DNA from: Chitinophaga terrae (ex Kim and Jung 2007) | Lineage (GTDB): Bacteria; Bacteroidota; Bacteroidia; Chitinophagales; Chitinophagaceae | Assembly (NCBI RefSeq): GCF_900107795.1 | Contig: NZ_FNRL01000004.1 | Coordinates: forward strand, 1-64,000 | Length of the DNA stretch: 64,000 bases | Reading direction: 5' to 3' | Shown here: piece after piece, positions 1 through 64,000 of the stretch | Position numbering within the stretch: the first letter of the stretch is position 1 | Layout of the letters: each line of letters opens with the position of its first letter | Made by a program: the position numbers and the translations under genes | Notes under the pieces: model-generated | Told to the model about the DNA's origin: nothing | The model's database searches: none | What the model saw: only the letters and a program-made list of their open reading frames with translations

Positions 1-150
1 AAGGCTTACCAAATGAACCCGCAAGGGTAAGCGCTTATAATAACGGTTTGATTGATGCTTTCTGTTTGCCGCATTGATTATAGCACTGGGTATTACATCT
101 AATATTTGAGATAATACCGGCTGTCCGGAAAAACTTTTATTTTCGCCCAT
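1..150 (-). CDS. Transposase, IS4-type (DUF4372 N-terminus), cut by window edge
   Basis: Reading leftwards from an ATG at 150 there is an open frame of 50 codons that runs off the window. It begins MGENKSFSGQPVLSQILDVI and continues with a KHQSNRYYKRLPLRVHLVSL-like stretch. This is the pattern of the short N-terminal DUF4372 domain of IS4-family DDE transposases, in which a 'G-Q-P-V-x-x-Q-I-L' opening is followed by a basic 'R-Y-x-K' segment. The catalytic DDE residues lie outside the window, so it cannot be said whether the element is intact. It points away from the aspartate kinase gene. Family assignment comes from remembered sequence pattern only. Confidence 0.7.
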   Translation of the reverse strand, partial: MGENKSFSGQPVLSQILDVIPSAIINAANRKHQSNRYYKRLPLRVHLVSL

Positions 151-188
151 GGTAATTTTAAGTGTGGTAACTCAAACTTACCAAATTG

Positions 189-214
189 GGCGGTTCTTCG
201 GAACTGCCTTTTTT
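189..214 (+). terminator. Hairpin with TTCG loop and T-run
   Basis: GGCGGTTC, loop TTCG, GAACTGCC (one G-T pair), then six T residues. It is oriented to stop rightward transcription, and lies between the transposase start and the aspartate kinase end. It may insulate the IS from outside transcription or end an antisense transcript. Confidence 0.6.
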
Positions 215-273
215 CATCCTAAAACATTATTTTAGTCGGACAATAGTGAAAAAAAATATGAAACTGGATAAAT

Positions 274-1542
274 TTATTTTTTCCAGAGGCGTTGGATCGT
301 GGATCCGGAACGTTGTTCGAGCATCACCTGGTGGCCGTTACTGAGTTCTTCCAGCATAGCCGGCTGGTAATAACGTACAGTGAGCAGTTCCAGCCCTTCA
401 TTATAAGAGATCTTGAATTGCTGGTGCAACGTCTTAATAAGGAGTTCGATCTTTTCGGGGTTATTGTCTATACAGCAGGAAAAGTTAATGGCTCCGTTCT
501 GCATAAGGTTGATCTTGATCTTCAGGCCATGGAAGATCTCGTATATGTCACTGATCTTATCTTCCGTGATAAACGAATAATCTTTAGAGGTAATGGTCAA
601 TAATACCTGGTTCTTTTTCAGTACAATGATAGGAGGCAGTTTCCGGGTATCGGCTTCTTCCCTGATCACGGTGCCTGGAAGGTTTTTGTCGAGAAAACAT
701 TTGACCAGCAGAGGGATCTGCTTGTTCTGTAAAGGTTTGATGGTTTTAGGGTGGATCACCTGCGCGCCATAGTAAGCCATTTCTATCACTTCAGCATAAC
801 TGATCTCGGGGATATTGACCGTGTTAGGAAACAACTTCGGATCAGCATTTTTTAATCCTTCTACATCTTTCCAGATGGTCTGGCTTTCGGCATCCAGCAT
901 ATTGGCAAAAACTGCAGCTGAGTAGTCGCTGCCTTCACGACCCAATGTCACGCTCTCGTTCTGGTCAGTACTGCCTATAAAGCCCTGTGTAATAACGATA
1001 TTGGTTTTATTAAACAGCGGAACAACTTTCTCCGTTACCTGTTTCTGGGTATATACCCAGTCGATGTTTGCATCACGGAAGTTGTCGTCGGTTCTGAAAA
1101 CATCTCTTACATCCAGCCATTCGTTGTTCAGTCCTATCGTGTTGAAATAGGCGCTCACGATGGCGGTACTTAAAAGCTCGCCTAAACTTACCAGCTGATC
1201 GTAGTAATAGTCGTAGGTCCGCATCGGCTTTTCGCCAAGGGTCCATTCAGCTTCTGTAAAGAACTGCTGCAGTTGCTGGAATACAGGATGTTCGGTTGTA
1301 CCTAACAAGCCTTCCGCTACACGGAGATGACCCTGTTCAATATTAAATAACAACTGTGCGGCGATTTCCTTTTTCCTTAAATAAAAATTCTCGGCTACCT
1401 TTTCCAACTCATTGGTTGTTTTAGCCATGGCTGATATAACGATCAGCAGTTTTTCATCGGGAAACGACTGTACGATCTGACCTACCTGCCGGATACGTTC
1501 AATGCTTTCTAAACTTGCACCACCAAACTTGAAAACCTTCAT
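274..1542 (-). CDS. lysC: Aspartate kinase (monofunctional)
   Basis: Phosphorylates L-aspartate to aspartyl-4-phosphate, the first step towards lysine, threonine and methionine. The 422-residue product opens with the amino-acid kinase motif KFGGAS (residues 5-10) and carries TLGREGSDYSA at 199-209, the substrate and nucleotide loop of aspartokinases. The C-terminal third (from about 305) is the regulatory ACT-like region, which is somewhat short, as is usual for single-domain Bacteroidetes enzymes. No homoserine dehydrogenase or DapA is fused or adjacent. The gene stands alone, convergent with the IS and divergent from fbp, with 139 bp in between. The start is the ATG just before the KVFKFGG strand. 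Cytoplasmic. Confidence 0.92.
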   Translation of the reverse strand: MKVFKFGGASLESIERIRQVGQIVQSFPDEKLLIVISAMAKTTNELEKVAENFYLRKKEIAAQLLFNIEQGHLRVAEGLLGTTEHPVFQQLQQFFTEAEWTLGEKPMRTYDYYYDQLVSLGELLSTAIVSAYFNTIGLNNEWLDVRDVFRTDDNFRDANIDWVYTQKQVTEKVVPLFNKTNIVITQGFIGSTDQNESVTLGREGSDYSAAVFANMLDAESQTIWKDVEGLKNADPKLFPNTVNIPEISYAEVIEMAYYGAQVIHPKTIKPLQNKQIPLLVKCFLDKNLPGTVIREEADTRKLPPIIVLKKNQVLLTITSKDYSFITEDKISDIYEIFHGLKIKINLMQNGAINFSCCIDNNPEKIELLIKTLHQQFKISYNEGLELLTVRYYQPAMLEELSNGHQVMLEQRSGSTIQRLWKK

Positions 1543-1681
1543 ATGATAGTTTGTCTTCTATAAAAAAATATTCGGCAAAGTACGGCAAGTTTAGAATTGT
1601 TTTAAAATCTGTTTACGGATAAATGACAGTTTTATTAAAGTAAGCCCTTTTGGCTTAATTTCGTCCGCACAAGCTAACGTT

Positions 1682-2692
1682 ATGAATCTTAAGCAAAAAG
1701 TAATGACCCTGGACGAGTTCACCATCCAGGAGCTACGCAATTATCCCGGCGCTACCGGTCAATTGTCAGGTCTGCTGCGCGACATAGGTCTTGCTGCCAA
1801 ACGTGTGAATGTAGAAGTAAATAAAGCAGGTATTGCCGATATTCTCGGTGAAGCAGGAAAAACCAACGTACAGGGCGAATCTGTAAAGAAATTAGATGAA
1901 TTTGCCAACCAGCAATTTATTAACTCACTGGAAACCAGTATTTACTGTTGCGGCGTTGCCTCCGAAGAAGAAGAAAACTTCATCGCTTTCACTGATGAGC
2001 ATTCCATGAAATCAAAATACGTAGTGTTGATGGACCCACTGGATGGTTCCAGCAATATCGACGTAAACGTATCCATAGGTACTATTTTCTCTGTATATCG
2101 CCGCCTTTCACCGGAAGGCTCACCATGCGAACTGGAAGATTTCCTCCAGCCAGGCACCCAGCAGATCGCTGCAGGCTATATCATCTATGGTTCTTCAACC
2201 ATGATGGTATATGCCACCAGGAGAAGCGTTCAGGGCTTCACCCTCGACCCGTCGATCGGTGAGTTCTGCCTCTCGCACCCTAACCTGAAATGCCCGGTGG
2301 AAAGCGATATCTTCTCCGTCAACGTAGGGTATTACCATCTTTACGATGCCAAAACCCGTAAATCAATAGATCATTTCATGGCCAGGAACGAGAACGACAG
2401 GGTATACCGCCATCGCTTCGTCGGCTGCATGGTAGCCGAAATACACCGTACCCTTATCCAGGGCGGTATATTCATGTACCCTGCCTTCGGCAAATATGTA
2501 GCCGGCCGGTTAAGGCTTTGCTACGAATGCAACCCTATGTCGTTCATTATGGAAAAGGCAGGGGGAGTAGCCATGGCTAACGGTAAACAAAGATTACTGG
2601 AATTAAAGCCAGCCCAGTTGCATCAGCGTGTACCTATTTTTATAGGCTCCCGCAAAATGATGGAAACGTGGCAGCATATAGTGAATGAATAA
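1682..2692 (+). CDS. fbp: Fructose-1,6-bisphosphatase class I
   Basis: Hydrolyses fructose 1,6-bisphosphate to fructose 6-phosphate in gluconeogenesis. At 336 residues it matches the usual length of class I FBPases. The metal-binding signature DPLDGSSN is at 118-125, preceded by an acidic EEEENF loop, and the C-terminal substrate segment KYVAGRLRLCYECNP is recognisable. The gene is monocistronic, transcribed away from lysC and closed by a strong hairpin 20 bp after the stop. ATG start with no Shine-Dalgarno sequence, as is normal in Bacteroidetes. Identification is secure. Confidence 0.96.
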   Translation: MNLKQKVMTLDEFTIQELRNYPGATGQLSGLLRDIGLAAKRVNVEVNKAGIADILGEAGKTNVQGESVKKLDEFANQQFINSLETSIYCCGVASEEEENFIAFTDEHSMKSKYVVLMDPLDGSSNIDVNVSIGTIFSVYRRLSPEGSPCELEDFLQPGTQQIAAGYIIYGSSTMMVYATRRSVQGFTLDPSIGEFCLSHPNLKCPVESDIFSVNVGYYHLYDAKTRKSIDHFMARNENDRVYRHRFVGCMVAEIHRTLIQGGIFMYPAFGKYVAGRLRLCYECNPMSFIMEKAGGVAMANGKQRLLELKPAQLHQRVPIFIGSRKMMETWQHIVNE

Positions 2693-2710
2693 TGTTCTCT
2701 TTCAGGGATA

Positions 2711-2748
2711 AAAAAAGACGCAGGAAAAGATTTTTTCCGCGTCTTTTT
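2711..2748 (+). terminator. Terminator of fbp
   Basis: AAAAAGACGC, bulged A, GGAAAA pairs with TTTTCC-GCGTCTTTTT, and ends in a T-run. Its symmetrical A/T flanks could work in both directions, but only fbp ends here. Confidence 0.85.
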
Positions 2749-2847
2749 CGTTTATAGTAAAAGTGGTACAACACTTGATAAACCTGGCCCGATTTTATAC
2801 GTCTCTATACTAAACGCTTTTTATTTCAATTATTAACCAGTTATTCT

Positions 2848-3339
2848 ATGTTCATTTTGAGGAACCGCAGGATTTTAGTTTTGTTTATGGCAATTTTTAC
2901 AGTATTCCAGGCCAGCGCCTGCTCCCGTGCCACAACGCCCCGCGACAGCAGCAATTCAGCCCGGGGAAGCCTGGAAGAACAGATCCTTTATTATACCAAC
3001 AAGTTCCGTCAGTCGAAAGGCCTGAAGCCCCTGCAACTGGATGCTGCCATCAGCGCCCAGGCCCGCAATCATAGTAAAGACATGGCCAGCGGCCGCACAG
3101 GATTCGGTCACGAAGGGTTCGAGGAAAGAGTGGCTACCATCTCCAAAACCAAAGGACGCGTAGCCGGTGCAGCGGAAAATGTGGCCTATGGCACCTTAGA
3201 CGCCGAAGCAGTGGTAAACGGATGGATCAAAAGCCCGGGACACCGCAAAAACATGCTGGGAGATTATAACCTGATCGGCATCGGGGCGGCAGATAAAGGG
3301 AGGATCACCTTTTTTACACAGGTATTTATCAAGCAATAA
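2848..3339 (+). CDS. CAP/SCP-domain (CRISP, PR-1-like) exported protein
   Basis: 163 residues. The N-terminus has a basic stretch, a hydrophobic core (about 9-22) and Cys25 in the context QASAC, so it is probably a lipoprotein, although the lipobox is weak at -3. Residues 43-160 form a CAP domain: HSKDM at 75-79, AAEN at 108-111 and GHRKNML at 131-137 are the family's conserved histidine and helix motifs. Bacterial CAP proteins are small secreted or surface proteins of largely unknown function; no enzymatic role can be claimed. Monocistronic with its own terminator. Confidence 0.88.
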   Translation: MFILRNRRILVLFMAIFTVFQASACSRATTPRDSSNSARGSLEEQILYYTNKFRQSKGLKPLQLDAAISAQARNHSKDMASGRTGFGHEGFEERVATISKTKGRVAGAAENVAYGTLDAEAVVNGWIKSPGHRKNMLGDYNLIGIGAADKGRITFFTQVFIKQ

Positions 3340-3362
3340 CTGTTATCGTAAATATTGAGAAG

Positions 3363-3397
3363 AGGGATGTTTCAGGAACTTTGAAGCATCCCTTTTT
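3363..3397 (+). terminator. Terminator after CAP-domain gene
   Basis: AGGGATG-T-TTCA pairs with TGAA-G-CATCCCT around a short loop and is followed by five T residues. Confidence 0.8.
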
Positions 3398-3477
3398 CGT
3401 GCCCCGCCAGGCAACAGTCGCAGATTTTCTGTATCTGCCCGCTATTTACTAACCGCATAATTATGTAACTTGGCCCC

Positions 3478-4242
3478 ATGGAAAAGAAAAAGATCATAGA
3501 GGTAGAGAATCTGGTTAAAAAGTATGGCGATTTCACCGCTGTAAAAGGAATCAGCTTTGACGTGTTCGAAGGCGAAATATTCGGGCTTCTCGGGCCTAAC
3601 GGAGCCGGAAAATCAACAACCCTGGAGATTATAGAAACCCTTAGGGAAAAAACCTCGGGAAAAGTAGTGGTAGGAGGTTATGATCTGGATAAATCACCGA
3701 ACGATATCAAAAAGATCATTGGCGTACAGTTGCAAAGTTCAGGCTATTACCCGGGCCTCAACCTGATAGAACTCATCGAAATGTTCGGAGGCCTGTACAA
3801 CCAACCCGTAAAGCCATTGCAGCTGCTGGGGATGTTCAACCTGGAAGATAAGGCCAAAGCCCAGTATAAAGAACTTTCGGGAGGTCAGAAACAGCGGTTT
3901 TCCATCGCTACCACCCTGATCAACAAACCTCAGATCATATTCTTGGATGAACCAACCACAGGTCTGGACCCCCAGGCCCGCCGCAATCTGTGGGACCTGA
4001 TACAGGAAGTCCGTAACCAGGGAACTACTGTGGTGATCACCACGCACTATATGGACGAAGCAGAATTCCTGTGCAACCGTTGCGCCATCGTCGATAGCGG
4101 CCGTATCATCGCCATCGATTCTCCCGACGCCCTGATAGACAAACTGGTTTCTTCAGGTTTTGAAAGAAAGAAAGAAGTGAAGAAGGCAAACCTGGAAGAT
4201 GTATTCATTCACCTCACCGGTAAAGAGCTGCGGGAAGAATAA
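3478..4242 (+). CDS. ABC transporter ATP-binding protein (ABC-2 type), no permease nearby
   Basis: 254-residue nucleotide-binding subunit with Walker A GPNGAGKST at 39-47, signature LSGGQ at 133-137, Walker B IIFLDEPT at 153-160 and the switch histidine in ITTHYMDEAE. The sequence is closest in style to the DrrA/CcmA-like ATPases that drive ABC-2 exporters. Such genes normally sit directly before the membrane subunit. Here the next gene, 12 bp downstream, is a DinB-family protein and no ABC-2 permease occurs anywhere in the window, so the partner must be encoded elsewhere. The C-terminal tail is short (ends about 80 residues after the D-loop). Cytoplasmic, membrane-associated. Substrate unknown. 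Confidence 0.9.
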   Translation: MEKKKIIEVENLVKKYGDFTAVKGISFDVFEGEIFGLLGPNGAGKSTTLEIIETLREKTSGKVVVGGYDLDKSPNDIKKIIGVQLQSSGYYPGLNLIELIEMFGGLYNQPVKPLQLLGMFNLEDKAKAQYKELSGGQKQRFSIATTLINKPQIIFLDEPTTGLDPQARRNLWDLIQEVRNQGTTVVITTHYMDEAEFLCNRCAIVDSGRIIAIDSPDALIDKLVSSGFERKKEVKKANLEDVFIHLTGKELREE

Positions 4243-4253
4243 ACTCCGCTTTT

Positions 4254-4781
4254 ATGGAAGAATTGCAATACCCGATAGGCAGGTTCAATCCTCCCGCTAC
4301 GATCACAGACGCCCAGTTAAGAAAGTATATTGATGACATCCGTTACCTTCCTCAACTGGTTGAATTAGCCGTGCAGAACATGGACGAATACCAGCTGCAA
4401 ACCCCTTACAGGCCGGGTGGCTGGACAGTAGCGCAGGTAATACATCATTTAGCCGATAGTCATATGAATGCGGTAGTGAGGATGAAACTGGCCTTAACAG
4501 AAAACAATCCTGTTATCAAACCGTACGACGAACAGGCCTGGGCTACATTGCCTGATGTCGCCAACACGCCCGTCAATGTTTCCATTACACTGCTTTATGC
4601 TTTGCATAACCGCTGGGTGAAATTACTGGAACACCTGGAGGCCGACGACTGGAATAAAACCTTCTATCATCCCGGCAGCGGCATCACCTACGATATGCGG
4701 CTGCTTGCCGCTACCTATTCCTGGCACGGGCTTCATCACCTGGAACATATTTTACGTTTAAAAGAAAGAATGGGGTGGTAA
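4254..4781 (+). CDS. DinB-family thiol transferase, YfiT/BstA-like
   Basis: 175 residues with the four-helix DinB/YfiT fold pattern: GGWTVAQVIHHLADSH (55-70) supplies the first metal histidine, and the C-terminal SWHGLHHLEHI (156-166) supplies the others. In Bacillus the YfiT-type member BstA transfers bacillithiol to electrophiles, and the opening 'YPIGRFxPP' is shared with that subgroup. The bacillithiol deacetylase BshB1 is encoded 16 kb downstream, which supports this reading. Translated 12 bp after the ABC ATPase and 17 bp before the Nudix gene, so probably co-transcribed with both. An alternative is a general metal-dependent hydrolase of the same fold. Confidence 0.82.
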   Translation: MEELQYPIGRFNPPATITDAQLRKYIDDIRYLPQLVELAVQNMDEYQLQTPYRPGGWTVAQVIHHLADSHMNAVVRMKLALTENNPVIKPYDEQAWATLPDVANTPVNVSITLLYALHNRWVKLLEHLEADDWNKTFYHPGSGITYDMRLLAATYSWHGLHHLEHILRLKERMGW

Positions 4782-4797
4782 CACTCCGGGAACTATT

Positions 4798-5358
4798 ATG
4801 AGCAATATGGATTGGAAGACGCTCTCGTCAGAGTATCTGTTTAAAGACGATTGGTTAACTGCCAGGGTCGATACCTGCGAAACGCCGGCAGGAAAAATTG
4901 TATCTCCCTATTATGTCCTGGAATATCGTAACTGGGTAAACGGAGTCGCTATCCGTGAAGATGGGATGGTGATCATGATCAGGCAGTTCCGCCAGGGAAT
5001 CGGCAAAACGTTATTAGAGATCCCCGGCGGTACCATGGATGAATCAGATCCTTCTCCTTTGTTTGCGATGCAACGCGAAATGCTGGAAGAAACCGGGTAC
5101 GAGTTCAGGAACTGGATATCTTTAGGGAAGATAGCTCCTAATCCCGCATCCAGCAATAATTACACGCACATGTTCCTTGCAACGGGCGGCGTAAAGGTGA
5201 GGGAACAGCAGTTAGATCATAATGAAGATATCGAAGTTGTATTGATGTCGATAGACGAATTGCAACAACTGGTACTCGAAAATAAGCTGGAGCAAAGCCT
5301 GCATGTTACCTGCATATTTTATGCGCTGATGCATTTAGGCAGGCTGAAGATGCAATAA
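4798..5358 (+). CDS. NUDIX hydrolase, ADP-sugar pyrophosphatase-like
   Basis: 186 residues. The Nudix box lies at about 77-101: GGTMDESD, a seven-residue stretch, then REMLEETGY with the metal-binding glutamates E97/E98. The first conserved box glutamate is off register by one residue because the loop after GG is one residue longer than the standard spacing, a variant I believe is usual in related Bacteroidetes proteins. Overall length and the preceding RQFRQGIGKTLLEIPGG resemble ADP-ribose/ADP-sugar pyrophosphatases that cleave nucleoside diphosphate sugars. Last gene of the ABC ATPase-DinB-Nudix group; its stop is 2 bp from the convergent folC stop. Confidence 0.86.
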   Translation: MSNMDWKTLSSEYLFKDDWLTARVDTCETPAGKIVSPYYVLEYRNWVNGVAIREDGMVIMIRQFRQGIGKTLLEIPGGTMDESDPSPLFAMQREMLEETGYEFRNWISLGKIAPNPASSNNYTHMFLATGGVKVREQQLDHNEDIEVVLMSIDELQQLVLENKLEQSLHVTCIFYALMHLGRLKMQ

Positions 5359-5360
5359 TC

Positions 5361-6650
5361 TTACATCACTTCCGCTACCACGAAAAAGCTGCCGCATACC
5401 AGTATCATATCATCTTTTTGTGCATGTTGCCTGGCGCTGTGCAGGGCCGCCTGTACGGAAGGATAGGCATGACCGTTCAAGCCTTGTGCTGCACCCATTT
5501 CGGCCAGCGCCACTTCATCCAGCGCCCTTGGGATCTGCGCTTTGCAAAAGTAATAATGCGCTGTTTTAGGGAACAACGGCAATACCTGTTCTACCTCCTT
5601 ATCTTTCACAAACCCTACTACAATATGCAACTGCTGGAAGTTCTGATGCCTCAGCTGTTCCATAATTTCACGGATGCCTGCTTCGTTATGCCCCACATCC
5701 AGTACGGTTAAAGGATGTTGGTCTATGATTTCCCAACGGCCCCTGAGCCCGGTAAGTTTCCTGACGTGCGAAAGCGCTGCAGCCACATCTTCCCAACTTA
5801 ATTTCCAGCCTTTGCGTTGCATTACTTTTACCGCTGCCAGTACTCCCATCAGGTTCTTTTCCTGGTATTGCCCGCTGAGGTCAAGTTTAAAGGTACGCAT
5901 CTGCTGTTCCGCCCGGTCGAGTATCTGAACATCGAGATGGGTATTATGAATGGCGCTTTGCGCCTCCATCCATTCCTGGTCTGCAAACTGTATATCAGCC
6001 TGCATTTCAGAAGCCTTCTGTATAAATACATCGGCAACTTCCGACTGCGTTTCACTGATCACAACAGGAACGCCTGGTTTGATGATGCCTGCTTTTTCCG
6101 CAGCGATCAAAGGCAGGGTATCGCCCAGGATATGTTTATGATCATAACTGATATTCGTGATGAGAGAGAGTTCAGGGGTGATCACGTTGGTGCTGTCGAG
6201 CCGTCCTCCAAGCCCCACCTCAACGATAGCAATATCTACCTGCTCCTGCTGGAAATAGGTGAAAGCCATTGCCACGGTCAGTTCAAAGAAAGAAGGTTTT
6301 ATCTCTTCAATCGCTCCCTTCATTTCTTCTGTAAACCGGATCACAAAATCTTCAGGTACCATTTCACCATTTACCCTGATCCTTTCCCGGAAATCGAGCA
6401 GGTGAGGGGAAGTATATAAACCGGTTTTATAGCCTGCCTGCTGGAAAATAGCTGCCAGCATGTTGCTGGAAGAGCCTTTGCCATTGGTGCCTGCTATATG
6501 GATTGATTTAAAGCTTTTATGCGGTTGGTTTAACCGATCCAGCAGGTTGAGGGTATTGTGAAGATCGGTTTTATAGGCGCTGGCGCCTACTTTGGTGAAC
6601 ATTGGTAACTGAGCGAACAGGTAGTCGATCGTTTCTTTGTAAGAAGCCAT
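5361..6650 (-). CDS. folC: Folylpolyglutamate synthase / dihydrofolate synthase
   Basis: Adds L-glutamate to dihydropteroate or tetrahydrofolate in an ATP-dependent Mur-ligase-type reaction. The 429-residue product has the P-loop AGTNGKGSSS at 53-62, the Omega-loop region after it, VEVGLGGRLDSTN and the HKHILGDTLPLIAAEKAGI segment typical of FolC, and a C-terminal Mur-ligase domain with LDVGHNEAG. Convergent with the Nudix gene, with only 2 bp between stops. It follows the DUF5723 gene by 21 bp on the same strand and may be read through from it. Cytoplasmic; identification secure. Confidence 0.94.
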   Translation of the reverse strand: MASYKETIDYLFAQLPMFTKVGASAYKTDLHNTLNLLDRLNQPHKSFKSIHIAGTNGKGSSSNMLAAIFQQAGYKTGLYTSPHLLDFRERIRVNGEMVPEDFVIRFTEEMKGAIEEIKPSFFELTVAMAFTYFQQEQVDIAIVEVGLGGRLDSTNVITPELSLITNISYDHKHILGDTLPLIAAEKAGIIKPGVPVVISETQSEVADVFIQKASEMQADIQFADQEWMEAQSAIHNTHLDVQILDRAEQQMRTFKLDLSGQYQEKNLMGVLAAVKVMQRKGWKLSWEDVAAALSHVRKLTGLRGRWEIIDQHPLTVLDVGHNEAGIREIMEQLRHQNFQQLHIVVGFVKDKEVEQVLPLFPKTAHYYFCKAQIPRALDEVALAEMGAAQGLNGHAYPSVQAALHSARQHAQKDDMILVCGSFFVVAEVM

Positions 6651-6671
6651 ATAGGAAAATTACAACTGTAC

Positions 6672-8144
6672 TTAGTAATTGTTCACAGGGCAGCCGACTT
6701 GTCGTTTTCGCATTCTGAAAATACCACCTCCGTTAGCATCGCCCCGGTCGAACATATTTGAATTCAATCGCAAAGCTACGAAAGCCGCACCATGATCGAT
6801 ATGTTTTTCAAATAAGTTGGTAAAAAGAGAAGAAGCACCGAAAACAACCGGCCCTATACGAACGGCGGCGCCCACATCTGCCTGCCCGTTGCGGTTGATG
6901 GTGAACGGAAGGTAAGCGCCTATAAGACTGGTTTCATAACGGGGAGTAATGTTGAACTGGGTAAGGGCATGCGATTTGGTGATGTCGCGCTGGCCCCCGG
7001 TTAATGCTATAACGGCATTTACGCCAACAAAGAAGGTGTTGTTAATATTGTAATCGCCCATCAGGTTCATGGCTGCCGGCAACGTCATATCAAAAGTTTT
7101 TTCGCTGGCCATGGGAGTGAAATAACTATTCAGGCGGGTAGAGTATTGTTTCAGGCTTTCGTTTTTCTTATAGGTAAGTTCTTTCGGGTCTATGTCGGCC
7201 CTTTGCAGGTTCAGGTCTGCATTGAATTCTCCCTTTGTATAACGTATCCTGCCCAGGTCAGTAAACGAAACGCCTAAACGAAATTGATAATCGTCGGCGT
7301 CTGAGCTTTCATATGCGCCGAAACCGCCGTTATCAGGCCTGTATTCATATACCAGGCCTATATCTGCACCCAGCCCGTTGTTTTGGAACAGGCGTATGTT
7401 GCTGAGGGTATTGTTCTGCCAGTGGTCAAGTTCTTCGCTGTAACCGTAATAAAGCGTTCCGCTGGTGATGGAAGCGTTCCTTGAGTTGGTGGCTTCAAAG
7501 TTGGCGTTTTTTACGGTAGCATATCCTGCTGCCACGCCGCTCAGCAACTTGAGAGTGATACCGGCTTTCCAGCGGCTGTTATATCCCTGTTTGATCACCC
7601 GTGCATAGCTGAGGCCCATTTCATGCCAGACATGCGCACCTACGCCAACCTGGGGGATAGAGAGGCTGGTGCCATTGAAACTTGGATTAGGAAAATTAAC
7701 TCCAAAGAAATTGGCCAGCTGGGTAGAGAGGTTGCCTCCGCTGCTGCTGCTTCTCATCCGCCACACAAAAGAAACGGATTGTTTATCATCGATGGCATAT
7801 AAAAAAGAAGGCAATACTATTTCAGCCATTTCCCATGCGTTTTGCCTCCTGTTGGCGCCCTGGTCAAGGAAGTAATCCCTGTTCAGCCGCATGGTGTCGG
7901 GCGGGTTAAACAATACAGATTTAGGAACGCTGACGTAGGTATTGCCCGCGTTAACATCCACTCCAATAATATTCAGATCCCATTTATAGCGATAACCTGC
8001 TGCGGTTGCCGGGTTGGAAAAGACGCCATAGATACCTGCATAATTGCTGGTGTTATAGCCGGTGAAGCTTTGAGCCAGTGAAACATTGGCCAACAGTAGC
8101 AGCACTGCTGCGTAGGAAAAGATACGGTTAAGTTTTACAGTCAT
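6672..8144 (-). CDS. DUF5723 family outer-membrane protein
   Basis: About 490 residues from the ATG at 8144, where the product begins MTVKLNRIFSYAAVLLLLAN with a clean signal peptide ending near LAQ; an upstream ATG at 8213 would place 23 residues before it and bury the signal. After cleavage the chain reads SFTGYNTSNYAGIYGVFSNPATAAG, an 'outer-membrane protein lists its nonspecific folded strands' opening typical of FadL-like barrels of Bacteroidetes, followed by many alternating aromatic/hydrophobic beta strands. I assign it to DUF5723 from memory of this opening. Function unknown; possibly a transport or structural barrel. Lies upstream of folC. Confidence 0.72.
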   Translation of the reverse strand: MTVKLNRIFSYAAVLLLLANVSLAQSFTGYNTSNYAGIYGVFSNPATAAGYRYKWDLNIIGVDVNAGNTYVSVPKSVLFNPPDTMRLNRDYFLDQGANRRQNAWEMAEIVLPSFLYAIDDKQSVSFVWRMRSSSSGGNLSTQLANFFGVNFPNPSFNGTSLSIPQVGVGAHVWHEMGLSYARVIKQGYNSRWKAGITLKLLSGVAAGYATVKNANFEATNSRNASITSGTLYYGYSEELDHWQNNTLSNIRLFQNNGLGADIGLVYEYRPDNGGFGAYESSDADDYQFRLGVSFTDLGRIRYTKGEFNADLNLQRADIDPKELTYKKNESLKQYSTRLNSYFTPMASEKTFDMTLPAAMNLMGDYNINNTFFVGVNAVIALTGGQRDITKSHALTQFNITPRYETSLIGAYLPFTINRNGQADVGAAVRIGPVVFGASSLFTNLFEKHIDHGAAFVALRLNSNMFDRGDANGGGIFRMRKRQVGCPVNNY

Positions 8145-8314
8145 CGTTGGCGATAAAAAACAGGTTTCTCGTAAATGCACGCGAAGTTGATACCCGATCA
8201 TGCTCGAACTCATAGGTATGTAGGATCTAGGATAAAAAAAGTATTGGCATTAGCTCAGGTAGCACAATGTTCGACACTCTCCATTCCCGGAATACCCGGA
8301 TGCTGCTGCTAGTT

Positions 8315-9220
8315 TTATTCTGCTTTAAAGTAAAAACGAATGGTACCAAACTGCTCTTCCGGAGCATCTGGGTTGGCATTGTATTTCAGCTGACCGCTTC
8401 TTGCTGCTCTCCTTGCGATTTCGATCAGTTGCGGGTTGCTGATGGTAGAACCTTTCATGCTGAAGGTGGCGGATGTGACGTTACCTTGCCGGTCTACTTT
8501 GATGTTGATGGCTACATACCCGGTTTCTGTTCCGTCGTAGGTAACCTGTGGTCTGCCTATGAGGCTGCGGCCATTTAAGTGGAAATCGGAGCGTCCGCCG
8601 CCCAGGCCGCCGCCGGTATAACCGCCGCCGTTAGGGTTGCCGCCCAGTTGCCCGCGATCGCCGGGTTTGCCAGTATTACCTTCGCCGGTTGCATTGTTGG
8701 AGCCATTGGCGTTGTTGCCGCTGTGCGCATTATTGCTGGTACCGCCTGCAAATACGGCCTTAGGCTTTGGAGCAGGAGCGGGAGCGGGAGGCGTTGGTTT
8801 GGGAGGATCTTCTACCGGTTTTTTCCTGGTTTCTTTTACCGGTTTCGGTTCAACTATTTTCTTTGGAATTTCTTTTGGCTTAACAACAGGTTTTTCAGGC
8901 TTCTTGATTTCCGGCGCATCTTCTTCGTCCTGGGTCGCTACATCCTGCGGTTGTTCTTCGGCGGCTTTCGGAGCTTCGGGAACATTTTCTGCAGGCGCCG
9001 GTTCAGAAGCAGCGGCGCTTGGCGGGTTAGGGTTCAACGGTTGTTCGTCTCCCATTCCATCGTCGGTTGTTCCTAAATTAACTTCCATACCCAGGTCCTG
9101 GTTGGGAAGAGGCGGAGGGGCCGAAAAGCCGGTAAAGGCAAGGGCCAGTAACAGCAACGCATGCACGGCGATGGTAACGCCTGCAGCCTGAAAATTCTTT
9201 TTACCGTTGTTTTCCTCCAT
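8315..9220 (-). CDS. TonB-like energy transducer
   Basis: 301 residues from the ATG at 9220 (the upstream ATG at 9256 overlaps the promoter box CAAAGTTA). Architecture: short cytoplasmic head, one membrane helix (about 12-32, VTIAVHALLLLALAFTGF), a long Pro/Glu/Lys-rich periplasmic spacer, a Gly/Asn-rich linker (about 165-205), and a C-terminal TonB-C domain (about 215-301) containing GYVAINIKVDRQGNV. TonB proteins transmit proton-motive force to outer-membrane receptors. No exbB/exbD lies next to it, so partners are encoded elsewhere. Divergent from the MFS gene. Confidence 0.85.
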   Translation of the reverse strand: MEENNGKKNFQAAGVTIAVHALLLLALAFTGFSAPPPLPNQDLGMEVNLGTTDDGMGDEQPLNPNPPSAAASEPAPAENVPEAPKAAEEQPQDVATQDEEDAPEIKKPEKPVVKPKEIPKKIVEPKPVKETRKKPVEDPPKPTPPAPAPAPKPKAVFAGGTSNNAHSGNNANGSNNATGEGNTGKPGDRGQLGGNPNGGGYTGGGLGGGRSDFHLNGRSLIGRPQVTYDGTETGYVAINIKVDRQGNVTSATFSMKGSTISNPQLIEIARRAARSGQLKYNANPDAPEEQFGTIRFYFKAE

Positions 9221-9253
9221 ATTTAATTTAGCTTGATGAGCGCCTGGTAAGGC

Positions 9254-9261
9254 CAAAGTTA
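9254..9261 (-). promoter_or_regulatory. -7 box (TAACTTTG) for the TonB gene
   Basis: On the minus strand this reads TAACTTTG, a perfect Bacteroidetes TAnnTTTG box, 33 bp before the chosen start codon. A matching -33 TTTG at normal spacing is not evident. Confidence 0.45.
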
Positions 9262-9346
9262 ATTTTTTTGACTATAAAAATTACTACTTTCAAAGTTGGA
9301 TGGCAAAACTTTACAAAAACTATGCTACTTTCGGCCATCCTCTTTT

Positions 9347-10582
9347 ATGAAGTTTTTACAACTACCCATTCGTTTATACAAAGACGCATATACGGGCCTA
9401 ACCCCCGCCATCTGGTGGCTTTCCCTGGTTTTACTGATCAATCGCGCCGGTACTATGGTGATCCCGTTCATGACGGTTTATCTCACCCAGCAATTGCACT
9501 TTCCTATAGCCCAGGCAGGTATTGTAATGGCCTGTTTTGGTTCCGGCGCTATTGCCGGCGCCTTGCTGGGCGGATGGCTTTCGGATAAGATCGGGTTTTA
9601 CCAGGTTCAGTTCTGGAGCCTATTCTTAAACGGTTTGTTCTTCTTTTTATTGGGGCAGTTACAAACATTCCCGCAGTTTTGTGCAGTTGCTTTTATACAG
9701 GGTACGGTGGCAGACGCTTTCAGGCCTGCCAACAGTATTGCCATCACTGCTTACAGCACAGGACAGAACCGAACGCGTTCCTACGCCCTGAACAGGTTGG
9801 CGGTAAACCTGGGTTGGTCTGTAGGACCGGCGTTAGGAGGGATGCTGGCCAGCATCAGTTATCATTTTTTGTTTTGGGTAGATGGATTTACCTGCATAAC
9901 TGCTGCAATATTGATGAGAATGTTGTTGCCGCCGGTTCCCGCTCCTCCAAAGGCAAAACATAATGAAGCCGCCAGGAAAACGGATGGCGTCATAAAAGAC
10001 CGTTTATTCCTCTGGTTTATTCTCTTTGCAACGATCACGGCTATATGTCTTTTCCAGTTCTCCAATATGATCCCGCTCTATTTCAAGCAGGAACTGAAAA
10101 TGAAAGAATGGCTGATAGGATTGAATATGTCGCTCAATGGTATCCTGATCGTTTTTGTTGAAATGGTGCTGGTACATCGCCTGAACGGGAAGAAACCTGA
10201 TCTGCTGTACGTGGTTTTCGGCATCCTGCTGATTGCAGTGGCCTATTTGCTGATCAATCTTTCCATGTGGTATCATATCTTCTCCGTATTATTTATCATG
10301 GTGCTTACATTCGGGGAGATCTTCTGCCTGCCGTTTATGAACAACTTCTGGTTCAGCAGGAGCAAGGAGCATAACAGGGGGCAGTATGCAGCGCTGTATA
10401 CCATCTCTTATTCATTTGCCAATATTGCCACGCCAACGGCAGGTACTTTTATTGTACAGCAACTGGGATTTTCGGCCTGGTGGCTGATCACCATCGGTTT
10501 ATGCCTGTTGGCGGCCGGGGGAACTTACTGGGTGCATAAAAAGGCAGCAGGCGCGGCATTTTTTACAAAAATTGTTAACTGA
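9347..10582 (+). CDS. Major facilitator superfamily transporter
   Basis: 411 residues from the ATG at 9347 (MKFLQLPIRLYKDAYTGL), about twelve hydrophobic helices. The 2-3 cytoplasmic loop GGWLSDKIGFYQVQ carries the MFS motif G-x-L-x-D-x-x-G. A candidate start at 9296 is less likely because it would add 17 residues without homology and reach into the divergent promoter region. Substrate cannot be told; the sequence resembles drug/metabolite efflux members (DHA-type). It stands 58 bp before the AraC-type regulator in the same direction, and the two may be functionally linked. Confidence 0.88.
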   Translation: MKFLQLPIRLYKDAYTGLTPAIWWLSLVLLINRAGTMVIPFMTVYLTQQLHFPIAQAGIVMACFGSGAIAGALLGGWLSDKIGFYQVQFWSLFLNGLFFFLLGQLQTFPQFCAVAFIQGTVADAFRPANSIAITAYSTGQNRTRSYALNRLAVNLGWSVGPALGGMLASISYHFLFWVDGFTCITAAILMRMLLPPVPAPPKAKHNEAARKTDGVIKDRLFLWFILFATITAICLFQFSNMIPLYFKQELKMKEWLIGLNMSLNGILIVFVEMVLVHRLNGKKPDLLYVVFGILLIAVAYLLINLSMWYHIFSVLFIMVLTFGEIFCLPFMNNFWFSRSKEHNRGQYAALYTISYSFANIATPTAGTFIVQQLGFSAWWLITIGLCLLAAGGTYWVHKKAAGAAFFTKIVN

Positions 10583-10639
10583 TTATCAATTATTGCTTTT
10601 GAATTATAGAAATTATAAAAAATGCAGTAATATTGGTAA

Positions 10640-11539
10640 ATGAAAGTAGTACAATTTACTGTTCCTGTTGCAGCAGACGGTGCGGTAGTAGTGCAGGAAG
10701 ACATTTTGCCTTATTTCTATAATTACCTGCATAGACATAAGGAGGCACAGGTTACATTGATCATTAAGGGAGAGGGAACTCTCATTGCAGGCAACTATAC
10801 CCAACCTTTCAAAGCGGGTGATATTTATGTGATTGGCGCCAACCAACCGCATATGTTTAAAGGGGATGCCAAATACTTTGAAAATCTCCAGGAAAAGAAC
10901 ATCCATGCCATTCACATTTTCTTTGATCATGAACAGGCGTTAAAAGGGTTATTCAATCTTCCCGAAATGGAAGTAGTGAGGAAGTTTTTATTGCTGACCA
11001 CTAACAGTTTGCAATTACCTGCCGCTCATACAGAGAAAATAGGAGAGGAAGTGCAGAAGATCGCCGGACTTACAGGGGCTGAACGATTGCTGGCATTCAT
11101 TAACATGCTGTTGTATTTCTCCAAACAGGTGAAGGACTGGAAGTCATTGTCTACCGGCTTTTCAAAGCATACCTACAGCGAGTCTGAAGGTTTGCGCATG
11201 AACGACATCTATCAATATACCTTAGAACATTACAGCGAAAATATTACGCTGGGAAAGATAGCTTCCGTAGCCCATCTTACCACTTATGCTTTCTGCAAGT
11301 ATTTCAAAAAGCATACGCGCAAAACCTATCTCGAATTCCTGAACGAAGTACGCATCAACGCCGCCTGTAAGAAGATCATTGCCGGCAATTTTGATAGCAT
11401 TGCCGCCGTAGCTTATGCTACAGGGTATAATAACCCGATCACGTTTAACCGTGTATTCAGGAAAGTAACGGGAATGTCGCCAACGAATTATGCACGGCAG
11501 TACAGGTACGAGGAAGAGAGTTTAATGCAGAAAAATTAG
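10640..11539 (+). CDS. AraC-family transcriptional regulator
   Basis: 299 residues. N-terminal cupin sensor (about 10-90; EAQVTLIIKGEGTLIAGN and FKAGDIYVIGANQPH), then a linker and a C-terminal AraC DNA-binding domain (about 190-290) with both helix-turn-helix units: ITLGKIASVAHLTTYAFCKYFKK and FDSIAAVAYATGYNNPITFNRVF. This is the layout of sugar- or metabolite-responsive AraC activators. Immediately follows the MFS gene, a likely target or partner. Closed by a strong bidirectional hairpin. Confidence 0.9.
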   Translation: MKVVQFTVPVAADGAVVVQEDILPYFYNYLHRHKEAQVTLIIKGEGTLIAGNYTQPFKAGDIYVIGANQPHMFKGDAKYFENLQEKNIHAIHIFFDHEQALKGLFNLPEMEVVRKFLLLTTNSLQLPAAHTEKIGEEVQKIAGLTGAERLLAFINMLLYFSKQVKDWKSLSTGFSKHTYSESEGLRMNDIYQYTLEHYSENITLGKIASVAHLTTYAFCKYFKKHTRKTYLEFLNEVRINAACKKIIAGNFDSIAAVAYATGYNNPITFNRVFRKVTGMSPTNYARQYRYEEESLMQKN

Positions 11540-11563
11540 GAAGGATATTATTGGAGAATATTG

Positions 11564-11592
11564 AAAAAGGGGTGCACAACACCCCTTTTTTT
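11564..11592. terminator. Bidirectional terminator between araC-type and radical SAM genes
   Basis: AAAAAGGGGTG, loop CACAA, CACCCCTTTTTTT. The A-run and T-run on opposite sides allow termination of both converging transcripts. Confidence 0.88.
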
Positions 11593-11604
11593 GTATGATT
11601 ATTT

Positions 11605-12900
11605 TTAATGCGCAAAGTCCTTCATATAATCCCCTTTGATACGTTCCATCGGCGGATTGAAATACCCGAATTTAACGTTAGGGAATTCGTCATGGATCAA
11701 TTCCATCATTTGCTTGATTCCTAAACATGGACCTACTTCTGTAATTCCCATGCGGCCCAGGTACCAGTCAGGATCAATGTTGAAATTACGCCATTGGATC
11801 ATGCTCAGGTCAGTGTCTTTGATCAGCTTTCTCAACGCTTCATATTCCTCTTCGCTGTCTGTCATTCCAGGGAATACGAAATAGTTGATAGACGCCCATC
11901 CGCCAAATGATCTTACTACTTTCAGGCTCTCTACAATATCCTCGAACTTATAGTTATTAGGACGGTAATAAGGCGTGTAATACTTCTCCAGTGCAGAGTT
12001 CATACTTACCCTGATACTGTCTAACCCCGCTTCGCAGAGCGCTCTCACAGCGTCCGGTTTGCTGCCGTTGGTATTGATATTAATACTTCCCTTAGGCGTA
12101 TGCTTGCGGATCTCGATAATGGATTCGCGAATGGTTTCCCACATCAGCAACGGTTCGCCTTCGCAACCCTGCCCAAAGCTCACGATTGGAAAAGGAGCGG
12201 TTTCCAGATGCGGTACTGTGTATTCAACGATCTCTTCTGCTGTTGGTTTGAAACGCAGACGGTCCTGTGTAGAAACGATCGATTCTTCTTCCGGCTGGAA
12301 GGAGATGCAACCTACGCAATTGGCGTTACATGCAGGAGAAGAAGGAATAGGACATTCCCATCTGCCCATGAAGTAGTTTCTTGCGGCCGGGCACTCATAC
12401 GTCAGCGCACAGTTTTCTGCCAGGTGCTGAACCAACCTGTTATGCGGGTAGGCCTCCAGGAGGGTTTTAACTCCCTGCTTTACTTTCTTTGCATCAAATC
12501 CTGCACATTCCTGCCTGATATCTGCTTCGATCCTGGTAGCCGGAACATAGAATTTCCCATCCAGCCAACCTACTGCAGTGTAACAGAAAAGCGGGAGGGT
12601 AGGAGCGTCTGGCATGGTTTCATAAGCAGCCAGGTAAAACCCTGTATGCGCCGGCGGGATAAAGGCAGCTACTGCCCAGCCCTTGTCGCATAACTCCATA
12701 TCTCCTGTTTCAGCGTTGATACCAATGCCGCGTCTGCCAGGCAACTCATACAAATTACCTCCTTCAGGCAATTCGATCCATTCATCCGGTTCTATAGGCA
12801 ACGCGTCCCAGCCGCTACGGCCGGTCACTAACATGCTGGTATCTTCAAAGATATTCCCGTTACCGTCGGAATATAATATGTAAGGTGTCTGTTTTAACAT
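11605..12900 (-). CDS. Radical SAM protein of unknown function
   Basis: 431 residues. The 4Fe-4S cluster motif is C191-x3-C195-x2-C198 (CNANCVGC), unusually far from the N-terminus. The first 185 residues form a separate domain with several cysteines (C164, C170, C183 among them). The SAM barrel follows with FGQGCEGEP, SININTNGS and DSIRVSMNSA, which are typical radical SAM strand motifs. Last gene of a three-gene operon after a ureohydrolase and a small membrane protein; 14 bp separate it from the latter. The reaction cannot be inferred; no maturase target peptide is visible nearby. Confidence 0.8.
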   Translation of the reverse strand: MLKQTPYILYSDGNGNIFEDTSMLVTGRSGWDALPIEPDEWIELPEGGNLYELPGRRGIGINAETGDMELCDKGWAVAAFIPPAHTGFYLAAYETMPDAPTLPLFCYTAVGWLDGKFYVPATRIEADIRQECAGFDAKKVKQGVKTLLEAYPHNRLVQHLAENCALTYECPAARNYFMGRWECPIPSSPACNANCVGCISFQPEEESIVSTQDRLRFKPTAEEIVEYTVPHLETAPFPIVSFGQGCEGEPLLMWETIRESIIEIRKHTPKGSININTNGSKPDAVRALCEAGLDSIRVSMNSALEKYYTPYYRPNNYKFEDIVESLKVVRSFGGWASINYFVFPGMTDSEEEYEALRKLIKDTDLSMIQWRNFNIDPDWYLGRMGITEVGPCLGIKQMMELIHDEFPNVKFGYFNPPMERIKGDYMKDFAH

Positions 12901-12914
12901 TGGTAATAATTAAA

Positions 12915-13505
12915 TCAATCTTTAACGCGCTTCTGGAAGAAAGCGTTCAATTCTTCCCGCTGGGCCGGCGTTGGTTCGTCCAGTACTTCGAGCTGTAATA
13001 TCCTGTTATTCCTGTAATCTATTGTCAGCAGGTCGTTGCGCAAAATTACGTTATTCAACTCGTTCCAGCCAACCAGTTTGGTACTGAAGGTGGTTGGAAG
13101 AGTGATCCCCGTGATATCGAACCGCACAAACGAGGGTTGAAATATCTTATATTCCATCCAGCCCACGTAGGCAAGCCCTATACCTACCAACAGCAGCAAC
13201 AGGCCGGTTAACGGCAGTTTATGCGATAAAAAATACAGGCAGCTGGTGAAGCAGATGAATGCTTCTATCACCCTGGCTATGCTGTTAACCTCGTTGAACT
13301 TTTTAAACCGTTTCATGATAAACGGAAAAATGATGCAGGCAAGCCCCATCACAAAAAACAACGCTGCCAGGAACCAGTTAGGTTGCCCGCTCCTGTAAAC
13401 GCCAATGGTGTTGAACAGGAATAAGATCCCTGTTAACCCGTGCATCACAGGCAATAAGCGTATCCTGCTGCTGGTATTCGGATGCAGAATTCTCAGTTTA
13501 TCCAT
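12915..13505 (-). CDS. Multi-pass membrane protein of unknown function
   Basis: 196 residues with about four hydrophobic helices in the first 115 residues (MHGLTGILFLFN, WFLAALFFVMGLACIIFPFI, VIEAFICFTSCLYFLS, LTGLLLLLVGIGLAYVG), followed by a soluble tail of about 80 residues predicted to contain beta strands (PSFVRFDITGITLPTTF). Its start overlaps the ureohydrolase stop by 8 bp, indicating translational coupling. The layout resembles PH-domain-like bacterial membrane proteins, but I do not recognise a named family. Confidence 0.7.
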   Translation of the reverse strand: MDKLRILHPNTSSRIRLLPVMHGLTGILFLFNTIGVYRSGQPNWFLAALFFVMGLACIIFPFIMKRFKKFNEVNSIARVIEAFICFTSCLYFLSHKLPLTGLLLLLVGIGLAYVGWMEYKIFQPSFVRFDITGITLPTTFSTKLVGWNELNNVILRNDLLTIDYRNNRILQLEVLDEPTPAQREELNAFFQKRVKD

Positions 13506-14553
13506 TGTCAGCAGGATTAGAAGACACCAACAGGTTGCATAATTTGAACAGCACGCGGGCGCCTACATTGGCGTCCCATTCATCGTGCGAGGTGCTTACT
13601 TCATTCAGGTCAAATCCTATCAGTTTACGACCGCTGGCCAATACCTGCCTGAACAGGTAATTCACCTGTTCTACTTCAAAACCGCCGGCAACCGGGGTGC
13701 CGGTATGCGGACATAATTTCGGGTCCAGCCCATCAATATCAAAACTGATATATACCTGTTCAGGCAATGTGGCTACGATACTGTCGCAGATCGATTTCCA
13801 GGTTTCCCCTTCAAACTGTCTTTCCTTGATCTGTTTGTCAAAGAACGTTACCACTTTGCCTTCACTGTTATTGATATAGTCTACTTCTTCTTCGCAATAA
13901 TCCCTGATACCTACCTGCACCAGTTTGGTCAGCTGCGGTACTTCCGCCAGGGCGTTGTACATGATGGAGGCATGCGAATACTGGAAACCTTCATAGGCGT
14001 CTCTAAGGTCGCAATGCGCATCGATCTGGAGGATGCCGAATTCGCCTTTATGCTCGCCGATCGCCTTAAAGAAACCTAAAGGAGTACTGTGATCGCCTCC
14101 TACCAGTCCTACCAGTTTACCTTTTTCCAGCAAACCTTTAGTCTGGTTGTATACCCACTCATTCATGGCTTTGGTACCATTGCTCACATCTACCAGGGTC
14201 TTTGTAAGGAACTCGTTTTCAGATATATCTCCGCCCTCAGTCAGGAATTTCAGGTATAATTCTGCCTCTTTACGCAGGTAATCGCTGCGTAACAGTAAAT
14301 GCCTGTCGGGCTCCCTCATGTAAAAGCCCTGTTTCCAACCATCTTTTACATCAGCATCGTACAGGTCTACCTGGAAAGAGGCCTTAAAGATATGTTCCGG
14401 ACCACGGGCCGTACCATTATTATAAGAAACGGTCACTTCCCAGGGAACAGGTAACAATACCAGTCTGGCTTCCTCTTCTGTAAATGGTAAGCCAAAAACG
14501 TTGTTGGATAACAGACCAACTGCATTAGGGTCAAATTGAGATAAATCTGCCAT
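13498..14553 (-). CDS. Ureohydrolase (arginase/agmatinase/formimidoylglutamase family)
   Basis: 351 residues. All three manganese-binding motifs are intact: GGDHS at 152-156, DAHCD at 178-182 and SFDIDGLD at 270-277, so the enzyme should be active in hydrolysing a guanidino or formimino group. Which substrate is used is unclear: no histidine (hut) or polyamine genes are adjacent. The family in Bacteroidetes is commonly labelled formimidoylglutamase or agmatinase. First gene of an operon with a membrane protein and a radical SAM protein. A TATCTTTG box lies 33 bp upstream. Confidence 0.88.
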   Translation of the reverse strand: MADLSQFDPNAVGLLSNNVFGLPFTEEEARLVLLPVPWEVTVSYNNGTARGPEHIFKASFQVDLYDADVKDGWKQGFYMREPDRHLLLRSDYLRKEAELYLKFLTEGGDISENEFLTKTLVDVSNGTKAMNEWVYNQTKGLLEKGKLVGLVGGDHSTPLGFFKAIGEHKGEFGILQIDAHCDLRDAYEGFQYSHASIMYNALAEVPQLTKLVQVGIRDYCEEEVDYINNSEGKVVTFFDKQIKERQFEGETWKSICDSIVATLPEQVYISFDIDGLDPKLCPHTGTPVAGGFEVEQVNYLFRQVLASGRKLIGFDLNEVSTSHDEWDANVGARVLFKLCNLLVSSNPADNG

Positions 14554-14585
14554 GATTGAGTCGTACTTTTCAAAAATTTCGCCCG

Positions 14586-14593
14586 CAAAGATA
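14586..14593 (-). promoter_or_regulatory. -7 box (TATCTTTG) of the ureohydrolase operon
   Basis: On the minus strand the sequence is TATCTTTG, a perfect TAnnTTTG box, 33 bp before the start codon of the first gene. The -33 element is not clear. Confidence 0.45.
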
Positions 14594-14649
14594 CTATTAT
14601 GTTTACTAACGCCCGTCTTCTTCCAAAAAGAATTGCCTTTTATATAAAA

Positions 14650-14695
14650 TTTGTCCGAACAACGTCATTTTGACTTAATTTTGCCGATTAATCGG
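14650..14695 (+). promoter_or_regulatory. ccmE promoter with 12 bp palindrome
   Basis: TTTG at 14650-14653 and TAATTTTG at 14676-14683 are separated by 22 bp. The perfect palindrome CCGATTAATCGG (14684-14695) begins directly after the -7 box, where it could serve as an operator overlapping the transcription start. About 100 bp of leader then precede ccmE. Confidence 0.5.
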
Positions 14696-14792
14696 AAAGA
14701 AATAAATAACGGCAAAAGACCGGAAAAGTTAAAGTCGCACTGGTAGGGGTTTTTGCAGTCAGAAGGTAAATCAATAGGAAGATAATTTTCAT

Positions 14793-15191
14793 ATGAAAAA
14801 AACAAATATAATTCTGCTGGTAGTTATTGCGATAGCAATCGGAGTAATCGTTACAATGGTAGGAGATTTCAGCACCTATGAAACTTTCGCCACCGCACGC
14901 GAAAAAGAAGGCAAGGAGTTTCATGTGATCGGCACGCTCGATACCTTGCAAACTATGCACTATGATCCGGTGAAAGATGCCAACCTGTTCAGCTTTTATG
15001 TACATGATAAAACCGGGGAAACCAGGAAAGTGGTTTTTTACGGGGCCAAACCTACCGACTTTGAAAAAGCAGAATCTTTAGTACTTACAGGCAAAATGGA
15101 AGGCGATGAATTCCACTGTAACAAGATTTTGATGAAATGTCCTTCCAAATACAAGGACGACCAGGTTGCAATGGGCAACAAACAACTTTAA
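14793..15191 (+). CDS. ccmE: Cytochrome c maturation protein CcmE, CxxxY type
   Basis: Periplasmic, membrane-anchored heme chaperone that passes heme to apocytochrome c via CcmF. 132 residues: N-terminal anchor helix (about 5-23), an OB-fold domain (about 42-112), then the heme-binding tail. The usual HxxxY is replaced by C116-P-S-K-Y120, the cysteine variant known from archaea and some anaerobes. The start codon ATG follows a 100 bp leader. The neighbouring ccmF is 81 bp downstream from its more likely start. CcmA, B, C and D are not in the window. Confidence 0.88.
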   Translation: MKKTNIILLVVIAIAIGVIVTMVGDFSTYETFATAREKEGKEFHVIGTLDTLQTMHYDPVKDANLFSFYVHDKTGETRKVVFYGAKPTDFEKAESLVLTGKMEGDEFHCNKILMKCPSKYKDDQVAMGNKQL

Positions 15192-15272
15192 GATGTTTTG
15201 GGATGGCCTGTTGCAGAACAGTCCAGTTTACATGAGTATCCCGGATTAATTTTTATCTCTCAGAGGAATTTT

Positions 15273-17756
15273 ATGAAGTTTGTAGGGGAACATTTACTGC
15301 CTGGTCAACTTGGCCATTTCTTTGCCATATTGGCTTTCGTGGCTTCTATGGTTGCTACTGTAGCTTATTATAATGCCGTTAAGATCAAGGAACCACTGAT
15401 CAAAGAGTCCTGGAAACGACTGGCCCGCTGGTCGTTCATCCTTCAATCCGTGGCTATACTTGCTACTTTCGGTTGCCTGTATTATATCTTACATAACCAT
15501 TATTTTGAATATAAATACGCCTGGAGAAATACCTCCAGGGATCTGCCTGCTCAGTACATATTGTCCAGCCTCTGGTCAGACCAGGAAGGAAGCTTCATGC
15601 TATGGAGCATCTGGAACAGTATTCTGGGCCTGGTATTAATGCGTACTTCCGGCAATCTCGAATCGCCGGTTATGACCGTTTTCTCTTTATCACAGTTGAT
15701 TATGGCCAGCATGCTGCTGGGCATCTATGTGCTGGATTATAAAGTAGGAAGTAATCCTTTCCTGTTGCTGAGAGAAGCGCCTGAAAACATGGCTGCTCCG
15801 ATTTTCAGGGAAACCAATTATATGGAGCATATCCACGATGGTAACGGGCTCAATGTAACCCTCCAGAACTACTGGATGGTGATACACCCGCCTATCCTGT
15901 TCCTGGGCTTTGCTTCCATGATCATCCCGTTTGCATTCGCTTTCGCCGGTTTATGGACCCGCGATTATACCGGGTGGGTAAAGCCTGTATTGCCATGGTC
16001 CCTTTTTGCAGTGATGCTGCTGGGTACCGGTATTATGATGGGCGCCGCCTGGGCGTATGAATCGCTGAACTTCGGCGGTTACTGGGCCTGGGACCCTGTA
16101 GAAAATGCTTCCCTCGTGCCATGGCTAACCATGGTGGCCGGTGTGCATACGCTTCTTGCCTATAAGGCAACAGGCCACTCCCTGAAGATCACCGTTTTCT
16201 TCTTCTTTATTTCTTATATCCTCATCCTGTATTCTTCTTTCTTAACAAAAAGCGGAATACTGGGAGATACTTCCGTTCACTCATTCACTGATATGGGGAT
16301 GACGGCCCAGTTGCTCTTCTCAATGCTGGTATTTACCATACCTTCCATCGTATTGCTGATCAACCGCCGCAAAGATATTCCCGGCATCAGGAACGAAGAA
16401 AGCAGCTACTCCCGCGAATTCTGGTTATTCGTTGGCTCCCTCATCCTGTTGATCGCAGCCATCCAGGTGACTTTCACCACTTCCATCCCTGTATGGAATA
16501 AATTGTTGAGCCTCACCGGCCTGAAAACCTTGTTCAAGATGGACGATATTGCACCTCCATCCGATGTGATCTTCCACTACAACAAGATCCAGATCTGGAT
16601 TGCTGTGGTAGTAGGCGTATTGACAGCTGTGGTGCAGTTCATGAAATATAAAGACACGCCAAAGGGCCAACTGACCCGCAAACTGGCCGTGCCTACCCTG
16701 ATTGCGTTACTGCTTACAGGTTTGATCGCCTGGAAAGGAAATATTACCTACGATACATATGGCGCCGGTTTCCTTGTCGCTATCTACCTGATGCTGTTTG
16801 CCAGCATTTACGCGATAGTAGGCAACTTCGTGTATATCTTCGTTGGCCTGAAAGGCAAGCTGAATAGCGCAGGCGCTTCCGTGGCGCATATCGGTTTCGG
16901 GATGGTATTGCTGGGAGTGCTGATCTCTTCCGCCAAAAAAGAAGTGATCTCTATCGACCGCATGAAGATGCTGAACGACGGCTTCTTCAGCAAAGAAAGC
17001 AAGCAAAACCCCCGCGAGAACATTATGCTGCCTAAGAATGTTCCGGTATCCATGGGCGATTACCATGTGACCTATACAGGAGATTCTATCGCGGCAGGAG
17101 ATCCTAAAACCTACTATGTAGTTAATTACGAGAAAAAAGACCGCGAAACAGGAAAGGTGCTGGAGAAATTCACCCTTTACCCGGATGCCTTCGTCAATAA
17201 AAAGGAGAATGCCATTTCCTCTAATCCTGCATCCAGGCACTATTGGACTAAAGACGTATTTACCTATGTTTCTGCAGCTCCCAACAGGGAAGAACAGGCA
17301 AAGGCGGATACAACTCCATATACCACTCACGTGATCCAACAGGGCGATTCAGTATTCTTCTCCAAAGGCTTTATGGTATTGAAAGGACTGAACACCGCTC
17401 CCAAGAGCAAAAACTACCTGTCGGAACCCGGCGACCTGGCTGTTGGCGCAGAACTGGAAGTTTACACCCAGACAGACGATCATTTCAAACTGCAGCCGAT
17501 CTACTTCATCCGCGACAGCAGCTACCAATACAGCGTGGAAGATACGCTGGCGCCTTTGGGGCTGAATGTTCGCTTCTCGAAGATCTTACCGGCTGAAAAC
17601 AAAATTGAGCTGAAAGTAAAAGAATCCGCAGAGGCCAGCGATTTCATCGTAATGAAAGCGTTGATATTCCCTTATATCAATGTGCTTTGGATAGGCATCA
17701 TAGTGATGGTGATAGGTACTGGTATGAGTATTTATCAACGTGTAAAAAGAAGATAG
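15273..17756 (+). CDS. ccmF: Cytochrome c heme lyase CcmF
   Basis: Integral membrane heme lyase that receives heme from CcmE and joins it to CxxCH of apocytochromes in the periplasm. 827 residues from ATG 15273 (MKFVGEHLLPGQLGHFF); an upstream in-frame start at 15198 adds 25 polar residues unlike the family. The tryptophan-rich heme-handling motif GGYWAWDPVENASL starts near residue 267. There are more than ten membrane helices, and conserved histidines in the external loops (HPPILFLGF near 211). A long periplasmic domain occupies residues about 585-800 before the last helix. Ends at a strong terminator. Confidence 0.93.
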   Translation: MKFVGEHLLPGQLGHFFAILAFVASMVATVAYYNAVKIKEPLIKESWKRLARWSFILQSVAILATFGCLYYILHNHYFEYKYAWRNTSRDLPAQYILSSLWSDQEGSFMLWSIWNSILGLVLMRTSGNLESPVMTVFSLSQLIMASMLLGIYVLDYKVGSNPFLLLREAPENMAAPIFRETNYMEHIHDGNGLNVTLQNYWMVIHPPILFLGFASMIIPFAFAFAGLWTRDYTGWVKPVLPWSLFAVMLLGTGIMMGAAWAYESLNFGGYWAWDPVENASLVPWLTMVAGVHTLLAYKATGHSLKITVFFFFISYILILYSSFLTKSGILGDTSVHSFTDMGMTAQLLFSMLVFTIPSIVLLINRRKDIPGIRNEESSYSREFWLFVGSLILLIAAIQVTFTTSIPVWNKLLSLTGLKTLFKMDDIAPPSDVIFHYNKIQIWIAVVVGVLTAVVQFMKYKDTPKGQLTRKLAVPTLIALLLTGLIAWKGNITYDTYGAGFLVAIYLMLFASIYAIVGNFVYIFVGLKGKLNSAGASVAHIGFGMVLLGVLISSAKKEVISIDRMKMLNDGFFSKESKQNPRENIMLPKNVPVSMGDYHVTYTGDSIAAGDPKTYYVVNYEKKDRETGKVLEKFTLYPDAFVNKKENAISSNPASRHYWTKDVFTYVSAAPNREEQAKADTTPYTTHVIQQGDSVFFSKGFMVLKGLNTAPKSKNYLSEPGDLAVGAELEVYTQTDDHFKLQPIYFIRDSSYQYSVEDTLAPLGLNVRFSKILPAENKIELKVKESAEASDFIVMKALIFPYINVLWIGIIVMVIGTGMSIYQRVKRR

Positions 17757-17777
17757 GAAATAAGAATTGCTGTATAA

Positions 17778-17817
17778 AAAGATCCTCCAGGGGCGGCCCG
17801 CCACTGGAGGATCTTTA
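17778..17817 (+). terminator. Terminator of ccmE-ccmF
   Basis: AAAGATCCTCCAG (17778-17790) pairs perfectly with CTGGAGGATCTTT (17804-17816) around a 13-nt GC-rich loop; the arm ends in T residues. Confidence 0.85.
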
Positions 17818-17932
17818 TTTTATCCCTGGATGATTCAACGGAGCACAACGGGAATATTTATTAAATTCATCATAAAAATATAAAATATAAACTCGGTAAT
17901 CTTCTCTACATTCACAGTAATATTATAGTACA

Positions 17933-18934
17933 ATGCCCCGTTGGTTACGTATATTCCTGATAGTTATAGCCACTTTATCGGTGGTTTACTTTGTAGGGCC
18001 CAAGCCCCCTGTACCTGTCTATGATCACCAGTTGCCCGCCGTACCACCCGCCGGCCCGGGTTTAGACAGCTTTGTACACCGCCGCGAAGCGATGCATAAA
18101 CTGAAACCTGATAACCAGGCAAGGATCGTATGGTATGACACCGCATTTCGTAAAACGCCTTATTCGGTAGTTTACCTGCATGGTTTTTCTGCCAGCCAGG
18201 AAGAAGGGAACCCGGTGCATCGCAACTTCGCCAAACGATACGGGTGCAATTTGTACCTCTCCCGCCTGGATGGCCATGGCATTGATACCAGCGCCCCCTT
18301 GCTGACCATGACGGCCGAACAGCTTTGGAAAGACGCGGAAGAAGCCCTGAGCATAGGATTGGCGATAGGAGAAAAGGTAATTATAATCGGTACTTCTACG
18401 GGCGGTACGCTGGCCTTGCGACTGGCAGCCAAATATCCTGACAAGGTGTTTGCGCTGATCAATATGTCGCCCAACATCGAGATCAACGACGACCTGGCCT
18501 TCCTGGCCAACAATCCCTGGGGGCTGCAACTGGCCAGGCTGGTGAGCGGAGGGGATTTCAGGCAGGGAAAGGATGCCAACCCGGAGGAAGCAAAATACTG
18601 GTATAACAGTTATCGCCTGGAAGCAGTGGTTCAGCTGCAAAACCTGCTGGAAACTACCATGACGCCTGAAACGTTTGCAGCAGTGCGGCAACCTGTTCTG
18701 ACCCTTTACTACTACAAAGATGAAGAACACCAGGACCAAACGGTGAGGGTATCGGCCATCCTGCGGATGAATAGCGGGTTAGGCACGCCGCCCGGCCTGA
18801 AAGACGCCCTGCCGATGCCGGAAGTAGGAGCGCATGTGATGGGCTGCTCGCTGACCTCTCACGACCTGCCGTCGGTAGAAAAGGCTATCTACGCTTTTGC
18901 GCAGGATAAGTTGCACCTGACGCCTGTTCAATAG
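17933..18934 (+). CDS. Alpha/beta hydrolase, membrane-anchored
   Basis: 333 residues. A hydrophobic N-terminal segment (5-21, WLRIFLIVIATLSVVYF) is a membrane anchor or uncleaved signal. The catalytic core shows YLHGFSASQEEG (oxyanion region), the nucleophile elbow GTSTGG with Ser155, and a C-terminal histidine in GAHVMGCSLTSHDLPSVEKA. This resembles esterase/lysophospholipase-like (Hydrolase_4) enzymes. Substrate unknown. Monocistronic, between the ccm terminator and the DUF4294 gene. Confidence 0.85.
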   Translation: MPRWLRIFLIVIATLSVVYFVGPKPPVPVYDHQLPAVPPAGPGLDSFVHRREAMHKLKPDNQARIVWYDTAFRKTPYSVVYLHGFSASQEEGNPVHRNFAKRYGCNLYLSRLDGHGIDTSAPLLTMTAEQLWKDAEEALSIGLAIGEKVIIIGTSTGGTLALRLAAKYPDKVFALINMSPNIEINDDLAFLANNPWGLQLARLVSGGDFRQGKDANPEEAKYWYNSYRLEAVVQLQNLLETTMTPETFAAVRQPVLTLYYYKDEEHQDQTVRVSAILRMNSGLGTPPGLKDALPMPEVGAHVMGCSLTSHDLPSVEKAIYAFAQDKLHLTPVQ

Positions 18935-19013
18935 CACGATTTAGTTAAGCAAGAAATCTGAAATCTTTTATAACTTGTGGTAACATTGTTTTATTCGCAA
19001 CGTTAAATAATAT

Positions 19014-19637
19014 ATGCGCTTCTCTTCACACATCATTTCAGGGCTTACCTTGCTGGCCGGGGTACTCTTTTGCCAGTTGGCCGCCAAGGCCCAGCAGGCG
19101 CAGGGAGGGAGCCAGGTGGCATTGCATGCCATCGTTACGGGAAGCGATACCATTCCTACCATCACCTTGCCGATGGTGGAAGTGATAGAAAAGTTGCCTA
19201 AAGCATTGAGGAAAGAAAGGGAAAGATGGACCCGGCTACGGAACGCAGTTTATGTAACCTATCCTTACGCCCGCTCAGCGGCGAGGATACTGAAGGATGT
19301 TAACGGGAAGCTGGCGTCCATGAATAATAAAAGAGATAGGAAAGCCTACCTGGCAGGCAAGGAGAAAGAGCTGAAAGCGCAATTCGGCGACAAGCTGGAG
19401 AACCTTTCCGTTTACCAGGGAAAAGTGCTGATGAAGTTGATAGACAGGGAAACAGGACAGAATTGTTACGAGATAATAAAAGAACTTAAAGGCGGTTTTA
19501 ATGCCAGGGTATGGCAAACTGTAGCCTTCTTTTTCGGGGGCAACCTTAAGAGTGATTATGACAAACAGGAAGACAGGGATATTGAGGCCATTGTACAAGA
19601 AATAGAATTGTATAATTACTACCGCGCATATAATTGA
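19014..19637 (+). CDS. DUF4294 exported protein
   Basis: 207 residues with a cleavable signal peptide (hydrophobic 8-22, then AAKAQQA). The mature part contains MVEVIEKLPKALRKERERWTRLRNAVYVTYPYA, the hallmark of DUF4294, a family found almost only in Bacteroidetes; the rest is charged and helical. No catalytic motif is seen. It is followed 22 bp later by a small plug-like protein in the same direction, so they are probably co-transcribed, perhaps with bshB1. Confidence 0.8.
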   Translation: MRFSSHIISGLTLLAGVLFCQLAAKAQQAQGGSQVALHAIVTGSDTIPTITLPMVEVIEKLPKALRKERERWTRLRNAVYVTYPYARSAARILKDVNGKLASMNNKRDRKAYLAGKEKELKAQFGDKLENLSVYQGKVLMKLIDRETGQNCYEIIKELKGGFNARVWQTVAFFFGGNLKSDYDKQEDRDIEAIVQEIELYNYYRAYN

Positions 19638-19659
19638 CCTGCTTCAAAACACCCATACA

Positions 19660-20163
19660 ATGATGAGAGCAGGCAGCATATTGATTTTCAGCTTATTTTT
19701 TTGTGTTAACCAGGTCGTTGCCCAGCAGGAGGAAGACGATGAACCGGTGTATGTGATCGACAGCGTACTTTCCAGTCAAGGCGCCATGTCGAAGATCTCG
19801 CCTGACCAGATTGGCATGATGACCATAGCAAAAGGCAGCAAGGCGGTGGAAAAATACGGCCCGCAGGCCGCCAATGGCGTGATTTATATAGAAACAAAGC
19901 CATTTGCCAGGAAAAGGGTGAGTACCCTCCTGAGAAGCGCTTCTAAAGAATACGACAGCGTTTACAGGAAATACGGTTCAGACAGTACTTTTTTCTTCCT
20001 CGTCAATACCCAGCCGGTGAACCGCAACAACGAAGGAATTTTGCTGGCCCTGGACGCCAGGAACTTCGTTTCCCTGAAAGTGATCTACGCCCGGGAGCTG
20101 GAAGATAAATACAAGGTGGATGGCCATCCTGTAGGGGTAGTGATCACCAGTTCAGGTGATTAA
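19660..20163 (+). CDS. Small exported protein with TonB-receptor plug-like segment
   Basis: 167 residues (a second ATG three bases on could also be the start). Signal peptide 1-22 ends near VVAQQ. The segment SPDQIGMMTIAKGSKAVEKYGPQAANGVIYIETK looks like the core of a TonB-dependent receptor plug, in which 'Y-G-x-x-A-A-N-G-V-I' is diagnostic, but there is no barrel; the remaining 90 residues form a mixed alpha/beta tail. Function unknown. It overlaps the region before bshB1: the stop at 20163 lies 40 bp before that start. Confidence 0.7.
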   Translation: MMRAGSILIFSLFFCVNQVVAQQEEDDEPVYVIDSVLSSQGAMSKISPDQIGMMTIAKGSKAVEKYGPQAANGVIYIETKPFARKRVSTLLRSASKEYDSVYRKYGSDSTFFFLVNTQPVNRNNEGILLALDARNFVSLKVIYARELEDKYKVDGHPVGVVITSSGD

Positions 20164-20203
20164 ATATTTTCTTCCCATCTTTGCATCTCAATTTACAGGC
20201 TTT

Positions 20204-20932
20204 ATGAAATTAGATATTCTGGCAATAGCCGTGCACCCGGACGATGTTGAGTTGGGGTGTTCGGGCACATTGATGGTACATGCACAACAGGGATTAAAAG
20301 TAGGAATTGTAGATTTAACAAGAGGAGAGCTGGGAACGAGAGGAACGCCGGAGTTGCGGCTGCAGGAAGCCCAGCAGGCCGCCAGGATCATGGGCGTAGA
20401 AGTACGGGAAAACCTCGGGCTGGCGGATGGTTTCTTCAGGAACGACACAAAAGAGCAGATGGCTATCATCACCGCTGTCAGGAAGTATCGCCCGGAAATA
20501 GTTTTAGCCAATGCCATGGACGACCGGCATCCGGATCACGGACGGGCTGGAAAACTGATAGAAGACAGCTGTTTTTTGGCGGGATTGAGAAAGATCGCAA
20601 CCAGCGTAGACGGAGTAGAGCAGGAGGCCTGGAGGCCAAAGCAGGTCTACCATTTCCTGCAGGACAGGTATCACGAACCTGATTTTGTTATAGATATAAC
20701 GCCGGTAATGGAAAAGAAGCTGGAAGCCATTAAGGCATTCAGTTCCCAATTCCTGGCCGCCAAGGATAATGAGCCGCAGACCTATATTTCAGGCAGCAAT
20801 TTCTTTGAAAGTGTGATCTACAGGGCAAAAATGCTGGGTAAGATGGTGGGAGTGGAGTATGCAGAAGGATATACTTCAGCGAAGATGATCGGAGTTAGAA
20901 GTATGATGGATCTGATCAATGTAACAACCTGA
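20204..20932 (+). CDS. bshB1: Bacillithiol biosynthesis deacetylase BshB1
   Basis: Removes the acetyl group from GlcNAc-malate, the second step of bacillithiol synthesis. 242 residues from ATG 20204 (MKLDILAIAVHPDD); an upstream start at 20156 would overlap the previous gene and add 16 unrelated residues. The LmbE-type zinc motif is AVHPDDVELGCSGT, and HPDHGRAG provides the second histidine pair. Nearby text GELGTRGTPELR matches the BshB1 subgroup. The genome must carry bshA and bshC elsewhere. Ends in a strong terminator. Confidence 0.9.
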   Translation: MKLDILAIAVHPDDVELGCSGTLMVHAQQGLKVGIVDLTRGELGTRGTPELRLQEAQQAARIMGVEVRENLGLADGFFRNDTKEQMAIITAVRKYRPEIVLANAMDDRHPDHGRAGKLIEDSCFLAGLRKIATSVDGVEQEAWRPKQVYHFLQDRYHEPDFVIDITPVMEKKLEAIKAFSSQFLAAKDNEPQTYISGSNFFESVIYRAKMLGKMVGVEYAEGYTSAKMIGVRSMMDLINVTT

Positions 20933-20952
20933 TTTATCTGGCAACAAATCAT

Positions 20953-20986
20953 AAAAAAAGTGGCTGCAATAATCAGCCACTTTTTT
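20953..20986 (+). terminator. Terminator of bshB1
   Basis: AAAAAGTGGCTG, loop CAATAAT, CAGCCACTTTTTT: a 12 bp stem with a T-run. Confidence 0.88.
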
Positions 20987-21060
20987 AATATCTGCTAAGC
21001 ATGCAAACATCCTGCCCCATTGGGGTAATTCCCGAAACGGTTTGCAGGACCCGCTAAACA

Positions 21061-21186
21061 CTAAATGAATAGATCTTTTGTAGCGTCGAATTCATCGTGT
21101 TTGATGATGCTGTTTTTAATAAACGGAATCAAAGCAAGTCCAATCGTGATAACAACAAGAAATAAGTACTTTTTTTTCATAGCCAT
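21061..21186 (-). CDS. Small single-helix membrane protein (41 residues)
   Basis: The frame from ATG 21186 (or a second ATG at 21180) to TAG 21061 encodes MAMKKKYLFLVVITIGLALI, then PFIKNSIIKHDEFDATKDLF plus Ile. It has a basic start, one strongly hydrophobic helix (about 6-22) and an acidic tail. It has no known family but resembles other short membrane peptides of this window (42554 and 42758). It sits in the 530 bp between bshB1 and the peroxiredoxin gene, on the opposite strand. Confidence 0.5.
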   Translation of the reverse strand: MAMKKKYLFLVVITIGLALIPFIKNSIIKHDEFDATKDLFI

Positions 21187-21376
21187 GCGATTTTAAGTTA
21201 AATACCACTCCTATATAACTAAATAGTGTGCCAAAATGTTACGGAAATGGCATAAAAATGTTAAGCAGGGATTATATTTTTTTTCTTGCTATCCCAGCAC
21301 TGCGGGGTTTCCGCGGTTTCCTGTCCGAAGCCAGGCAGATATATAGACAATCTCAATGCCGTATTTTTAAAATCTA

Positions 21377-21408
21377 TTTGATTACTAATGAATGTAATGT
21401 GATCTTTG
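21377..21408 (+). promoter_or_regulatory. Peroxiredoxin promoter (TTTG ... GATCTTTG)
   Basis: TTTG at 21377-21380 and GATCTTTG at 21401-21408 are 20 bp apart, the usual Bacteroidetes spacing; the -7 box deviates from TAnnTTTG only at its first base. About 56 bp of leader precede the start codon at 21465. Confidence 0.6.
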
Positions 21409-21464
21409 CGCCGTCAAAAGCAACAAATAGATTGTCTGTAAATCAAAAAAGAGAAATATTTATT

Positions 21465-22019
21465 ATGAAAAATGTTATTTTATCCGTAGGATCTGAGTTT
21501 CCTGAGTTTAAGAAAACTGCTGTAGTATCAATCGAAAAAGGTAAAGAATTTTATGAACTGTCTTCAGAAGAACTGAAAGCTTCAGGAAAATGGATGGTAA
21601 TGTTCTGGTGGCCTAAAGATTTTACTTTTGTTTGCCCTACTGAGATCGCTGAGTTCAACAAGCATGCACAGGATTTTGCTGACCGCGATGCGATATTGAT
21701 CGGTGCATCAACTGACAGCGAATTCGTTCATGCTGCATGGAGAAGAGATCACGAAGATCTGCGCAACCTGCAGTTCCCTATGCTGGCTGATACTTCCAAA
21801 TCATTAGCTACTGAATTAGGTATCCTGGAAGCTAACGAAAAAGTGGCTTACCGTGCTACTTACATCGTAGATCCACAAGGTATCGTTCGTTGGGTGTCAT
21901 TGTATGACCTGTCTGTAGGTCGTAGCGTGAAAGAAGTACTGCGCGTACTGGATGCGTTGCAGACAGATGAACTGTGTCCTTGCAACTGGAACAAAGGTGA
22001 AGCTACTTTATCAGCTTAA
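21465..22019 (+). CDS. Peroxiredoxin, AhpC-type (two-cysteine)
   Basis: Thiol peroxidase that reduces hydrogen peroxide and organic hydroperoxides. 184 residues from ATG 21465; a longer frame upstream lacks similarity and crosses the promoter. Peroxidatic Cys57 is in FTFVCPTE and a resolving pair sits at C171-P-C173 near the C-terminus. The layout and the following AhpD-type gene match the actinobacterial AhpC-AhpD system, in which AhpD re-reduces AhpC. A weak hairpin separates the two genes. Confidence 0.9.
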   Translation: MKNVILSVGSEFPEFKKTAVVSIEKGKEFYELSSEELKASGKWMVMFWWPKDFTFVCPTEIAEFNKHAQDFADRDAILIGASTDSEFVHAAWRRDHEDLRNLQFPMLADTSKSLATELGILEANEKVAYRATYIVDPQGIVRWVSLYDLSVGRSVKEVLRVLDALQTDELCPCNWNKGEATLSA

Positions 22020-22038
22020 TTGATTAATTCATTATTGG

Positions 22039-22082
22039 TACAGGGGTGCTGCTGAATTTAATTCCGGCATCCCTGTATTTTA
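22039..22082 (+). terminator. Weak hairpin between peroxiredoxin and AhpD-type gene
   Basis: TACAGGGGTGC pairs with GCATCCCTGTA (one G-T pair) around a long loop, followed by TTTTA. It may attenuate rather than end transcription into the next gene, which starts 20 bp later. Confidence 0.5.
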
Positions 22083-22101
22083 AATACAATTTTAGTTTTA
22101 T

Positions 22102-22689
22102 ATGTTTGCAACAACAAATCAGGATACGGCGGTACAATTGCTGGAAGCAGTGGGACTGACGGCTGCCGAAATTTCCGGGAAGCTGCAGGCGTTGGTAAAC
22201 GTGGATGCCCGTTATCTGAAAGATCTGAAGATCAACGTTACCAATTCGCTGGCTGCAGCAACATTGACAAAGAAAGAGGCTTATTTGATAGGGCTGTCTG
22301 TTGCCGTAAATGAAAAGAATGTTACTTTGCAGCAGTCATTTGAGAAACTGGCTTTGCAGGAAGGAGCGAATGAGAAGGAAGTAGCGGAAGTTATCAGCTG
22401 TACTTCTTTGATGAATGCCAACAACGTTTATTACCGTTTCCGTCACTTCGTTAATAAAGAGTTCTATACCAGTACGCCGGCAGGTATCCGTATGAGTATT
22501 ATGGCGAACCCGGTGGTAGGCAAGGAATTCTTTGAGCTGTTGAGTTTGGTGGTTTCTGCGCTGAATGGCTGTGAAATGTGCGTGACTTCGCATGAAGATG
22601 CTTTATTAAAGCATGGAACGGAGCAACAAAGGGTATTGGATGCGGTGAGATTAGGTGCGGTGTTGCGTAGCCTGGTAGTTTTATTATAA
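22102..22689 (+). CDS. Carboxymuconolactone decarboxylase / AhpD-family peroxidase
   Basis: 195 residues, all helical. The redox site is C157-E-M-C160-x3-H164 (NGCEMCVTSHEDAL), the AhpD signature: the two cysteines form the thiol-disulfide centre and the histidine is part of the proton relay. Located 82 bp after the AhpC-type gene, so it is the natural electron donor for that peroxiredoxin. AhpD itself uses lipoyl groups in Mycobacterium; what reduces it here is not visible. Confidence 0.86.
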   Translation: MFATTNQDTAVQLLEAVGLTAAEISGKLQALVNVDARYLKDLKINVTNSLAAATLTKKEAYLIGLSVAVNEKNVTLQQSFEKLALQEGANEKEVAEVISCTSLMNANNVYYRFRHFVNKEFYTSTPAGIRMSIMANPVVGKEFFELLSLVVSALNGCEMCVTSHEDALLKHGTEQQRVLDAVRLGAVLRSLVVLL

Positions 22690-22814
22690 AAATAGAGAGA
22701 GTGGACAGATGCAAAATTTGTCCGATAATCATTTGATTATCAATAATTTGCCTTGTTCACTTGCCTGGTAGGGTCTGTATTTCTCCTACTTGTGGATAAA
22801 TTCATTTAATAATA

Positions 22815-22846
22815 TTTGCAAATTCAACAAAAAAGTTGGACTTTTG
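22815..22846 (+). promoter_or_regulatory. rpmB operon promoter
   Basis: TTTG at 22815-22818 and GACTTTTG at 22839-22846, 20 bp apart; the -7 box matches TAnnTTTG except at its first base. The start codon of rpmB lies about 20 bp downstream, a short leader typical for this phylum. Confidence 0.6.
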
Positions 22847-22866
22847 CATTCCTAAATTTTTAGATC

Positions 22867-23103
22867 ATGGCAAGAGTATGTCAGGTGACAGGAAAGAAGC
22901 CGATTACAGGTCACCATGTTTCCTTCTCCAACATTAAGACTAACAGAAGGTTTCTTCCTAATCTGCAAAAGAAACGTTTTTTCCTGGCAGAAGAAGACAA
23001 ATGGATTTCATTGAAAGTATCTGCTGATGGATTAAGAACTATCAACAAGAGAGGTTTGTACGCAGTTGTGAAGGAATTGCGTGCTGCTGGTCAGGAAATT
23101 TAA
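22867..23103 (+). CDS. rpmB: 50S ribosomal protein L28 (bL28)
   Basis: 78 residues beginning [20 protein letters not shown]; the ARxCxVTGK opening and the HSFSNxKTxRRFxPN region are diagnostic for bL28 of the large ribosomal subunit. First gene of the conserved Bacteroidetes cluster rpmB-rpmG-DUF4295-ftsY, which is preserved here with 29 bp to rpmG. Confidence 0.96.
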
Positions 23104-23132
23104 TTCACAGACTCACTTAATTTGTATACACA

Positions 23133-23315
23133 ATGGCAAAAAAAGGTAATAGAGTACAGGTGATTCTGGAATGCACAGAGCACAAAGGCACTGGCCTTGC
23201 TGGTACTTCCCGCTACATCACAACTAAGAACAAAAAGAACACTCCTGAGCGTCTGGAGCTGAAAAAGTACAATCCTATCATGAGGAAAGTAACTGTTCAT
23301 AAAGAAATTAAATAA
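23133..23315 (+). CDS. rpmG: 50S ribosomal protein L33 (bL33)
   Basis: 60 residues, [20 protein letters not shown], then [23 protein letters not shown], the bL33 signature near the tRNA exit site. Only one cysteine is present (C15 in LECTEH), so it does not have the four-cysteine zinc-binding set: this is a C-minus, zinc-independent form. Lies between rpmB and the DUF4295 gene. Confidence 0.95.
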
Positions 23316-23388
23316 TAATTGTTGATGGTTAATGGCTGTTTTGCATACCAGCCATATAGCCATTTGACCATAAAGACAATATACTACA

Positions 23389-23562
23389 ATGGCAAAAGCA
23401 ACTTCAAAGAACGCGAAAGTAAAAGATGCTAAAGCAGCAGCTGAATCTAAAGTATGGACCAAAGTTATCAGAGCCGTACGCTCTCCTAAAACTGGCGCCT
23501 ACACTTTTAAAGAAGCTATCGTGCACAAAGACAAAGTTCTGGAGCACGTAAACCAGAAGTAA
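23389..23562 (+). CDS. DUF4295 small basic protein, ribosomal-operon partner
   Basis: 57 residues: MAKATSKNAKVKDAKAAAES, then KVWTKVIRAVRSPKTGAYTF, then KEAIVHKDKVLEHVNQK. Very basic, rich in lysine and alanine at the N-terminus. This small family is restricted to Bacteroidetes and regularly follows rpmG, so a role at the ribosome is likely though unproven. Starts 73 bp after rpmG and ends just before the operon's terminator. Confidence 0.9.
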   Translation: MAKATSKNAKVKDAKAAAESKVWTKVIRAVRSPKTGAYTFKEAIVHKDKVLEHVNQK

Positions 23563-23586
23563 TTCGGCTTTACTAAATTATACATG

Positions 23587-23618
23587 AAAGCTGTCCCTTA
23601 CCGGACAGCTTTTTTTTT
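23587..23618 (+). terminator. Terminator of the rpmB-rpmG-DUF4295 operon
   Basis: AAAGCTGTCC (23587-23596) pairs with GGACAGCTTT (23603-23612), loop CTTACC, then T residues. Its T-run runs into the left arm of the long inverted repeat that follows. Confidence 0.88.
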
Positions 23619-23813
23619 CACGCAGAGCTTTTCACGCAGAGAGGCATAAGAAGCAAAGAAGCATAAGATATTTTTTTAAGAAAATAAGAAAGCAAAGAAG
23701 TAAGATTACAACACAATCTTCTTTCTTTGCTTTCTTAATATTCCCTCTGGTCAAAAATTCTTATGCTTCTTTGCTTCTTATGCCTCTCTGCGTGAAAAGC
23801 TCTGCGTGAAAAA
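23614..23813. repeat. Long inverted repeat (perfect 54 bp arms) with nested second palindrome
   Basis: Left arm 23614-23667 is an exact reverse complement of right arm 23760-23813 (54 bp, checked base by base; the arm includes CACGCAGAG and AGAGGCATAAG). Inside the loop, 23686-23707 and 23715-23736 form a second inverted repeat of 22 bp with two mismatches. Further partial copies of the CTGCGTGAAA motif follow at about 23821-23832 and 23838-23848. No coding potential. The element fills the gap between the ribosomal operon terminator and ftsY. Similar 'CTCTGCGTGAAA' palindromes occur as dispersed intergenic repeats in many environmental bacteria. Confidence 0.9.
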
Positions 23814-23887
23814 CAGCCCCCTGCGTGAAATTGCTACTTTGCGTGAAAGGACGTATTTTAGCGGCTTATTAAGTGCAAAATTCAATT

Positions 23888-24850
23888 ATGAGCTTTTTCA
23901 ACAAACTATTTTCCAGGGAAAAGAAAGAAAATCTGGACCAGGGCTTACAAAAGACAAAAGAAAGTTTCCTGAGCAAAATAGGCCGAGCTATCGCCGGTAA
24001 GTCGACCGTCGATACAGAAGTGCTCGATAACCTCGAAGAAGCTTTGATTTCGGCAGATGTAGGAGTAGATACTACCGTAAAGATCATAGACCGTATCGAG
24101 AAACGAGTTGCTAAGGATAAATATTTGGGGACCAGCGAGTTAAACAAGTTGTTGCAAGAAGAAATTGCCGCCTTGCTGGTGGAAGCCCCCGATAGCGGAT
24201 ACCGCGATTTTGATGTACCCGCAGGTAAAAAACCTTACGTCATCATGGTAGTAGGCGTTAACGGCGTAGGTAAAACCACCACCATCGGGAAACTGGCCTA
24301 TAACTTTAAAAAAGCAGGAAAATCGGTTATGCTGGGCGCTGCCGATACTTTCCGCGCCGCCGCAGTAGACCAGCTGACCATCTGGAGCGAAAGAGCAGGA
24401 GTGCCCATCGTTAAACAACAAATGGGCTCCGATCCCGGCGCCGTAGCTTTCGATACCGTTCAAAGCGGAGCAGCCAAAGATGTGGATGTAATTATTATTG
24501 ATACCGCCGGACGTTTGCATAACAAACTGCACCTGATGGACGAATTGGGCAAGATCAAAAGAGTAATGAAAAAGGTGATCCCCGACGCTCCGCATGAAGT
24601 ATTGCTGGTGCTGGACGGATCAACCGGTCAGAACGCCGTGGAACAGGCTAAACAGTTTACTGCTACTACCGAGGTGACCGCTCTTGCCATCACCAAATTA
24701 GACGGTACCGCCAAAGGCGGGGTAGTGCTGGCCATCGCCAACCAGTTCCAGATCCCTGTAAAATATATCGGGATAGGAGAGAAAATGGAAGATTTACAAG
24801 TGTTTAATAAAGAAGCTTTCGTAGAATCTTTGTTTAGTGTAAATTCCTGA
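23888..24850 (+). CDS. ftsY: Signal recognition particle receptor FtsY
   Basis: GTPase that docks the SRP-ribosome complex at the membrane. 320 residues from ATG 23888 ([14 protein letters not shown]); a candidate start five codons upstream (23873) is less typical. The N domain helices occupy about 30-115, then the G domain: P-loop GVNGVGKTT (123-131), [15 protein letters not shown]. The acidic A domain found in E. coli is absent, as is normal in this phylum. It follows the ribosomal genes but lies behind their terminator and the inverted repeat, so it probably has its own promoter. Ends at a good hairpin. Confidence 0.95.
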
Positions 24851-24930
24851 TTATTATTTATTTACAGTAGTCCGTTTGAAATTTAAATTGAAGTGTATTT
24901 AAAGTTTTACTTTAAATAATATACTGGATA

Positions 24931-24960
24931 CCGGGTTCCTCCATTGGAACCCGGATCTTT
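24931..24960 (+). terminator. Terminator of ftsY
   Basis: CCGGGTTCC, loop TCCATT, GGAACCCGG, followed by ATCTTT, with flanking GAT/ATC extending the stem. Confidence 0.78.
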
Positions 24961-25075
24961 CTGTCAACATTCACCACGTTTCTTTGTTCCTTATAAATTA
25001 TTATAATCACTGCATTATTTTTTACATTTGAATAATTGTACCCTTTTTGTATCCTTTTAACCAATTCGTTAATTT

Positions 25076-25957
25076 ATGATAGTACAGCATATAGACCGAG
25101 TTGAAGAGATTACACCAGAAGAGTTTAAAAAGAAGTATTACATCCCCAGAAAACCGGTAATTATTTCAGCAAAAGGCCTCAGCAAAAATTGGCCGGCTTA
25201 CGAAAAGTGGACATGGGACTATTTCAAATCAATTGTAGGTGATAAAACCGTAGGGGTTTACAACAACGAACGGGCCGGCGCTAAAACGCTGGTGAACGGG
25301 GCAGATGATTATATTACATTTGGAGAGTACCTGGATATGGTACAGGCCGGACCTGTAGCCCTCCGTATCTTCCTGTTTAACATCTTCCAGCATGCTCCTC
25401 AACTGGTCAATGATTTTACCTGGCCGGACGCCTATGCAAAAGGATTACTGAAAAAGTATCCGATGCTGTTTGTGGGAGGCGCAGGATCGGTAGCGCATAT
25501 GCACTACGACATTGATATGAGCCACATCTTTCACACCCAGTTCATAGGCCGAAAACGGGTGTTGCTGTTAGAAAACAACCAGTCGCCCTACATCTACCGC
25601 ATGCCATTTACAGTAGAGAGCGCTGCTAACTTCGTAAACTGGAGCGAGCACCTGGATACCCAGCAATTTCCCGCCCTGGAACATGCAAAAGCCTATACTG
25701 CCATCCTCGAACACGGCGATACCATGTTTATGCCCGGCGGTTACTGGCATCATATGGAATACATGGACGGAGGTTTCGCTATGAGCCTGAGAGCCCTGGA
25801 CCCTTCCCTGGCAGGAAAACTGAACGGATTGTACCATATTGTAGGTCTTCGGGGTATGAATAACCTGATGATCAAAATGGCGCCTGAATGGTGGTATCAC
25901 TATAAGAGAAAAGTGGCCCGGCAAAGAGCAGAGAAAGCGCTGGCCCGCCTTAAATAA
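25076..25957 (+). CDS. JmjC-like cupin (2-oxoglutarate/Fe) protein
   Basis: 293 residues with a double-stranded beta-helix core. Candidate iron ligands: H143 and D145 in AHMHYDID, and H225 or H226 in GGYWHHMEY, which follow the HxD...H pattern of JmjC-like dioxygenases. These bacterial cupin-like proteins are thought to hydroxylate protein or other substrates, but no substrate is known here. An N-terminal helical stretch (FKKKYYIPRKPVIISAKGLS) opens the fold. Monocistronic, between ftsY and rimO, with a hairpin after the stop. Confidence 0.8.
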   Translation: MIVQHIDRVEEITPEEFKKKYYIPRKPVIISAKGLSKNWPAYEKWTWDYFKSIVGDKTVGVYNNERAGAKTLVNGADDYITFGEYLDMVQAGPVALRIFLFNIFQHAPQLVNDFTWPDAYAKGLLKKYPMLFVGGAGSVAHMHYDIDMSHIFHTQFIGRKRVLLLENNQSPYIYRMPFTVESAANFVNWSEHLDTQQFPALEHAKAYTAILEHGDTMFMPGGYWHHMEYMDGGFAMSLRALDPSLAGKLNGLYHIVGLRGMNNLMIKMAPEWWYHYKRKVARQRAEKALARLK

Positions 25958-26000
25958 ATTTTATGCTAAGTGGCTGCAACTTAGTCACTTAGCATAAATT
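25957..26000 (+). terminator. Hairpin after the JmjC-like gene
   Basis: TTATGCTAAGTG (25961-25972) pairs perfectly with CACTTAGCATAA (25986-25997), loop of 13 nt, with A/T on both sides but no strong T-run. Likely a terminator or a processing hairpin. Confidence 0.55.
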
Positions 26001-26022
26001 TCTAATTATCAATTCTTTTCGC

Positions 26023-26030
26023 TACCTTTG
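26023..26030 (+). promoter_or_regulatory. -7 box (TACCTTTG) upstream of rimO
   Basis: TACCTTTG matches TAnnTTTG exactly and is followed by GC. No clear TTTG lies at the -33 position. The rimO coding region begins some 90-140 bp downstream. Confidence 0.5.
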
Positions 26031-26166
26031 CACCTTCCTTATTTCAACCCCCACTAAGACTCAAGTCACATACAGTAAGTCTGCTGTAAAAATTTACAAT
26101 CAGTGTCTGGGTGTCTTCGTGGCGGTAGCAGTTCAGGAGGTTGAACTGCCGTTAAAAACATTACGC

Positions 26167-27474
26167 TTGAAGACAAAAACTTTAAAGAAAGACAAGGTTA
26201 ATATTATTACGCTTGGTTGTTCCAAAAACATGGTAGATTCAGAAGTATTAAGCGGCCAGCTTAAAGCTAATGAAATCGACGTCGTACACGAAAGTACCAA
26301 ACGCGACCATAACATCGTGGTAGTGAACACCTGCGGATTTATTGACAAGGCCAAAGAAGAATCGATCAACACAATTTTAGAACAGGTAGAATTAAAGCAA
26401 CGCGGCAAACTGGATAAAGTTTATGTAACAGGGTGTTTGAGCGAAAGGTACCGGGGAGACCTGGAATCTGAGATAGCAGGAGTGGACGCATGGTTTGGAA
26501 CCATGGAGTTACCCCTGATATTAAAGAAATTCGACGCTGATTATAAAGCAGAACTGGTAGGTGAAAGACTTTTGAGCACTCCTTCCCATTATGCTTATTT
26601 AAAGATCGCTGAAGGTTGTAACAGGACCTGTTCTTTCTGCGCTATCCCCCTGATGAGGGGTGGCCACGTTTCCAAACCAATAGAAGAACTGGTGAAGGAA
26701 GCAGAAAAACTGGTAAAATTCGGTGTGAAAGAGATTATGCTCATCGCACAGGAACTAACCTATTACGGCCTGGATCTCTATAAAAAACGCCGCCTGGGCG
26801 ACCTGATGAGCGCACTCGCCAAAGTTGAAGGATTAGAATGGATTCGTTTACATTACGCTTACCCAACCAAGTTCCCTATGGAAATCCTGGATGTAATGAA
26901 CGAACACCAGAACATCTGCAAATACATCGATATGCCTTTACAACATGCCTCCAATGCCATGTTGAAAGCTATGAAACGTCAGATCACCCGCGAAGAGATC
27001 GAAGATCTCGTACATGCTATCCGCGAAAAAGTTCCGGGTATCTGCTTGCGTACTACCCTTATTGCCGGCTTCCCTGGCGAAACAGAAGACGATGTAGAAG
27101 AGTTGAAAGGCTTCCTCGAAAGAATGCGTTTCGATCGTGTTGGCGTATTTACCTACAGCCATGAAGAAGGAACCAGCGCCTACGAACTGGAAGATAACAT
27201 CCCTGCAGAAGAGAAGGAAAGAAGAGCCCAGGAAATAATGGAAGTACAGCAGGAAATATCCCTGGAAAAAAACCAGGAAAAAGTAGGTAAGATCTTTAAA
27301 GTAATTGTCGATAAAAAAGAAGCAGGACGATACCTTGCCCGCACAGAATTCGATTCCGTGGAGGTAGACAATGAAGTGATCATCAATACCAGCAAACGCC
27401 TTAAACCCGGCGATTTCGTACAGGTAAAGATCACCAAAGCATTCGACTACGACCTCGAAGGCGAATTGGTATAA
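26167..27474 (+). CDS. rimO: Ribosomal protein S12 methylthiotransferase RimO
   Basis: Radical SAM enzyme that adds a methylthio group to Asp of ribosomal protein S12. 435 residues if it starts at TTG 26167 (MKTKTLKKDKVNIITLGCSK), which matches the beginning I expect for related proteins; the open frame extends to GTG 26119 with 16 residues that look unconserved, and no ATG is available, so the start is uncertain. N-terminal UPF0004 domain has C18 and two further cysteines (NTCGF, VTGCLSE). The radical SAM cluster is C151-x3-C155-x2-C158. The C-terminal TRAM domain (about 370-435) binds RNA. Confidence 0.92.
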   Translation: MKTKTLKKDKVNIITLGCSKNMVDSEVLSGQLKANEIDVVHESTKRDHNIVVVNTCGFIDKAKEESINTILEQVELKQRGKLDKVYVTGCLSERYRGDLESEIAGVDAWFGTMELPLILKKFDADYKAELVGERLLSTPSHYAYLKIAEGCNRTCSFCAIPLMRGGHVSKPIEELVKEAEKLVKFGVKEIMLIAQELTYYGLDLYKKRRLGDLMSALAKVEGLEWIRLHYAYPTKFPMEILDVMNEHQNICKYIDMPLQHASNAMLKAMKRQITREEIEDLVHAIREKVPGICLRTTLIAGFPGETEDDVEELKGFLERMRFDRVGVFTYSHEEGTSAYELEDNIPAEEKERRAQEIMEVQQEISLEKNQEKVGKIFKVIVDKKEAGRYLARTEFDSVEVDNEVIINTSKRLKPGDFVQVKITKAFDYDLEGELV

Positions 27475-27611
27475 TCATAATCGCAAACAACGATTATCGG
27501 CCAGGGTATATGTATGCCGGCCTCTTGTCAAACAAACAAATTTCTAACAGCCGATAGCAAAATGCTAAAAGCTTTTTACGGCTCCCGACGGAGCCTGATC
27601 AATGCAAATCA

Positions 27612-29381
27612 ATGACAACATTTGAATCTTTAGGCTTACAAGAGCCTATTTTGAAGGGGATCACAGACCTTGGCTTCGTTTCCCCAACTCCCATCCAGGA
27701 GCAAGCTATACCGGTATTATTAGGTGGAGACCGCGACTTCGTTGGTCTGGCCCAGACGGGCACCGGTAAAACTGCTGCATTTGGCCTGCCTTTATTGCAA
27801 CAACTTGACCTGAAACTGAACAAAGTACAGGGATTGGTGCTTTGCCCAACCCGCGAACTGTGCTTACAGATCACGAACGATCTTAAAAACTTCAGCAAAC
27901 ACCTTGGCGACGTTGGAATCGTAGCCGTTTACGGCGGATCCAGCATCGTTCAACAGCTCAGAGAGTTGAAAAGAGGTACTCATATCGTAGTAGCTACCCC
28001 TGGTCGATTACTCGATATCATCGACCGCGGTGCTATCAATTTTGAAAACGTACGTTACGTAGTGCTGGATGAAGCAGACGAAATGCTGAACATGGGATTC
28101 CAGGAAGATATCAACAATATCCTCTCCAACACCCCCGACACTAAAACTACCTGGTTGTTCTCCGCTACCATGCCGCAGGAAGTTCGCCGGATCGCCAAAA
28201 AATACATGGAAGATCCGTTTGAACTAACCGTTGGTACTAAAAACAGCGGAAACGTTAATATAGAACACGAATACTATGTAGTGCGCCCGCGCGATAAATA
28301 CGCCGCACTTAAAAGGATCGTGGATTATAACCCGGAAATATTCGGTATCATCTTTACCCGTACCAAGATCGAATCCCAGGAAATCGCTGAATCCCTGATC
28401 AAAGACGGTTATAATGCCGATGCATTACACGGCGACCTTACCCAGCAACAACGCGATAAAGTAATGAAACGCTTCCGCGAAAGAGCGTTGCAGGTACTCG
28501 TGGCTACAGACGTTGCCGCAAGAGGTATCGACGTAGACAACGTTACGCACGTTATCAACTACGACTTGCCCGATGACGTAGAAAACTACACTCACCGTAG
28601 CGGCCGTACCGGTAGGGCCGGTAAATCCGGTATCTCCATCGCTATCATCAGCAGCAGGGATATAGGAAAGATCCGCCAGATCGAAAGAGTGATACAGAAG
28701 AAATTCGTAAAGGCAGAAGTGCCGGACGGATTCGCAGTATGCGAAAAACAACTTTTCGGACTCGTACACAAAGTGCATAACGTAGCCGTAAACGAAGAAC
28801 AGATCGCCCCATACATGGAACGTATCAACGAAGAATTTGCAGAAATGTCAAAAGAAGAGTTGATCAAACGTTTCGCTTCCCTGGAATTCAACCAGTTCCT
28901 GGAATACTACCAGGATGCGCCGGATCTGAATATGAAGGAAGACAGGAAGTTCGGTGAAGACCGTGGCCTCCGCCGGAACGATGGCAGGTTTACCCGCCTC
29001 TTCATCAACCTGGGTTCTGTAGATGATTTCAACCGTGGCGATATGCTTCGCTACCTGTGCGACAACACCGGCATCCGCGGCAATAAGATCGGACGTATAG
29101 ACCTGAAAGGCGTATACTCTTTCTTCGAAGTAGAGAACGACGAAGTATCGAAAGTGACAGAAGCGTTCAAGAAAGTGGAATACAACGGCCGCAGCGTAAG
29201 GATAGAAATGTCCCAGGACAGCGACAGAAGACCACGTACCGGTGGCGACAGAGGTCCACGTTCCGGTGATGGCGGTCCTCGTAAAAGAAGCTGGAGCAGC
29301 GAAGGTGGCAGCCGTCCGGGCGCCAGCCGCGAAAGATCCTTTGGTGGCGGAAGCAAACCTCCATACAAGAAGAAATACTAA
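27612..29381 (+). CDS. DEAD-box RNA helicase with DbpA RNA-binding domain
   Basis: 589 residues. Helicase core: Q motif (PTPIQEQAIP, 26-35), Walker A AQTGTGKT (47-54), DEAD box 152-155, SAT, then HRSGRTGRAG. After the core comes a C-terminal domain (about 480-550) with the fold of DbpA/CsdA RNA-recognition domains (FTRLFINLGSVDDFNRGDMLR), followed by an Arg/Gly/Ser-rich tail (about 550-589) that is typical of cold-shock helicases. Role: unwinding structured RNA in ribosome assembly or mRNA decay. Own terminator. Closest E. coli analogue is CsdA/DeaD; exact name left open. Confidence 0.93.
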   Translation: MTTFESLGLQEPILKGITDLGFVSPTPIQEQAIPVLLGGDRDFVGLAQTGTGKTAAFGLPLLQQLDLKLNKVQGLVLCPTRELCLQITNDLKNFSKHLGDVGIVAVYGGSSIVQQLRELKRGTHIVVATPGRLLDIIDRGAINFENVRYVVLDEADEMLNMGFQEDINNILSNTPDTKTTWLFSATMPQEVRRIAKKYMEDPFELTVGTKNSGNVNIEHEYYVVRPRDKYAALKRIVDYNPEIFGIIFTRTKIESQEIAESLIKDGYNADALHGDLTQQQRDKVMKRFRERALQVLVATDVAARGIDVDNVTHVINYDLPDDVENYTHRSGRTGRAGKSGISIAIISSRDIGKIRQIERVIQKKFVKAEVPDGFAVCEKQLFGLVHKVHNVAVNEEQIAPYMERINEEFAEMSKEELIKRFASLEFNQFLEYYQDAPDLNMKEDRKFGEDRGLRRNDGRFTRLFINLGSVDDFNRGDMLRYLCDNTGIRGNKIGRIDLKGVYSFFEVENDEVSKVTEAFKKVEYNGRSVRIEMSQDSDRRPRTGGDRGPRSGDGGPRKRSWSSEGGSRPGASRERSFGGGSKPPYKKKY

Positions 29382-29428
29382 TAACGCCCCTGGAAGCCAG
29401 GGCTTTCCCAAGGGACATAAATAACCTG

Positions 29429-29463
29429 AAAGCGAAGATTATTCATTTAATCTTCGCTTTTTT
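29429..29463 (+). terminator. Terminator of the DEAD-box helicase gene
   Basis: AAGCGAAGATTA, loop TTCATT, TAATCTTCGCTTTTTT: 12 bp stem with a T-run. Confidence 0.88.
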
Positions 29464-29581
29464 ATTACTACTCTATCTCTGGCACCGTTAATGCTACTGG
29501 TATCTCTAAAAAAACTTGTGATTTTGCAAGAAATTTAAACTATATTGTTTTATCCGACACCCTAATTCACACACGTTATTT

Positions 29582-31519
29582 ATGACAGCAGCTACCAATA
29601 ATGCCTCACAGTATGTAGAGTCCTATACGCTATTCTCGCCTACTGATATTACCCTGTTCCAGGCCGGTTCACATTATCGCCTGTACGAAAAGTTCGGGGC
29701 CCATCCGCTGGAGGTAGAAGGGGCAAAAGGAACCTATTTCGCAGTATGGGCGCCTGATGCAGCTTTCGTATCGGTGATCGGGGATTTTAACGGTTGGGAC
29801 CATTACAGTCATACCCTGTACCCGCGCTGGGACCACTCAGGTATTTGGGAAGGATTTGTACCCGGCGTACATGCAGGACAGTTATACAAATATTTTATAC
29901 GCTCCAACAGCGGGGAAGAACTGATCAAAGGAGATCCTTACGCCAATTACTGGGAAGTAAGGCCCAAGACGGCTTCCATCGTCAGCTCCCTGGATTACGA
30001 ATGGGACGATGAAAAATGGATGCAGGGCCGCAAAGAACATAACGGCCTTGATCGCCCGTTCAGCGTCTATGAAGTACACCTGGGTTCCTGGCGCAAGCCG
30101 AACCCGGAGAACCCGGAGAGCGTTTACACCTACCAGGAGATGGCGGAAATGCTGGTGCCTTACGTAAAAGAAATGGGCTTCACCCACGTAGAGCTGATGC
30201 CGGTGATGGAGCATCCTTTCGATGGCTCCTGGGGATACCAGATCACGGGCTATTTTGCGCCCACTTCCAGGTACGGCACCCCGCAGGATTTCATGGAAAT
30301 GGTGGAAGCATTCCATCTTGCAGGCATCGGCGTGATACTCGACTGGGTGCCTTCGCACTTCCCGTACGACGGGCATGGGCTTTATCGTTTCGATGGGTCG
30401 CATGTTTATGAATATGCGGATATGCGCAAAGGATTTCATCCCGACTGGAACAGCTATATTTTCAACTATGCGCGGAATGAGGTTCGCTCGTTCCTGCTCA
30501 GCAACGCCGTTTTCTGGCTGGATAAATTTCATGCGGATGGATTGAGGGTAGATGCCATCGCCTCTATGATCCACCTGAACTACTCCCGGCAGAAAGGCGC
30601 CTGGGAGCCCAATGAACACGGGGGAATCGAAAACCTGGAAGCCATCAGTTTCCTGAAGAAGCTGAATGAAACGGTGTATGCCCTTTACCCGGATGTTCAG
30701 ACAATCGCCGAAGATTCGACCAGTCATTACGGTGTTTCCCGTCCCACTTTCCTGGGAGGATTAGGGTTTGGGATGAAGTGGATGATGGGATGGATGAATG
30801 ACACGCTGGATTATTTCAAAAAAGATCCCATCCACAGGAAATGGTACCAGAACGATATTACTTTCAGCCTGGTGTATGCGTTCAGCGAAAACTATATGCT
30901 GCCGTTGAGCCATGATGAGGTAGTGCACGGGAAATCGCCGCTGCTCTATAAAATGCCGGGCGACGACTGGCAGAAGTTTGCCAACCTGCGGTTGTTATAT
31001 GCCTATATGTTCACCCATCCGGGAACGAAGTTGTTGTTTATGGGAGATGAATTCGGGCAGACTTCCGAATGGAATTTCAGATCGCAGCTCGACTGGCATT
31101 TGCTGCAGCACAGCACCCATAAGGGTTTGAAGCTGCTGGTACAGGACCTGAACGCCATGTACCGCAATAATACTGCGTTGTACGACCTGCAGTTTGACCC
31201 TGCGGGTTTTGAGTGGATAACCGTCAACGATTACGACAATTGCGTATTAGCCTATACCCGTAAAGGGAAGCAACCCAACGATACATTATTGGTAGTATTG
31301 AATATGACGCCTGTTGCCAGGGAAAATTACCTGATAGGATTGCCTATAGCGGGTACCTGGGAAGAAGTTTTAAATACCGACGCCCCTCAGTATTACGGCA
31401 GCGGGGTCATAAATACCGGGCCGCAGAAAACCTACCCTCAAACCTATAACGGCCGGGAAAATACATTGGCACTGCGTTTGCCGCCTTTAGGAGCAACAAT
31501 TCTGAGATGGATTGAATAA
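29582..31519 (+). CDS. glgB: 1,4-alpha-glucan branching enzyme
   Basis: Forms alpha-1,6 branches in glycogen by moving alpha-1,4 chains. 645 residues: an N-terminal CBM48 domain (about 30-140, WAPDAAFVSVIGDFNGW), a GH13 barrel with nucleophile Asp324 in GLRVDAIASM and acid/base Glu377 in TIAEDST, then SHDEVVHGK and a C-terminal beta domain. No other glg gene is adjacent, but the alpha-glucosidase of GH31 lies 3.3 kb downstream on the other strand. Monocistronic. ATG start, no Shine-Dalgarno sequence. Confidence 0.95.
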   Translation: MTAATNNASQYVESYTLFSPTDITLFQAGSHYRLYEKFGAHPLEVEGAKGTYFAVWAPDAAFVSVIGDFNGWDHYSHTLYPRWDHSGIWEGFVPGVHAGQLYKYFIRSNSGEELIKGDPYANYWEVRPKTASIVSSLDYEWDDEKWMQGRKEHNGLDRPFSVYEVHLGSWRKPNPENPESVYTYQEMAEMLVPYVKEMGFTHVELMPVMEHPFDGSWGYQITGYFAPTSRYGTPQDFMEMVEAFHLAGIGVILDWVPSHFPYDGHGLYRFDGSHVYEYADMRKGFHPDWNSYIFNYARNEVRSFLLSNAVFWLDKFHADGLRVDAIASMIHLNYSRQKGAWEPNEHGGIENLEAISFLKKLNETVYALYPDVQTIAEDSTSHYGVSRPTFLGGLGFGMKWMMGWMNDTLDYFKKDPIHRKWYQNDITFSLVYAFSENYMLPLSHDEVVHGKSPLLYKMPGDDWQKFANLRLLYAYMFTHPGTKLLFMGDEFGQTSEWNFRSQLDWHLLQHSTHKGLKLLVQDLNAMYRNNTALYDLQFDPAGFEWITVNDYDNCVLAYTRKGKQPNDTLLVVLNMTPVARENYLIGLPIAGTWEEVLNTDAPQYYGSGVINTGPQKTYPQTYNGRENTLALRLPPLGATILRWIE

Positions 31520-31678
31520 TGGGATTTTTCAGACACATCAATTAAACTATTTTGACATCAGCCAGTCTATGAACAGACGCTAGCGCGATTGCAATATTCG
31601 ACAGGAGAACAGCGTTTTTTACCAATAATCTATTTTTCAACCAGACCAGATATCATAAAATTTTAAAACCATTTTTTT

Positions 31679-32578
31679 ATGAAAAACGTTCTCCGTAAAT
31701 CGGCGACTGTTATTGCTATGTCAGTAGTCGCCGTGCTGTTGATGATGGAGGCCTGTAAGAAAGACGGTTCTGCATCTCCGGAACCCCTCCCCGCAAACAA
31801 ACAAAAAGTAAACATCTACCTTTCTGACGATCCTGGCTATTTCGACAAAGTACTTCTTGACATCCGCAAAGTGGAGGTACTGGTGGATACCTGCGGAGGA
31901 AAAGATGATGAAAACTGGCAGGACAGGGATCGTTGCTGGTGGGACGAAGACCATGCCCGCGAGCAAAAAGACACCTGCGAGCTTTGGGATTCGCTTGGCA
32001 TTAAAGCCGGGGTGTACGACCTGCTGACATTGAGGAATGGCGCAGATACCCTGCTGGCTGGCGGCACGGTTGCCAAAGGTACAATGAAGCGTATCCGCAT
32101 TACGATTGGTACGCAAAACTCCCTTGTAAAAGATGGCGTTACCTATCCGTTGAAATCGATAGCCGGTCAATCCAGGATCGTGATACGGGTACGCCATACA
32201 GAATGGGACCAGCTGGATGCTGATAACCTGCAACTGTGGCTGGATTTTGATGTACAACGGTCTATCATCCGTGTTTGGAACAACCAGTTTATCCTGAAAC
32301 CATATATCAATGTGTTCACTATCCTGAAGATGGGTAGCATTTCAGGAAAGGTGACCCCTGCAGAAGCATTCCCTATTCTTTCCGTTTACAATAACAGTAA
32401 TGATACAGCTTATGCAATGCCATGGAGAAGTGGCGAGTATAAGGTACGTGGCCTGAAAGTGGGCGACTGGAGCGTGTTTGTGAACGCGTCTAACGGGTAT
32501 AAGGATACGACCATTAATGGCATTAAAGTTGAAAGAGGAAAAGATACCAAGATACCAGATATCAGACTCCATAAGTAG
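31679..32578 (+). CDS. DUF4382 lipoprotein
   Basis: 299 residues. The N-terminus MKNVLRKSATVIAMSVVAVL is followed by LMMEACKK, a lipobox (MEAC) with Cys26, so the protein is a lipoprotein. A charged stretch of about 90 residues (KDDENWQDRDRCWWDEDHA among them) precedes two beta-rich regions: DUF4382-like (about 40-200) and a carboxypeptidase-regulatory-like fold (about 220-299, SGKVTPAEAFPILSVYNN). Such proteins are surface or periplasmic and of unknown role. Own terminator follows. The 160 bp before it show no recognisable gene. Confidence 0.78.
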   Translation: MKNVLRKSATVIAMSVVAVLLMMEACKKDGSASPEPLPANKQKVNIYLSDDPGYFDKVLLDIRKVEVLVDTCGGKDDENWQDRDRCWWDEDHAREQKDTCELWDSLGIKAGVYDLLTLRNGADTLLAGGTVAKGTMKRIRITIGTQNSLVKDGVTYPLKSIAGQSRIVIRVRHTEWDQLDADNLQLWLDFDVQRSIIRVWNNQFILKPYINVFTILKMGSISGKVTPAEAFPILSVYNNSNDTAYAMPWRSGEYKVRGLKVGDWSVFVNASNGYKDTTINGIKVERGKDTKIPDIRLHK

Positions 32579-32594
32579 TTAACCTTGGCATAAA

Positions 32595-32633
32595 TAATAA
32601 CAGCCTCCTGGGAAACCGGAGGCTGTTGTTATT
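32595..32633 (+). terminator. Terminator after DUF4382 lipoprotein gene
   Basis: CAGCCTCC pairs with GGAGGCTG, extended by AATAA/TTATT flanks, and ends TTGTTATT. Confidence 0.7.
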
Positions 32634-32676
32634 TAAATATAATTAAAACGTTTAAATTGTGATCAAAGTAATAAAG

Positions 32677-33279
32677 ATGAAAGCATTATTATTGGCAGGA
32701 GGATTTTCCCTGATGTTGATCGGTTCTGTGGCAGCCCAGCAGTTAAAGGTGAACCAGCGGGATGCGCAGCAGCGCAAACAGGGGCCGTGGATAGAAGAAG
32801 TAGGGGAGATAAGGGGTGAACCGGGTTTTACCTGGGAGGGCACATATAAGAACGGGAGGAAGGAAGGGATATGGAGAAAGACTTCCCTGGCAGGCAACCT
32901 GATCGCAGAAGAAACCTATCATAACAATGTGCTGGACGGCTATTGCCGGTATTTTTTCCCTAACGGAAAGCTTGCCGAGGAAGGGGCATATATCGCAACG
33001 GAAATTGAAGGACAACGGGATACGATCATGGTAATAGATCCGGTCACTAACGTGGAAACGCCTACGGAGATCATCAGGAAAGGAAACTCTGTAAGAAATG
33101 GCGTATGGAAGATATTTGACGAGGAAACAGGCAAGATGGTGAAGCAGTATTTCAAACGTGGAGAAATTGTTACGCCGGAAGAGCTGGGCGATAGTACTGC
33201 GCCTGCTGAAGTGCCTGTGAAAAAAGCCCCTTTGCAGTTACCCCACGAAAATCAAGGCAAGTCAAAGAAAAGAGGTTAA
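32677..33279 (+). CDS. Exported YwqK/MORN-repeat protein
   Basis: 200 residues from ATG 32677; an upstream GTG at 32659 would add six residues in front of the signal peptide (MKALLLAGGFSLMLIGSVAA). The mature part contains three or four degenerate MORN/YwqK repeats of the type 'G-x-Y-K-N-G-x-x-x-G-x-W' (TYKNGRKEGIWRK, FPNGKLAEEGAY, RNGVWKIFDEETGK). YwqK-family proteins often accompany toxin systems, but nothing toxin-like is nearby here. C-terminal tail is lysine-rich. Followed by a long repeat-filled gap. Confidence 0.75.
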   Translation: MKALLLAGGFSLMLIGSVAAQQLKVNQRDAQQRKQGPWIEEVGEIRGEPGFTWEGTYKNGRKEGIWRKTSLAGNLIAEETYHNNVLDGYCRYFFPNGKLAEEGAYIATEIEGQRDTIMVIDPVTNVETPTEIIRKGNSVRNGVWKIFDEETGKMVKQYFKRGEIVTPEELGDSTAPAEVPVKKAPLQLPHENQGKSKKRG

Positions 33280-33442
33280 CCCCCGCACCCAAAAATGAAC
33301 AGGATTTAGGCAAAATGAACAAATAATATTTATCCATTTCCGCTTATTTTTATGTAAATTCATTGTGTAAACTTTTGACCCCGCGTTCCTATAGTTAACC
33401 GATTGAGTATTAATTCTCTAATTATCTTTAATTTGTTTTATC

Positions 33443-33598
33443 ATGAAAGGCCTGATTATCGACCAAGTTGAAAAATCACAAGAGTTGCACGGTATGGATT
33501 ATACAACGGACAAAATGGAAATCCTGTTCAGGGCAGTCTTCATTTTTTTAGTGTTTTGTGCATTGACCTCTATCTTTTTTCTTTCGATTTTTTATTAA
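33443..33598 (+). CDS. Small membrane protein (51 residues) ahead of the repeat array
   Basis: ATG 33443 to TAA 33596-33598 encodes MKGLIIDQVEKSQELHGMDY, then TTDKMEILFRAVFIFLVFCA, then LTSIFFLSIFY: a charged N-terminal half and one strong C-terminal membrane helix. The codon frame is clean and preceded by an A/T-rich region, but I know no family for it. It is the only plausible gene in the 1.5 kb between the YwqK-like and GH31 genes; the array starts 28 bp after its stop. Confidence 0.5.
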   Translation: MKGLIIDQVEKSQELHGMDYTTDKMEILFRAVFIFLVFCALTSIFFLSIFY

Positions 33599-33626
33599 TG
33601 CCATAAGTGTTTTTTGCACTGAAAAG

Positions 33627-34490
33627 TGTGAACGCTGTTGTTGCGCCAGGTAGCAGGATTGCAGCGTTTTTGTTTGGTAAAACCCAGGGAGCGGGAGATA
33701 ACAGGAGGGCTTGAAGACTTGCCATTGCTTTTCACCTTTTAAAACATGGATAATAAAAATGCGATTCCGCTGTTTAGCGGGGATGTAGCGTTTTGTTTAA
33801 TAAAACCCAGGAGAGCGAGGGATACAGGAGGGATCGGCAAACGCTTTCCATTGCTTTTCACCTTTAAAACATGGAGAATAGAAATGCGATTCCGCTGTTA
33901 GCGGGGTTGCAGCGCTTTGTTTAATAAAATCCAGGAGAGCGATGGACACAGGAGGGATCGCAGAAGCTTTCCATTGCTTTTCACCTTTTTAAAACATGGA
34001 TAATAAAAATGCGATTCCGGGAAAGCGATGGACACAGGAGGAATCGCAAAAGCTTGCCATTGCTTTCAGCTTTCTAAAAAACATTGAAAGGAAGAATGCC
34101 GTTCCGCTATTGTAGCGGGAGAGGGGATTTTGTTTTGATAAAATCCTGGAGAGGGCAATACAGGAGCATACGAAAACTCGCTACGCTTTTCACCTTTCAA
34201 AAGGTAAAAAGTATGAAGGCCGTTCTGCTTGATTAATAAAATCCTGGAGCGGGCGATACAGGTACATGCGAAAACTTGTCCCGCTTTTTACCTTTTAAAC
34301 GATAGTAAATATAAATGCCGTTCCGCTATTTTAGCGGGAATGCCGGGATTTTGTTTGATGTGATCCCCGCAGCCTATCTTTAATGAACAATAACGGGCAG
34401 CTGCAATACGAGGCTTGCCGCTGTTTTCTTTTTAGTAAGCGTTAAGTGCGGATGTTGCTTCGTTGTTTAGCAAGGTTGCGGCTACTATCT
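33627..34490. repeat. Degenerate tandem repeat array, ~123 bp unit, about seven copies
   Basis: Units begin at 33678, 33801, 33925, about 34020, 34139 and 34237, with a partial 3' half at 33627-33677 and a decayed one at about 34350-34490. The first two units are 123 and 124 bp and nearly identical; later ones diverge and have lost pieces. A unit comprises TAAAAYCCAGGAGAGCG, then ACAGGAGG, then CCATTGCTTTTCACCTTT, then AAAACATGGATAATA, then TTCCGCTGTTTAGCGGG (a hairpin), and ends GCAGCGTTTTGTTTAA. The reading frames are broken by stops and length changes, so it is not coding. Purpose unknown. Confidence 0.85.
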
Positions 34491-34536
34491 TACCTTACAG
34501 AATTTTTTTAAAAACTACTATATTGACTATTTGCTT

Positions 34537-34578
34537 AAACAATTTAGCCTCTACTCAGTAGAGGCTAAATTGTTTTTG
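34537..34578. terminator. Very strong symmetric hairpin closing the repeat region
   Basis: Left arm 34537-34555 (starts AAACAATTTAG) is the exact reverse complement of 34557-34575, 19 bp, and is flanked by A and T runs on both sides. It can terminate transcripts from the left (small gene plus array) and possibly the leftward GH31 transcript. Confidence 0.85.
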
Positions 34579-34810
34579 TAAGCTGAAGTGCTTTATGGCC
34601 AAGGTTTTCAGCCGATCAGTTATTTATCTCTAAGAAAAAAACTCTTAATTCAATGTTAAGGGTTTGTTCATTTTGTTCATTCTGCAAAAACAAGCCCAGC
34701 GCATTTTGTACAGTCCATTTCTCCTGCTATTTTTGAATTCTAAAGTTGGCATAGGTTATGAAACCGGCGCGAGATATCTATCTGTAGTGCCTTTTCTTTT
34801 TCTCCTACAA

Positions 34811-37207
34811 CTAACTCTTTACTATCTGGATCAATTCAAAATTTCTTGGAACAACAAAACTGATAGTCCCGTCTGCAGCCGGTTTACCCAATGGCGTGGA
34901 TTTTCCATCTATTAACAGGGTAGTGGCAGCAAACGGCAAACCATGCAACACGATCCTGTAATTGCTGTAAGCAGTTTCATAATTAATAAAACATTGCTTC
35001 TTCAAATAGAACTGTTGTTTATCTGACCGTTGTTTGAACCGGATAATATTGTACTGACCATTTTTGTAGCCGTAATGATCGCCGGCATCTTCATAGAGGA
35101 TGCTCCGCACCACATCTTCTCCATAATACACATGCAACAGCATTTCTGTGATCGCCACCTGCTGCGTATACTGCATTTCCGGGTACTGTGGCAATACCGC
35201 TCCCGCCTTAACGAACAACGGCATTTCATCCAGCGGCGTTTTAACGGTTACTTCCTGCTTACCCGTTACCAGGTTGTCGCCCCAGAAGTAATACCATTTA
35301 CCGGCAGGCAGGTAAACCTTTTTCTCGGTCATCCCTTTTTCACTGACATGGCTGATCAGCAAATTATCTCCAAACATAAACTCATGAGTAAGATTATGAG
35401 TGGCTTCATCGTCTTGCGCCACAAAAGCCAACGGACGCAACATAGGCGTACCATAGGTAGCATATTGCCAGAAAGTACTGTATGAATACGGGATCAGCTG
35501 GTAACGCAGGTTAATGAACTTGGTCACCACTTTTTCGTACTCCGGCCCGAAACTCCATGGTTCCTGGTTAAAGCCTGTTTCGTTGCTGGCGCTGTGCGTA
35601 CGCATTAAAGGATGGAACACAGCCAGTTGTATCCAACGGGTGAACAGTTCTCCGTCCGGTTCTCCTATAAAGCCGCCAATATCGCTGCCCGTGAAAGAGA
35701 TGCCCGATACTGATAAACGCTGACATTGTACACTGGCTAACCATAAATGTTCCCAGCTGGAAACGTTATCGCCTGTCCAGACAGATGACCAGCGTTGAGC
35801 CCCTGAATAGCAGGAACGGGTGATGAGGAACGAACGGTGCGGCATCAGGTATTTTTTCATACCTGCGGCTGTCGCCTTACTCATCAGGTGCCCGTAAATA
35901 TTATGCGCTTTTCGATGGCTTACTTCTTCTCCATCGTAATCATGTCTTACATCTTCAGGGAAAGTACCCATCTCAAAAACCGCCGGTTCGTTCATATCGT
36001 TCCACACGCCGCGTACCCCGATCTCAGCGAGGCTTTTGAACAAACTGCTCCACCAGTCCCTTACTACCGGGTTGGTGAAATCAGGGAATACGCATTTGCC
36101 CGGCCAGACATCTCCCTCCATTAACGCACCATCGGCGCGTTTACAGAAATAGTTGTTTTTCAGTCCTTCCTGGTAAACGGCATATTCAGGATCCACTTTA
36201 ATACCCGGGTCAATGATCACCACTACTTTGAAGCCATCGGCTGCCAGGTCGCGGATCAATCCTGCCGGATCAGGGAACCATTCCTTGTTCCAGGTAAAGC
36301 ACCTGAAACCATCCATATAGTCAATGTCGAGATAGATCACATCGCAAGGGATCTTGCGCTTCCTGAATTCTTTCGCAATTTCCCTTACCCTCGAATCAGG
36401 GTAATAGCTCCACCGGCATTGGTGATAACCCAGCGCCCACAATGGGGGCAGTTCCGGGGTACCGGTGATGGTTGTATAGGCGCGGGCTACATCCAGTAAC
36501 TCCGGTCCGTAAATAAAATAGTAATTCATTTCTCCGCCCCGGGCCCAGAAGCTGCAAACATCTGCCCTCTCTTTCCCAAAATCGAAAATGGTGCGGAAAG
36601 TATTGTCGAAGAAGATCCCGTAGCCTTTGCCGTGATGTAACCCGTAATAAAACGGGATGTTCCTGTACAAAGGATCTGTATCTTTCTGAAAACCATAGGC
36701 GTCTGTTCCATAGTTTTCCAGGCGTTTGCCTCTCAGGTTTAATTCCGTAGGCTTGTCGCCCAACCCGTAGAAGCGTTCCCCTTCCTGGATCAACTTACTG
36801 CAATACTGTATTTTGCCGCCCTTCAGTAAATAATGCTGCCAGTGATAACCCATTTCATCCTGGTTGATCACATGTCCTTCTGTATCAGTGATGGTCAACC
36901 GGAGATTATCCCGGGCAATAAAAACTTTCAGTGCATCTGTATAGATCTCAAATGTTTCTTCCCATTCCTTGATTCCGAATGAGATAGGCGATTCTTCCAG
37001 GGTGTCGCTGGTGGCATAAGAAAAATCACGTTGAAAGGTGCCTTCTGCGGCATATCTGAACCGGATAATTTTGTCAGCTATAACCCTTACTTCCAGCGTC
37101 GTTTCAGAGGTATAAAAACTAAAATAATTGCCTTCCTTCTTCCATTCCCGGATCCCGTCCGGGTAATGTTTGACTCCATATTTACTTGACGAGGTTTCAA
37201 CTTGCAT
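34811..37207 (-). CDS. Alpha-glucosidase, GH31 family
   Basis: 798-residue glycoside hydrolase. N-terminal beta-sandwich (about 20-240), then a GH31 barrel: nucleophile Asp404 in GVWNDMNEPAVFE, and acid/base Asp in WTGDNVSSWEHL about 90 residues on. Substrate loop GSDIGGF follows. C-terminal beta domains complete it. No signal peptide is evident, suggesting a cytoplasmic enzyme acting on maltooligosaccharides. Transcribed alone; its neighbours are unrelated. Related function to glgB but on the opposite strand. Confidence 0.93.
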   Translation of the reverse strand: MQVETSSSKYGVKHYPDGIREWKKEGNYFSFYTSETTLEVRVIADKIIRFRYAAEGTFQRDFSYATSDTLEESPISFGIKEWEETFEIYTDALKVFIARDNLRLTITDTEGHVINQDEMGYHWQHYLLKGGKIQYCSKLIQEGERFYGLGDKPTELNLRGKRLENYGTDAYGFQKDTDPLYRNIPFYYGLHHGKGYGIFFDNTFRTIFDFGKERADVCSFWARGGEMNYYFIYGPELLDVARAYTTITGTPELPPLWALGYHQCRWSYYPDSRVREIAKEFRKRKIPCDVIYLDIDYMDGFRCFTWNKEWFPDPAGLIRDLAADGFKVVVIIDPGIKVDPEYAVYQEGLKNNYFCKRADGALMEGDVWPGKCVFPDFTNPVVRDWWSSLFKSLAEIGVRGVWNDMNEPAVFEMGTFPEDVRHDYDGEEVSHRKAHNIYGHLMSKATAAGMKKYLMPHRSFLITRSCYSGAQRWSSVWTGDNVSSWEHLWLASVQCQRLSVSGISFTGSDIGGFIGEPDGELFTRWIQLAVFHPLMRTHSASNETGFNQEPWSFGPEYEKVVTKFINLRYQLIPYSYSTFWQYATYGTPMLRPLAFVAQDDEATHNLTHEFMFGDNLLISHVSEKGMTEKKVYLPAGKWYYFWGDNLVTGKQEVTVKTPLDEMPLFVKAGAVLPQYPEMQYTQQVAITEMLLHVYYGEDVVRSILYEDAGDHYGYKNGQYNIIRFKQRSDKQQFYLKKQCFINYETAYSNYRIVLHGLPFAATTLLIDGKSTPLGKPAADGTISFVVPRNFELIQIVKS

Positions 37208-37411
37208 AATCTCTATTTCTAAACCAGGTAATTAACAACCATGGTCTTAAATTACATAAAAAATTACAGTAGTGCGTTCATTTCGTTTGGCGCAGTTATT
37301 CCTGCGTTCACGATCTAAATCGTTTTACTCGCAAAAAATAATACCATTTGAATGATTAACTTATTAACTTCATAGTAATAAATTATACTTTTTGCTTTAA
37401 CCTATTTACAT

Positions 37412-37440
37412 GGTGCGCCTTTCCAGGAGCACCTTTTTTT
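37412..37440 (+). terminator. Hairpin with T-run facing right, between two leftward genes
   Basis: GGTGC-GCCT pairs with AGGA-GCACC, followed by eight T residues. The T-run is on the plus strand, so it would stop rightward transcription although both neighbouring genes run left. The run ends at the stop codon of the upstream gene. Confidence 0.65.
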
Positions 37441-38525
37441 TAATAGGTTGATTGCGTGAGCCTTGCAATCTTCGTACCGATCAGGTAAACCGCTTTCCCT
37501 GTTGGATCTGCAGCTACAGCATTGAATCCTTCCCCGATCCGTTTCCAGTTCTTTCCTCCATCTTCCGATATATCGGTTCCCGTTGTTCCGGTCGCAATCA
37601 CCAAACTATCCGTTATAAATGCAACACAGGACCTGTAACCTCCCGGCGAAGTTACCGGTTGTTGCCAGCTTTTACCTCCATCGTAGGTTAAAAAACAGTT
37701 ACCCTGCTGCTGCATAGGTTGCTGGTAATCCCCGCCTACGACAATTCCCCTGCCGGCTGTCCGGAACGCTACAGAAAAAGCGCCGGTAGTATTTTGGCCC
37801 TGGATCACAGGTAACGTATAGGCTTTCCAGTTATCTTCCTTCTTCCAGAAACGAGCCACAGTACCACCTGTTACGAAAGCCGGCTGCCTGCCGGGCAATA
37901 CAACCAGGCTGGTTCCGCTCGCTGCAAATATAGCCTCTCCGTTTGCCGCCACAGGCAGCTCAGTACTTTTTACTTTGCTCCAAGTTACGCCTTTATTTTG
38001 TGTCGTGATGACACTAAACTTATTTTCTATCGGATCGCCGATCGCTATTCCTTTGTTCGCATCCAAAAACTGAAGCCCATCAAAGAAAATAGCGGCGCTG
38101 GTATCTTCATATACTTTTTTCCATTCCTTTCCTCCGTTGACTGTCCTGTACACATAAGCCGGAGATCCGGCGTTGATCACAATGGCCTCCTCGCTGCTGA
38201 AAGCATACAACGACCGCCAGTCGCAGTTCTTACAGTCTCCCACCTGGCTCCATTCCCAGGTTTTTCCTCCATCCAGGCTCCTGCCTGCCTGTCCCTCAGT
38301 TCCACTTGCCCATAATACTTTTGCACTCACCACCGAAATTCCTCTCAGGCTTTTTGATGGCGGCTGGTGTATGACCTCTATATGATGATCCTGTGCAGTA
38401 CCGGGAAGATGCATAAGCAACTGGAAGATCAGCAAGAGAGCGGCGGCGCCCCGGTTTCCCGTCAAAGCAGGCCATGGTAGCAGGGTTGAAAGGTTTAGTT
38501 GGCAATACTTCTTCCAATATATCAT
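37440..38525 (-). CDS. Ycf48-like / BNR-repeat exported beta-propeller protein
   Basis: 361 residues with a signal peptide (hydrophobic about 27-42, ending near PGTAQ). The mature part is a six- or seven-bladed propeller with BNR/sialidase-like 'S-x-D-x-G-x-x-W' repeats: SLDGGKTWEW, TQNKGVTWSK, TYDGGKSWQQ and SEDGGKNWKR. This is the pattern of photosystem II assembly factor-like (Ycf48) or 'oxidoreductase' proteins of Bacteroidetes; the catalytic residues of a sialidase are not evident. Role unknown. Divergent from the sensor kinase gene by 109 bp. Confidence 0.8.
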   Translation of the reverse strand: MIYWKKYCQLNLSTLLPWPALTGNRGAAALLLIFQLLMHLPGTAQDHHIEVIHQPPSKSLRGISVVSAKVLWASGTEGQAGRSLDGGKTWEWSQVGDCKNCDWRSLYAFSSEEAIVINAGSPAYVYRTVNGGKEWKKVYEDTSAAIFFDGLQFLDANKGIAIGDPIENKFSVITTQNKGVTWSKVKSTELPVAANGEAIFAASGTSLVVLPGRQPAFVTGGTVARFWKKEDNWKAYTLPVIQGQNTTGAFSVAFRTAGRGIVVGGDYQQPMQQQGNCFLTYDGGKSWQQPVTSPGGYRSCVAFITDSLVIATGTTGTDISEDGGKNWKRIGEGFNAVAADPTGKAVYLIGTKIARLTQSTY

Positions 38526-38588
38526 TTATATTCAATTTGTTGAAAGCAAGAAAATTACAAAATTGCTACAAAGTGTGAGCTAGATTTA

Positions 38589-38596
38589 TATATTTG
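38589..38596 (+). promoter_or_regulatory. -7 box (TATATTTG) upstream of the sensor kinase
   Basis: TATATTTG matches TAnnTTTG exactly, 39 bp before the GTG start. The nearest upstream TTG is 23 bp away, longer than ideal. Confidence 0.45.
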
Positions 38597-38634
38597 CAAG
38601 ATTACCAAGACCTGCGTTTAATTACTAAATCATA

Positions 38635-41600
38635 GTGTGTCAACTGTCTAAATTTGTTCTGTTTTTCCTGTGCTGCTATTGGAGTTTGATCTCCGGACCT
38701 GCATCCGCCCAGGAAAAACCTTATATTTTTGATAGCTACAGCGTAAACGAAGGGCTTTCCCAAAGTACGGTGTTTGACATCATGCGTGATGATCAGGGGT
38801 TTATGTGGATCGCCACCCGCGATGGCGTGAACCGTTTCGATGGTTATACTTTTAACGAATACCGGTACAAACCCAGCTCTCTTTTTAAAGCCGGTGAAGG
38901 AATGGGAGAACTGGTTCCCAGGGGCAGCACCGGCGACCGTGCCGTTATCAACCGTTTTGATCTCAAAGGCTATAAAGGTTTTCTCTTTTACAAAGATGCC
39001 AGGCATCAATTATTACTGACCCACAACAACGGCATCAGCCTGTATAATAAATACCGCAACAGTTTCCAGACCCTGTTGGAAGATACTTCCAACGTAGACG
39101 CCCTGGAAAGGGATAATAATGTAAAATATTCGATCCTGGGAGAAGACGCTGCTGCCGGCGCCCTCTGGGTCTGGCGGCCAGCCAAAGGTTTATATGTGCT
39201 GGACGACAGCACTTACGCCATCAGGCGCATCATTCTCTACCCCCAGCAATTCTATAAGTCCAGGTCTCTTCCTACACAGGTGGTAAAAGATGCCGGTAAC
39301 ATCTGGATGAACGGGGGAGACGGAGAACTTTTCTCTTTGAATACCAGGAGTTTAAAACTATCCACCTATTGCATCCCGGGTATCAACTCAAAATCCCTGC
39401 TTCGCAACCTGAACAAAGATTCCCTGATCATTATCAGTACAGGGCACATTATCATCTTCAACAAACAACGGAACAGGTATACGGATCTTGCAGTGACAGC
39501 CGTCAACGAACGGGGAGAGCCCTTTGAACCTGCAGCAACAGAGCTGGACCAATACGGCAATGTATGGATAGGCGGGTCAGACGGTATTTTGATCTACAGC
39601 ATCGCCAGGAATGAAGTGATCCGCCATATCACCAGTTTTAATACGTTCGAAACCAGGTCGTCCAACAACGTCATCTGCCTGTACCGCGATAGTTCCGACA
39701 ACATGTGGGTAGGCACCGATGGCGACGGATTGAAAAAATATAGTCCGCATAAAAAAGTATTCAACCTGTACCGCTCTCCGTATATCACCCATAACATGGT
39801 GCAGGCGGTATACAAGCACGACGATGGCAAATTATATGTAGGCCTGATGCGTGACGGGTTGAATATCTATGAAGAAGGAGGAAGATTTTTGGAGCGGATA
39901 TCCAATGAGTTATATCCAGGTAAATTTCCCGGCAACGACCTGGGAGCAATTTGCAGGGAAAGTGCTGATTACCTCTGGCTGCATTTCACCGGAATGCATA
40001 TCGGCTTATTCAACGTGCAAACAAAAGCCTTCCAGGACCTGACAGGCAAGGTAACAGCATTGGGATTGCCTTACCAGCGGGCTCCTTTTCCTTTCCTGTT
40101 CAAGCGTACGAACGGGGAATTATATTTCAACTACGGTGGTTATTTGTTACGGTTTGAAGGAACGGAGAACGGGTATGATGTAAAGATCGTACACAACTTC
40201 GGGGAGGAGTTGCTGACCTGTTATTTCGAAGATTTCCTGGGTAACCAGTACGTGGGTACGAAATCGGCCCTCTATGTAAAGAATTCCTATGATCCGCGCT
40301 GGAAACTGATCACCCTGCCGCCAGGCACTTCTGTAAAATCTATCAACAAAAATGCGCATAAGGATCTGCTGGTAGCTACAAATAAAGGCCTGTTCGTTAT
40401 AGACGGGGCCAATCATATCAAGCAGCATTATAACAGTTACGACTATCCCAAGCTGATCAATGACTATATGTATGGGGTGTTGCTGGATGATAAAGATAAA
40501 ATTTGGGTCAGCCACAATAAGGGGATATCACAGATCAACCCGTTAACAGGAGAGATCACTACCTATAACTATGAAGACGGGCTACAATCGAACGAATTTA
40601 ACACGGGGGCATATCACAAATCCATTGACGGTGAATTGTTTTTCGGCGGGATCAGGGGAGTGAATGGTTTTTATCCGAAAAATTTCAAAGAGAATTTATC
40701 CAATTCGAAAGTGGTGATCAGGCGGATGGAAGTATTGGATAAACCTTATGAGTCGGATACTGCAATTTCGTTGCTGAAGAAAATAGAATTGCCTTATAAT
40801 CAGAACACTATAGCGATCGAATTTGTGCCGCTGGAATATACTAATCCTTTGAAGAACAAGGTGCAGTACAAACTGGAAGGAGCGGACGAGGATTGGGTGC
40901 AGGCGGGCGCTTTCAGGATGGCGAGGTACACTAACCTGCATCCGGGAAGTTATACTTTTAAGGTGAGAGGTTCCAACAACGATAATATCTGGAGCGCCGA
41001 AGCCACCACGTTAGAGATCGTGATAAAGATCCCTTTCTGGCAATCGTTGTGGTTCAGGTTTTTGCTTTTATTATTGCTGCTGGGCATAGCATATTATTTT
41101 TCAACATTGTATCTTGATTATAAGATCCGGCACGAAAAACTGAAGCTGGAAAAAGAGCAGGCTGTGGACCAGGAGAGAGCAAGGATCTCCAGCGATATGC
41201 ACGATGATCTCGGATCAGGATTATCGACCATCCGGTTGTTGAGCGAGGTAGCGAAGAGAAAGATCAAAGATCCTTCACAGATCCGTGAAATTGAACGTAT
41301 TTCAGAAACGGCAGGGGAGATGGTAGACAAAATGAGTGAGATCATCTGGGCGATGAGTTCGGCGAACGACAGTTTAGCCAACCTGATCGCCTATATGAGA
41401 AGTTTTGCAGCCGAATTCCTGGAACATGCGCATATCTCGCACCAGTTCTACATCCCGGAAACAATTCCGAATATTAAACTGAGCGGAGGAACAAGGAGAA
41501 ATATTTACCTGGCTGTGAAGGAATCGCTTCACAATGTGGTTAAACATGCCAAAGCCACAGAGGTGATCGTGGAAGTGAAAGTGCATAAAAATATGACAAT

Positions 41601-41760
41601 CATGATCAAAGACAATGGTAAGGGATTTGATCAGGAGAAGGTGAGGTTATTTGGTAACGGTTTGAAAAATATACAGAAACGAATGATGTCGGTGGGCGGA
41701 AATGCTGATATAACGTCTAACAACGGTACAATAGTTTTTCTCGATATCCCATTAAATTGA
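38635..41760 (+). CDS. Sensor histidine kinase with periplasmic two-component propeller
   Basis: 1041 residues from GTG 38635 (no ATG precedes the signal). Signal peptide about 1-25, then a large periplasmic sensor: reg_prop propeller repeats (about 30-700; repeated 'W-I-x-T-x-x-G-x-x-x-F/Y') and a Y_Y_Y domain (about 705-800). One membrane helix (about 800-825), then HisKA_3 with phospho-acceptor His856 in SSDMHDDLGSG, and a HATPase_c domain with DNGKGFD and GNGLKNIQKR. Unlike hybrid-type relatives it has no receiver or AraC domain of its own; the response regulator is encoded separately, 86 bp downstream. Confidence 0.92.
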   Translation: MCQLSKFVLFFLCCYWSLISGPASAQEKPYIFDSYSVNEGLSQSTVFDIMRDDQGFMWIATRDGVNRFDGYTFNEYRYKPSSLFKAGEGMGELVPRGSTGDRAVINRFDLKGYKGFLFYKDARHQLLLTHNNGISLYNKYRNSFQTLLEDTSNVDALERDNNVKYSILGEDAAAGALWVWRPAKGLYVLDDSTYAIRRIILYPQQFYKSRSLPTQVVKDAGNIWMNGGDGELFSLNTRSLKLSTYCIPGINSKSLLRNLNKDSLIIISTGHIIIFNKQRNRYTDLAVTAVNERGEPFEPAATELDQYGNVWIGGSDGILIYSIARNEVIRHITSFNTFETRSSNNVICLYRDSSDNMWVGTDGDGLKKYSPHKKVFNLYRSPYITHNMVQAVYKHDDGKLYVGLMRDGLNIYEEGGRFLERISNELYPGKFPGNDLGAICRESADYLWLHFTGMHIGLFNVQTKAFQDLTGKVTALGLPYQRAPFPFLFKRTNGELYFNYGGYLLRFEGTENGYDVKIVHNFGEELLTCYFEDFLGNQYVGTKSALYVKNSYDPRWKLITLPPGTSVKSINKNAHKDLLVATNKGLFVIDGANHIKQHYNSYDYPKLINDYMYGVLLDDKDKIWVSHNKGISQINPLTGEITTYNYEDGLQSNEFNTGAYHKSIDGELFFGGIRGVNGFYPKNFKENLSNSKVVIRRMEVLDKPYESDTAISLLKKIELPYNQNTIAIEFVPLEYTNPLKNKVQYKLEGADEDWVQAGAFRMARYTNLHPGSYTFKVRGSNNDNIWSAEATTLEIVIKIPFWQSLWFRFLLLLLLLGIAYYFSTLYLDYKIRHEKLKLEKEQAVDQERARISSDMHDDLGSGLSTIRLLSEVAKRKIKDPSQIREIERISETAGEMVDKMSEIIWAMSSANDSLANLIAYMRSFAAEFLEHAHISHQFYIPETIPNIKLSGGTRRNIYLAVKESLHNVVKHAKATEVIVEVKVHKNMTIMIKDNGKGFDQEKVRLFGNGLKNIQKRMMSVGGNADITSNNGTIVFLDIPLN

Positions 41761-41762
41761 CA

Positions 41763-41770
41763 TACATTTG
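41763..41770 (+). promoter_or_regulatory. -7-like box (TACATTTG) before the response regulator
   Basis: TACATTTG matches TAnnTTTG and lies right after the kinase stop. No -33 partner is evident, so an internal promoter for the regulator is only possible. Confidence 0.35.
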
Positions 41771-41845
41771 TCTGATGTAACATCTAAGTGTTATAATTCC
41801 TTTAAAGACATGACGGTATACTCTAAGAAAAAGTCCCAGGATCAC

Positions 41846-42478
41846 ATGGATACAATCACAATAGCGATTGTGGAAGACAATCATGACATCCGTACAGCAA
41901 TGGAATTGCTGATCAATGGTTCGGATGGTTATGCTTGCGTTGGGACTTTTAACAATGCGGAAACCGCCGTGGAGCAAATCCCTCAATTGATGCCTAACGT
42001 GGTGCTGATGGATTTTAATTTGCCAGGCGGGATGAATGGGATTGAATGTATAGCCCAACTGAAAAGAGAACATCCGGATATGCAGTTTATGATGCTGACG
42101 GTGTATGAAGATGACGACAAAATCTTCATGGCATTGGAAGCAGGAGCAAGCGGGTATATCTTAAAGAAAACATCACCGGGTGAATTGCTGGAAGCGATCC
42201 GCGACCTCTACGACGGAGGTTCGCCGATGAGCTCCCAGATTGCCAGGAGAGTAGTGGCGTTCTTCCAGAAACAGGCAAAACCCAATCCTGCTTTAGAAGC
42301 ATTGACAGCCAGGGAAAAAGAAATATTAGATCAATTGTCTAAAGGCTATCTCTATAAAGAAATTGCAAGCAACCTCTTTATCAGTATAGAAACAGTGAGG
42401 CGGCACGTTCATAACATCTACGAAAAACTGCACGTACGCAGCAGAACAGACGCTGTTAATAAATACTACAACCGATAA
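41846..42478 (+). CDS. Response regulator, NarL/LuxR type
   Basis: 210 residues from ATG 41846 (MDTITIAIVEDNHDIRTAME); other starts further up (ATG 41810, TTG 41768) add unconserved residues. Receiver domain about 4-122 with acidic pocket E10-D11, phospho-acceptor Asp56 in VLMDFNLPGG and Lys108 in ILKKTSP. LuxR-type HTH about 145-205 (LTAREKEILDQLSKG, IETVRRHVHNIYEKL). It is the cognate partner of the kinase just upstream. Confidence 0.9.
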   Translation: MDTITIAIVEDNHDIRTAMELLINGSDGYACVGTFNNAETAVEQIPQLMPNVVLMDFNLPGGMNGIECIAQLKREHPDMQFMMLTVYEDDDKIFMALEAGASGYILKKTSPGELLEAIRDLYDGGSPMSSQIARRVVAFFQKQAKPNPALEALTAREKEILDQLSKGYLYKEIASNLFISIETVRRHVHNIYEKLHVRSRTDAVNKYYNR

Positions 42479-42492
42479 AAATAAATAATGAT

Positions 42493-42556
42493 AAGGGATT
42501 CCGGGATTCCAGGAATTTTCAATTTGCTTGAAAATTCCTGGCCATAGGGATCCCTA
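42493..42556 (+). terminator. Hairpin after the two-component system
   Basis: CCAGGAATTTTCAA (42509-42522) pairs exactly with TTGAAAATTCCTGG (42528-42541); an outer GGGATTCC/GGATCCC pair extends it. There is no T-run directly after the stem, so it may block or process rather than terminate. Confidence 0.5.
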
Positions 42557-42646
42557 AGCTTTTTTAGGCTTCACTATCAAGTGCACAGTTAATACAATAG
42601 CGGCGATCAATAGGCATGTAAGCCTGAACAATATACCGGTTTTCAT
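42554..42646 (-). CDS. Small single-helix membrane peptide (30 residues)
   Basis: ATG 42646 to TAG 42554: MKTGILFRLTCLLIAAIVLT, then VHLIVKPKKA. One hydrophobic helix with a basic tail. Both this and the next small gene are preceded by the identical TCCTTATGAAAA context, which argues for real related genes. No family known. Confidence 0.4.
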   Translation of the reverse strand: MKTGILFRLTCLLIAAIVLTVHLIVKPKKA

Positions 42647-42757
42647 AAGGATTGGTGTTTTCGGTTAATAGCTAAAATAATTCACTATCGAACATACCAC
42701 AGCCCTGATGGTTAATTACCAGTCTATAGATCTTGATATTAAATAAAAAGAAAGCGA

Positions 42758-42907
42758 TTACCTGAGCATCTGCCAGGAATCAAATTTCCTGATCAGGCGG
42801 AGGAATTTGTTGCCAATGTTATTTTCCTGTTCTTTCTTGATAAAGTAAGAAGCAACGAAAGCGCCGAGAACTACGGCAGTAATGATAGATAGAAATAGTA
42901 TTTTCAT
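42758..42907 (-). CDS. Small membrane protein (49 residues)
   Basis: ATG 42907 (context TCCTTATGAAAA) to a stop at 42758: MKILFLSIITAVVLGAFVAS, then YFIKKEQENNIGNKFLRLIR, then KFDSWQMLR. One N-terminal hydrophobic helix and a basic amphipathic tail. A longer frame starting at 43024 exists, but its 39 extra residues lack a sensible start. Placed between the two-component system and the Yx(FWY)xxD gene, transcribed leftwards. Confidence 0.5.
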   Translation of the reverse strand: MKILFLSIITAVVLGAFVASYFIKKEQENNIGNKFLRLIRKFDSWQMLR

Positions 42908-43046
42908 AAGGACATAGGTTAGGATATCAGTAAAAGTTGACGTATGTAAATATAATAATTTTTTTGATATAATTGTTTTTCCAGATAATTTTTTGAAAAA
43001 ACTTCCCGGGGTTCTGAAATTCACTTCATCTTCTTCTACTACTAAT

Positions 43047-43079
43047 AAAAAAACCGGGAATGTAATATCACATTCCCGG
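43047..43079 (-). terminator. Terminator for the 43102-46320 operon
   Basis: CCGGGAATG (43054-43062) pairs with CATTCCCGG (43071-43079) around TAATATCA; on the minus strand the stem is followed by a T-run (A residues at 43047-43053). Confidence 0.85.
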
Positions 43080-43101
43080 CATCTTACCTGTTGATGGTCA
43101 T

Positions 43102-43965
43102 TTATTGGGCAGGAGCCACGCTTGTTTGTGCATTATTGATAGGCCATACGCCAGGGGTAGGAACACTCACTCCTTTGGTGTTGCCTCTTGTATTGTTGTC
43201 TGGTCCGAAGTAATACAGCGGCCATCCTTTGTAGGTCAGCTGAGGCTTGCCATATACATGGATGGTATCAAAATCCGCTTTCTTCAGGATCGCAGGAATG
43301 CTTCCAATAGTAGCCAGGGAATCAATAGGCCAGAGCCCGTTGTTTGAAAAGTCTGGTTTCGTATAGGTATTGAGTTTATTTTTATCTGGTTTGAAAGAAT
43401 AGAGCGTTACCCCATTCTGATCTGTAATATACTTAGTCAGGCCATCGCCAACCTGGTAGTTGCCGAGGTAGTTCTTTCCATCATTGCCTGTTAACTGGTA
43501 TTGAGCGATCATAACAGCATAATCGTTCCTGGCAACAAACCAGATGCTGTCTGCTGCATCGCCCTTAACATCGCCCGCTTTTGAATCTACGGCATAGTAG
43601 TACAGGGGCCAGCCTTTGAAAGTAGTTTGTTTGCTGCCATCTGCGCGGGTAATAGTACCAAAATCGCTGCTGTTCAAACCGGTTCCCACGCTGAGGGAAG
43701 CCGAGTAATAAACAGGCCATGCCGACAGGCAGCCTCCTGTACAGGCGGAACTGCCGTTTGCATCCTTGGCAAAGAAATAAAGTGTTTTACCATTGCCATC
43801 GGTGAGGATGTTGCCGAACGTGGCATTAGCGGTGATCTGGATCTTGCCGCTGTTATCTGTATTGCCTCCTCCGCCGCCATAAGGGTCGTTATCGCTGCTT
43901 TTTGAACAGGCAATTATTTGTGTGATAGCTATCACCAGGCCTAAAATGATTGCATTTTTTTTCAT
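43102..43965 (-). CDS. Lipoprotein with Yx(FWY)xxD repeats (COG4315-like)
   Basis: 287 residues. The lipobox IIAC places the lipidated cysteine at Cys20, near the start. Four repeats follow of the type LTDGNGKTLYFFAKD / GWPLYYYAVD / LTDQNGVTLYSFKPD / GWPLYYFGPD, the Yx(FWY)xxD motif of a family of surface lipoproteins. The first repeat contains a Cys pair (C76 and C80, in SACTGGC) that may form a disulfide or bind a metal. Function unproven. Last gene of a five-gene group with YceI and cytochrome c genes. Confidence 0.8.
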   Translation of the reverse strand: MKKNAIILGLVIAITQIIACSKSSDNDPYGGGGGNTDNSGKIQITANATFGNILTDGNGKTLYFFAKDANGSSACTGGCLSAWPVYYSASLSVGTGLNSSDFGTITRADGSKQTTFKGWPLYYYAVDSKAGDVKGDAADSIWFVARNDYAVMIAQYQLTGNDGKNYLGNYQVGDGLTKYITDQNGVTLYSFKPDKNKLNTYTKPDFSNNGLWPIDSLATIGSIPAILKKADFDTIHVYGKPQLTYKGWPLYYFGPDNNTRGNTKGVSVPTPGVWPINNAQTSVAPAQ

Positions 43966-43976
43966 GATCGTGAGTT

Positions 43977-44885
43977 TTAATTCGTTTTGTGTTTATGTTT
44001 ATTCCAACCAAAAGCACGTGTTATATTGAATCCGAAATAGATATCCCCGTTATTCCAGGTACCGTTCGTCTGTGTCAGGTAAGCTGGTCCAACCATGCCC
44101 TGCGAATTGCTGAACACCAGCTGGAATACGTGGCCGCCTGTTTCAATATCTACTCCCATGCTCAGGGATGAATGCAGATCCTGCGACGGCAGCGGGTTAC
44201 CGGTGATGTAGTTGTATTCTGCGTTGACGCTTACCCGTTTGGTTATTTTCATTCTGCCGCCGGCGCTCAGGAGGAAAATATCATTTTTGTCGGCCAGGGT
44301 AGGTACCAGGTTGTAATGCACCCAGGAAGGCACCAGTTCCAGCGACAATCGTTCAGAGAATTTTCGTGCAATAAGCAACTGTGTAGTGTAGGCTGTCCGG
44401 TACGAGAAATCGAGATACGGTTTGTCGGTGTATTTAAGCGTTTGTGTTGTTGCCACTCCATAAATGCTGATGGCCACCGGCATGCTCTCCTTATTTTGAT
44501 AGGCGATAATATATTTCAGGGAGCCATCAAATGTTTTGTTCAGTGAACTGCGGCCAACGCCTACAGATAACCTGTTGGTGATCCCGTAATCAAGCCCGAA
44601 ACGGATGGTGGCGTTATCGAGGCCGAACAGTTCGTAAGCGCCTCCGTTGACCTTTCCGAACCGGTGCATGATCATGAACTGGAGGTTTTTTTTGCCGGGT
44701 TGTTCCACCGTTGGCAGGTTTACGATCTGGGTAGCCTTGAATATGGACCGCACCCTGGTATCAGCTTTTTCCTGGCCGGCGATCGAATCATTGAGGATGT
44801 TCAGCAGGTTGCTGTCTTTATCTTGCGCCCGCAACCCGGAAATAGCCAGTGCAAAACATGCGCTTAGTATTATTTTTTTTAGCAT
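43977..44885 (-). CDS. DUF5777 outer-membrane beta-barrel protein
   Basis: 302 residues. Signal peptide 1-20 (ending near GLRAQ), then about 270 residues of amphipathic strands with an end-of-barrel pattern (IYFGFNITRAFG). It starts with a charged stretch (KDSNLLNILNDSIAGQEKADTR) before the barrel. I recognise the opening 'VRSIFKATQIVNLPTVEQ' as DUF5777 of Bacteroidetes, a family usually found next to YceI and cytochrome-c-like genes, as here. Role unknown, possibly lipid or quinone handling at the outer membrane. Confidence 0.72.
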   Translation of the reverse strand: MLKKIILSACFALAISGLRAQDKDSNLLNILNDSIAGQEKADTRVRSIFKATQIVNLPTVEQPGKKNLQFMIMHRFGKVNGGAYELFGLDNATIRFGLDYGITNRLSVGVGRSSLNKTFDGSLKYIIAYQNKESMPVAISIYGVATTQTLKYTDKPYLDFSYRTAYTTQLLIARKFSERLSLELVPSWVHYNLVPTLADKNDIFLLSAGGRMKITKRVSVNAEYNYITGNPLPSQDLHSSLSMGVDIETGGHVFQLVFSNSQGMVGPAYLTQTNGTWNNGDIYFGFNITRAFGWNKHKHKTN

Positions 44886-44893
44886 GATGGATC

Positions 44894-45439
44894 TTATTTA
44901 TTCATTGCATTACAAGAGATAGTTATTACAACCTGTATGGTTTTGGCAACGCTGTTCTGAAGCAGCGATGGCAGCTTTATGTTGTAGTCGTCGTATGCCA
45001 CGTTGAAAGTAGACTTGCCTTTCAGCGTACCATTTGCTACCTCGATATCTGCCAGGGCCGTAACAGGTTTGGATACGCCATGCATGGCAAGCTGCCCGGA
45101 AACATGCACCTGGTACTTACCGTCTTTTGCAAGATTTACAGGGTCTGTGATCTTGCCTGTAAAACTGGCTTTAGGGTATTTATCGCTCTCCATCACTTCT
45201 TCGTTGAAATGGTCCTGCATCAGTTGTTTCTCAAACAGGAAACCTTTTACCAGCAGGTTGAATGCTACCTGGTTGTTGGAGGCGTCTATTACGGCCAGCA
45301 CCTGTTTGTTGGCTGCCTCGATATTTTCTGCTGCTGTTTTGGAGAAAAAACGGGCCTCCCCGTTGCGGGTAAAATATTTCTGGGCGTCGGCATTGCGGAA
45401 TAATCCCAGCAGCAGGCCGCATATCAGTAATTTTCTCAT
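44894..45439 (-). CDS. YceI-family periplasmic protein
   Basis: 181 residues with a signal peptide (about 1-20, GLFRNADAQ). YceI proteins form a lipocalin-like barrel that binds isoprenoids such as quinones; features here are NNQVAFNLLVKGFLFEKQLMQ, KYPKASFTGKI, and a C-terminal DDYNIKLPSLLQNSVAKTIQVVI strand pair, all of the family. Start of translation just downstream of the cytochrome c gene (27 bp). Likely binds an isoprenoid quinone or another amphiphile in the periplasm. Confidence 0.88.
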   Translation of the reverse strand: MRKLLICGLLLGLFRNADAQKYFTRNGEARFFSKTAAENIEAANKQVLAVIDASNNQVAFNLLVKGFLFEKQLMQDHFNEEVMESDKYPKASFTGKITDPVNLAKDGKYQVHVSGQLAMHGVSKPVTALADIEVANGTLKGKSTFNVAYDDYNIKLPSLLQNSVAKTIQVVITISCNAMNK

Positions 45440-45466
45440 ATAGCTACATTTGAGATGATCTGATCA

Positions 45467-45880
45467 TTAATTATTTAAAGCTCCTCTCTTGATCCAACTG
45501 TCAATTTTGTTGATATCGCATTCAGATAGTTGCGGGGCTCCCATAGGCATGGGCGAAACAGTGCCGGTATGCTTGATGGAACTTAAAAGCGCTCCATTTG
45601 CAGCTTCGGCTTTCAGGGTATTGAAGTCTTCCAGGTTCAATCCCGAATTGGTCCGGTATGTATTGGCGCTATGGCATTTATAGCAATTGGCGGTTAGTAT
45701 CGGGAGTACATTCGCCTGGTATTTCATACCAACGGTATCACAGGCGGTTGGCGGAGGTTCGCCGTTCGGGTTGTTGCGTAATGATTCTTCATTATCCTTT
45801 TTACAACTGTTCATCGACAAGCACCCGAGAATGAAAAGAGTTCCGGCGATAGCGGTTAATGTTTCTTTCTTGATCATCAT
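45467..45880 (-). CDS. Lipoprotein c-type cytochrome (single CxxCH)
   Basis: 137 residues. Signal peptide ends in the lipobox MNSC (Cys26), so the protein is a lipoprotein. One heme site, C66-Y-K-C69-H70, and a downstream methionine-rich PMPMGAP that could give the axial ligand. The spacing looks like the planctomycete-type cytochrome c (PSCyt1-like) domain. Matured in the periplasm by the ccm system seen at 14.8-17.8 kb. Sits between YceI and the OB-fold gene. Confidence 0.82.
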   Translation of the reverse strand: MMIKKETLTAIAGTLFILGCLSMNSCKKDNEESLRNNPNGEPPPTACDTVGMKYQANVLPILTANCYKCHSANTYRTNSGLNLEDFNTLKAEAANGALLSSIKHTGTVSPMPMGAPQLSECDINKIDSWIKRGALNN

Positions 45881-45885
45881 ATGGT

Positions 45886-46320
45886 TTATTTATGGTTTTG
45901 AGATGGTATGATGGCCGCGTCTACAATGTTGACGTCCATCAGGAATCCGAGGCAACGCCCTTTGACGGTAACCTGATCGCCTTTCTGTATTGGTGCAGCC
46001 GGGTTGGCCATGGTGCAGTTAACAGCGCCTGCGGCGTCTGTTCCTGCATCCAGCAGGATAGCTACAGCCCCGTTGGATGACTGCACATCGGCCACTGTTC
46101 CGGAAACCGCAACAACCTGGTTCGTGTATTTTTGATTGGCTTTCTCTTCGTCTGTGTTGAAATCGTGATAGAGTTGAGCAGACGATACATCGATAGCGTT
46201 GGCAGAAAGATCAACCGGCTGCCTGGTACGGTGATAGGCTTTCCAGCCCCATGTGCCGCCTACGATGCCGCATAGCAAAAGGATCCCTATAACGGAAAAA
46301 ATCACTTTTTTTCGTTTCAT
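45886..46320 (-). CDS. OB-fold (tRNA_anti-like) membrane-anchored protein
   Basis: 144 residues. N-terminal membrane anchor (about 6-25) and a compact beta domain (about 60-140; VVAVSGTVADVQSSNGAVAILLD, VTVKGRCLGFLMDVNIVDA) that matches the OB-fold of the tRNA_anti-like family. It has a conserved cysteine in VNCTMAN. Function unknown. First gene of the five-gene group that includes cytochrome c and YceI, with 5 bp to the next gene. Confidence 0.75.
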   Translation of the reverse strand: MKRKKVIFSVIGILLLCGIVGGTWGWKAYHRTRQPVDLSANAIDVSSAQLYHDFNTDEEKANQKYTNQVVAVSGTVADVQSSNGAVAILLDAGTDAAGAVNCTMANPAAPIQKGDQVTVKGRCLGFLMDVNIVDAAIIPSQNHK

Positions 46321-46401
46321 TTTTTTGGAAATTATTGTTGATTGGAAATATGAATTCTACTGCGTACGCATTACCTGGCGATAGCGTCGTTTTCCATTTC
46401 T

Positions 46402-47793
46402 CTAAAGGTTTTTCTTAATCGATATTTGCGCTCCCACGCTGCCGAGCGATATGTTGCCATATCCTACGTTGCTCATGGGAATTTTTACATAAGGAGCAAT
46501 TTGAAGTGATAAATTTTTAAACTGTTGTTCGTACCCCGCCGATATGTTTGCAGATGGCAGTATACTTTTTCCTTTTCCTGTGACGTCCTGGTTAACAGGC
46601 GGATTGTTGTAGTACTGGTAGGAATAGGATTGTTTTACCATCCACATTGTTGAAACGCCTGTACTTACGAAAACATCTCCTTTCCCGGAACGCACTACGT
46701 CGTACCGCACATTCAGAGGGATATCCAGCATCGTACATTTTCCGCCCATATTGGAAACGCTGGGGGGAATTGTTACGCCATCGGGGTGGAAAGTGTTTCT
46801 TGTAACATTGTAGGTCATTGATTCCCTGACGATCCCTAATTCTACAGAAAACCTGGATGTAGCGGAGAACCTTCTCTGTACCATCAGCCCTGTATTCAGG
46901 CCCAGGCCATGCGACAGGGTTCCTTTAATAACACTGGCATTTGCGCCCACAGCCAGGCCAATGTTCCATTTGGATCGTGAATAGACCTCTCGTTTCCGTT
47001 TCTTTTTCTCCTGGCTGGAAGCGCTATCTCCGTTGGCATTGTTTTTCTGCGTTAAGCCTGCAAGCCCGGCTTTCTGAGGGGTGGCGGTCTGTTCGGAAGC
47101 CTGTCCGGTTACGTTATTGACAGGCGACTCCGTTTTCGCCAGGTTGTTTTTTTCTTTATCCGCTGCAATCATTGCAGGCGCCCCGGTCAAAGGTTCCTGG
47201 CTGGCGGTTTCGCCGGCAGGTATGCCTGCTTTCTCCTGTTTATTACTTTCTTTACCCGTTCCATCCTTTGCCGGCAAGCCGCTTAAAGGATTATTACCGG
47301 CAGCTGCATCCCGCTGTGCTGTGCCTGCGTAACCTGCCTGCGTATCTTGCCTGTTAACCTGTCCCGGATCTTTGTCGGCGCCCGTGCCGGTTGATGGACG
47401 GGGATTTGTTGAATTGACATATTGACTATCGGCGGTGATTTTCCCTGCGCCCGGCGATACCGGCGCCGTTGTTTTCACCTTGTCCGACTGCCTTGGAACC
47501 AGGAAGTTATCAGGTTTCTTGTTGTATTCAGTCCAAAGAACTATCAATAAAGCCAGACCCAATACCGGGATCGCCCTCCATGAAAAGATCAGATGCGAGT
47601 ATTGGCCCCAAAACGCGATGAGTGGAGTATACCAGAAAATCGGCTTTTTCCTGTCCTTATCTGAATGCAGGTAATTGTTGTAAAAATCATCCCACGCACC
47701 TTCCGGTGCAGCAGGTGGTTCAAATTGATCTGCCGCATCCTTAAAAAGCTTATCCAGCTCTTTATCACTCATATCTTTGAAAATCTTTGGCAT
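46402..47793 (-). CDS. Single-pass protein with anti-sigma-like head and outer-membrane-like beta-barrel tail
   Basis: 463 residues. Cytoplasmic head (1-50) with the acidic helix KELDKLFKDAADQFEPP and EGAWDDFYNNYL, a pattern I associate with Bacteroidetes ECF anti-sigma-like proteins. One helix (about 74-87, IPVLGLALLIVLW) spans the inner membrane. A long low-complexity periplasmic linker (about 95-265) leads to a C-terminal barrel-like domain (about 270-463, WNIGLAVGANASVIKG ... SLQIAPYVKIPMSN). The start overlaps the sigma factor gene by 29 bp. Probable anti-sigma partner of that factor. Topology across both membranes is unusual. Confidence 0.7.
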   Translation of the reverse strand: MPKIFKDMSDKELDKLFKDAADQFEPPAAPEGAWDDFYNNYLHSDKDRKKPIFWYTPLIAFWGQYSHLIFSWRAIPVLGLALLIVLWTEYNKKPDNFLVPRQSDKVKTTAPVSPGAGKITADSQYVNSTNPRPSTGTGADKDPGQVNRQDTQAGYAGTAQRDAAAGNNPLSGLPAKDGTGKESNKQEKAGIPAGETASQEPLTGAPAMIAADKEKNNLAKTESPVNNVTGQASEQTATPQKAGLAGLTQKNNANGDSASSQEKKKRKREVYSRSKWNIGLAVGANASVIKGTLSHGLGLNTGLMVQRRFSATSRFSVELGIVRESMTYNVTRNTFHPDGVTIPPSVSNMGGKCTMLDIPLNVRYDVVRSGKGDVFVSTGVSTMWMVKQSYSYQYYNNPPVNQDVTGKGKSILPSANISAGYEQQFKNLSLQIAPYVKIPMSNVGYGNISLGSVGAQISIKKNL

Positions 47794-48346
47794 AATACTT
47801 TTCTAGCATTTTTCGCAGGGTTTTCCTCGCTTTCAACAAGTTGGATTTTGACGTACCAACCGAAATTCCCAACATCCCGGCAACCTCTTCGTGCGATAAT
47901 CCCTCTATTACATAGAGGTTAAATGTATTTCTATAGGCAGGGCTTAATTGCTGTATCAGCGTAAGCAGTTCCTTATACGAAATGTCTGTGATGGAATTAT
48001 CATTAGCCCCATATTCGTTTTCCAACTGCTTGTCCATTTGGCCCCACGACACTTTACGCTTCCTGGACTTCATATTATTAAGGCATGTATTGATCATAAT
48101 CCTTTTCAACCAACCCATGAATGCCTTTTCACCTTCGGCTTCCAATCCCGGCAACTCAAATGACGAAATATTCCTGAATATCTTCACAAAACCATCGTTC
48201 AGGCATTCCAAAGCATCTCCTTCGTTTTCGGTAAAACGATAACACACCGAGTAGGCATACCCGTAGTAACTTTCGTATAACAGTCGCTGGTCAATTGTTT
48301 TTTCTTGTTTACAACCTTCCAGGATTTCCGGTAATTTATATTTCAT
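47765..48346 (-). CDS. ECF-type RNA polymerase sigma factor
   Basis: 193 residues. Region 2 (about 28-60): YGYAYSVCYRFTENEGDALECLNDGFVKIF, the -10 binding and core-binding helices. Region 4 (about 145-182): SHEEVAGMLGISVGTSKSNLLKARKTLRKML, the -35 helix-turn-helix. No conserved C-terminal extension. Its 3' end overlaps the start of the anti-sigma-like barrel gene, a normal arrangement for translational coupling of a sigma factor with its regulator. Likely drives its own operon and perhaps the cytochrome/YceI block below. Confidence 0.9.
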   Translation of the reverse strand: MKYKLPEILEGCKQEKTIDQRLLYESYYGYAYSVCYRFTENEGDALECLNDGFVKIFRNISSFELPGLEAEGEKAFMGWLKRIMINTCLNNMKSRKRKVSWGQMDKQLENEYGANDNSITDISYKELLTLIQQLSPAYRNTFNLYVIEGLSHEEVAGMLGISVGTSKSNLLKARKTLRKMLEKYYAKDFQRYE

Positions 48347-48573
48347 TCACAGTTGAGCGCCTTACTTAATTGTTTATGTACTCGATCAGATGTATTGTAA
48401 GTATAAACATCTATTTTTTTAAGGAGGTTGCCTCCGGCTAAAAAAAACTGCTGAGTTCCCGGGAGCAGACGCAGGCATGGTGCTTGCAGATGCGGGGCCA
48501 AGGTTATATTTTTAAAAATAACATCCCTTAAAAAGCTGACTTACAATTTTTTAAGTATATTGGCTAACTAATA

Positions 48574-48605
48574 CTTGGGATGATTGGCTGAATCCTTTAT
48601 TTTTG
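48574..48605 (+). promoter_or_regulatory. parE promoter
   Basis: CTTG at 48574-48577 and TATTTTTG at 48598-48605, separated by 20 bp; the -7 box fits TAnnTTTG exactly. About 90 bp lie between it and the parE start. The rest of the 349 bp upstream gap shows no gene, only small GGAGG/CCTCC pairing near 48423. Confidence 0.55.
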
Positions 48606-48694
48606 CCAGCATTCTGGTTTTGCTAAAAGATTTAGTATCGGAGCAAATCAAAGATAAAACCCTTGAATTTATAGTATTTAGGAAATTTTAATAT

Positions 48695-50605
48695 ATGGCA
48701 AACACGGACAAAACGGATAATAAAGATCTATTTGCTTCCTATACAGAAGACTCCATACGGTCGCTCGACTGGCGGGAGCATATCCGCCTCCGGCCTGGGA
48801 TGTATATCGGTAAGTTAGGTGACGGTTCCAGCATGGACGACGGTATTTACATACTGTTAAAAGAGGTGACAGACAACTGTATCGATGAACATACCATGGG
48901 GTTTGGAAAACAAATCGATATTAAAGTGACTGAGCACCATGTAACAGTTCGCGACTATGGCCGGGGTATCCCGCTGGGTAAAGTCGTGGATGTGGTGAGC
49001 AAGATCAACACCGGTGCGAAATACGACAGCAAGGCCTTCCAGAAATCTGTGGGTCTGAACGGTGTGGGTACCAAAGCAGTGAACGCGTTATCCAGTTATT
49101 TTAAAGTACAATCTGTCAGGGATGGCCGCATGAAAACTGCGGAATTCGAAAGAGGAGTACTGATCAAAGAACATAAGGAAACAGCTACCACGGAGCCTAA
49201 CGGTACTTTCGTGACTTTTACCCCCGACGATACTGTTTTCAAAAATTACCGGTTTATCCCTGAATTCCTTGAAAACCAGATATGGAACTATTGCTTCCTG
49301 AACGCGGGCCTTACCATCAACTTCAATGGTAAAAAATATATTTCCAAGAACGGGTTGCTGGACCTGCTGCAACGCAAAACGAATGAAGAAGACCTGCGCT
49401 ATCCTATTATCCATTTAAAAGGAGAGGATATTGAAGTGGCCATCACCCACGAAAATCAATACGGTGAAGAGTATTATTCTTTCGTTAACGGCCAGCACAC
49501 CACCCAGGGCGGTACGCATCTCAGCGCATTCAGGGAAGCGTTCGTGAAAACCGTTCGCGATTTCTATAAGAAAGATTATGACGCAACAGATATACGCAGC
49601 TCTATCTGCGCCGCTATTGCAGTGAGGGTACAGGAGCCGGTATTCGAATCGCAAACAAAAACCAAACTGGGTTCCCAGGTAGTTTATGAAGGCGGTCCTT
49701 CTGTGAAGGCTTTTGTATTGGAATTCCTCTCCAAGCACCTGGATGACTACCTGCATAAAAACCCTGCTGTTGCGGAAGCAATGAAGAAGCGCATTGAGCA
49801 GAGCGAACGTGAAAGAAAGGAATTGGCGGGTATCAAGAAGCTGGCGAACGAAAGAGCTAAAAAAGCGAACCTGCATAACCGCAAACTGCGCGATTGCCGC
49901 CTGCACCTGAACGATGAGATCAATGGTAAAGATAAAGCGGAGCAGGAAGCAAAAAGGCTGAACTCCACTATCTTCATCACAGAGGGTGATTCTGCCAGCG
50001 GCTCCATTACCAAATCACGTAACGTGGAAACACAGGCTGTATTCAGCCTGCGTGGTAAACCGCTGAACAGCTTTGGTTTAACGAAGAAGATCGTATACGA
50101 AAACGAAGAGTTTAACCTGCTTCAACATGCATTAAATATTGAAGAAGGGCTGGAAGGGCTCCGTTACAACAATATCGTGATCGCAACCGATGCCGATGTG
50201 GATGGTATGCACATCAGGTTATTGTTATTGACCTTCTTCCTGCAGTTTTTCCCTGACCTGGTGAAGAACGGGCATGTGTATATCCTTGAAACGCCTTTGT
50301 TCAGGGTACGCAATAAACAACAAACCATTTATTGCTATTCTGAAGAAGAAAAACAAAGGGCGACAAAGAAACTGGGCAATAAGCCGGAAATAACCAGGTT
50401 TAAAGGGTTGGGAGAGATCTCGCCTGAAGAATTTGGAAAGTTTATAGGGGAAGATATGCGTATAGAACCGATTATCTTATCCAAAGACATTCATATCCAG
50501 AAGTTGCTCGAATACTATATGGGTAAGAATACACAGACCCGCCAGGAATTTATCATCAATAACCTGCGCCAGGAGAAAGATCTGTTGGTAGAAGAATTGG
50601 CTTAA
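48695..50605 (+). CDS. parE: DNA topoisomerase IV subunit B
   Basis: 636 residues, type IIA topoisomerase ATPase subunit. GHKL ATP-binding motifs include the DNC helix (TDNCIDEH), GRGIP and [12 protein letters not shown]. The TOPRIM domain has TEGDSASGS and [10 protein letters not shown]. Length and lack of the GyrB insert favour ParE. Partner parC lies 1.3 kb downstream behind a DUF1835 gene and a cupin gene. Decatenates chromosomes at division. ATG start, no clear ribosome binding site. Confidence 0.9.
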
Positions 50606-50621
50606 TACCGAATAATATTAT

Positions 50622-51503
50622 ATGGGCTTAATACACCTGGTTTTTGGTCAGTCTTCCGTTCCGGTGCTTACAGAAGCTGTGACATTGGACGAAAAGATGG
50701 AGGGTGAAATAATCTGTTTTGAAGATGATCTCTCTGTAGGACCATTGTTTATACTGGATACCCCTGAAGGCAGGGCAAACAGGAAACTGTTCTGGCAGCA
50801 GCTGGCCGGTATCGAAACGGTAGTGGCGGAAGAAGCTGCAGGCAATACTCCTGCTCCTGCGCCGGTTGCAGAAGAGCAGCAGGAAGACATTGATCGCTTC
50901 CGCGCCCTGAAAGCAAGGCTGAAGGAAGACCCTGAACTGGAAGTATGGATCTGGGCCGGGCAAAATGCAAGAGATGTAAGCGGCTATTACTGGTTAGTTA
51001 GCCAGTTATACGATTTTGCCGGGCGAATACATATCATATACCTGAATAACCTGCCTTTCCTGAATGAAAAAATGCAGGTTTTCTATCCTACTCACCTGCA
51101 TCAGATCCTGCCTAAAGAGTTTTTAAAAGCGAGGAAACTGGCACGACCTATTTCCCTGGCAGAGTATGAACTGGATGGAGATGAATGGAGGCGTTTAATG
51201 AACGAGAATGCCGGGATCAGGTTGCTGGAAGGCGGTAAAAAGCTGAAAGGAGAACCTACTTTATTTTACGATAAAGAATTGCTGGCGCAAAGCGGGAAAG
51301 AATTTGTGAAAGCATGGAAGATAGTGCAGCAGGTAACCGGTAAACTGAAATACCCGGTCATGGATCAATTCCTGGGATGGCGGCTGAAAGAACTGATCAA
51401 AGAAGGAAAGCTGGAAAGCAAGGGAGAATTGAAAACGATCAGGGACTTCGAAGTAAAATTACCAGGCGAAACAGCACCGGCAGAAAGTACCCCGGCCAGT
51501 TAG
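50622..51503 (+). CDS. DUF1835 domain protein
   Basis: 293 residues. The opening MGLIHLVFGQSSVPVLTEAV with 'H-x-V-x-G-x-x-x-x-x-L' and the acidic DLSVGPL match DUF1835, a soluble family with no established function. The middle is an Ala/Glu-rich insert (about 72-95, VVAEEAAGNTPAPAPVAEEQQ), the rest is helical. It begins 17 bp after parE in the same direction. The position between parE and parC suggests co-transcription with topoisomerase IV. Signs of catalytic residues are lacking. Confidence 0.75.
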   Translation: MGLIHLVFGQSSVPVLTEAVTLDEKMEGEIICFEDDLSVGPLFILDTPEGRANRKLFWQQLAGIETVVAEEAAGNTPAPAPVAEEQQEDIDRFRALKARLKEDPELEVWIWAGQNARDVSGYYWLVSQLYDFAGRIHIIYLNNLPFLNEKMQVFYPTHLHQILPKEFLKARKLARPISLAEYELDGDEWRRLMNENAGIRLLEGGKKLKGEPTLFYDKELLAQSGKEFVKAWKIVQQVTGKLKYPVMDQFLGWRLKELIKEGKLESKGELKTIRDFEVKLPGETAPAESTPAS

Positions 51504-51533
51504 CGATAATTGCTTATAACCATATTAAAAGGC

Positions 51534-51938
51534 ATGATCAAAGTAACAGCTTTAGAACAATTTGGCGCAGATGACAGGGGAAGCGGCTATTTCTGGGATA
51601 ACTGCAGAACAGGTAACTTCCTGCTTTGCTACAGGAACGCCGGAAGCAGCAGCGGGCAGCATTACCACGAAGGTAAAAGCGCCAACAAAGACCCCGAAAT
51701 ACTTTTCCTTTTCACCGGGAAAGCAGAAGTACACTGGTGCCCGTTAGACGGTAAGGAAATTATAGTCACTCCCGTTACCGCACCTGCAAGGGTAGAGATA
51801 CCTGTCAATATCTGGCATCAACTGATCGCTGTTACTGATTGCTGCTTTATAGAATTAAATTCCCTGGAAGATGTTCAGAAAGATAGTGTGAGGATCTGGA
51901 GGGAAGATTTTGAAAAAATGATCAACGTAAAACCGTAA
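51534..51938 (+). CDS. Small cupin-domain protein
   Basis: 134 residues from ATG 51534; a longer frame from 51510 would add eight residues and overlap the preceding gene's end. A single cupin fold with SGQHYHEGKSANKDPEI (first motif, with H and H) and TAPARVEIPVNIWHQLIA (second motif, with H). Glutamate and histidine positions suggest a bound metal but the ligand set cannot be judged fully. Function unknown. 30 bp after DUF1835 and 12 bp before parC, thus in the same transcription unit. Confidence 0.72.
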   Translation: MIKVTALEQFGADDRGSGYFWDNCRTGNFLLCYRNAGSSSGQHYHEGKSANKDPEILFLFTGKAEVHWCPLDGKEIIVTPVTAPARVEIPVNIWHQLIAVTDCCFIELNSLEDVQKDSVRIWREDFEKMINVKP

Positions 51939-51950
51939 GAATATCGATAC

Positions 51951-54497
51951 ATGGATATGGAAAATAAAACACCAGACGAATCTCTGCACAATGTCACCCA
52001 CGTAGGCGGCATGTACGAGAACTGGTTCCTGGATTACGCTTCGTATGTGATCCTGGAACGTGCGGTACCCAGCCTGGAAGATGGGCTAAAACCGGTACAA
52101 CGTCGTATCCTGCATGCTATGAAAGAAATGGACGATGGCCGTTTCAATAAAGTGGCTAACGTCATCGGACAAACGATGCAGTATCACCCGCATGGAGACG
52201 CTTCCATCAGTGATGCCATCGTAAACCTCGGACAAAAAGACCTTTTGATAGAAACCCAGGGTAACTGGGGGGATGTGAGAACAGGCGACGATGCAGCGGC
52301 AGCAAGGTATATTGAAGCCCGCCTTTCCAAATTTGCATTGGAAGTTGGCTTCAACAATAAAACAACCTCCTGGCAACTGAGCTACGACGGCCGTAAACAA
52401 GAGCCGCTCGTTCTGCCAATGAAATTCCCGCTGCTGCTGGCACAGGGAGCAGAGGGAATCGCGGTAGGTCTTTCTACCAAAATATTACCTCATAACTTCA
52501 ATGAATTGATAGACGCTTCTATCAAGTACCTGAAAGGAAGGAAGTTTGAATTGTATCCCGACTTCATTACAGGCGGAATGATAGACGTTGCCAACTACAA
52601 CGATGGCAAAAGAGGCGGAAAAGTAAGGGTAAGGGCGCATATCGAAGAACGAGACAAGAAAACGCTTGTCATCAAAGACGTACCTTTCGGCATTACTACC
52701 ACCCAGCTGATGGAGTCGATCGTTAAAGCCAACGATAACGGCAAGATCAAGATCAAAAAGGTAGTGGATAACACAGCAGCGGAAGTAGAGATCGAAGTGC
52801 AACTGGCCCCGGGCATTTCCCCTGATATTACCATTGACGCCTTATACGCATTTACAGATTGCGAAATCTCCATTTCTCCGAATGCCTGCGTGATCGTAGA
52901 CGATAAACCAAGGTTTATCACGGTTTCTGATCTCCTGAGATCATCTGTCGATTTCACGAAAGAGCTGCTGAAGAAAGAACTGGAGATCAAACTGGCCGAA
53001 CTCCAGGAGAAACTCCACTATACCTCCCTCGAAAAGATCTTCTTCGAGAAAGGCATATACAAGGAGCTGGAACAAAAGCATAAAGACTGGGAAGCAGTGC
53101 TGGTGGCTATCGACAAAGGATTCACCCCTTATAAGAAAAGCCTGAAACGCGAGATCACCAGGGAAGATATCATCAAGCTGACAGAAAAGCCGGTACGTCG
53201 TATCTACCGTTTGGATATCAACGAACTGAACGAACAGATCAAAGGCCTGGAAGCAGATATTAAAGAAGTGAAGAACAACCTCGCTAACCTGGTTGATTTC
53301 ACCATCGCTTACTTTGAAGGGCTGCAGAAGAAATACGGCAAAGGCCGCGAGCGCAGAACAGTGCTGAAAACCTTTGACACCATCCAGGTAGCACAGGTAG
53401 CCATCGCCAACACCAAACTGTATGTAAACAGGGCGGATGGTTTCATCGGTACTTCGCTGAAGAAAGACGAGTTCGTAGCCGACTGTTCAGACCTTGACAA
53501 TATCATTGTTTTCCGCCGCGACGGTAAAATGCTGGTTACCAAGGTAGCAGATAAAACTTTCGTAGGTAAAGACATCATCCATGTGGATGTGTTCAGGAAG
53601 AACGATGAGCGTACTACCTATAACATGATCTATGTGGAAGGTAAAACCGGCGTAAGCTATGCGAAAAGGTTCAATGTTACAGGGGTAACCAGGGATAAGG
53701 AATACGATCTTGCACATAAAGGCGAAAAGAATTCCAAAGTGCATTACTTCAGCGCCAACCCTAACGGGGAAGCGGAAGTGGTAACCATTAAACTCAGCCC
53801 TAACTGCAATGCCCGTAACAAAGAGTTCGATATGTTCTTCGAAACTATCGCCATTAAGGGCCGTAACTCTATGGGTAACGTGGTAACCAAATACCCTATC
53901 AGGAGCGTTAAGTTCAAAGAGAAAGGAGTGTCTACACTGGCAGGGCAAAAGATCTGGTACGATCCTGAAACGGGTCGTCTGAACACCGAAGAAAGAGGCG
54001 TATACATCGGTGCATTTGAAGGCGATGACAAGATCTTTGTTGCTTTCAAGAATGGTACCTACGAGCTTACGAACTACGATCTCACTAACCGCTACGAGTC
54101 TAACGACGTAGTATATATCGAGAAATTCAATCCTGAAAAAATAGTAACAGCCATCTACTTTGATGCGGATAAAAAGCAATACAATGTAAAACGCTTCCGT
54201 ATCGAAACCCAGACGCTGAATAACAAATTCCTCTTCATTAAGGAAGGCGCTAACAATCACCTGGAAATGGTGACCACTCACAGCCAGCCTGTAGTGCTGT
54301 TGAAGACAGGTAAAAAACGCAGTCCTGAAGAGCAGGAGATAGACCTCTCAGAATTTGTGGAAGTAACCGGCTGGAAAGCAGTAGGTACGCGGATCGCAGG
54401 CGAAGACCTGATCAGTGCAGAGCTGCTGTCGGAAGATGAGGACCCGGATCCGAATGAAGACGGCGTGCAACCCGGCGCACAGGGAGAATTATTCTGA
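51951..54497 (+). CDS. parC: DNA topoisomerase IV subunit A
   Basis: 848 residues; the DNA breakage-reunion subunit of a type IIA topoisomerase. Catalytic Tyr120 is in AAAARYIEARLSK. The N-terminal winged-helix contains the quinolone-resistance-determining region (YHPHGDASISDAIV). C-terminal domain (about 500-820) is a beta-pinwheel, and the last residues are acidic. Starts at ATG 51951 or at the second ATG 51957. Paired with parE across two small genes. Terminated by a hairpin shared with the convergent gene. Confidence 0.93.
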   Translation: MDMENKTPDESLHNVTHVGGMYENWFLDYASYVILERAVPSLEDGLKPVQRRILHAMKEMDDGRFNKVANVIGQTMQYHPHGDASISDAIVNLGQKDLLIETQGNWGDVRTGDDAAAARYIEARLSKFALEVGFNNKTTSWQLSYDGRKQEPLVLPMKFPLLLAQGAEGIAVGLSTKILPHNFNELIDASIKYLKGRKFELYPDFITGGMIDVANYNDGKRGGKVRVRAHIEERDKKTLVIKDVPFGITTTQLMESIVKANDNGKIKIKKVVDNTAAEVEIEVQLAPGISPDITIDALYAFTDCEISISPNACVIVDDKPRFITVSDLLRSSVDFTKELLKKELEIKLAELQEKLHYTSLEKIFFEKGIYKELEQKHKDWEAVLVAIDKGFTPYKKSLKREITREDIIKLTEKPVRRIYRLDINELNEQIKGLEADIKEVKNNLANLVDFTIAYFEGLQKKYGKGRERRTVLKTFDTIQVAQVAIANTKLYVNRADGFIGTSLKKDEFVADCSDLDNIIVFRRDGKMLVTKVADKTFVGKDIIHVDVFRKNDERTTYNMIYVEGKTGVSYAKRFNVTGVTRDKEYDLAHKGEKNSKVHYFSANPNGEAEVVTIKLSPNCNARNKEFDMFFETIAIKGRNSMGNVVTKYPIRSVKFKEKGVSTLAGQKIWYDPETGRLNTEERGVYIGAFEGDDKIFVAFKNGTYELTNYDLTNRYESNDVVYIEKFNPEKIVTAIYFDADKKQYNVKRFRIETQTLNNKFLFIKEGANNHLEMVTTHSQPVVLLKTGKKRSPEEQEIDLSEFVEVTGWKAVGTRIAGEDLISAELLSEDEDPDPNEDGVQPGAQGELF

Positions 54498-54520
54498 TGA
54501 TTTCCTTGAATAGGTATAAA

Positions 54521-54550
54521 TGAAAGGTGTCCGTTACGGGCACCTTTCTG
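54521..54550. terminator. Bidirectional terminator between parC and the winged-helix gene
   Basis: GAAAGGTG-T-CC pairs with GG-G-CACCTTTC around GTTAC, with T residues to the right and A residues to the left. Confidence 0.8.
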
Positions 54551-54565
54551 CTTTAAATAATATCA

Positions 54566-54991
54566 CTACACATTTCCACCCAGGTTCACTATCAGCTTCT
54601 CAAGGAACCGGATAGTGTTCAGGTATTCCTCTTCCGTCGTGCCTTTGGTAATGGCGTCGCGGTTGGCTTCCTGCAGGGTGGATATCTGCGCGAAAGCGTC
54701 CTTTCCTTCGGGTGTAAACCAGTATTTCCCTTCTTTTAATACGATCCAGTTCCTGGAAACAAGCTCCTGGAACAGCGATTCGTATTCGCTTTCATTGACA
54801 AAACGATGAACCTGGTGATAAAAGAGATCTTTGCAGATCTTCTCGTGGGTATCAATGTTCTTCATGATCTGCCAGTGATACCTGTTAATGCCAAACGATT
54901 CAAAGGCCTGGTTTACGAATTTGGTTAAGAGGCTGTCCACTTCTCGCAGGTACCAGCCGATGGGCATTTTATCTTTTATAGCGGATGACAT
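54566..54991 (-). CDS. Winged-helix transcriptional regulator, MarR-like
   Basis: 141 residues. Helices and a C-terminal wing (NRYHWQIMKNIDTHEKICKD, IVLKEGKYWFTPEGKDAFAQI) give the MarR pattern, though the sequence is divergent. A TAACTTTG box with a TTG at -33 lies upstream, and inverted AACGAT/ATCGTT repeats flank it, a likely operator for self-regulation. The effector is unknown. No divergent target gene is present in the immediate region, so its regulon is elsewhere or itself. Confidence 0.68.
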   Translation of the reverse strand: MSSAIKDKMPIGWYLREVDSLLTKFVNQAFESFGINRYHWQIMKNIDTHEKICKDLFYHQVHRFVNESEYESLFQELVSRNWIVLKEGKYWFTPEGKDAFAQISTLQEANRDAITKGTTEEEYLNTIRFLEKLIVNLGGNV

Positions 54992-55029
54992 ATACGTTAA
55001 CTTAATTGGGAGTAGTTGACCTGTGTTAA

Positions 55030-55097
55030 GAAAATAAATGAATGTTCGTTCGTTTAACGATGCAAAGTTAACAGAACAATCGTTCTTTCAACAAAAA
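55030..55097 (-). promoter_or_regulatory. Promoter and operator-like repeats for the MarR-like gene
   Basis: On the minus strand the -7 box is TAACTTTG (55063-55070), with TTG about 18 bp upstream. AACGAT and ATCGTT form an inverted repeat around the box (55056-55085), and GTTCGTTCG repeats lie closer to the gene. Possible autorepression site. Confidence 0.5.
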
Positions 55098-55236
55098 AAT
55101 CTTTCTAAACCTAAAAAATAATTTTGACCAGGAAGGTGGTAAACTATGCTGTTTATCAATACCTCTTATTCATCCATTTTATCGAAAAAGGGACCATTCG
55201 CCGCTCCTTAACCTTGGGTCAGCAAACTCCTGTAAA

Positions 55237-56301
55237 CTAATAATGCTCAAATATCTTGTCTATCTGTACAGATGGATCAGAAAAGAACTCCTTCAGGCTG
55301 CACAGTTCCCTGAATTCTCCATGCTCATAGTCAGCAAAGGCCAGGCATTTTTTCCGGGGATACCAAACCAGGAAACCATCGCTTCCATAGTTATCAACTT
55401 CCTTCAACAGGTCTAAAAACTTGTGTTTATTCCAGTTAACTTCTTTTACATCCAGCAGGGAATTGAATTCAATGAATTGCACATATTTGTTGCCTGGCAG
55501 TTCAATCCTGCGTTGATCGCTGCGCAGTATTTTCAGCAGGTCTTCAGGTATCTTGTAGCTTTTCAGGTCCAGGATCCGTTGTTCTTCATTATGCCACCGT
55601 TCAGGTTCCAGGGATCTTATAAAAGCCTTCATCTCCTCATTTTTGTGTTCTACTGCACAGTTATATGGCCGCTCCCCGTACTTATCTTTGATGGTTACAT
55701 CTGCTCCATGCTCTACCAGCCATTTCACTGTGGCCAGGTCGTTGTTTGCGGCGGCAACATGCACCGGGGTAGAGTTATAGGGATATACCATATCCGGTTT
55801 GCAAAAATTCACATCAATACCATAGTCTAAAAATATCTCGATAGCATGGCGTTGCCGGTTCGACACTGCCTGCCTTAACGCTGATCCATCGTTCTTCAGG
55901 TCGTAGCCGTTTTCGAGCAACAGCATGATCACCTCGTACTGGTTACCATACAGGGCGTTGTTCATCGCGGTTTTCCCGATCTTGTGCCGGGCGTTGACAT
56001 TCGCACCTTTTTCGATCAGCAGCTTTACTGTTTTTGCATCGCAGTTGGAGCTGGCCATTAAAATTGCCGGGTTATCTTCCTGGTTCAGTTCTACGTTTTT
56101 GGAGAGAAGCCAGTCGATCACTTTCTTCTTGTTCTCTGAGAGCGCCAGTATAATAGGCGTTTCTGCAACCCGTTCTGTAACCTGGATAGGGGCATTGATA
56201 TCAAGTCCTTTTGCCACTTCCTTTTCCAGCGCTTCTATGTCTTCGTTCATAACAAGCGTAGCGATTTCCGTTAATGTTGCAGTGGGGCCAAATAGTTTCA
56301 T
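55237..56301 (-). CDS. Ankyrin-repeat protein with unclassified C-terminal domain
   Basis: 354 residues, no signal peptide, so cytoplasmic. About five ankyrin repeats occupy residues 10-225 (for example KIGKTAMNNALYGNQYEVIMLLLENG, STPVHVAAANNDLATVKWLVEHGADV). The C-terminal 100 residues (DLLKILRSDQRRIELPGNKYVQ to the end) are not ankyrin. They contain GFLVWYPRKKCLAFADYEHGEF, which resembles SMI1/KNR4-type or immunity-like domains, but this is only pattern similarity. Monocistronic. Confidence 0.78.
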   Translation of the reverse strand: MKLFGPTATLTEIATLVMNEDIEALEKEVAKGLDINAPIQVTERVAETPIILALSENKKKVIDWLLSKNVELNQEDNPAILMASSNCDAKTVKLLIEKGANVNARHKIGKTAMNNALYGNQYEVIMLLLENGYDLKNDGSALRQAVSNRQRHAIEIFLDYGIDVNFCKPDMVYPYNSTPVHVAAANNDLATVKWLVEHGADVTIKDKYGERPYNCAVEHKNEEMKAFIRSLEPERWHNEEQRILDLKSYKIPEDLLKILRSDQRRIELPGNKYVQFIEFNSLLDVKEVNWNKHKFLDLLKEVDNYGSDGFLVWYPRKKCLAFADYEHGEFRELCSLKEFFSDPSVQIDKIFEHY

Positions 56302-56392
56302 GGCGAAATCTTTTTGAATTATTTTGATAGCATTCTATCACCCGAAGATAAGTTTCTCCGGGCATATCTGTATTTAGTATTGATGCGGCTGA

Positions 56393-57376
56393 CTATCGTT
56401 GTTTTTTCGCCGGCTTTTTACCTGGGTTACTGCCTTCTTCGGCCTGGTAGTCGTCCACCGATTTAGGATTGGTCATGCTTTTCTTTTTCTGGATCAGCGG
56501 TTGGGGAACCGGTGCGCCTTTGCCCAAAGGAATGGCGTCGTTAAAGATCTTGTTCACATGCACCCATTTGCCAGCCTGCCATTTATAGCCTTCGTAGTCC
56601 ATGTCGGATACGTAGGTGAACTTCTTCATGGGTTCATTGGTTTCTGAAATAAGATGATCGTAAACGATCATATTCAGTTCCTTGTTGTAGTTCAGCGTTG
56701 CGGTACTCTCTTTTTTGTATTCGATGATAAAGCGGTTCTGAGTGGGTTTGCGTACGCTGTCTTCCACGAAACTGAAGAATGGTCCGCCAAATACCGGCGC
56801 GCCGTTCTTGAAGGTCAGCATTTCCGCTATTTTCTTCTGGCTCCTGGGGTTGTTGGCGTCCCAGCCAAAAAGGGTATAATAGTCCTGGTTGAAATACCGC
56901 TTGTGTATAATATTATAATACAAACAGCCGTACCAGCTCTTGTTATCGGTAACGGTATCGGTGTTGGTCATAAAATCGGAAGCATCGAAGAGGGGAAACA
57001 GTTTCAGCTGGCCGTCGGGCGTTTTCATCTGGATAGCGCCATAGTGCCTGTAAAAACCATTTTCCTTTTCCAGCGCCCAGGTAAATATCCTGAATGCGCT
57101 GTCCTGCGGGTAGAGGATAGAAACCGTTTTCAGGGAATCGAACGGGAAACGGAATGAGTGCTTAACCTTCAACGCCCTTACCAGCAATGGAATAAAATCG
57201 TCTGTCGCCTGTAAACGTCCATCATTGCCTTTACCGCTGAAGATCTCCTGGCTGAGGTATTGCAGGGAGTCCTGCATTTTTCTCAATTGCTTTAAACCAG
57301 CAGCATCCGGCAACTGGGCGAAAGTATAAAGTGAATTAACCAGCAGGAAAAGTGACAGCAATATTCTTTTTACCAT
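56393..57376 (-). CDS. Exported protein of unknown function (327 residues)
   Basis: Signal peptide 1-20 (LLSLFLLVNSLYTFAQ). The mature protein is about 300 residues, mixed alpha/beta, with no motif I recognise. Features seen: an acidic/aromatic middle (VTDNKSWYGCLYYNIIHKRYFNQDYYTLFGWDANNPRSQ) and a lysine-rich C-terminal tail (KKPAKKQR). It lies 26 bp after the GmhB gene in the same direction, and may be the last gene of the heptose operon. Confidence 0.6.
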   Translation of the reverse strand: MVKRILLSLFLLVNSLYTFAQLPDAAGLKQLRKMQDSLQYLSQEIFSGKGNDGRLQATDDFIPLLVRALKVKHSFRFPFDSLKTVSILYPQDSAFRIFTWALEKENGFYRHYGAIQMKTPDGQLKLFPLFDASDFMTNTDTVTDNKSWYGCLYYNIIHKRYFNQDYYTLFGWDANNPRSQKKIAEMLTFKNGAPVFGGPFFSFVEDSVRKPTQNRFIIEYKKESTATLNYNKELNMIVYDHLISETNEPMKKFTYVSDMDYEGYKWQAGKWVHVNKIFNDAIPLGKGAPVPQPLIQKKKSMTNPKSVDDYQAEEGSNPGKKPAKKQR

Positions 57377-57402
57377 AACTATTATACGGTTGCAAAGGTG
57401 AA

Positions 57403-57924
57403 TTATTGTATAGAGCGGGCAAACGCCAAAAGATTATCACATCGCTGATCGATTAAAGGATGCGGAAACGGTGTTTCCGGTCTGGTAGATGGAATGAAAA
57501 CCGTGTGCATGCCCAGGGACTTCCCAAACTGCATATCGCTTATCGTATTGCCAACCATAACCCCCTGGCTGAAATCCAGGTCGGGGAATTCATTTTTTGC
57601 CTGCATAGCCATACCGGTGGCAGGCTTGCGGCAAGGACTGGTATTGTCGACATCCGGGCAGAAATAAATAGCGTCGATCCGGCCCCCGTGGTGCCTGATC
57701 TGTTCCAGCATCTGTTGATGTATTTCGTGCAGGCCTGCTTCAGTGAGCATCCCTTTACCTATACAGCGTTGGTTGGTAACTATAAAGATCTTTTCGAAGC
57801 GCTGCGCCAGTATTGGCATGGCAGAAAGTACTCCCTCGCTGAATCTGAACATATCGGGCCGGAGCACATACCCGTCTTTTATCTCGTCGTTGATCACTCC
57901 ATCCCGGTCAAGGAATAAAATCAT
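57403..57924 (-). CDS. gmhB: D-glycero-D-manno-heptose-1,7-bisphosphate phosphatase (HAD)
   Basis: 173 residues. The HAD nucleophile motif is FLDRDGVIN with Asp6 and Asp8, followed by TNQRCIGKG (motif II) and GDx-like MVGNTISD region (motif III/IV). Four cysteine or histidine residues in the FCPDVDNTSPCRKPATG loop match the zinc-binding loop of GmhB. Removes the 7-phosphate in heptose synthesis. The gene overlaps the HddC gene by 4 bp (ATGA-type coupling). Confidence 0.88.
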   Translation of the reverse strand: MILFLDRDGVINDEIKDGYVLRPDMFRFSEGVLSAMPILAQRFEKIFIVTNQRCIGKGMLTEAGLHEIHQQMLEQIRHHGGRIDAIYFCPDVDNTSPCRKPATGMAMQAKNEFPDLDFSQGVMVGNTISDMQFGKSLGMHTVFIPSTRPETPFPHPLIDQRCDNLLAFARSIQ

Positions 57925-58616
57925 GATGCCAGTACATTTTTAGCTGCTTCGTAATCGGCCGGGATACCTATATCAATGAAATAGGTATCGCTTACATGGC
58001 CATACAGGTCTCCTTTCTCTACTCCCGGTTCCAGCACTTCTTTCTCAAAAGAGAATGCCGGCGGCAGTGGCAGGCTTCTGAGGAAACTTACGCTGGTGAT
58101 GTAAATACCTCCATTGATCAATCCTTCTGAGCAGAATTGTTTTTCCCTGAAAGCGGTGATCTGCTGCCGTTCATTGATCGTGATGCTGCCGTACCTGTCA
58201 AAATTCTGCATAGGTTTTAAAGCCAGCGAGATGACTGCGGGATTATTGCGGTGGAAAGCCCGGAAGAGATCGAATGATACGTCGAAATAGGTATCGCCGT
58301 TCACGATGAACACCTCGTCCTGCTCCAGTAAGGGCAATGCATTGATAATTCCGCCCCCCGTACCCAATGGCGTAGTTTCAACGCTGAAGGATACACGTAA
58401 TGGGAGAGAAGTGCTGTTGCACCAGTCGATCACCTGTTCGGATAAATAGCCGAGCGACAGTACCGCATGGCTTACGCCCTGGCGGTGCAGGTATTGCAAC
58501 AGGTAATATAAAAAAGGTTGATCCCCGATAGGGGCCATGCATTTAGGTTTGTCGGCCACCACGCTCCTGAGGCGCGTGCCCAGGCCACCTGCCAGTACTA
58601 TACATTCCCTGCTCAT
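57921..58616 (-). CDS. hddC: D-glycero-alpha-D-manno-heptose-1-phosphate guanylyltransferase
   Basis: 231 residues with the nucleotidyltransferase motif LAGGLGTRLRSVV (about 8-20), DKPKCMAPIGDQPFL and NGDTYFDV (metal-binding Asp). Such sequences in a heptose operon convert heptose-1-phosphate to GDP-heptose. The gene overlaps both GmhB (4 bp) and GmhA (4 bp), so these three are translationally coupled. Alternative: a mannose-1-phosphate guanylyltransferase, less likely in this context. Confidence 0.85.
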   Translation of the reverse strand: MSRECIVLAGGLGTRLRSVVADKPKCMAPIGDQPFLYYLLQYLHRQGVSHAVLSLGYLSEQVIDWCNSTSLPLRVSFSVETTPLGTGGGIINALPLLEQDEVFIVNGDTYFDVSFDLFRAFHRNNPAVISLALKPMQNFDRYGSITINERQQITAFREKQFCSEGLINGGIYITSVSFLRSLPLPPAFSFEKEVLEPGVEKGDLYGHVSDTYFIDIGIPADYEAAKNVLAS

Positions 58617-59191
58617 GCTCCGAATAAATTATTCTCTACTATCTCGCAAATGATGTGGCCCACAGTGATATGTGATTCCTGTATCCTGGGCGTATCGTCA
58701 GATGGCATATTCAGCAGGTAATCGCACAGGTCTTTCATCTTGCCGCCGGAATGCCCTGTCATGCCTACTACTATCATCCCTTTTTCCTTCGCTGTTTTAA
58801 TGGCTTCCAGGATATTGCCTGAATTGCCGCTGGTAGAAATAGCTACCAGCACATCGCCTGCCTGGCCAATGCCCCTGAGGATGCGGGAATATACCTGGTC
58901 GTAACCATAGTCGTTTCCTACGGCGGTCATATAGGATGTGTTGCAATGCAAGGCTTCCGCATAAAGAGGAAGGCGGTCTTTATAAAACCTGCCGGAGAAT
59001 TCGGCGGCCAGGTGCTGAGCATCGGCAGCGCTGCCGCCATTGCCGCAGAACAGGATCTTATGGCCTGCCTGCAGGCTGCTGGTAATAGCTGCCGCAGTAT
59101 GTTGAATATTGTTCAGTAATTGTTCGTCTTGGGCGATTGCATTCTTAACTGCAATACTTTCCTGGATTTTCTTAGCGATAAACTGGTTCAT
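58613..59191 (-). CDS. gmhA: Sedoheptulose-7-phosphate isomerase, SIS domain
   Basis: 192 residues. SIS-domain motif GNGGSAADAQHLAAEF at 50-65 is the GmhA phospho-sugar site, followed by STSGNSGNILEAI. Converts sedoheptulose 7-phosphate to D-glycero-D-manno-heptose 7-phosphate, the first step of the pathway. It starts 28 bp after the HddA stop and is overlapped by hddC at its end. Confidence 0.9.
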   Translation of the reverse strand: MNQFIAKKIQESIAVKNAIAQDEQLLNNIQHTAAAITSSLQAGHKILFCGNGGSAADAQHLAAEFSGRFYKDRLPLYAEALHCNTSYMTAVGNDYGYDQVYSRILRGIGQAGDVLVAISTSGNSGNILEAIKTAKEKGMIVVGMTGHSGGKMKDLCDYLLNMPSDDTPRIQESHITVGHIICEIVENNLFGA

Positions 59192-59219
59192 TACACTATG
59201 ATTTTGTTGAAGACTGGGC

Positions 59220-60245
59220 TTAAATACTCCACGTTTGAATGCCGTTATTGGTAAAACTATAGCGTTTTACGTCACCGCCAAAATTTTTAAGTACATCTAC
59301 TACGGCAAAGCGGGTGTTTTTAGGACAATAGAATATCATAAAGCCTCCGCCGCCGGCGCCTGAGATCTTTCCGCCTGAGGCCCCTGCTTTCCGGGCCGCT
59401 TCATAGATCTCGTCCAGTTGCGGGTTAGTGATACCTTTGGCCATCTTCTTTTTATATTCAAAACCATAATCAAGGATCTCGCCGATTTTATCGATTGATC
59501 CGCGAAGCAATGCTTCTTTCATCATGACCGCCTGGTCTTTCAGGTGATGCATGGCTTCAATGGAATCGTCTTTTTTATCAGTTACATTCTTTTGTTGTTC
59601 GGAAATAATGCTGGACGACAGGCGGCTGGTAGATGTATAGAATAATACCAGGTTGTTTTCCAGTTCATGCAGGTACACATCTTTGATCCTGAGCGGGTTT
59701 ACGATCACTTTATCGTTCTTGTAGAACTCCATGAAGTTTACCCCGCCAAATGTAGCAGCATACTGATCCTGCTTTCCGCCGGCCTGTTGCAGGTCTTCAC
59801 GTTCGATGGAATAAGCCAGGTGCGCCAGGTCATATTCTCCCAGCGGCAATTTCAGCCACTCTGCAAATGCGCCGAGCACAGCCACCACGAGGGTAGAGGA
59901 GGTGCCCAATCCTGATCCCGCCGGTGCATCCACGAACGTGGTCAGTTTGAAACCATTTGACGGAAACTTGCCATAGTCTTTATATACACGGTTGATCACG
60001 CCTTTGAGCAGATCCAGGTTGCCATCTATCGGTAACGGGTATACGGCATCGTATGTAGCAAACTCCCTGCGGTCTGCACATTCAAATATCACCTGCCCGT
60101 TGTCGAGAGGTTCGATGGCTGCACGCGCATACAAAGAGACAGTGGCATTGAGTATAGCCCCACCATACAAATCAGAATAAGGACTTACATCCGTTCCTCC
60201 TCCTGCTAATCCAATACGCAATGGTGCTTTACTTCTATAGATCAT
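59220..60245 (-). CDS. hddA: D-glycero-alpha-D-manno-heptose-7-phosphate kinase (GHMP family)
   Basis: 341 residues. GHMP kinase: opening RSKAPLRIGLAGGGTDVSPY, the P-loop-like PAGSGLGTSST at 108-118, and the C-terminal GGKISGAGGGGFMIFYC. In a cluster with gmhA and a guanylyltransferase this makes the alpha-anomeric 1,7-bisphosphate on the GDP-heptose route. It starts 1 bp after the glycosyltransferase stop. Alternative names (galactokinase-like, fucokinase-like) do not fit the context. Confidence 0.87.
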   Translation of the reverse strand: MIYRSKAPLRIGLAGGGTDVSPYSDLYGGAILNATVSLYARAAIEPLDNGQVIFECADRREFATYDAVYPLPIDGNLDLLKGVINRVYKDYGKFPSNGFKLTTFVDAPAGSGLGTSSTLVVAVLGAFAEWLKLPLGEYDLAHLAYSIEREDLQQAGGKQDQYAATFGGVNFMEFYKNDKVIVNPLRIKDVYLHELENNLVLFYTSTSRLSSSIISEQQKNVTDKKDDSIEAMHHLKDQAVMMKEALLRGSIDKIGEILDYGFEYKKKMAKGITNPQLDEIYEAARKAGASGGKISGAGGGGFMIFYCPKNTRFAVVDVLKNFGGDVKRYSFTNNGIQTWSI

Positions 60246-60246
60246 T

Positions 60247-61389
60247 TTAATGGTTTTTTGTTTCTGCTAATTTATAAATTTCGTTGGCCAGCCGGGACCA
60301 GGAGTATTGTTTTTTCTCTTCCTGCACGGCGGCTACCATATCAGCTTCCCTGTTTTCTTTATAATATTTTTCGATGGCGGAAGCGATAGATCCTGGATCG
60401 GGTTCTGCCTGGAAGCCTACTATGCCATCAGGCACCATTTCAACAAGTCCGCCCACTTTTGTCACTACCATAGGTTTCTCGAAATGATAGGCGATCTGGG
60501 AGATGCCGCTCTGGGTAGCGCTTTTATAAGGTTGTACAACCAGGTCGGCTGCACAGAAATAATTTTTTACCGCTTCATTCGGGATGAAATCTGTATGCAT
60601 CAACACCCGGTCGCCCAGTTGCAACCGGGCCAGGAGTTCCTGGTAAGGCGCTGCATCTTCATAGTATTCTCCCGCAACAATGGCATGTACATCCAGTTGT
60701 TTCATCCTTTCGTCGGCCATGGCTTTCAGTAGCAGGTCAAGGCCCTTGTACTGGCGTATAAAACCAAAGAAGAGGATATATTTTTTGGCCGGATCCAGCT
60801 TCAGCTGCTGGCGGGCGGCTGTTTTGGAGATGATCGGGCCGTAATTATCGTAGATGGGATGTGGAATGAGCGAAGCGGGTTTATGTTTTTCGAACATCCG
60901 CAGGTCATTCAGCACAGATTGGCTCATGGCGATAAATGCGTCGACCGGCTTCAGGAAATACCTGGTGAACGGTACATCGCCGGGGCGTTTTTCGTGTGGC
61001 ACCACGTTATCGAGAATCGCGATCACGCGGGTGTCTTTACGTTTGCCCAACCGGAGCAGGGAGCCGAGAGAAGGCCCCATGATAGGGAGCCAGTATTTGG
61101 TGATGATGATATCCGGTTTCCATTGCCTGATCTTCCGGCCTGTAATGAGCCAGTTAAGCGGGTTGACAGAGTTGATCATTCGTTTGATCCGCAGGTGTTT
61201 GGGCGGCGGATCGTCGGAGAACTGGCTTTTGCCGGGAAAGAAGAGTTTAGGATATTGTATGGTGAATGTCCAGATCTCTACTTCATCTGTTTGTTGCAAT
61301 TCTTCGGCCAGGCGCTCGTTATAAGCAGCCAGCCCACCCCGGAAAGGGTAGGCTGTGCCCAGTATGAGTATTTTCTTTTTGTTAGCCAT
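60247..61389 (-). CDS. Glycosyltransferase family 4
   Basis: 380 residues from ATG 61389 (MANKKKILILGTAYPFRGGL); the upstream ATG at 61407 adds only six residues. N-terminal domain with GGLAAYNERLAEEL, and a C-terminal GT-B domain with the E-x7-E-like YKSATQSGISQIAYHFEKP and KVGGLVEMVPDG. A cytoplasmic enzyme that adds a sugar from an activated donor, possibly the GDP-heptose made by the neighbouring genes, though the donor and acceptor cannot be named. Between HddA and the GT2 gene. Confidence 0.85.
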   Translation of the reverse strand: MANKKKILILGTAYPFRGGLAAYNERLAEELQQTDEVEIWTFTIQYPKLFFPGKSQFSDDPPPKHLRIKRMINSVNPLNWLITGRKIRQWKPDIIITKYWLPIMGPSLGSLLRLGKRKDTRVIAILDNVVPHEKRPGDVPFTRYFLKPVDAFIAMSQSVLNDLRMFEKHKPASLIPHPIYDNYGPIISKTAARQQLKLDPAKKYILFFGFIRQYKGLDLLLKAMADERMKQLDVHAIVAGEYYEDAAPYQELLARLQLGDRVLMHTDFIPNEAVKNYFCAADLVVQPYKSATQSGISQIAYHFEKPMVVTKVGGLVEMVPDGIVGFQAEPDPGSIASAIEKYYKENREADMVAAVQEEKKQYSWSRLANEIYKLAETKNH

Positions 61390-61418
61390 AAAGGAAGGAG
61401 AAGGCATACAGCGGAGCG

Positions 61419-62396
61419 CTAGTGCACCTTGCTTTTATAATTAACAGTTTCGTTGGTCAGGTCCATTCTTTCTTCTACCAGGTAGGCATTCCTTTCGGGC
61501 GCATTGCGGGTAACCAGTTCGCCGATAAAACCGGTGAGGAATAACTGGGAACCGATGATCATGCAAAGCAGGCCAAGATAGAAGAGAGGGCGATCTGTCA
61601 TGTTCACTTTATCGAACAGGATCTTGGCGATGGCCAGGTAGGCGGCAATAACAAACCCCACGAAGAAGGACAGCACGCCCAGGGCGCCAAAGAGATGCAT
61701 AGGACGTTTACCGAACTTGCCGATAAACATGATGGTTGCCAGGTCGAGGAAGCCGTTGATAAAACGTTCCAGCCCAAATTTGCTGACGCCATATTTGCGT
61801 GGGCGGTGTTCCACTACTTTTTCCCCTATTTTCCTGAAGCCATTCCATTTGGCAATTACAGGGATATAGCGGTGCATCTCACCGTATACCTCTATGGATT
61901 TGATTACCTTTTTCCTGTAAGCTTTCAGGCCGCAGTTCATATCGTGCAGTTTCACGCCACTCATGCGGGTAGTGGTATAATTATATAGTTTGGAAGGAAG
62001 GTTTTTGGTAAGGGCATTGTCGTAGCGTTTCTTTTTCCAGCCGCTTACCAGGTCATACCCGTCTTCCACGATCATGCGATACAGTTCAGGAATTTCATCA
62101 GGACTATCCTGCAGGTCGGCGTCCATAGTGATCACCACATCGCCCTGAGCGGCATTGAAGCCTTCGTTAAGGGCGGCAGATTTACCATAGTTCCGCTGGA
62201 ATTTAATGCCTTTAATGTTAGGGTTTTGTGCAGCCAGTTGCAGGATTACGTTCCAGGAATCGTCCGTACTCCCATCATCTACCATCCATACCTCATAGGT
62301 AAAGCGGTGCGTATCCATCACCCTTTCAATCCATGCGGCTAATTCTGGTAATGATTCTTCTTCGTTTTTTAAAGGAACGATTACGGATATGTTCAT
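61419..62396 (-). CDS. Glycosyltransferase family 2, polyprenyl-phosphate type
   Basis: 325 residues. GT-A domain with VDDGSTDDSW (39-48) and DADLQDSPDE (92-101), the nucleotide-sugar and metal motifs, and QRNYGKSAALNEG in between. Two C-terminal membrane helices (about 235-260 and 270-295) and 'F-I-G-K-F-G-x-R-P' loop are typical of polyprenyl-phosphate glycosyltransferases (DPMS/GtrB-like), which load a sugar onto undecaprenyl phosphate. It starts 21 bp after the DUF4199 stop. Confidence 0.88.
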   Translation of the reverse strand: MNISVIVPLKNEEESLPELAAWIERVMDTHRFTYEVWMVDDGSTDDSWNVILQLAAQNPNIKGIKFQRNYGKSAALNEGFNAAQGDVVITMDADLQDSPDEIPELYRMIVEDGYDLVSGWKKKRYDNALTKNLPSKLYNYTTTRMSGVKLHDMNCGLKAYRKKVIKSIEVYGEMHRYIPVIAKWNGFRKIGEKVVEHRPRKYGVSKFGLERFINGFLDLATIMFIGKFGKRPMHLFGALGVLSFFVGFVIAAYLAIAKILFDKVNMTDRPLFYLGLLCMIIGSQLFLTGFIGELVTRNAPERNAYLVEERMDLTNETVNYKSKVH

Positions 62397-62417
62397 CTTT
62401 TAATGATAGATTGGTAT

Positions 62418-62948
62418 TTACCTGGGCTGAGGGGCTTTTCTTCGAACGATCAAAGCCAGCACCACGGTCCAGACAAAAAATTTGATTAAGTTTTTCAGAT
62501 AATCCAGGATGGTCGAAGTTACAGTAATACTGTTATCTCCCGTTTTAATATCTTTTAATTGTTTGTCAATTTCTTCCTGCGGCGCTTTCATCGCTTTCAA
62601 CAACCATTCTGTGTCCTTCATCAGGTAAGTACGGGACGTTTCCACCAACGACGGATCTATCACTGTATACAACAGATAGGTGAAAATGGCTACGATCAGC
62701 GTACTGATGACATAAGTCGTGAATATAGGTTTGATTGCGGCTTTGAAACCGATATATCCATGCTGTTGTTTCCTCGCTTCCAGTCCGGCCATTAAAGCCA
62801 TTACGGCCCAGACAACAAGAGATACCAGCCTCAGTTTATAGGAAAAGAAATAATCCGTTCCCATTTTCCATTCTGCCAGGTACCACAGTACCATTACTAT
62901 GCCGGCAATAATACCCCATTTAACCCCGGGATTCGCATTCTCCTTCAT
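62418..62948 (-). CDS. DUF4199 membrane protein
   Basis: 176 residues with four membrane helices (about 11-24, 35-52, 75-97 and 147-166). The N-terminal half (WGIIAGIVMVLWYLAEW) and charged turns match DUF4199, a Bacteroidetes family with unknown function that commonly stands between a dihydroorotase gene and a GT2 gene, exactly as here. Starts 2 bp after the dihydroorotase stop codon. Confidence 0.78.
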   Translation of the reverse strand: MKENANPGVKWGIIAGIVMVLWYLAEWKMGTDYFFSYKLRLVSLVVWAVMALMAGLEARKQQHGYIGFKAAIKPIFTTYVISTLIVAIFTYLLYTVIDPSLVETSRTYLMKDTEWLLKAMKAPQEEIDKQLKDIKTGDNSITVTSTILDYLKNLIKFFVWTVVLALIVRRKAPQPR

Positions 62949-62950
62949 CT

Positions 62951-64000
62951 TTATTTATTAATATGAAAAACAGCGCCATTCACAGTGGCATGAACCTTTC
63001 CTTTCAGCTGTTTTCCAAGATACGCTGAATTTTTTGACCGCGAGGCGATATGAGCGGTGGTGAACTCCCATGTGGCGCCTGGGTCGAAGATCGTCAGGTT
63101 GGCGGCGGCGCCTTCTTTGATCTCCGGTAACGTAATGTTGAAGATCTGGCGCGGATGCACTGTCAACATAGTGATCAACCGGTCGAGCGGGAGGTCCGGC
63201 AGGTATTGGCCTATCGCTCCAAAAGCGCTTTCCAGCCCGATCATCCCGTTTTTCGCATATTCGAATTCCAGCACTTTTGCATCCCAGTCCTGCGGTAAAT
63301 GGTGCGTTGCGAAGCAATCTACCACGCCGCTGACAACGGCTGCCTGTATGGCTTTTACATCTTCTTCGGTGCGGAGAGGCGGGTTTACTTTCAGGTTGGT
63401 ATCGTAATTTACCAGCGCCCCATCGCTGAGGGAGAGGTGATACGGCGTAACAGAGCAAGTCACTTTTACTCCTTCCGCTTTAGCGGCGGCGATCAGTTCT
63501 ATAGACTTGCGGGTGCTTACGCCTGTAAAGTGGATGCGTGAATCGGTATACCGGGCGATCTCAAGATCGCGTTGTATGATCAGTTCTTCTGCCAGCGCAG
63601 GTTTGCCGGGCATCCCCAGGCGGGTGGAATGAATGCCTTCGTTCATAAGGCCGTGCGCTGAAATACTCTGATCGTCAGGCAATTGAATAATGGTGCCGTC
63701 AAATGCTTTGATGTATTGCAATGCTTTGAGCAACAAACCGGGAGATTGCACAGGTTTAATACCGTCAGAGAAAGCAACAGCGCCTGCTTCGCGCATTTCG
63801 TACATTTCCGCCAATCCTGTTCCTTCAAGGTTTTTCGTAACTGCGCCAATTGGCAGTAAGGTAGCCGCCGAATGACGTGATTTACTTACCACGTATTCAA
63901 CCTGCGGTTTGGTATGCAAGGCTGGTTGCGTGTTTGGAATAACCATAACCGTAGTGAAACCGCCGGTTGCAGCAGCTTGTATACCGCTATTGATATCCTC
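62951..64000 (-). CDS. Dihydroorotase-like protein, 5' end outside the window
   Basis: The frame is open from the window edge (...EDINSGIQAAATGGFTTVMVIPNTQP) to the stop at 62951, so about 350 residues are visible; the true start and the first HxH metal motif lie beyond 64000. The strand pattern and AGAVAFSDG are clearly dihydroorotase. However, the catalytic 'TDHAPH' segment reads ATHHLPQ (near 63291-63313), the His-x-Glu metal motif reads IIQLPDDQ (near 63670), and the HxH/H of the third site reads IHFTGVST. It may be an inactive or altered homologue. Upstream of DUF4199 in a long operon. Confidence 0.8.
   Translation of the reverse strand, partial: EDINSGIQAAATGGFTTVMVIPNTQPALHTKPQVEYVVSKSRHSAATLLPIGAVTKNLEGTGLAEMYEMREAGAVAFSDGIKPVQSPGLLLKALQYIKAFDGTIIQLPDDQSISAHGLMNEGIHSTRLGMPGKPALAEELIIQRDLEIARYTDSRIHFTGVSTRKSIELIAAAKAEGVKVTCSVTPYHLSLSDGALVNYDTNLKVNPPLRTEEDVKAIQAAVVSGVVDCFATHHLPQDWDAKVLEFEYAKNGMIGLESAFGAIGQYLPDLPLDRLITMLTVHPRQIFNITLPEIKEGAAANLTIFDPGATWEFTTAHIASRSKNSAYLGKQLKGKVHATVNGAVFHINK

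Follow-up and report, generated by a model that had tools for sequence, protein, structure and literature searches.

Genes at the locus

The window analysed here is a stretch of 64,000 nucleotides from Chitinophaga terrae. On its minus strand, positions 47765-48346 encode a 193-amino-acid ECF sigma factor, in which Sigma70_r2 and Sigma70_r4_2 score above their Pfam cut-offs, as does the general ECF model TIGR02937. As to ECF class, with the ECF21 group under consideration, general ECF models alone matched this sigma factor among the Pfam and NCBIfam models searched. The general ECF sigma model has 91 matches in the same genome at E 1e-5 or better, and at another locus of that genome (L078:903-2162) two closely similar ECF sigma ORFs lie in tandem before a FecR-like anti-sigma gene.

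A second gene, termed dma below, occupies positions 46402-47793 of the minus strand and encodes a 463-amino-acid protein that we take for a putative Dma-type anti-sigma factor, with the sigma factor as its likely Das-like partner. As the initial annotation had stated, dma starts inside the sigma gene; the ORF coordinates give an overlap of 29 nt (47765-47793, minus strand). The two genes are the first of a seven-gene operon (43102-48346, minus strand), in which the gaps after dma measure 81, 5, 27, 8 and 11 nt. The five downstream genes, together with a promoter signature described below, are what the present analysis adds to the initial annotation.

Architecture of the 463-residue protein

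The product of dma is predicted to consist of a head (residues 1-67), a helix (approximately 68-90), a disordered linker (approximately 91-272) and an eight-stranded outer-membrane barrel (275-462). Only one hydrophobic segment, at residues 68-86, rises above threshold, which agrees with the single membrane helix of the initial annotation. An AlphaFold2 model built on a 48-row alignment places two helices in the head (10-23 and 33-42) and, at lower confidence, a further helix at 74-90. The short head described earlier is thus present, but its supposed acidity is mild, with a pI of 4.86 and 12 D/E against 9 K/R for residues 1-66. The head is conserved in the alignment of relatives, and no anti-sigma model in Pfam or NCBIfam matches it. 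The window also carries an extra hydrophobic stretch before the helix (47580-47645, residues ~51-72) that is missing in the 19 genus relatives aligned.

The low-complexity linker, previously put at about 170 residues, comes to 178 when counted from residue 95 to 272 and to 187 when the start of the barrel is placed by profile. It is composed mostly of A, G, K, T, N, S, P and Q, and ten-residue blocks between 91 and 260 average pLDDT values of 43-52, indicative of disorder. In a set of 109 proteins (79 from named relatives, 29 from the genus and that of the window, with some species in both sets), linkers range from 119 to 384 residues with a median of 162, compared with 187 in the window, and their cysteine content is 0.0%. 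Because the linker is disordered and variable in length, it is best regarded as a slack tether, and with such a range a fixed span is unlikely to matter. The 'direct wire' from surface to sigma factor proposed in the initial annotation is therefore not supported in a mechanical sense, and a taut wire was discarded on the disorder of the linker and the spread of its lengths.

The C-terminal part matches PF13568 (OMP_b-brl_2) at residues 264-430 (35.1 bits; cut-off 27). Structure prediction, which had been suggested as a check on this region, yields an outer-membrane barrel with eight long strands within residues 275-462, and from residue 281 on the blocks have pLDDT values of 89-97, except for one of 76; a ninth short strand in the model (397-404) is read as probably part of a loop. 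When the barrel was searched with Foldseek, OmpA, Ail, NspA and OmpX were among the top matches. Pairwise comparison by VIA-align gave Z 18.1 with the N-terminal barrel of OprF (2.0 A over 130 residues), Z 17.9 with NspA (3.0 A over 152) and Z 17.5 with OmpA (2.6 A over 132). These results bear out the barrel-like C-terminus, and a soluble beta-domain is ruled out as far as prediction by AlphaFold2, Foldseek and VIA-align can do so. The barrel is also the most conserved part of the protein, with invariant residues G302, Y328, C353, G379, S381, M385, Y390, P434, P439, G444 and G454. Prediction thus supports a single chain that runs from a cytoplasmic head through one helix and a disordered linker in the periplasm to a barrel in the outer membrane.

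The gene pair in related genomes

A protein match was found at E 1e-4 in 56 of 60 genomes of the same genus, that of the window included. Among the best 29 of the 55 other matching genomes, an ECF gene lies directly upstream on the same strand at every locus (29/29). It overlaps the downstream gene at 28 of these, and among named relatives at 74 of 80 loci, counts that are favoured by our picking of starts near the sigma stop. The named loci are the best 80 of 284 named relatives, and in 79 of them the next gene upstream, in the same orientation, is the ECF gene. A single-sequence scan of the named genomes with the window protein had returned no relatives; a 20-row profile did find them. The exception is Ilyomonas limi (L125), where a full Dma-like protein (3407-4582) has no adjoining sigma gene and a metal-ATPase-like gene lies upstream.

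The pairing extends to the order of Sunxiuqinia. In a sample of 148 genomes from this order, 101 have some profile match at E 0.001, many of them to one part of the protein only. The profile reaches proteins of the same layout there, and 18 of 19 matches inspected have an ECF gene upstream. The association with ECF genes in other Bacteroidetes for which the initial annotation had proposed to look is found in all three sets of loci. As architecture and overlap both recur in relatives, neither is a product of chance.

When the profile was used to search the genome of the window for further members, it returned a single full-length member, the window's own. The same genome has a split counterpart (L076:1940-4446, minus strand) consisting of an ECF sigma factor of 161 amino acids, a single-pass protein of 344 amino acids and a separate PF13568 barrel. 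The 344-amino-acid protein has a TTG start, a sub-threshold zf-HC2 match and a long low-complexity tail; the barrel, of 313 amino acids, has its own signal peptide. At six loci in other Bacteroidota (L184, L185, L186, L188, L193 and L228), proteins of 225-263 amino acids consist of head, helix and low-complexity tail and lack the barrel.

Downstream genes

All five genes that follow dma are on the minus strand. The first (45886-46320), 81 nt after dma, encodes a membrane-anchored OB-fold protein (tRNA_anti-like, PF12869), and the second (45467-45880), after a gap of 5 nt, a cytochrome c-like lipoprotein with a CYKCH haem-c motif whose Pfam matches are below cut-off. There follow, at 27 nt, a secreted protein of the YceI family (44894-45439; PF04264, 52.9 bits), at 8 nt, a DUF5777 outer-membrane barrel (43977-44885; PF19089, 320 bits) and, at 11 nt, a Lipoprotein_15 lipoprotein in which PF03640 matches three stretches (43102-43965). 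For the DUF5777 protein a 12-stranded barrel is predicted (model pLDDT 86.2), closest to FapF, KdgM, NanC and a COG4313 channel with Z 16.6-18.1.

All ORFs of the window with a length of 130 amino acids or above were searched against the 80 named loci. Homologues of the Lipoprotein_15, DUF5777 and YceI proteins accompany the related pairs at 32, 26 and 24 of the 80 loci respectively, and those of the cytochrome c-like lipoprotein and the OB-fold protein at 8 and 7; the pair itself excepted, the other ORFs have homologues in 0-3 of the 80 flanks. At least one module gene occurs in the flanks of 51 loci, and one other than Lipoprotein_15 in those of 26. The flanks examined at the remaining 29 loci, some of which are short contigs, contain none. 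Chitinophaga sp. CF418 (L129) and a Flavihumibacter MAG (L109) have the OB-fold, cytochrome, YceI and DUF5777 genes after dma in the same order as the window. On a quick tree of the sigma factors, in which the window is a long branch, linkage to the module is scattered: the starred branches require at least 7 changes and parsimony 10. Repeated keeping, loss or gain would all fit this pattern. TonB-dependent signalling was rejected because the genes conserved around the 80 loci include none of that kind.

YceI proteins are isoprenoid-binding. Taken with a haem-c lipoprotein and a channel, the presence of such a protein suggests a role in envelope redox or lipid handling. In the literature searched, no paper was found for 'DUF5777', nothing on this gene set under YceI, sigma factor, cytochrome c, Bacteroidetes or COG4315, and no work on an anti-sigma factor with a beta-barrel in Chitinophaga.

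A promoter signature shared by relatives

The region upstream of the sigma gene was compared in 75 relatives and in the window. The sequence GCAACC-N14..18-CGTA occurs in 46 of these 76 regions, the window's not being among them, whereas the mean over 200 dinucleotide shuffles was 0.025. Every spacer found is N15 or N16. Of the 79 loci, four were left out of this count for want of a start or of sufficient upstream sequence, and after thinning to 46 dissimilar regions the motif remains in 18. Among the genus loci it is found on the dma strand in 26 of 29. Both strands of all 80 loci, 676 kb in total, contain 86 occurrences, which precede the sigma gene (47), Lipoprotein_15 (27), a cytochrome c lipoprotein (5), other genes (2) or no ORF (5). 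At five loci (L082, L087, L097, L100 and L133) the signature lies right behind dma and ahead of a small cytochrome c lipoprotein gene.

Because the motif had been derived from the 80 loci themselves, a separate test was run on DUF5777 genes. Twenty loci in 16 genomes were chosen by family and not by motif, although some of the genomes had also supplied sigma loci from which the motif was derived; the strict motif is upstream at 9 of the 20 (shuffles 0.04), and with the last C relaxed at 14 (shuffles 0.06). All nine strict cases belong to Chitinophaga or Pedobacter, and so represent few independent cases. Two DUF5777 loci were read in their entirety, and in both the motif is followed first by the cytochrome c lipoprotein gene, then by YceI and then by DUF5777. 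A stricter form of the motif, fitted to these same sites, has 12 matches in 10 whole Pedobacter and Sphingobacterium genomes, compared with 5 in the reversed control. By coordinates, nine of the 12 are sigma promoters, one precedes Lipoprotein_15 and one a YceI-DUF5777 operon. Neighbourhood and promoter are thus two routes to the same candidate regulon of five genes. Neither this regulon candidate nor the promoter signature was found in the literature searched, and both are new here.

The promoter region in the window

The window has a -35-like element, GGCAACC (48426-48432, minus strand), approximately 85 nt ahead of the point where the sigma gene starts. Against the matrix of the relatives, built from 18 dissimilar sites, this left half of the site reaches 14.1 bits. 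Where relatives have CGTA, the -10 position reads TGTTTA (48404-48409, minus strand), a diverged and weak element whose right-half score is -2.9 bits. The whole site scores 11.2 bits, as much as is reached by 8 of 366 equally sized pieces of the window. Across the window's own genome the strict motif has 9 matches, as does the reversed control, and the regulon therefore cannot be read from the motif there.

Region 4 of an ECF sigma factor reads the -35 element and region 2 the -10 element. With region borders taken from Pfam positions, conservation of region 4 is typical in the window (62.6%, relatives' mean 63.3%), while region 2, at 37.8% compared with 46.0% in relatives, is the second lowest of 51. 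A typical region 4 and a diverged region 2 match a kept -35 and a lost -10 element, a correspondence that is suggestive at the sequence level. The window's sigma factor forms a long branch (1.5) on the quick sigma tree, so that a regulon carried over to it from its relatives is tentative.

Proposed mechanism and alternatives

We consider it probable that the pair is a Dma-type anti-sigma factor working with the overlapping ECF sigma factor and that it heads an autoregulated envelope operon. By analogy with Dma2 and EcfO-Reo, the cytoplasmic head would hold the sigma factor and thereby repress its activity until a cue arrives from the outer membrane. The single helix would anchor the anti-sigma factor in the inner membrane and the slack disordered tether would cross the periplasm to the OmpA-like eight-stranded barrel, the putative sensing end in the outer membrane. 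A change there, whether a ligand or stress or misassembly of the barrel, might then release the sigma factor, most likely by proteolysis of the tether and helix. Free sigma factor would transcribe the operon from the putative promoter with the GGCAACC -35 element, so raising the amounts of sigma factor, OB-fold protein, cytochrome c-like lipoprotein, YceI, DUF5777 channel and Lipoprotein_15. The envelope genes headed by the pair are very probably under its control. Because dma would lie in the sigma-driven transcript, more anti-sigma factor would be made as well, providing feedback, again by the same analogy.

A variant that retains the anti-sigma role, and to which we give somewhat less than an even chance, is that the barrel reports on assembly: overload of BAM would leave an unfolded barrel or an exposed tether to be cut, freeing the sigma factor in what would be a sigma-E-like stress response within one protein. 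Linkers that are long, disordered and practically free of cysteine favour this variant. So does the induction of the EcfO regulon by BcpT, together with the response of many co-induced genes to bacteroidetocin A, a BamA inhibitor, and the proposal of outer-membrane stress as the signal by the authors of EcfO-Reo (PMC9308784, PMC13114119). Dma2's authors, however, suggest a glycan ligand (PMC13088901), and the invariant residues sit in the barrel, where folding or a ligand site could explain them either way.

It is improbable that the protein is cut after export into separating halves, giving an inner-membrane anti-sigma factor and a free outer-membrane barrel. The split sigma factor, single-pass anti-sigma-like protein and separate PF13568 barrel elsewhere in the genome provide a precedent, but the fused form is kept beside the sigma gene at 79 of the 80 named loci and the barrel is its most conserved part.

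We regard it as equally doubtful that another sigma factor or regulator reads the promoter signature and that the module is a mere frequent neighbour. A -35 sequence can be common to several related ECF factors, and the 91 ECF-like matches in the genome offer other candidates. Against this, most relatives carry the signature ahead of the sigma gene itself, and it also precedes module operons that are not linked to that gene, as is typical of an ECF factor that regulates its own expression. Moreover, 11 of the 12 genome-wide matches of the stricter form in 10 genomes fall on the sigma and module set.

A reading in which the head has no anti-sigma role and the two genes are merely translationally coupled is very unlikely. 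The lack of a match between the head and the anti-sigma models of Pfam and NCBIfam would favour it, but the conservation of the head, the coupling of the genes across orders and the genetic evidence of repression by the same architecture elsewhere (PMC13088901, PMC9308784, PMC13114119) all speak against it.

For the proposed Dma-type anti-sigma factor and its envelope operon, a broader reading seems to us about evenly balanced between right and wrong. Under it, the Dma design would have, outside gut Bacteroides, a conserved, narrow and different job: sensing the state of the outer membrane and switching on an envelope redox or lipid module (cytochrome c lipoprotein, YceI, 12-stranded DUF5777 channel and Lipoprotein_15) through GCAACC-N16-CGTA across Chitinophagaceae, Sphingobacteriaceae and their relatives. 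In the window the whole regulon would be gathered in one operon, and sigma region 2 would have drifted together with the -10 element. If this is true, the window offers an example from nature in which a sigma factor has altered one half of its promoter.

Comparison with known systems

In systems of the FecA-FecR-FecI type, an outer-membrane signal passes through a single-pass anti-sigma factor to an ECF sigma factor. This type needs a separate TonB-dependent receptor, whereas the predicted barrel of the window is part of the anti-sigma chain itself and has eight strands.

The arrangement of head, helix, tether and barrel beside an ECF gene has been published as a sigma/anti-sigma pair (PMC13088901, PMC9308784, PMC13114119). 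The novelty of the architecture therefore falls away, as it has already been named Dma (PMC13088901) and also Reo. Matched by predicted layout and by pairing, the window protein appears to be a further member of the published Dma design. That design is known from gut bacteria and is found here in a soil bacterium. In Bacteroides the reported outputs (vesicles, NigD and PULs) point to no single signal, and free-living hosts such as Chitinophaga and Pedobacter are suited to asking what the barrel senses.

By description (PMC13088901), a close likeness is to Dma1 and Dma2, which have an adjacent ECF gene, an N-terminal sigma-binding head (a function the window's head would share by analogy), one helix, a long disordered tether and a C-terminal barrel. 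In the same source, loss of Dma2 increases vesiculation only when Das2 is present. The outputs of Dma1 and Dma2 described there are OMV production, NigD1 and PULs, in contrast to the cytochrome c-like lipoprotein, YceI, DUF5777, Lipoprotein_15 and OB-fold proteins of the window operon. Dma3 of B. thetaiotaomicron shares the membrane-spanning layout, but its sigma domain is fused to the N-terminus and it has no separate sigma gene (PMC13088901); the window has two genes.

EcfO-Reo of Bacteroides fragilis and Phocaeicola vulgatus is similar in having an anti-sigma factor that reaches from the cytoplasm to the outer surface, with the sigma gene upstream, and it is marked by derepression upon loss of the anti-sigma factor (PMC9308784, PMC13114119). 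In P. vulgatus, this loss turns the regulon on and exposure to the toxin BcpT induces it (same sources). A sample of 198 genomes from the phylum to which the window belongs contained no NigD_N. The EcfO-Reo regulon includes three nigD genes and a glycosyltransferase (PMC9308784, PMC13114119), unlike the window operon.
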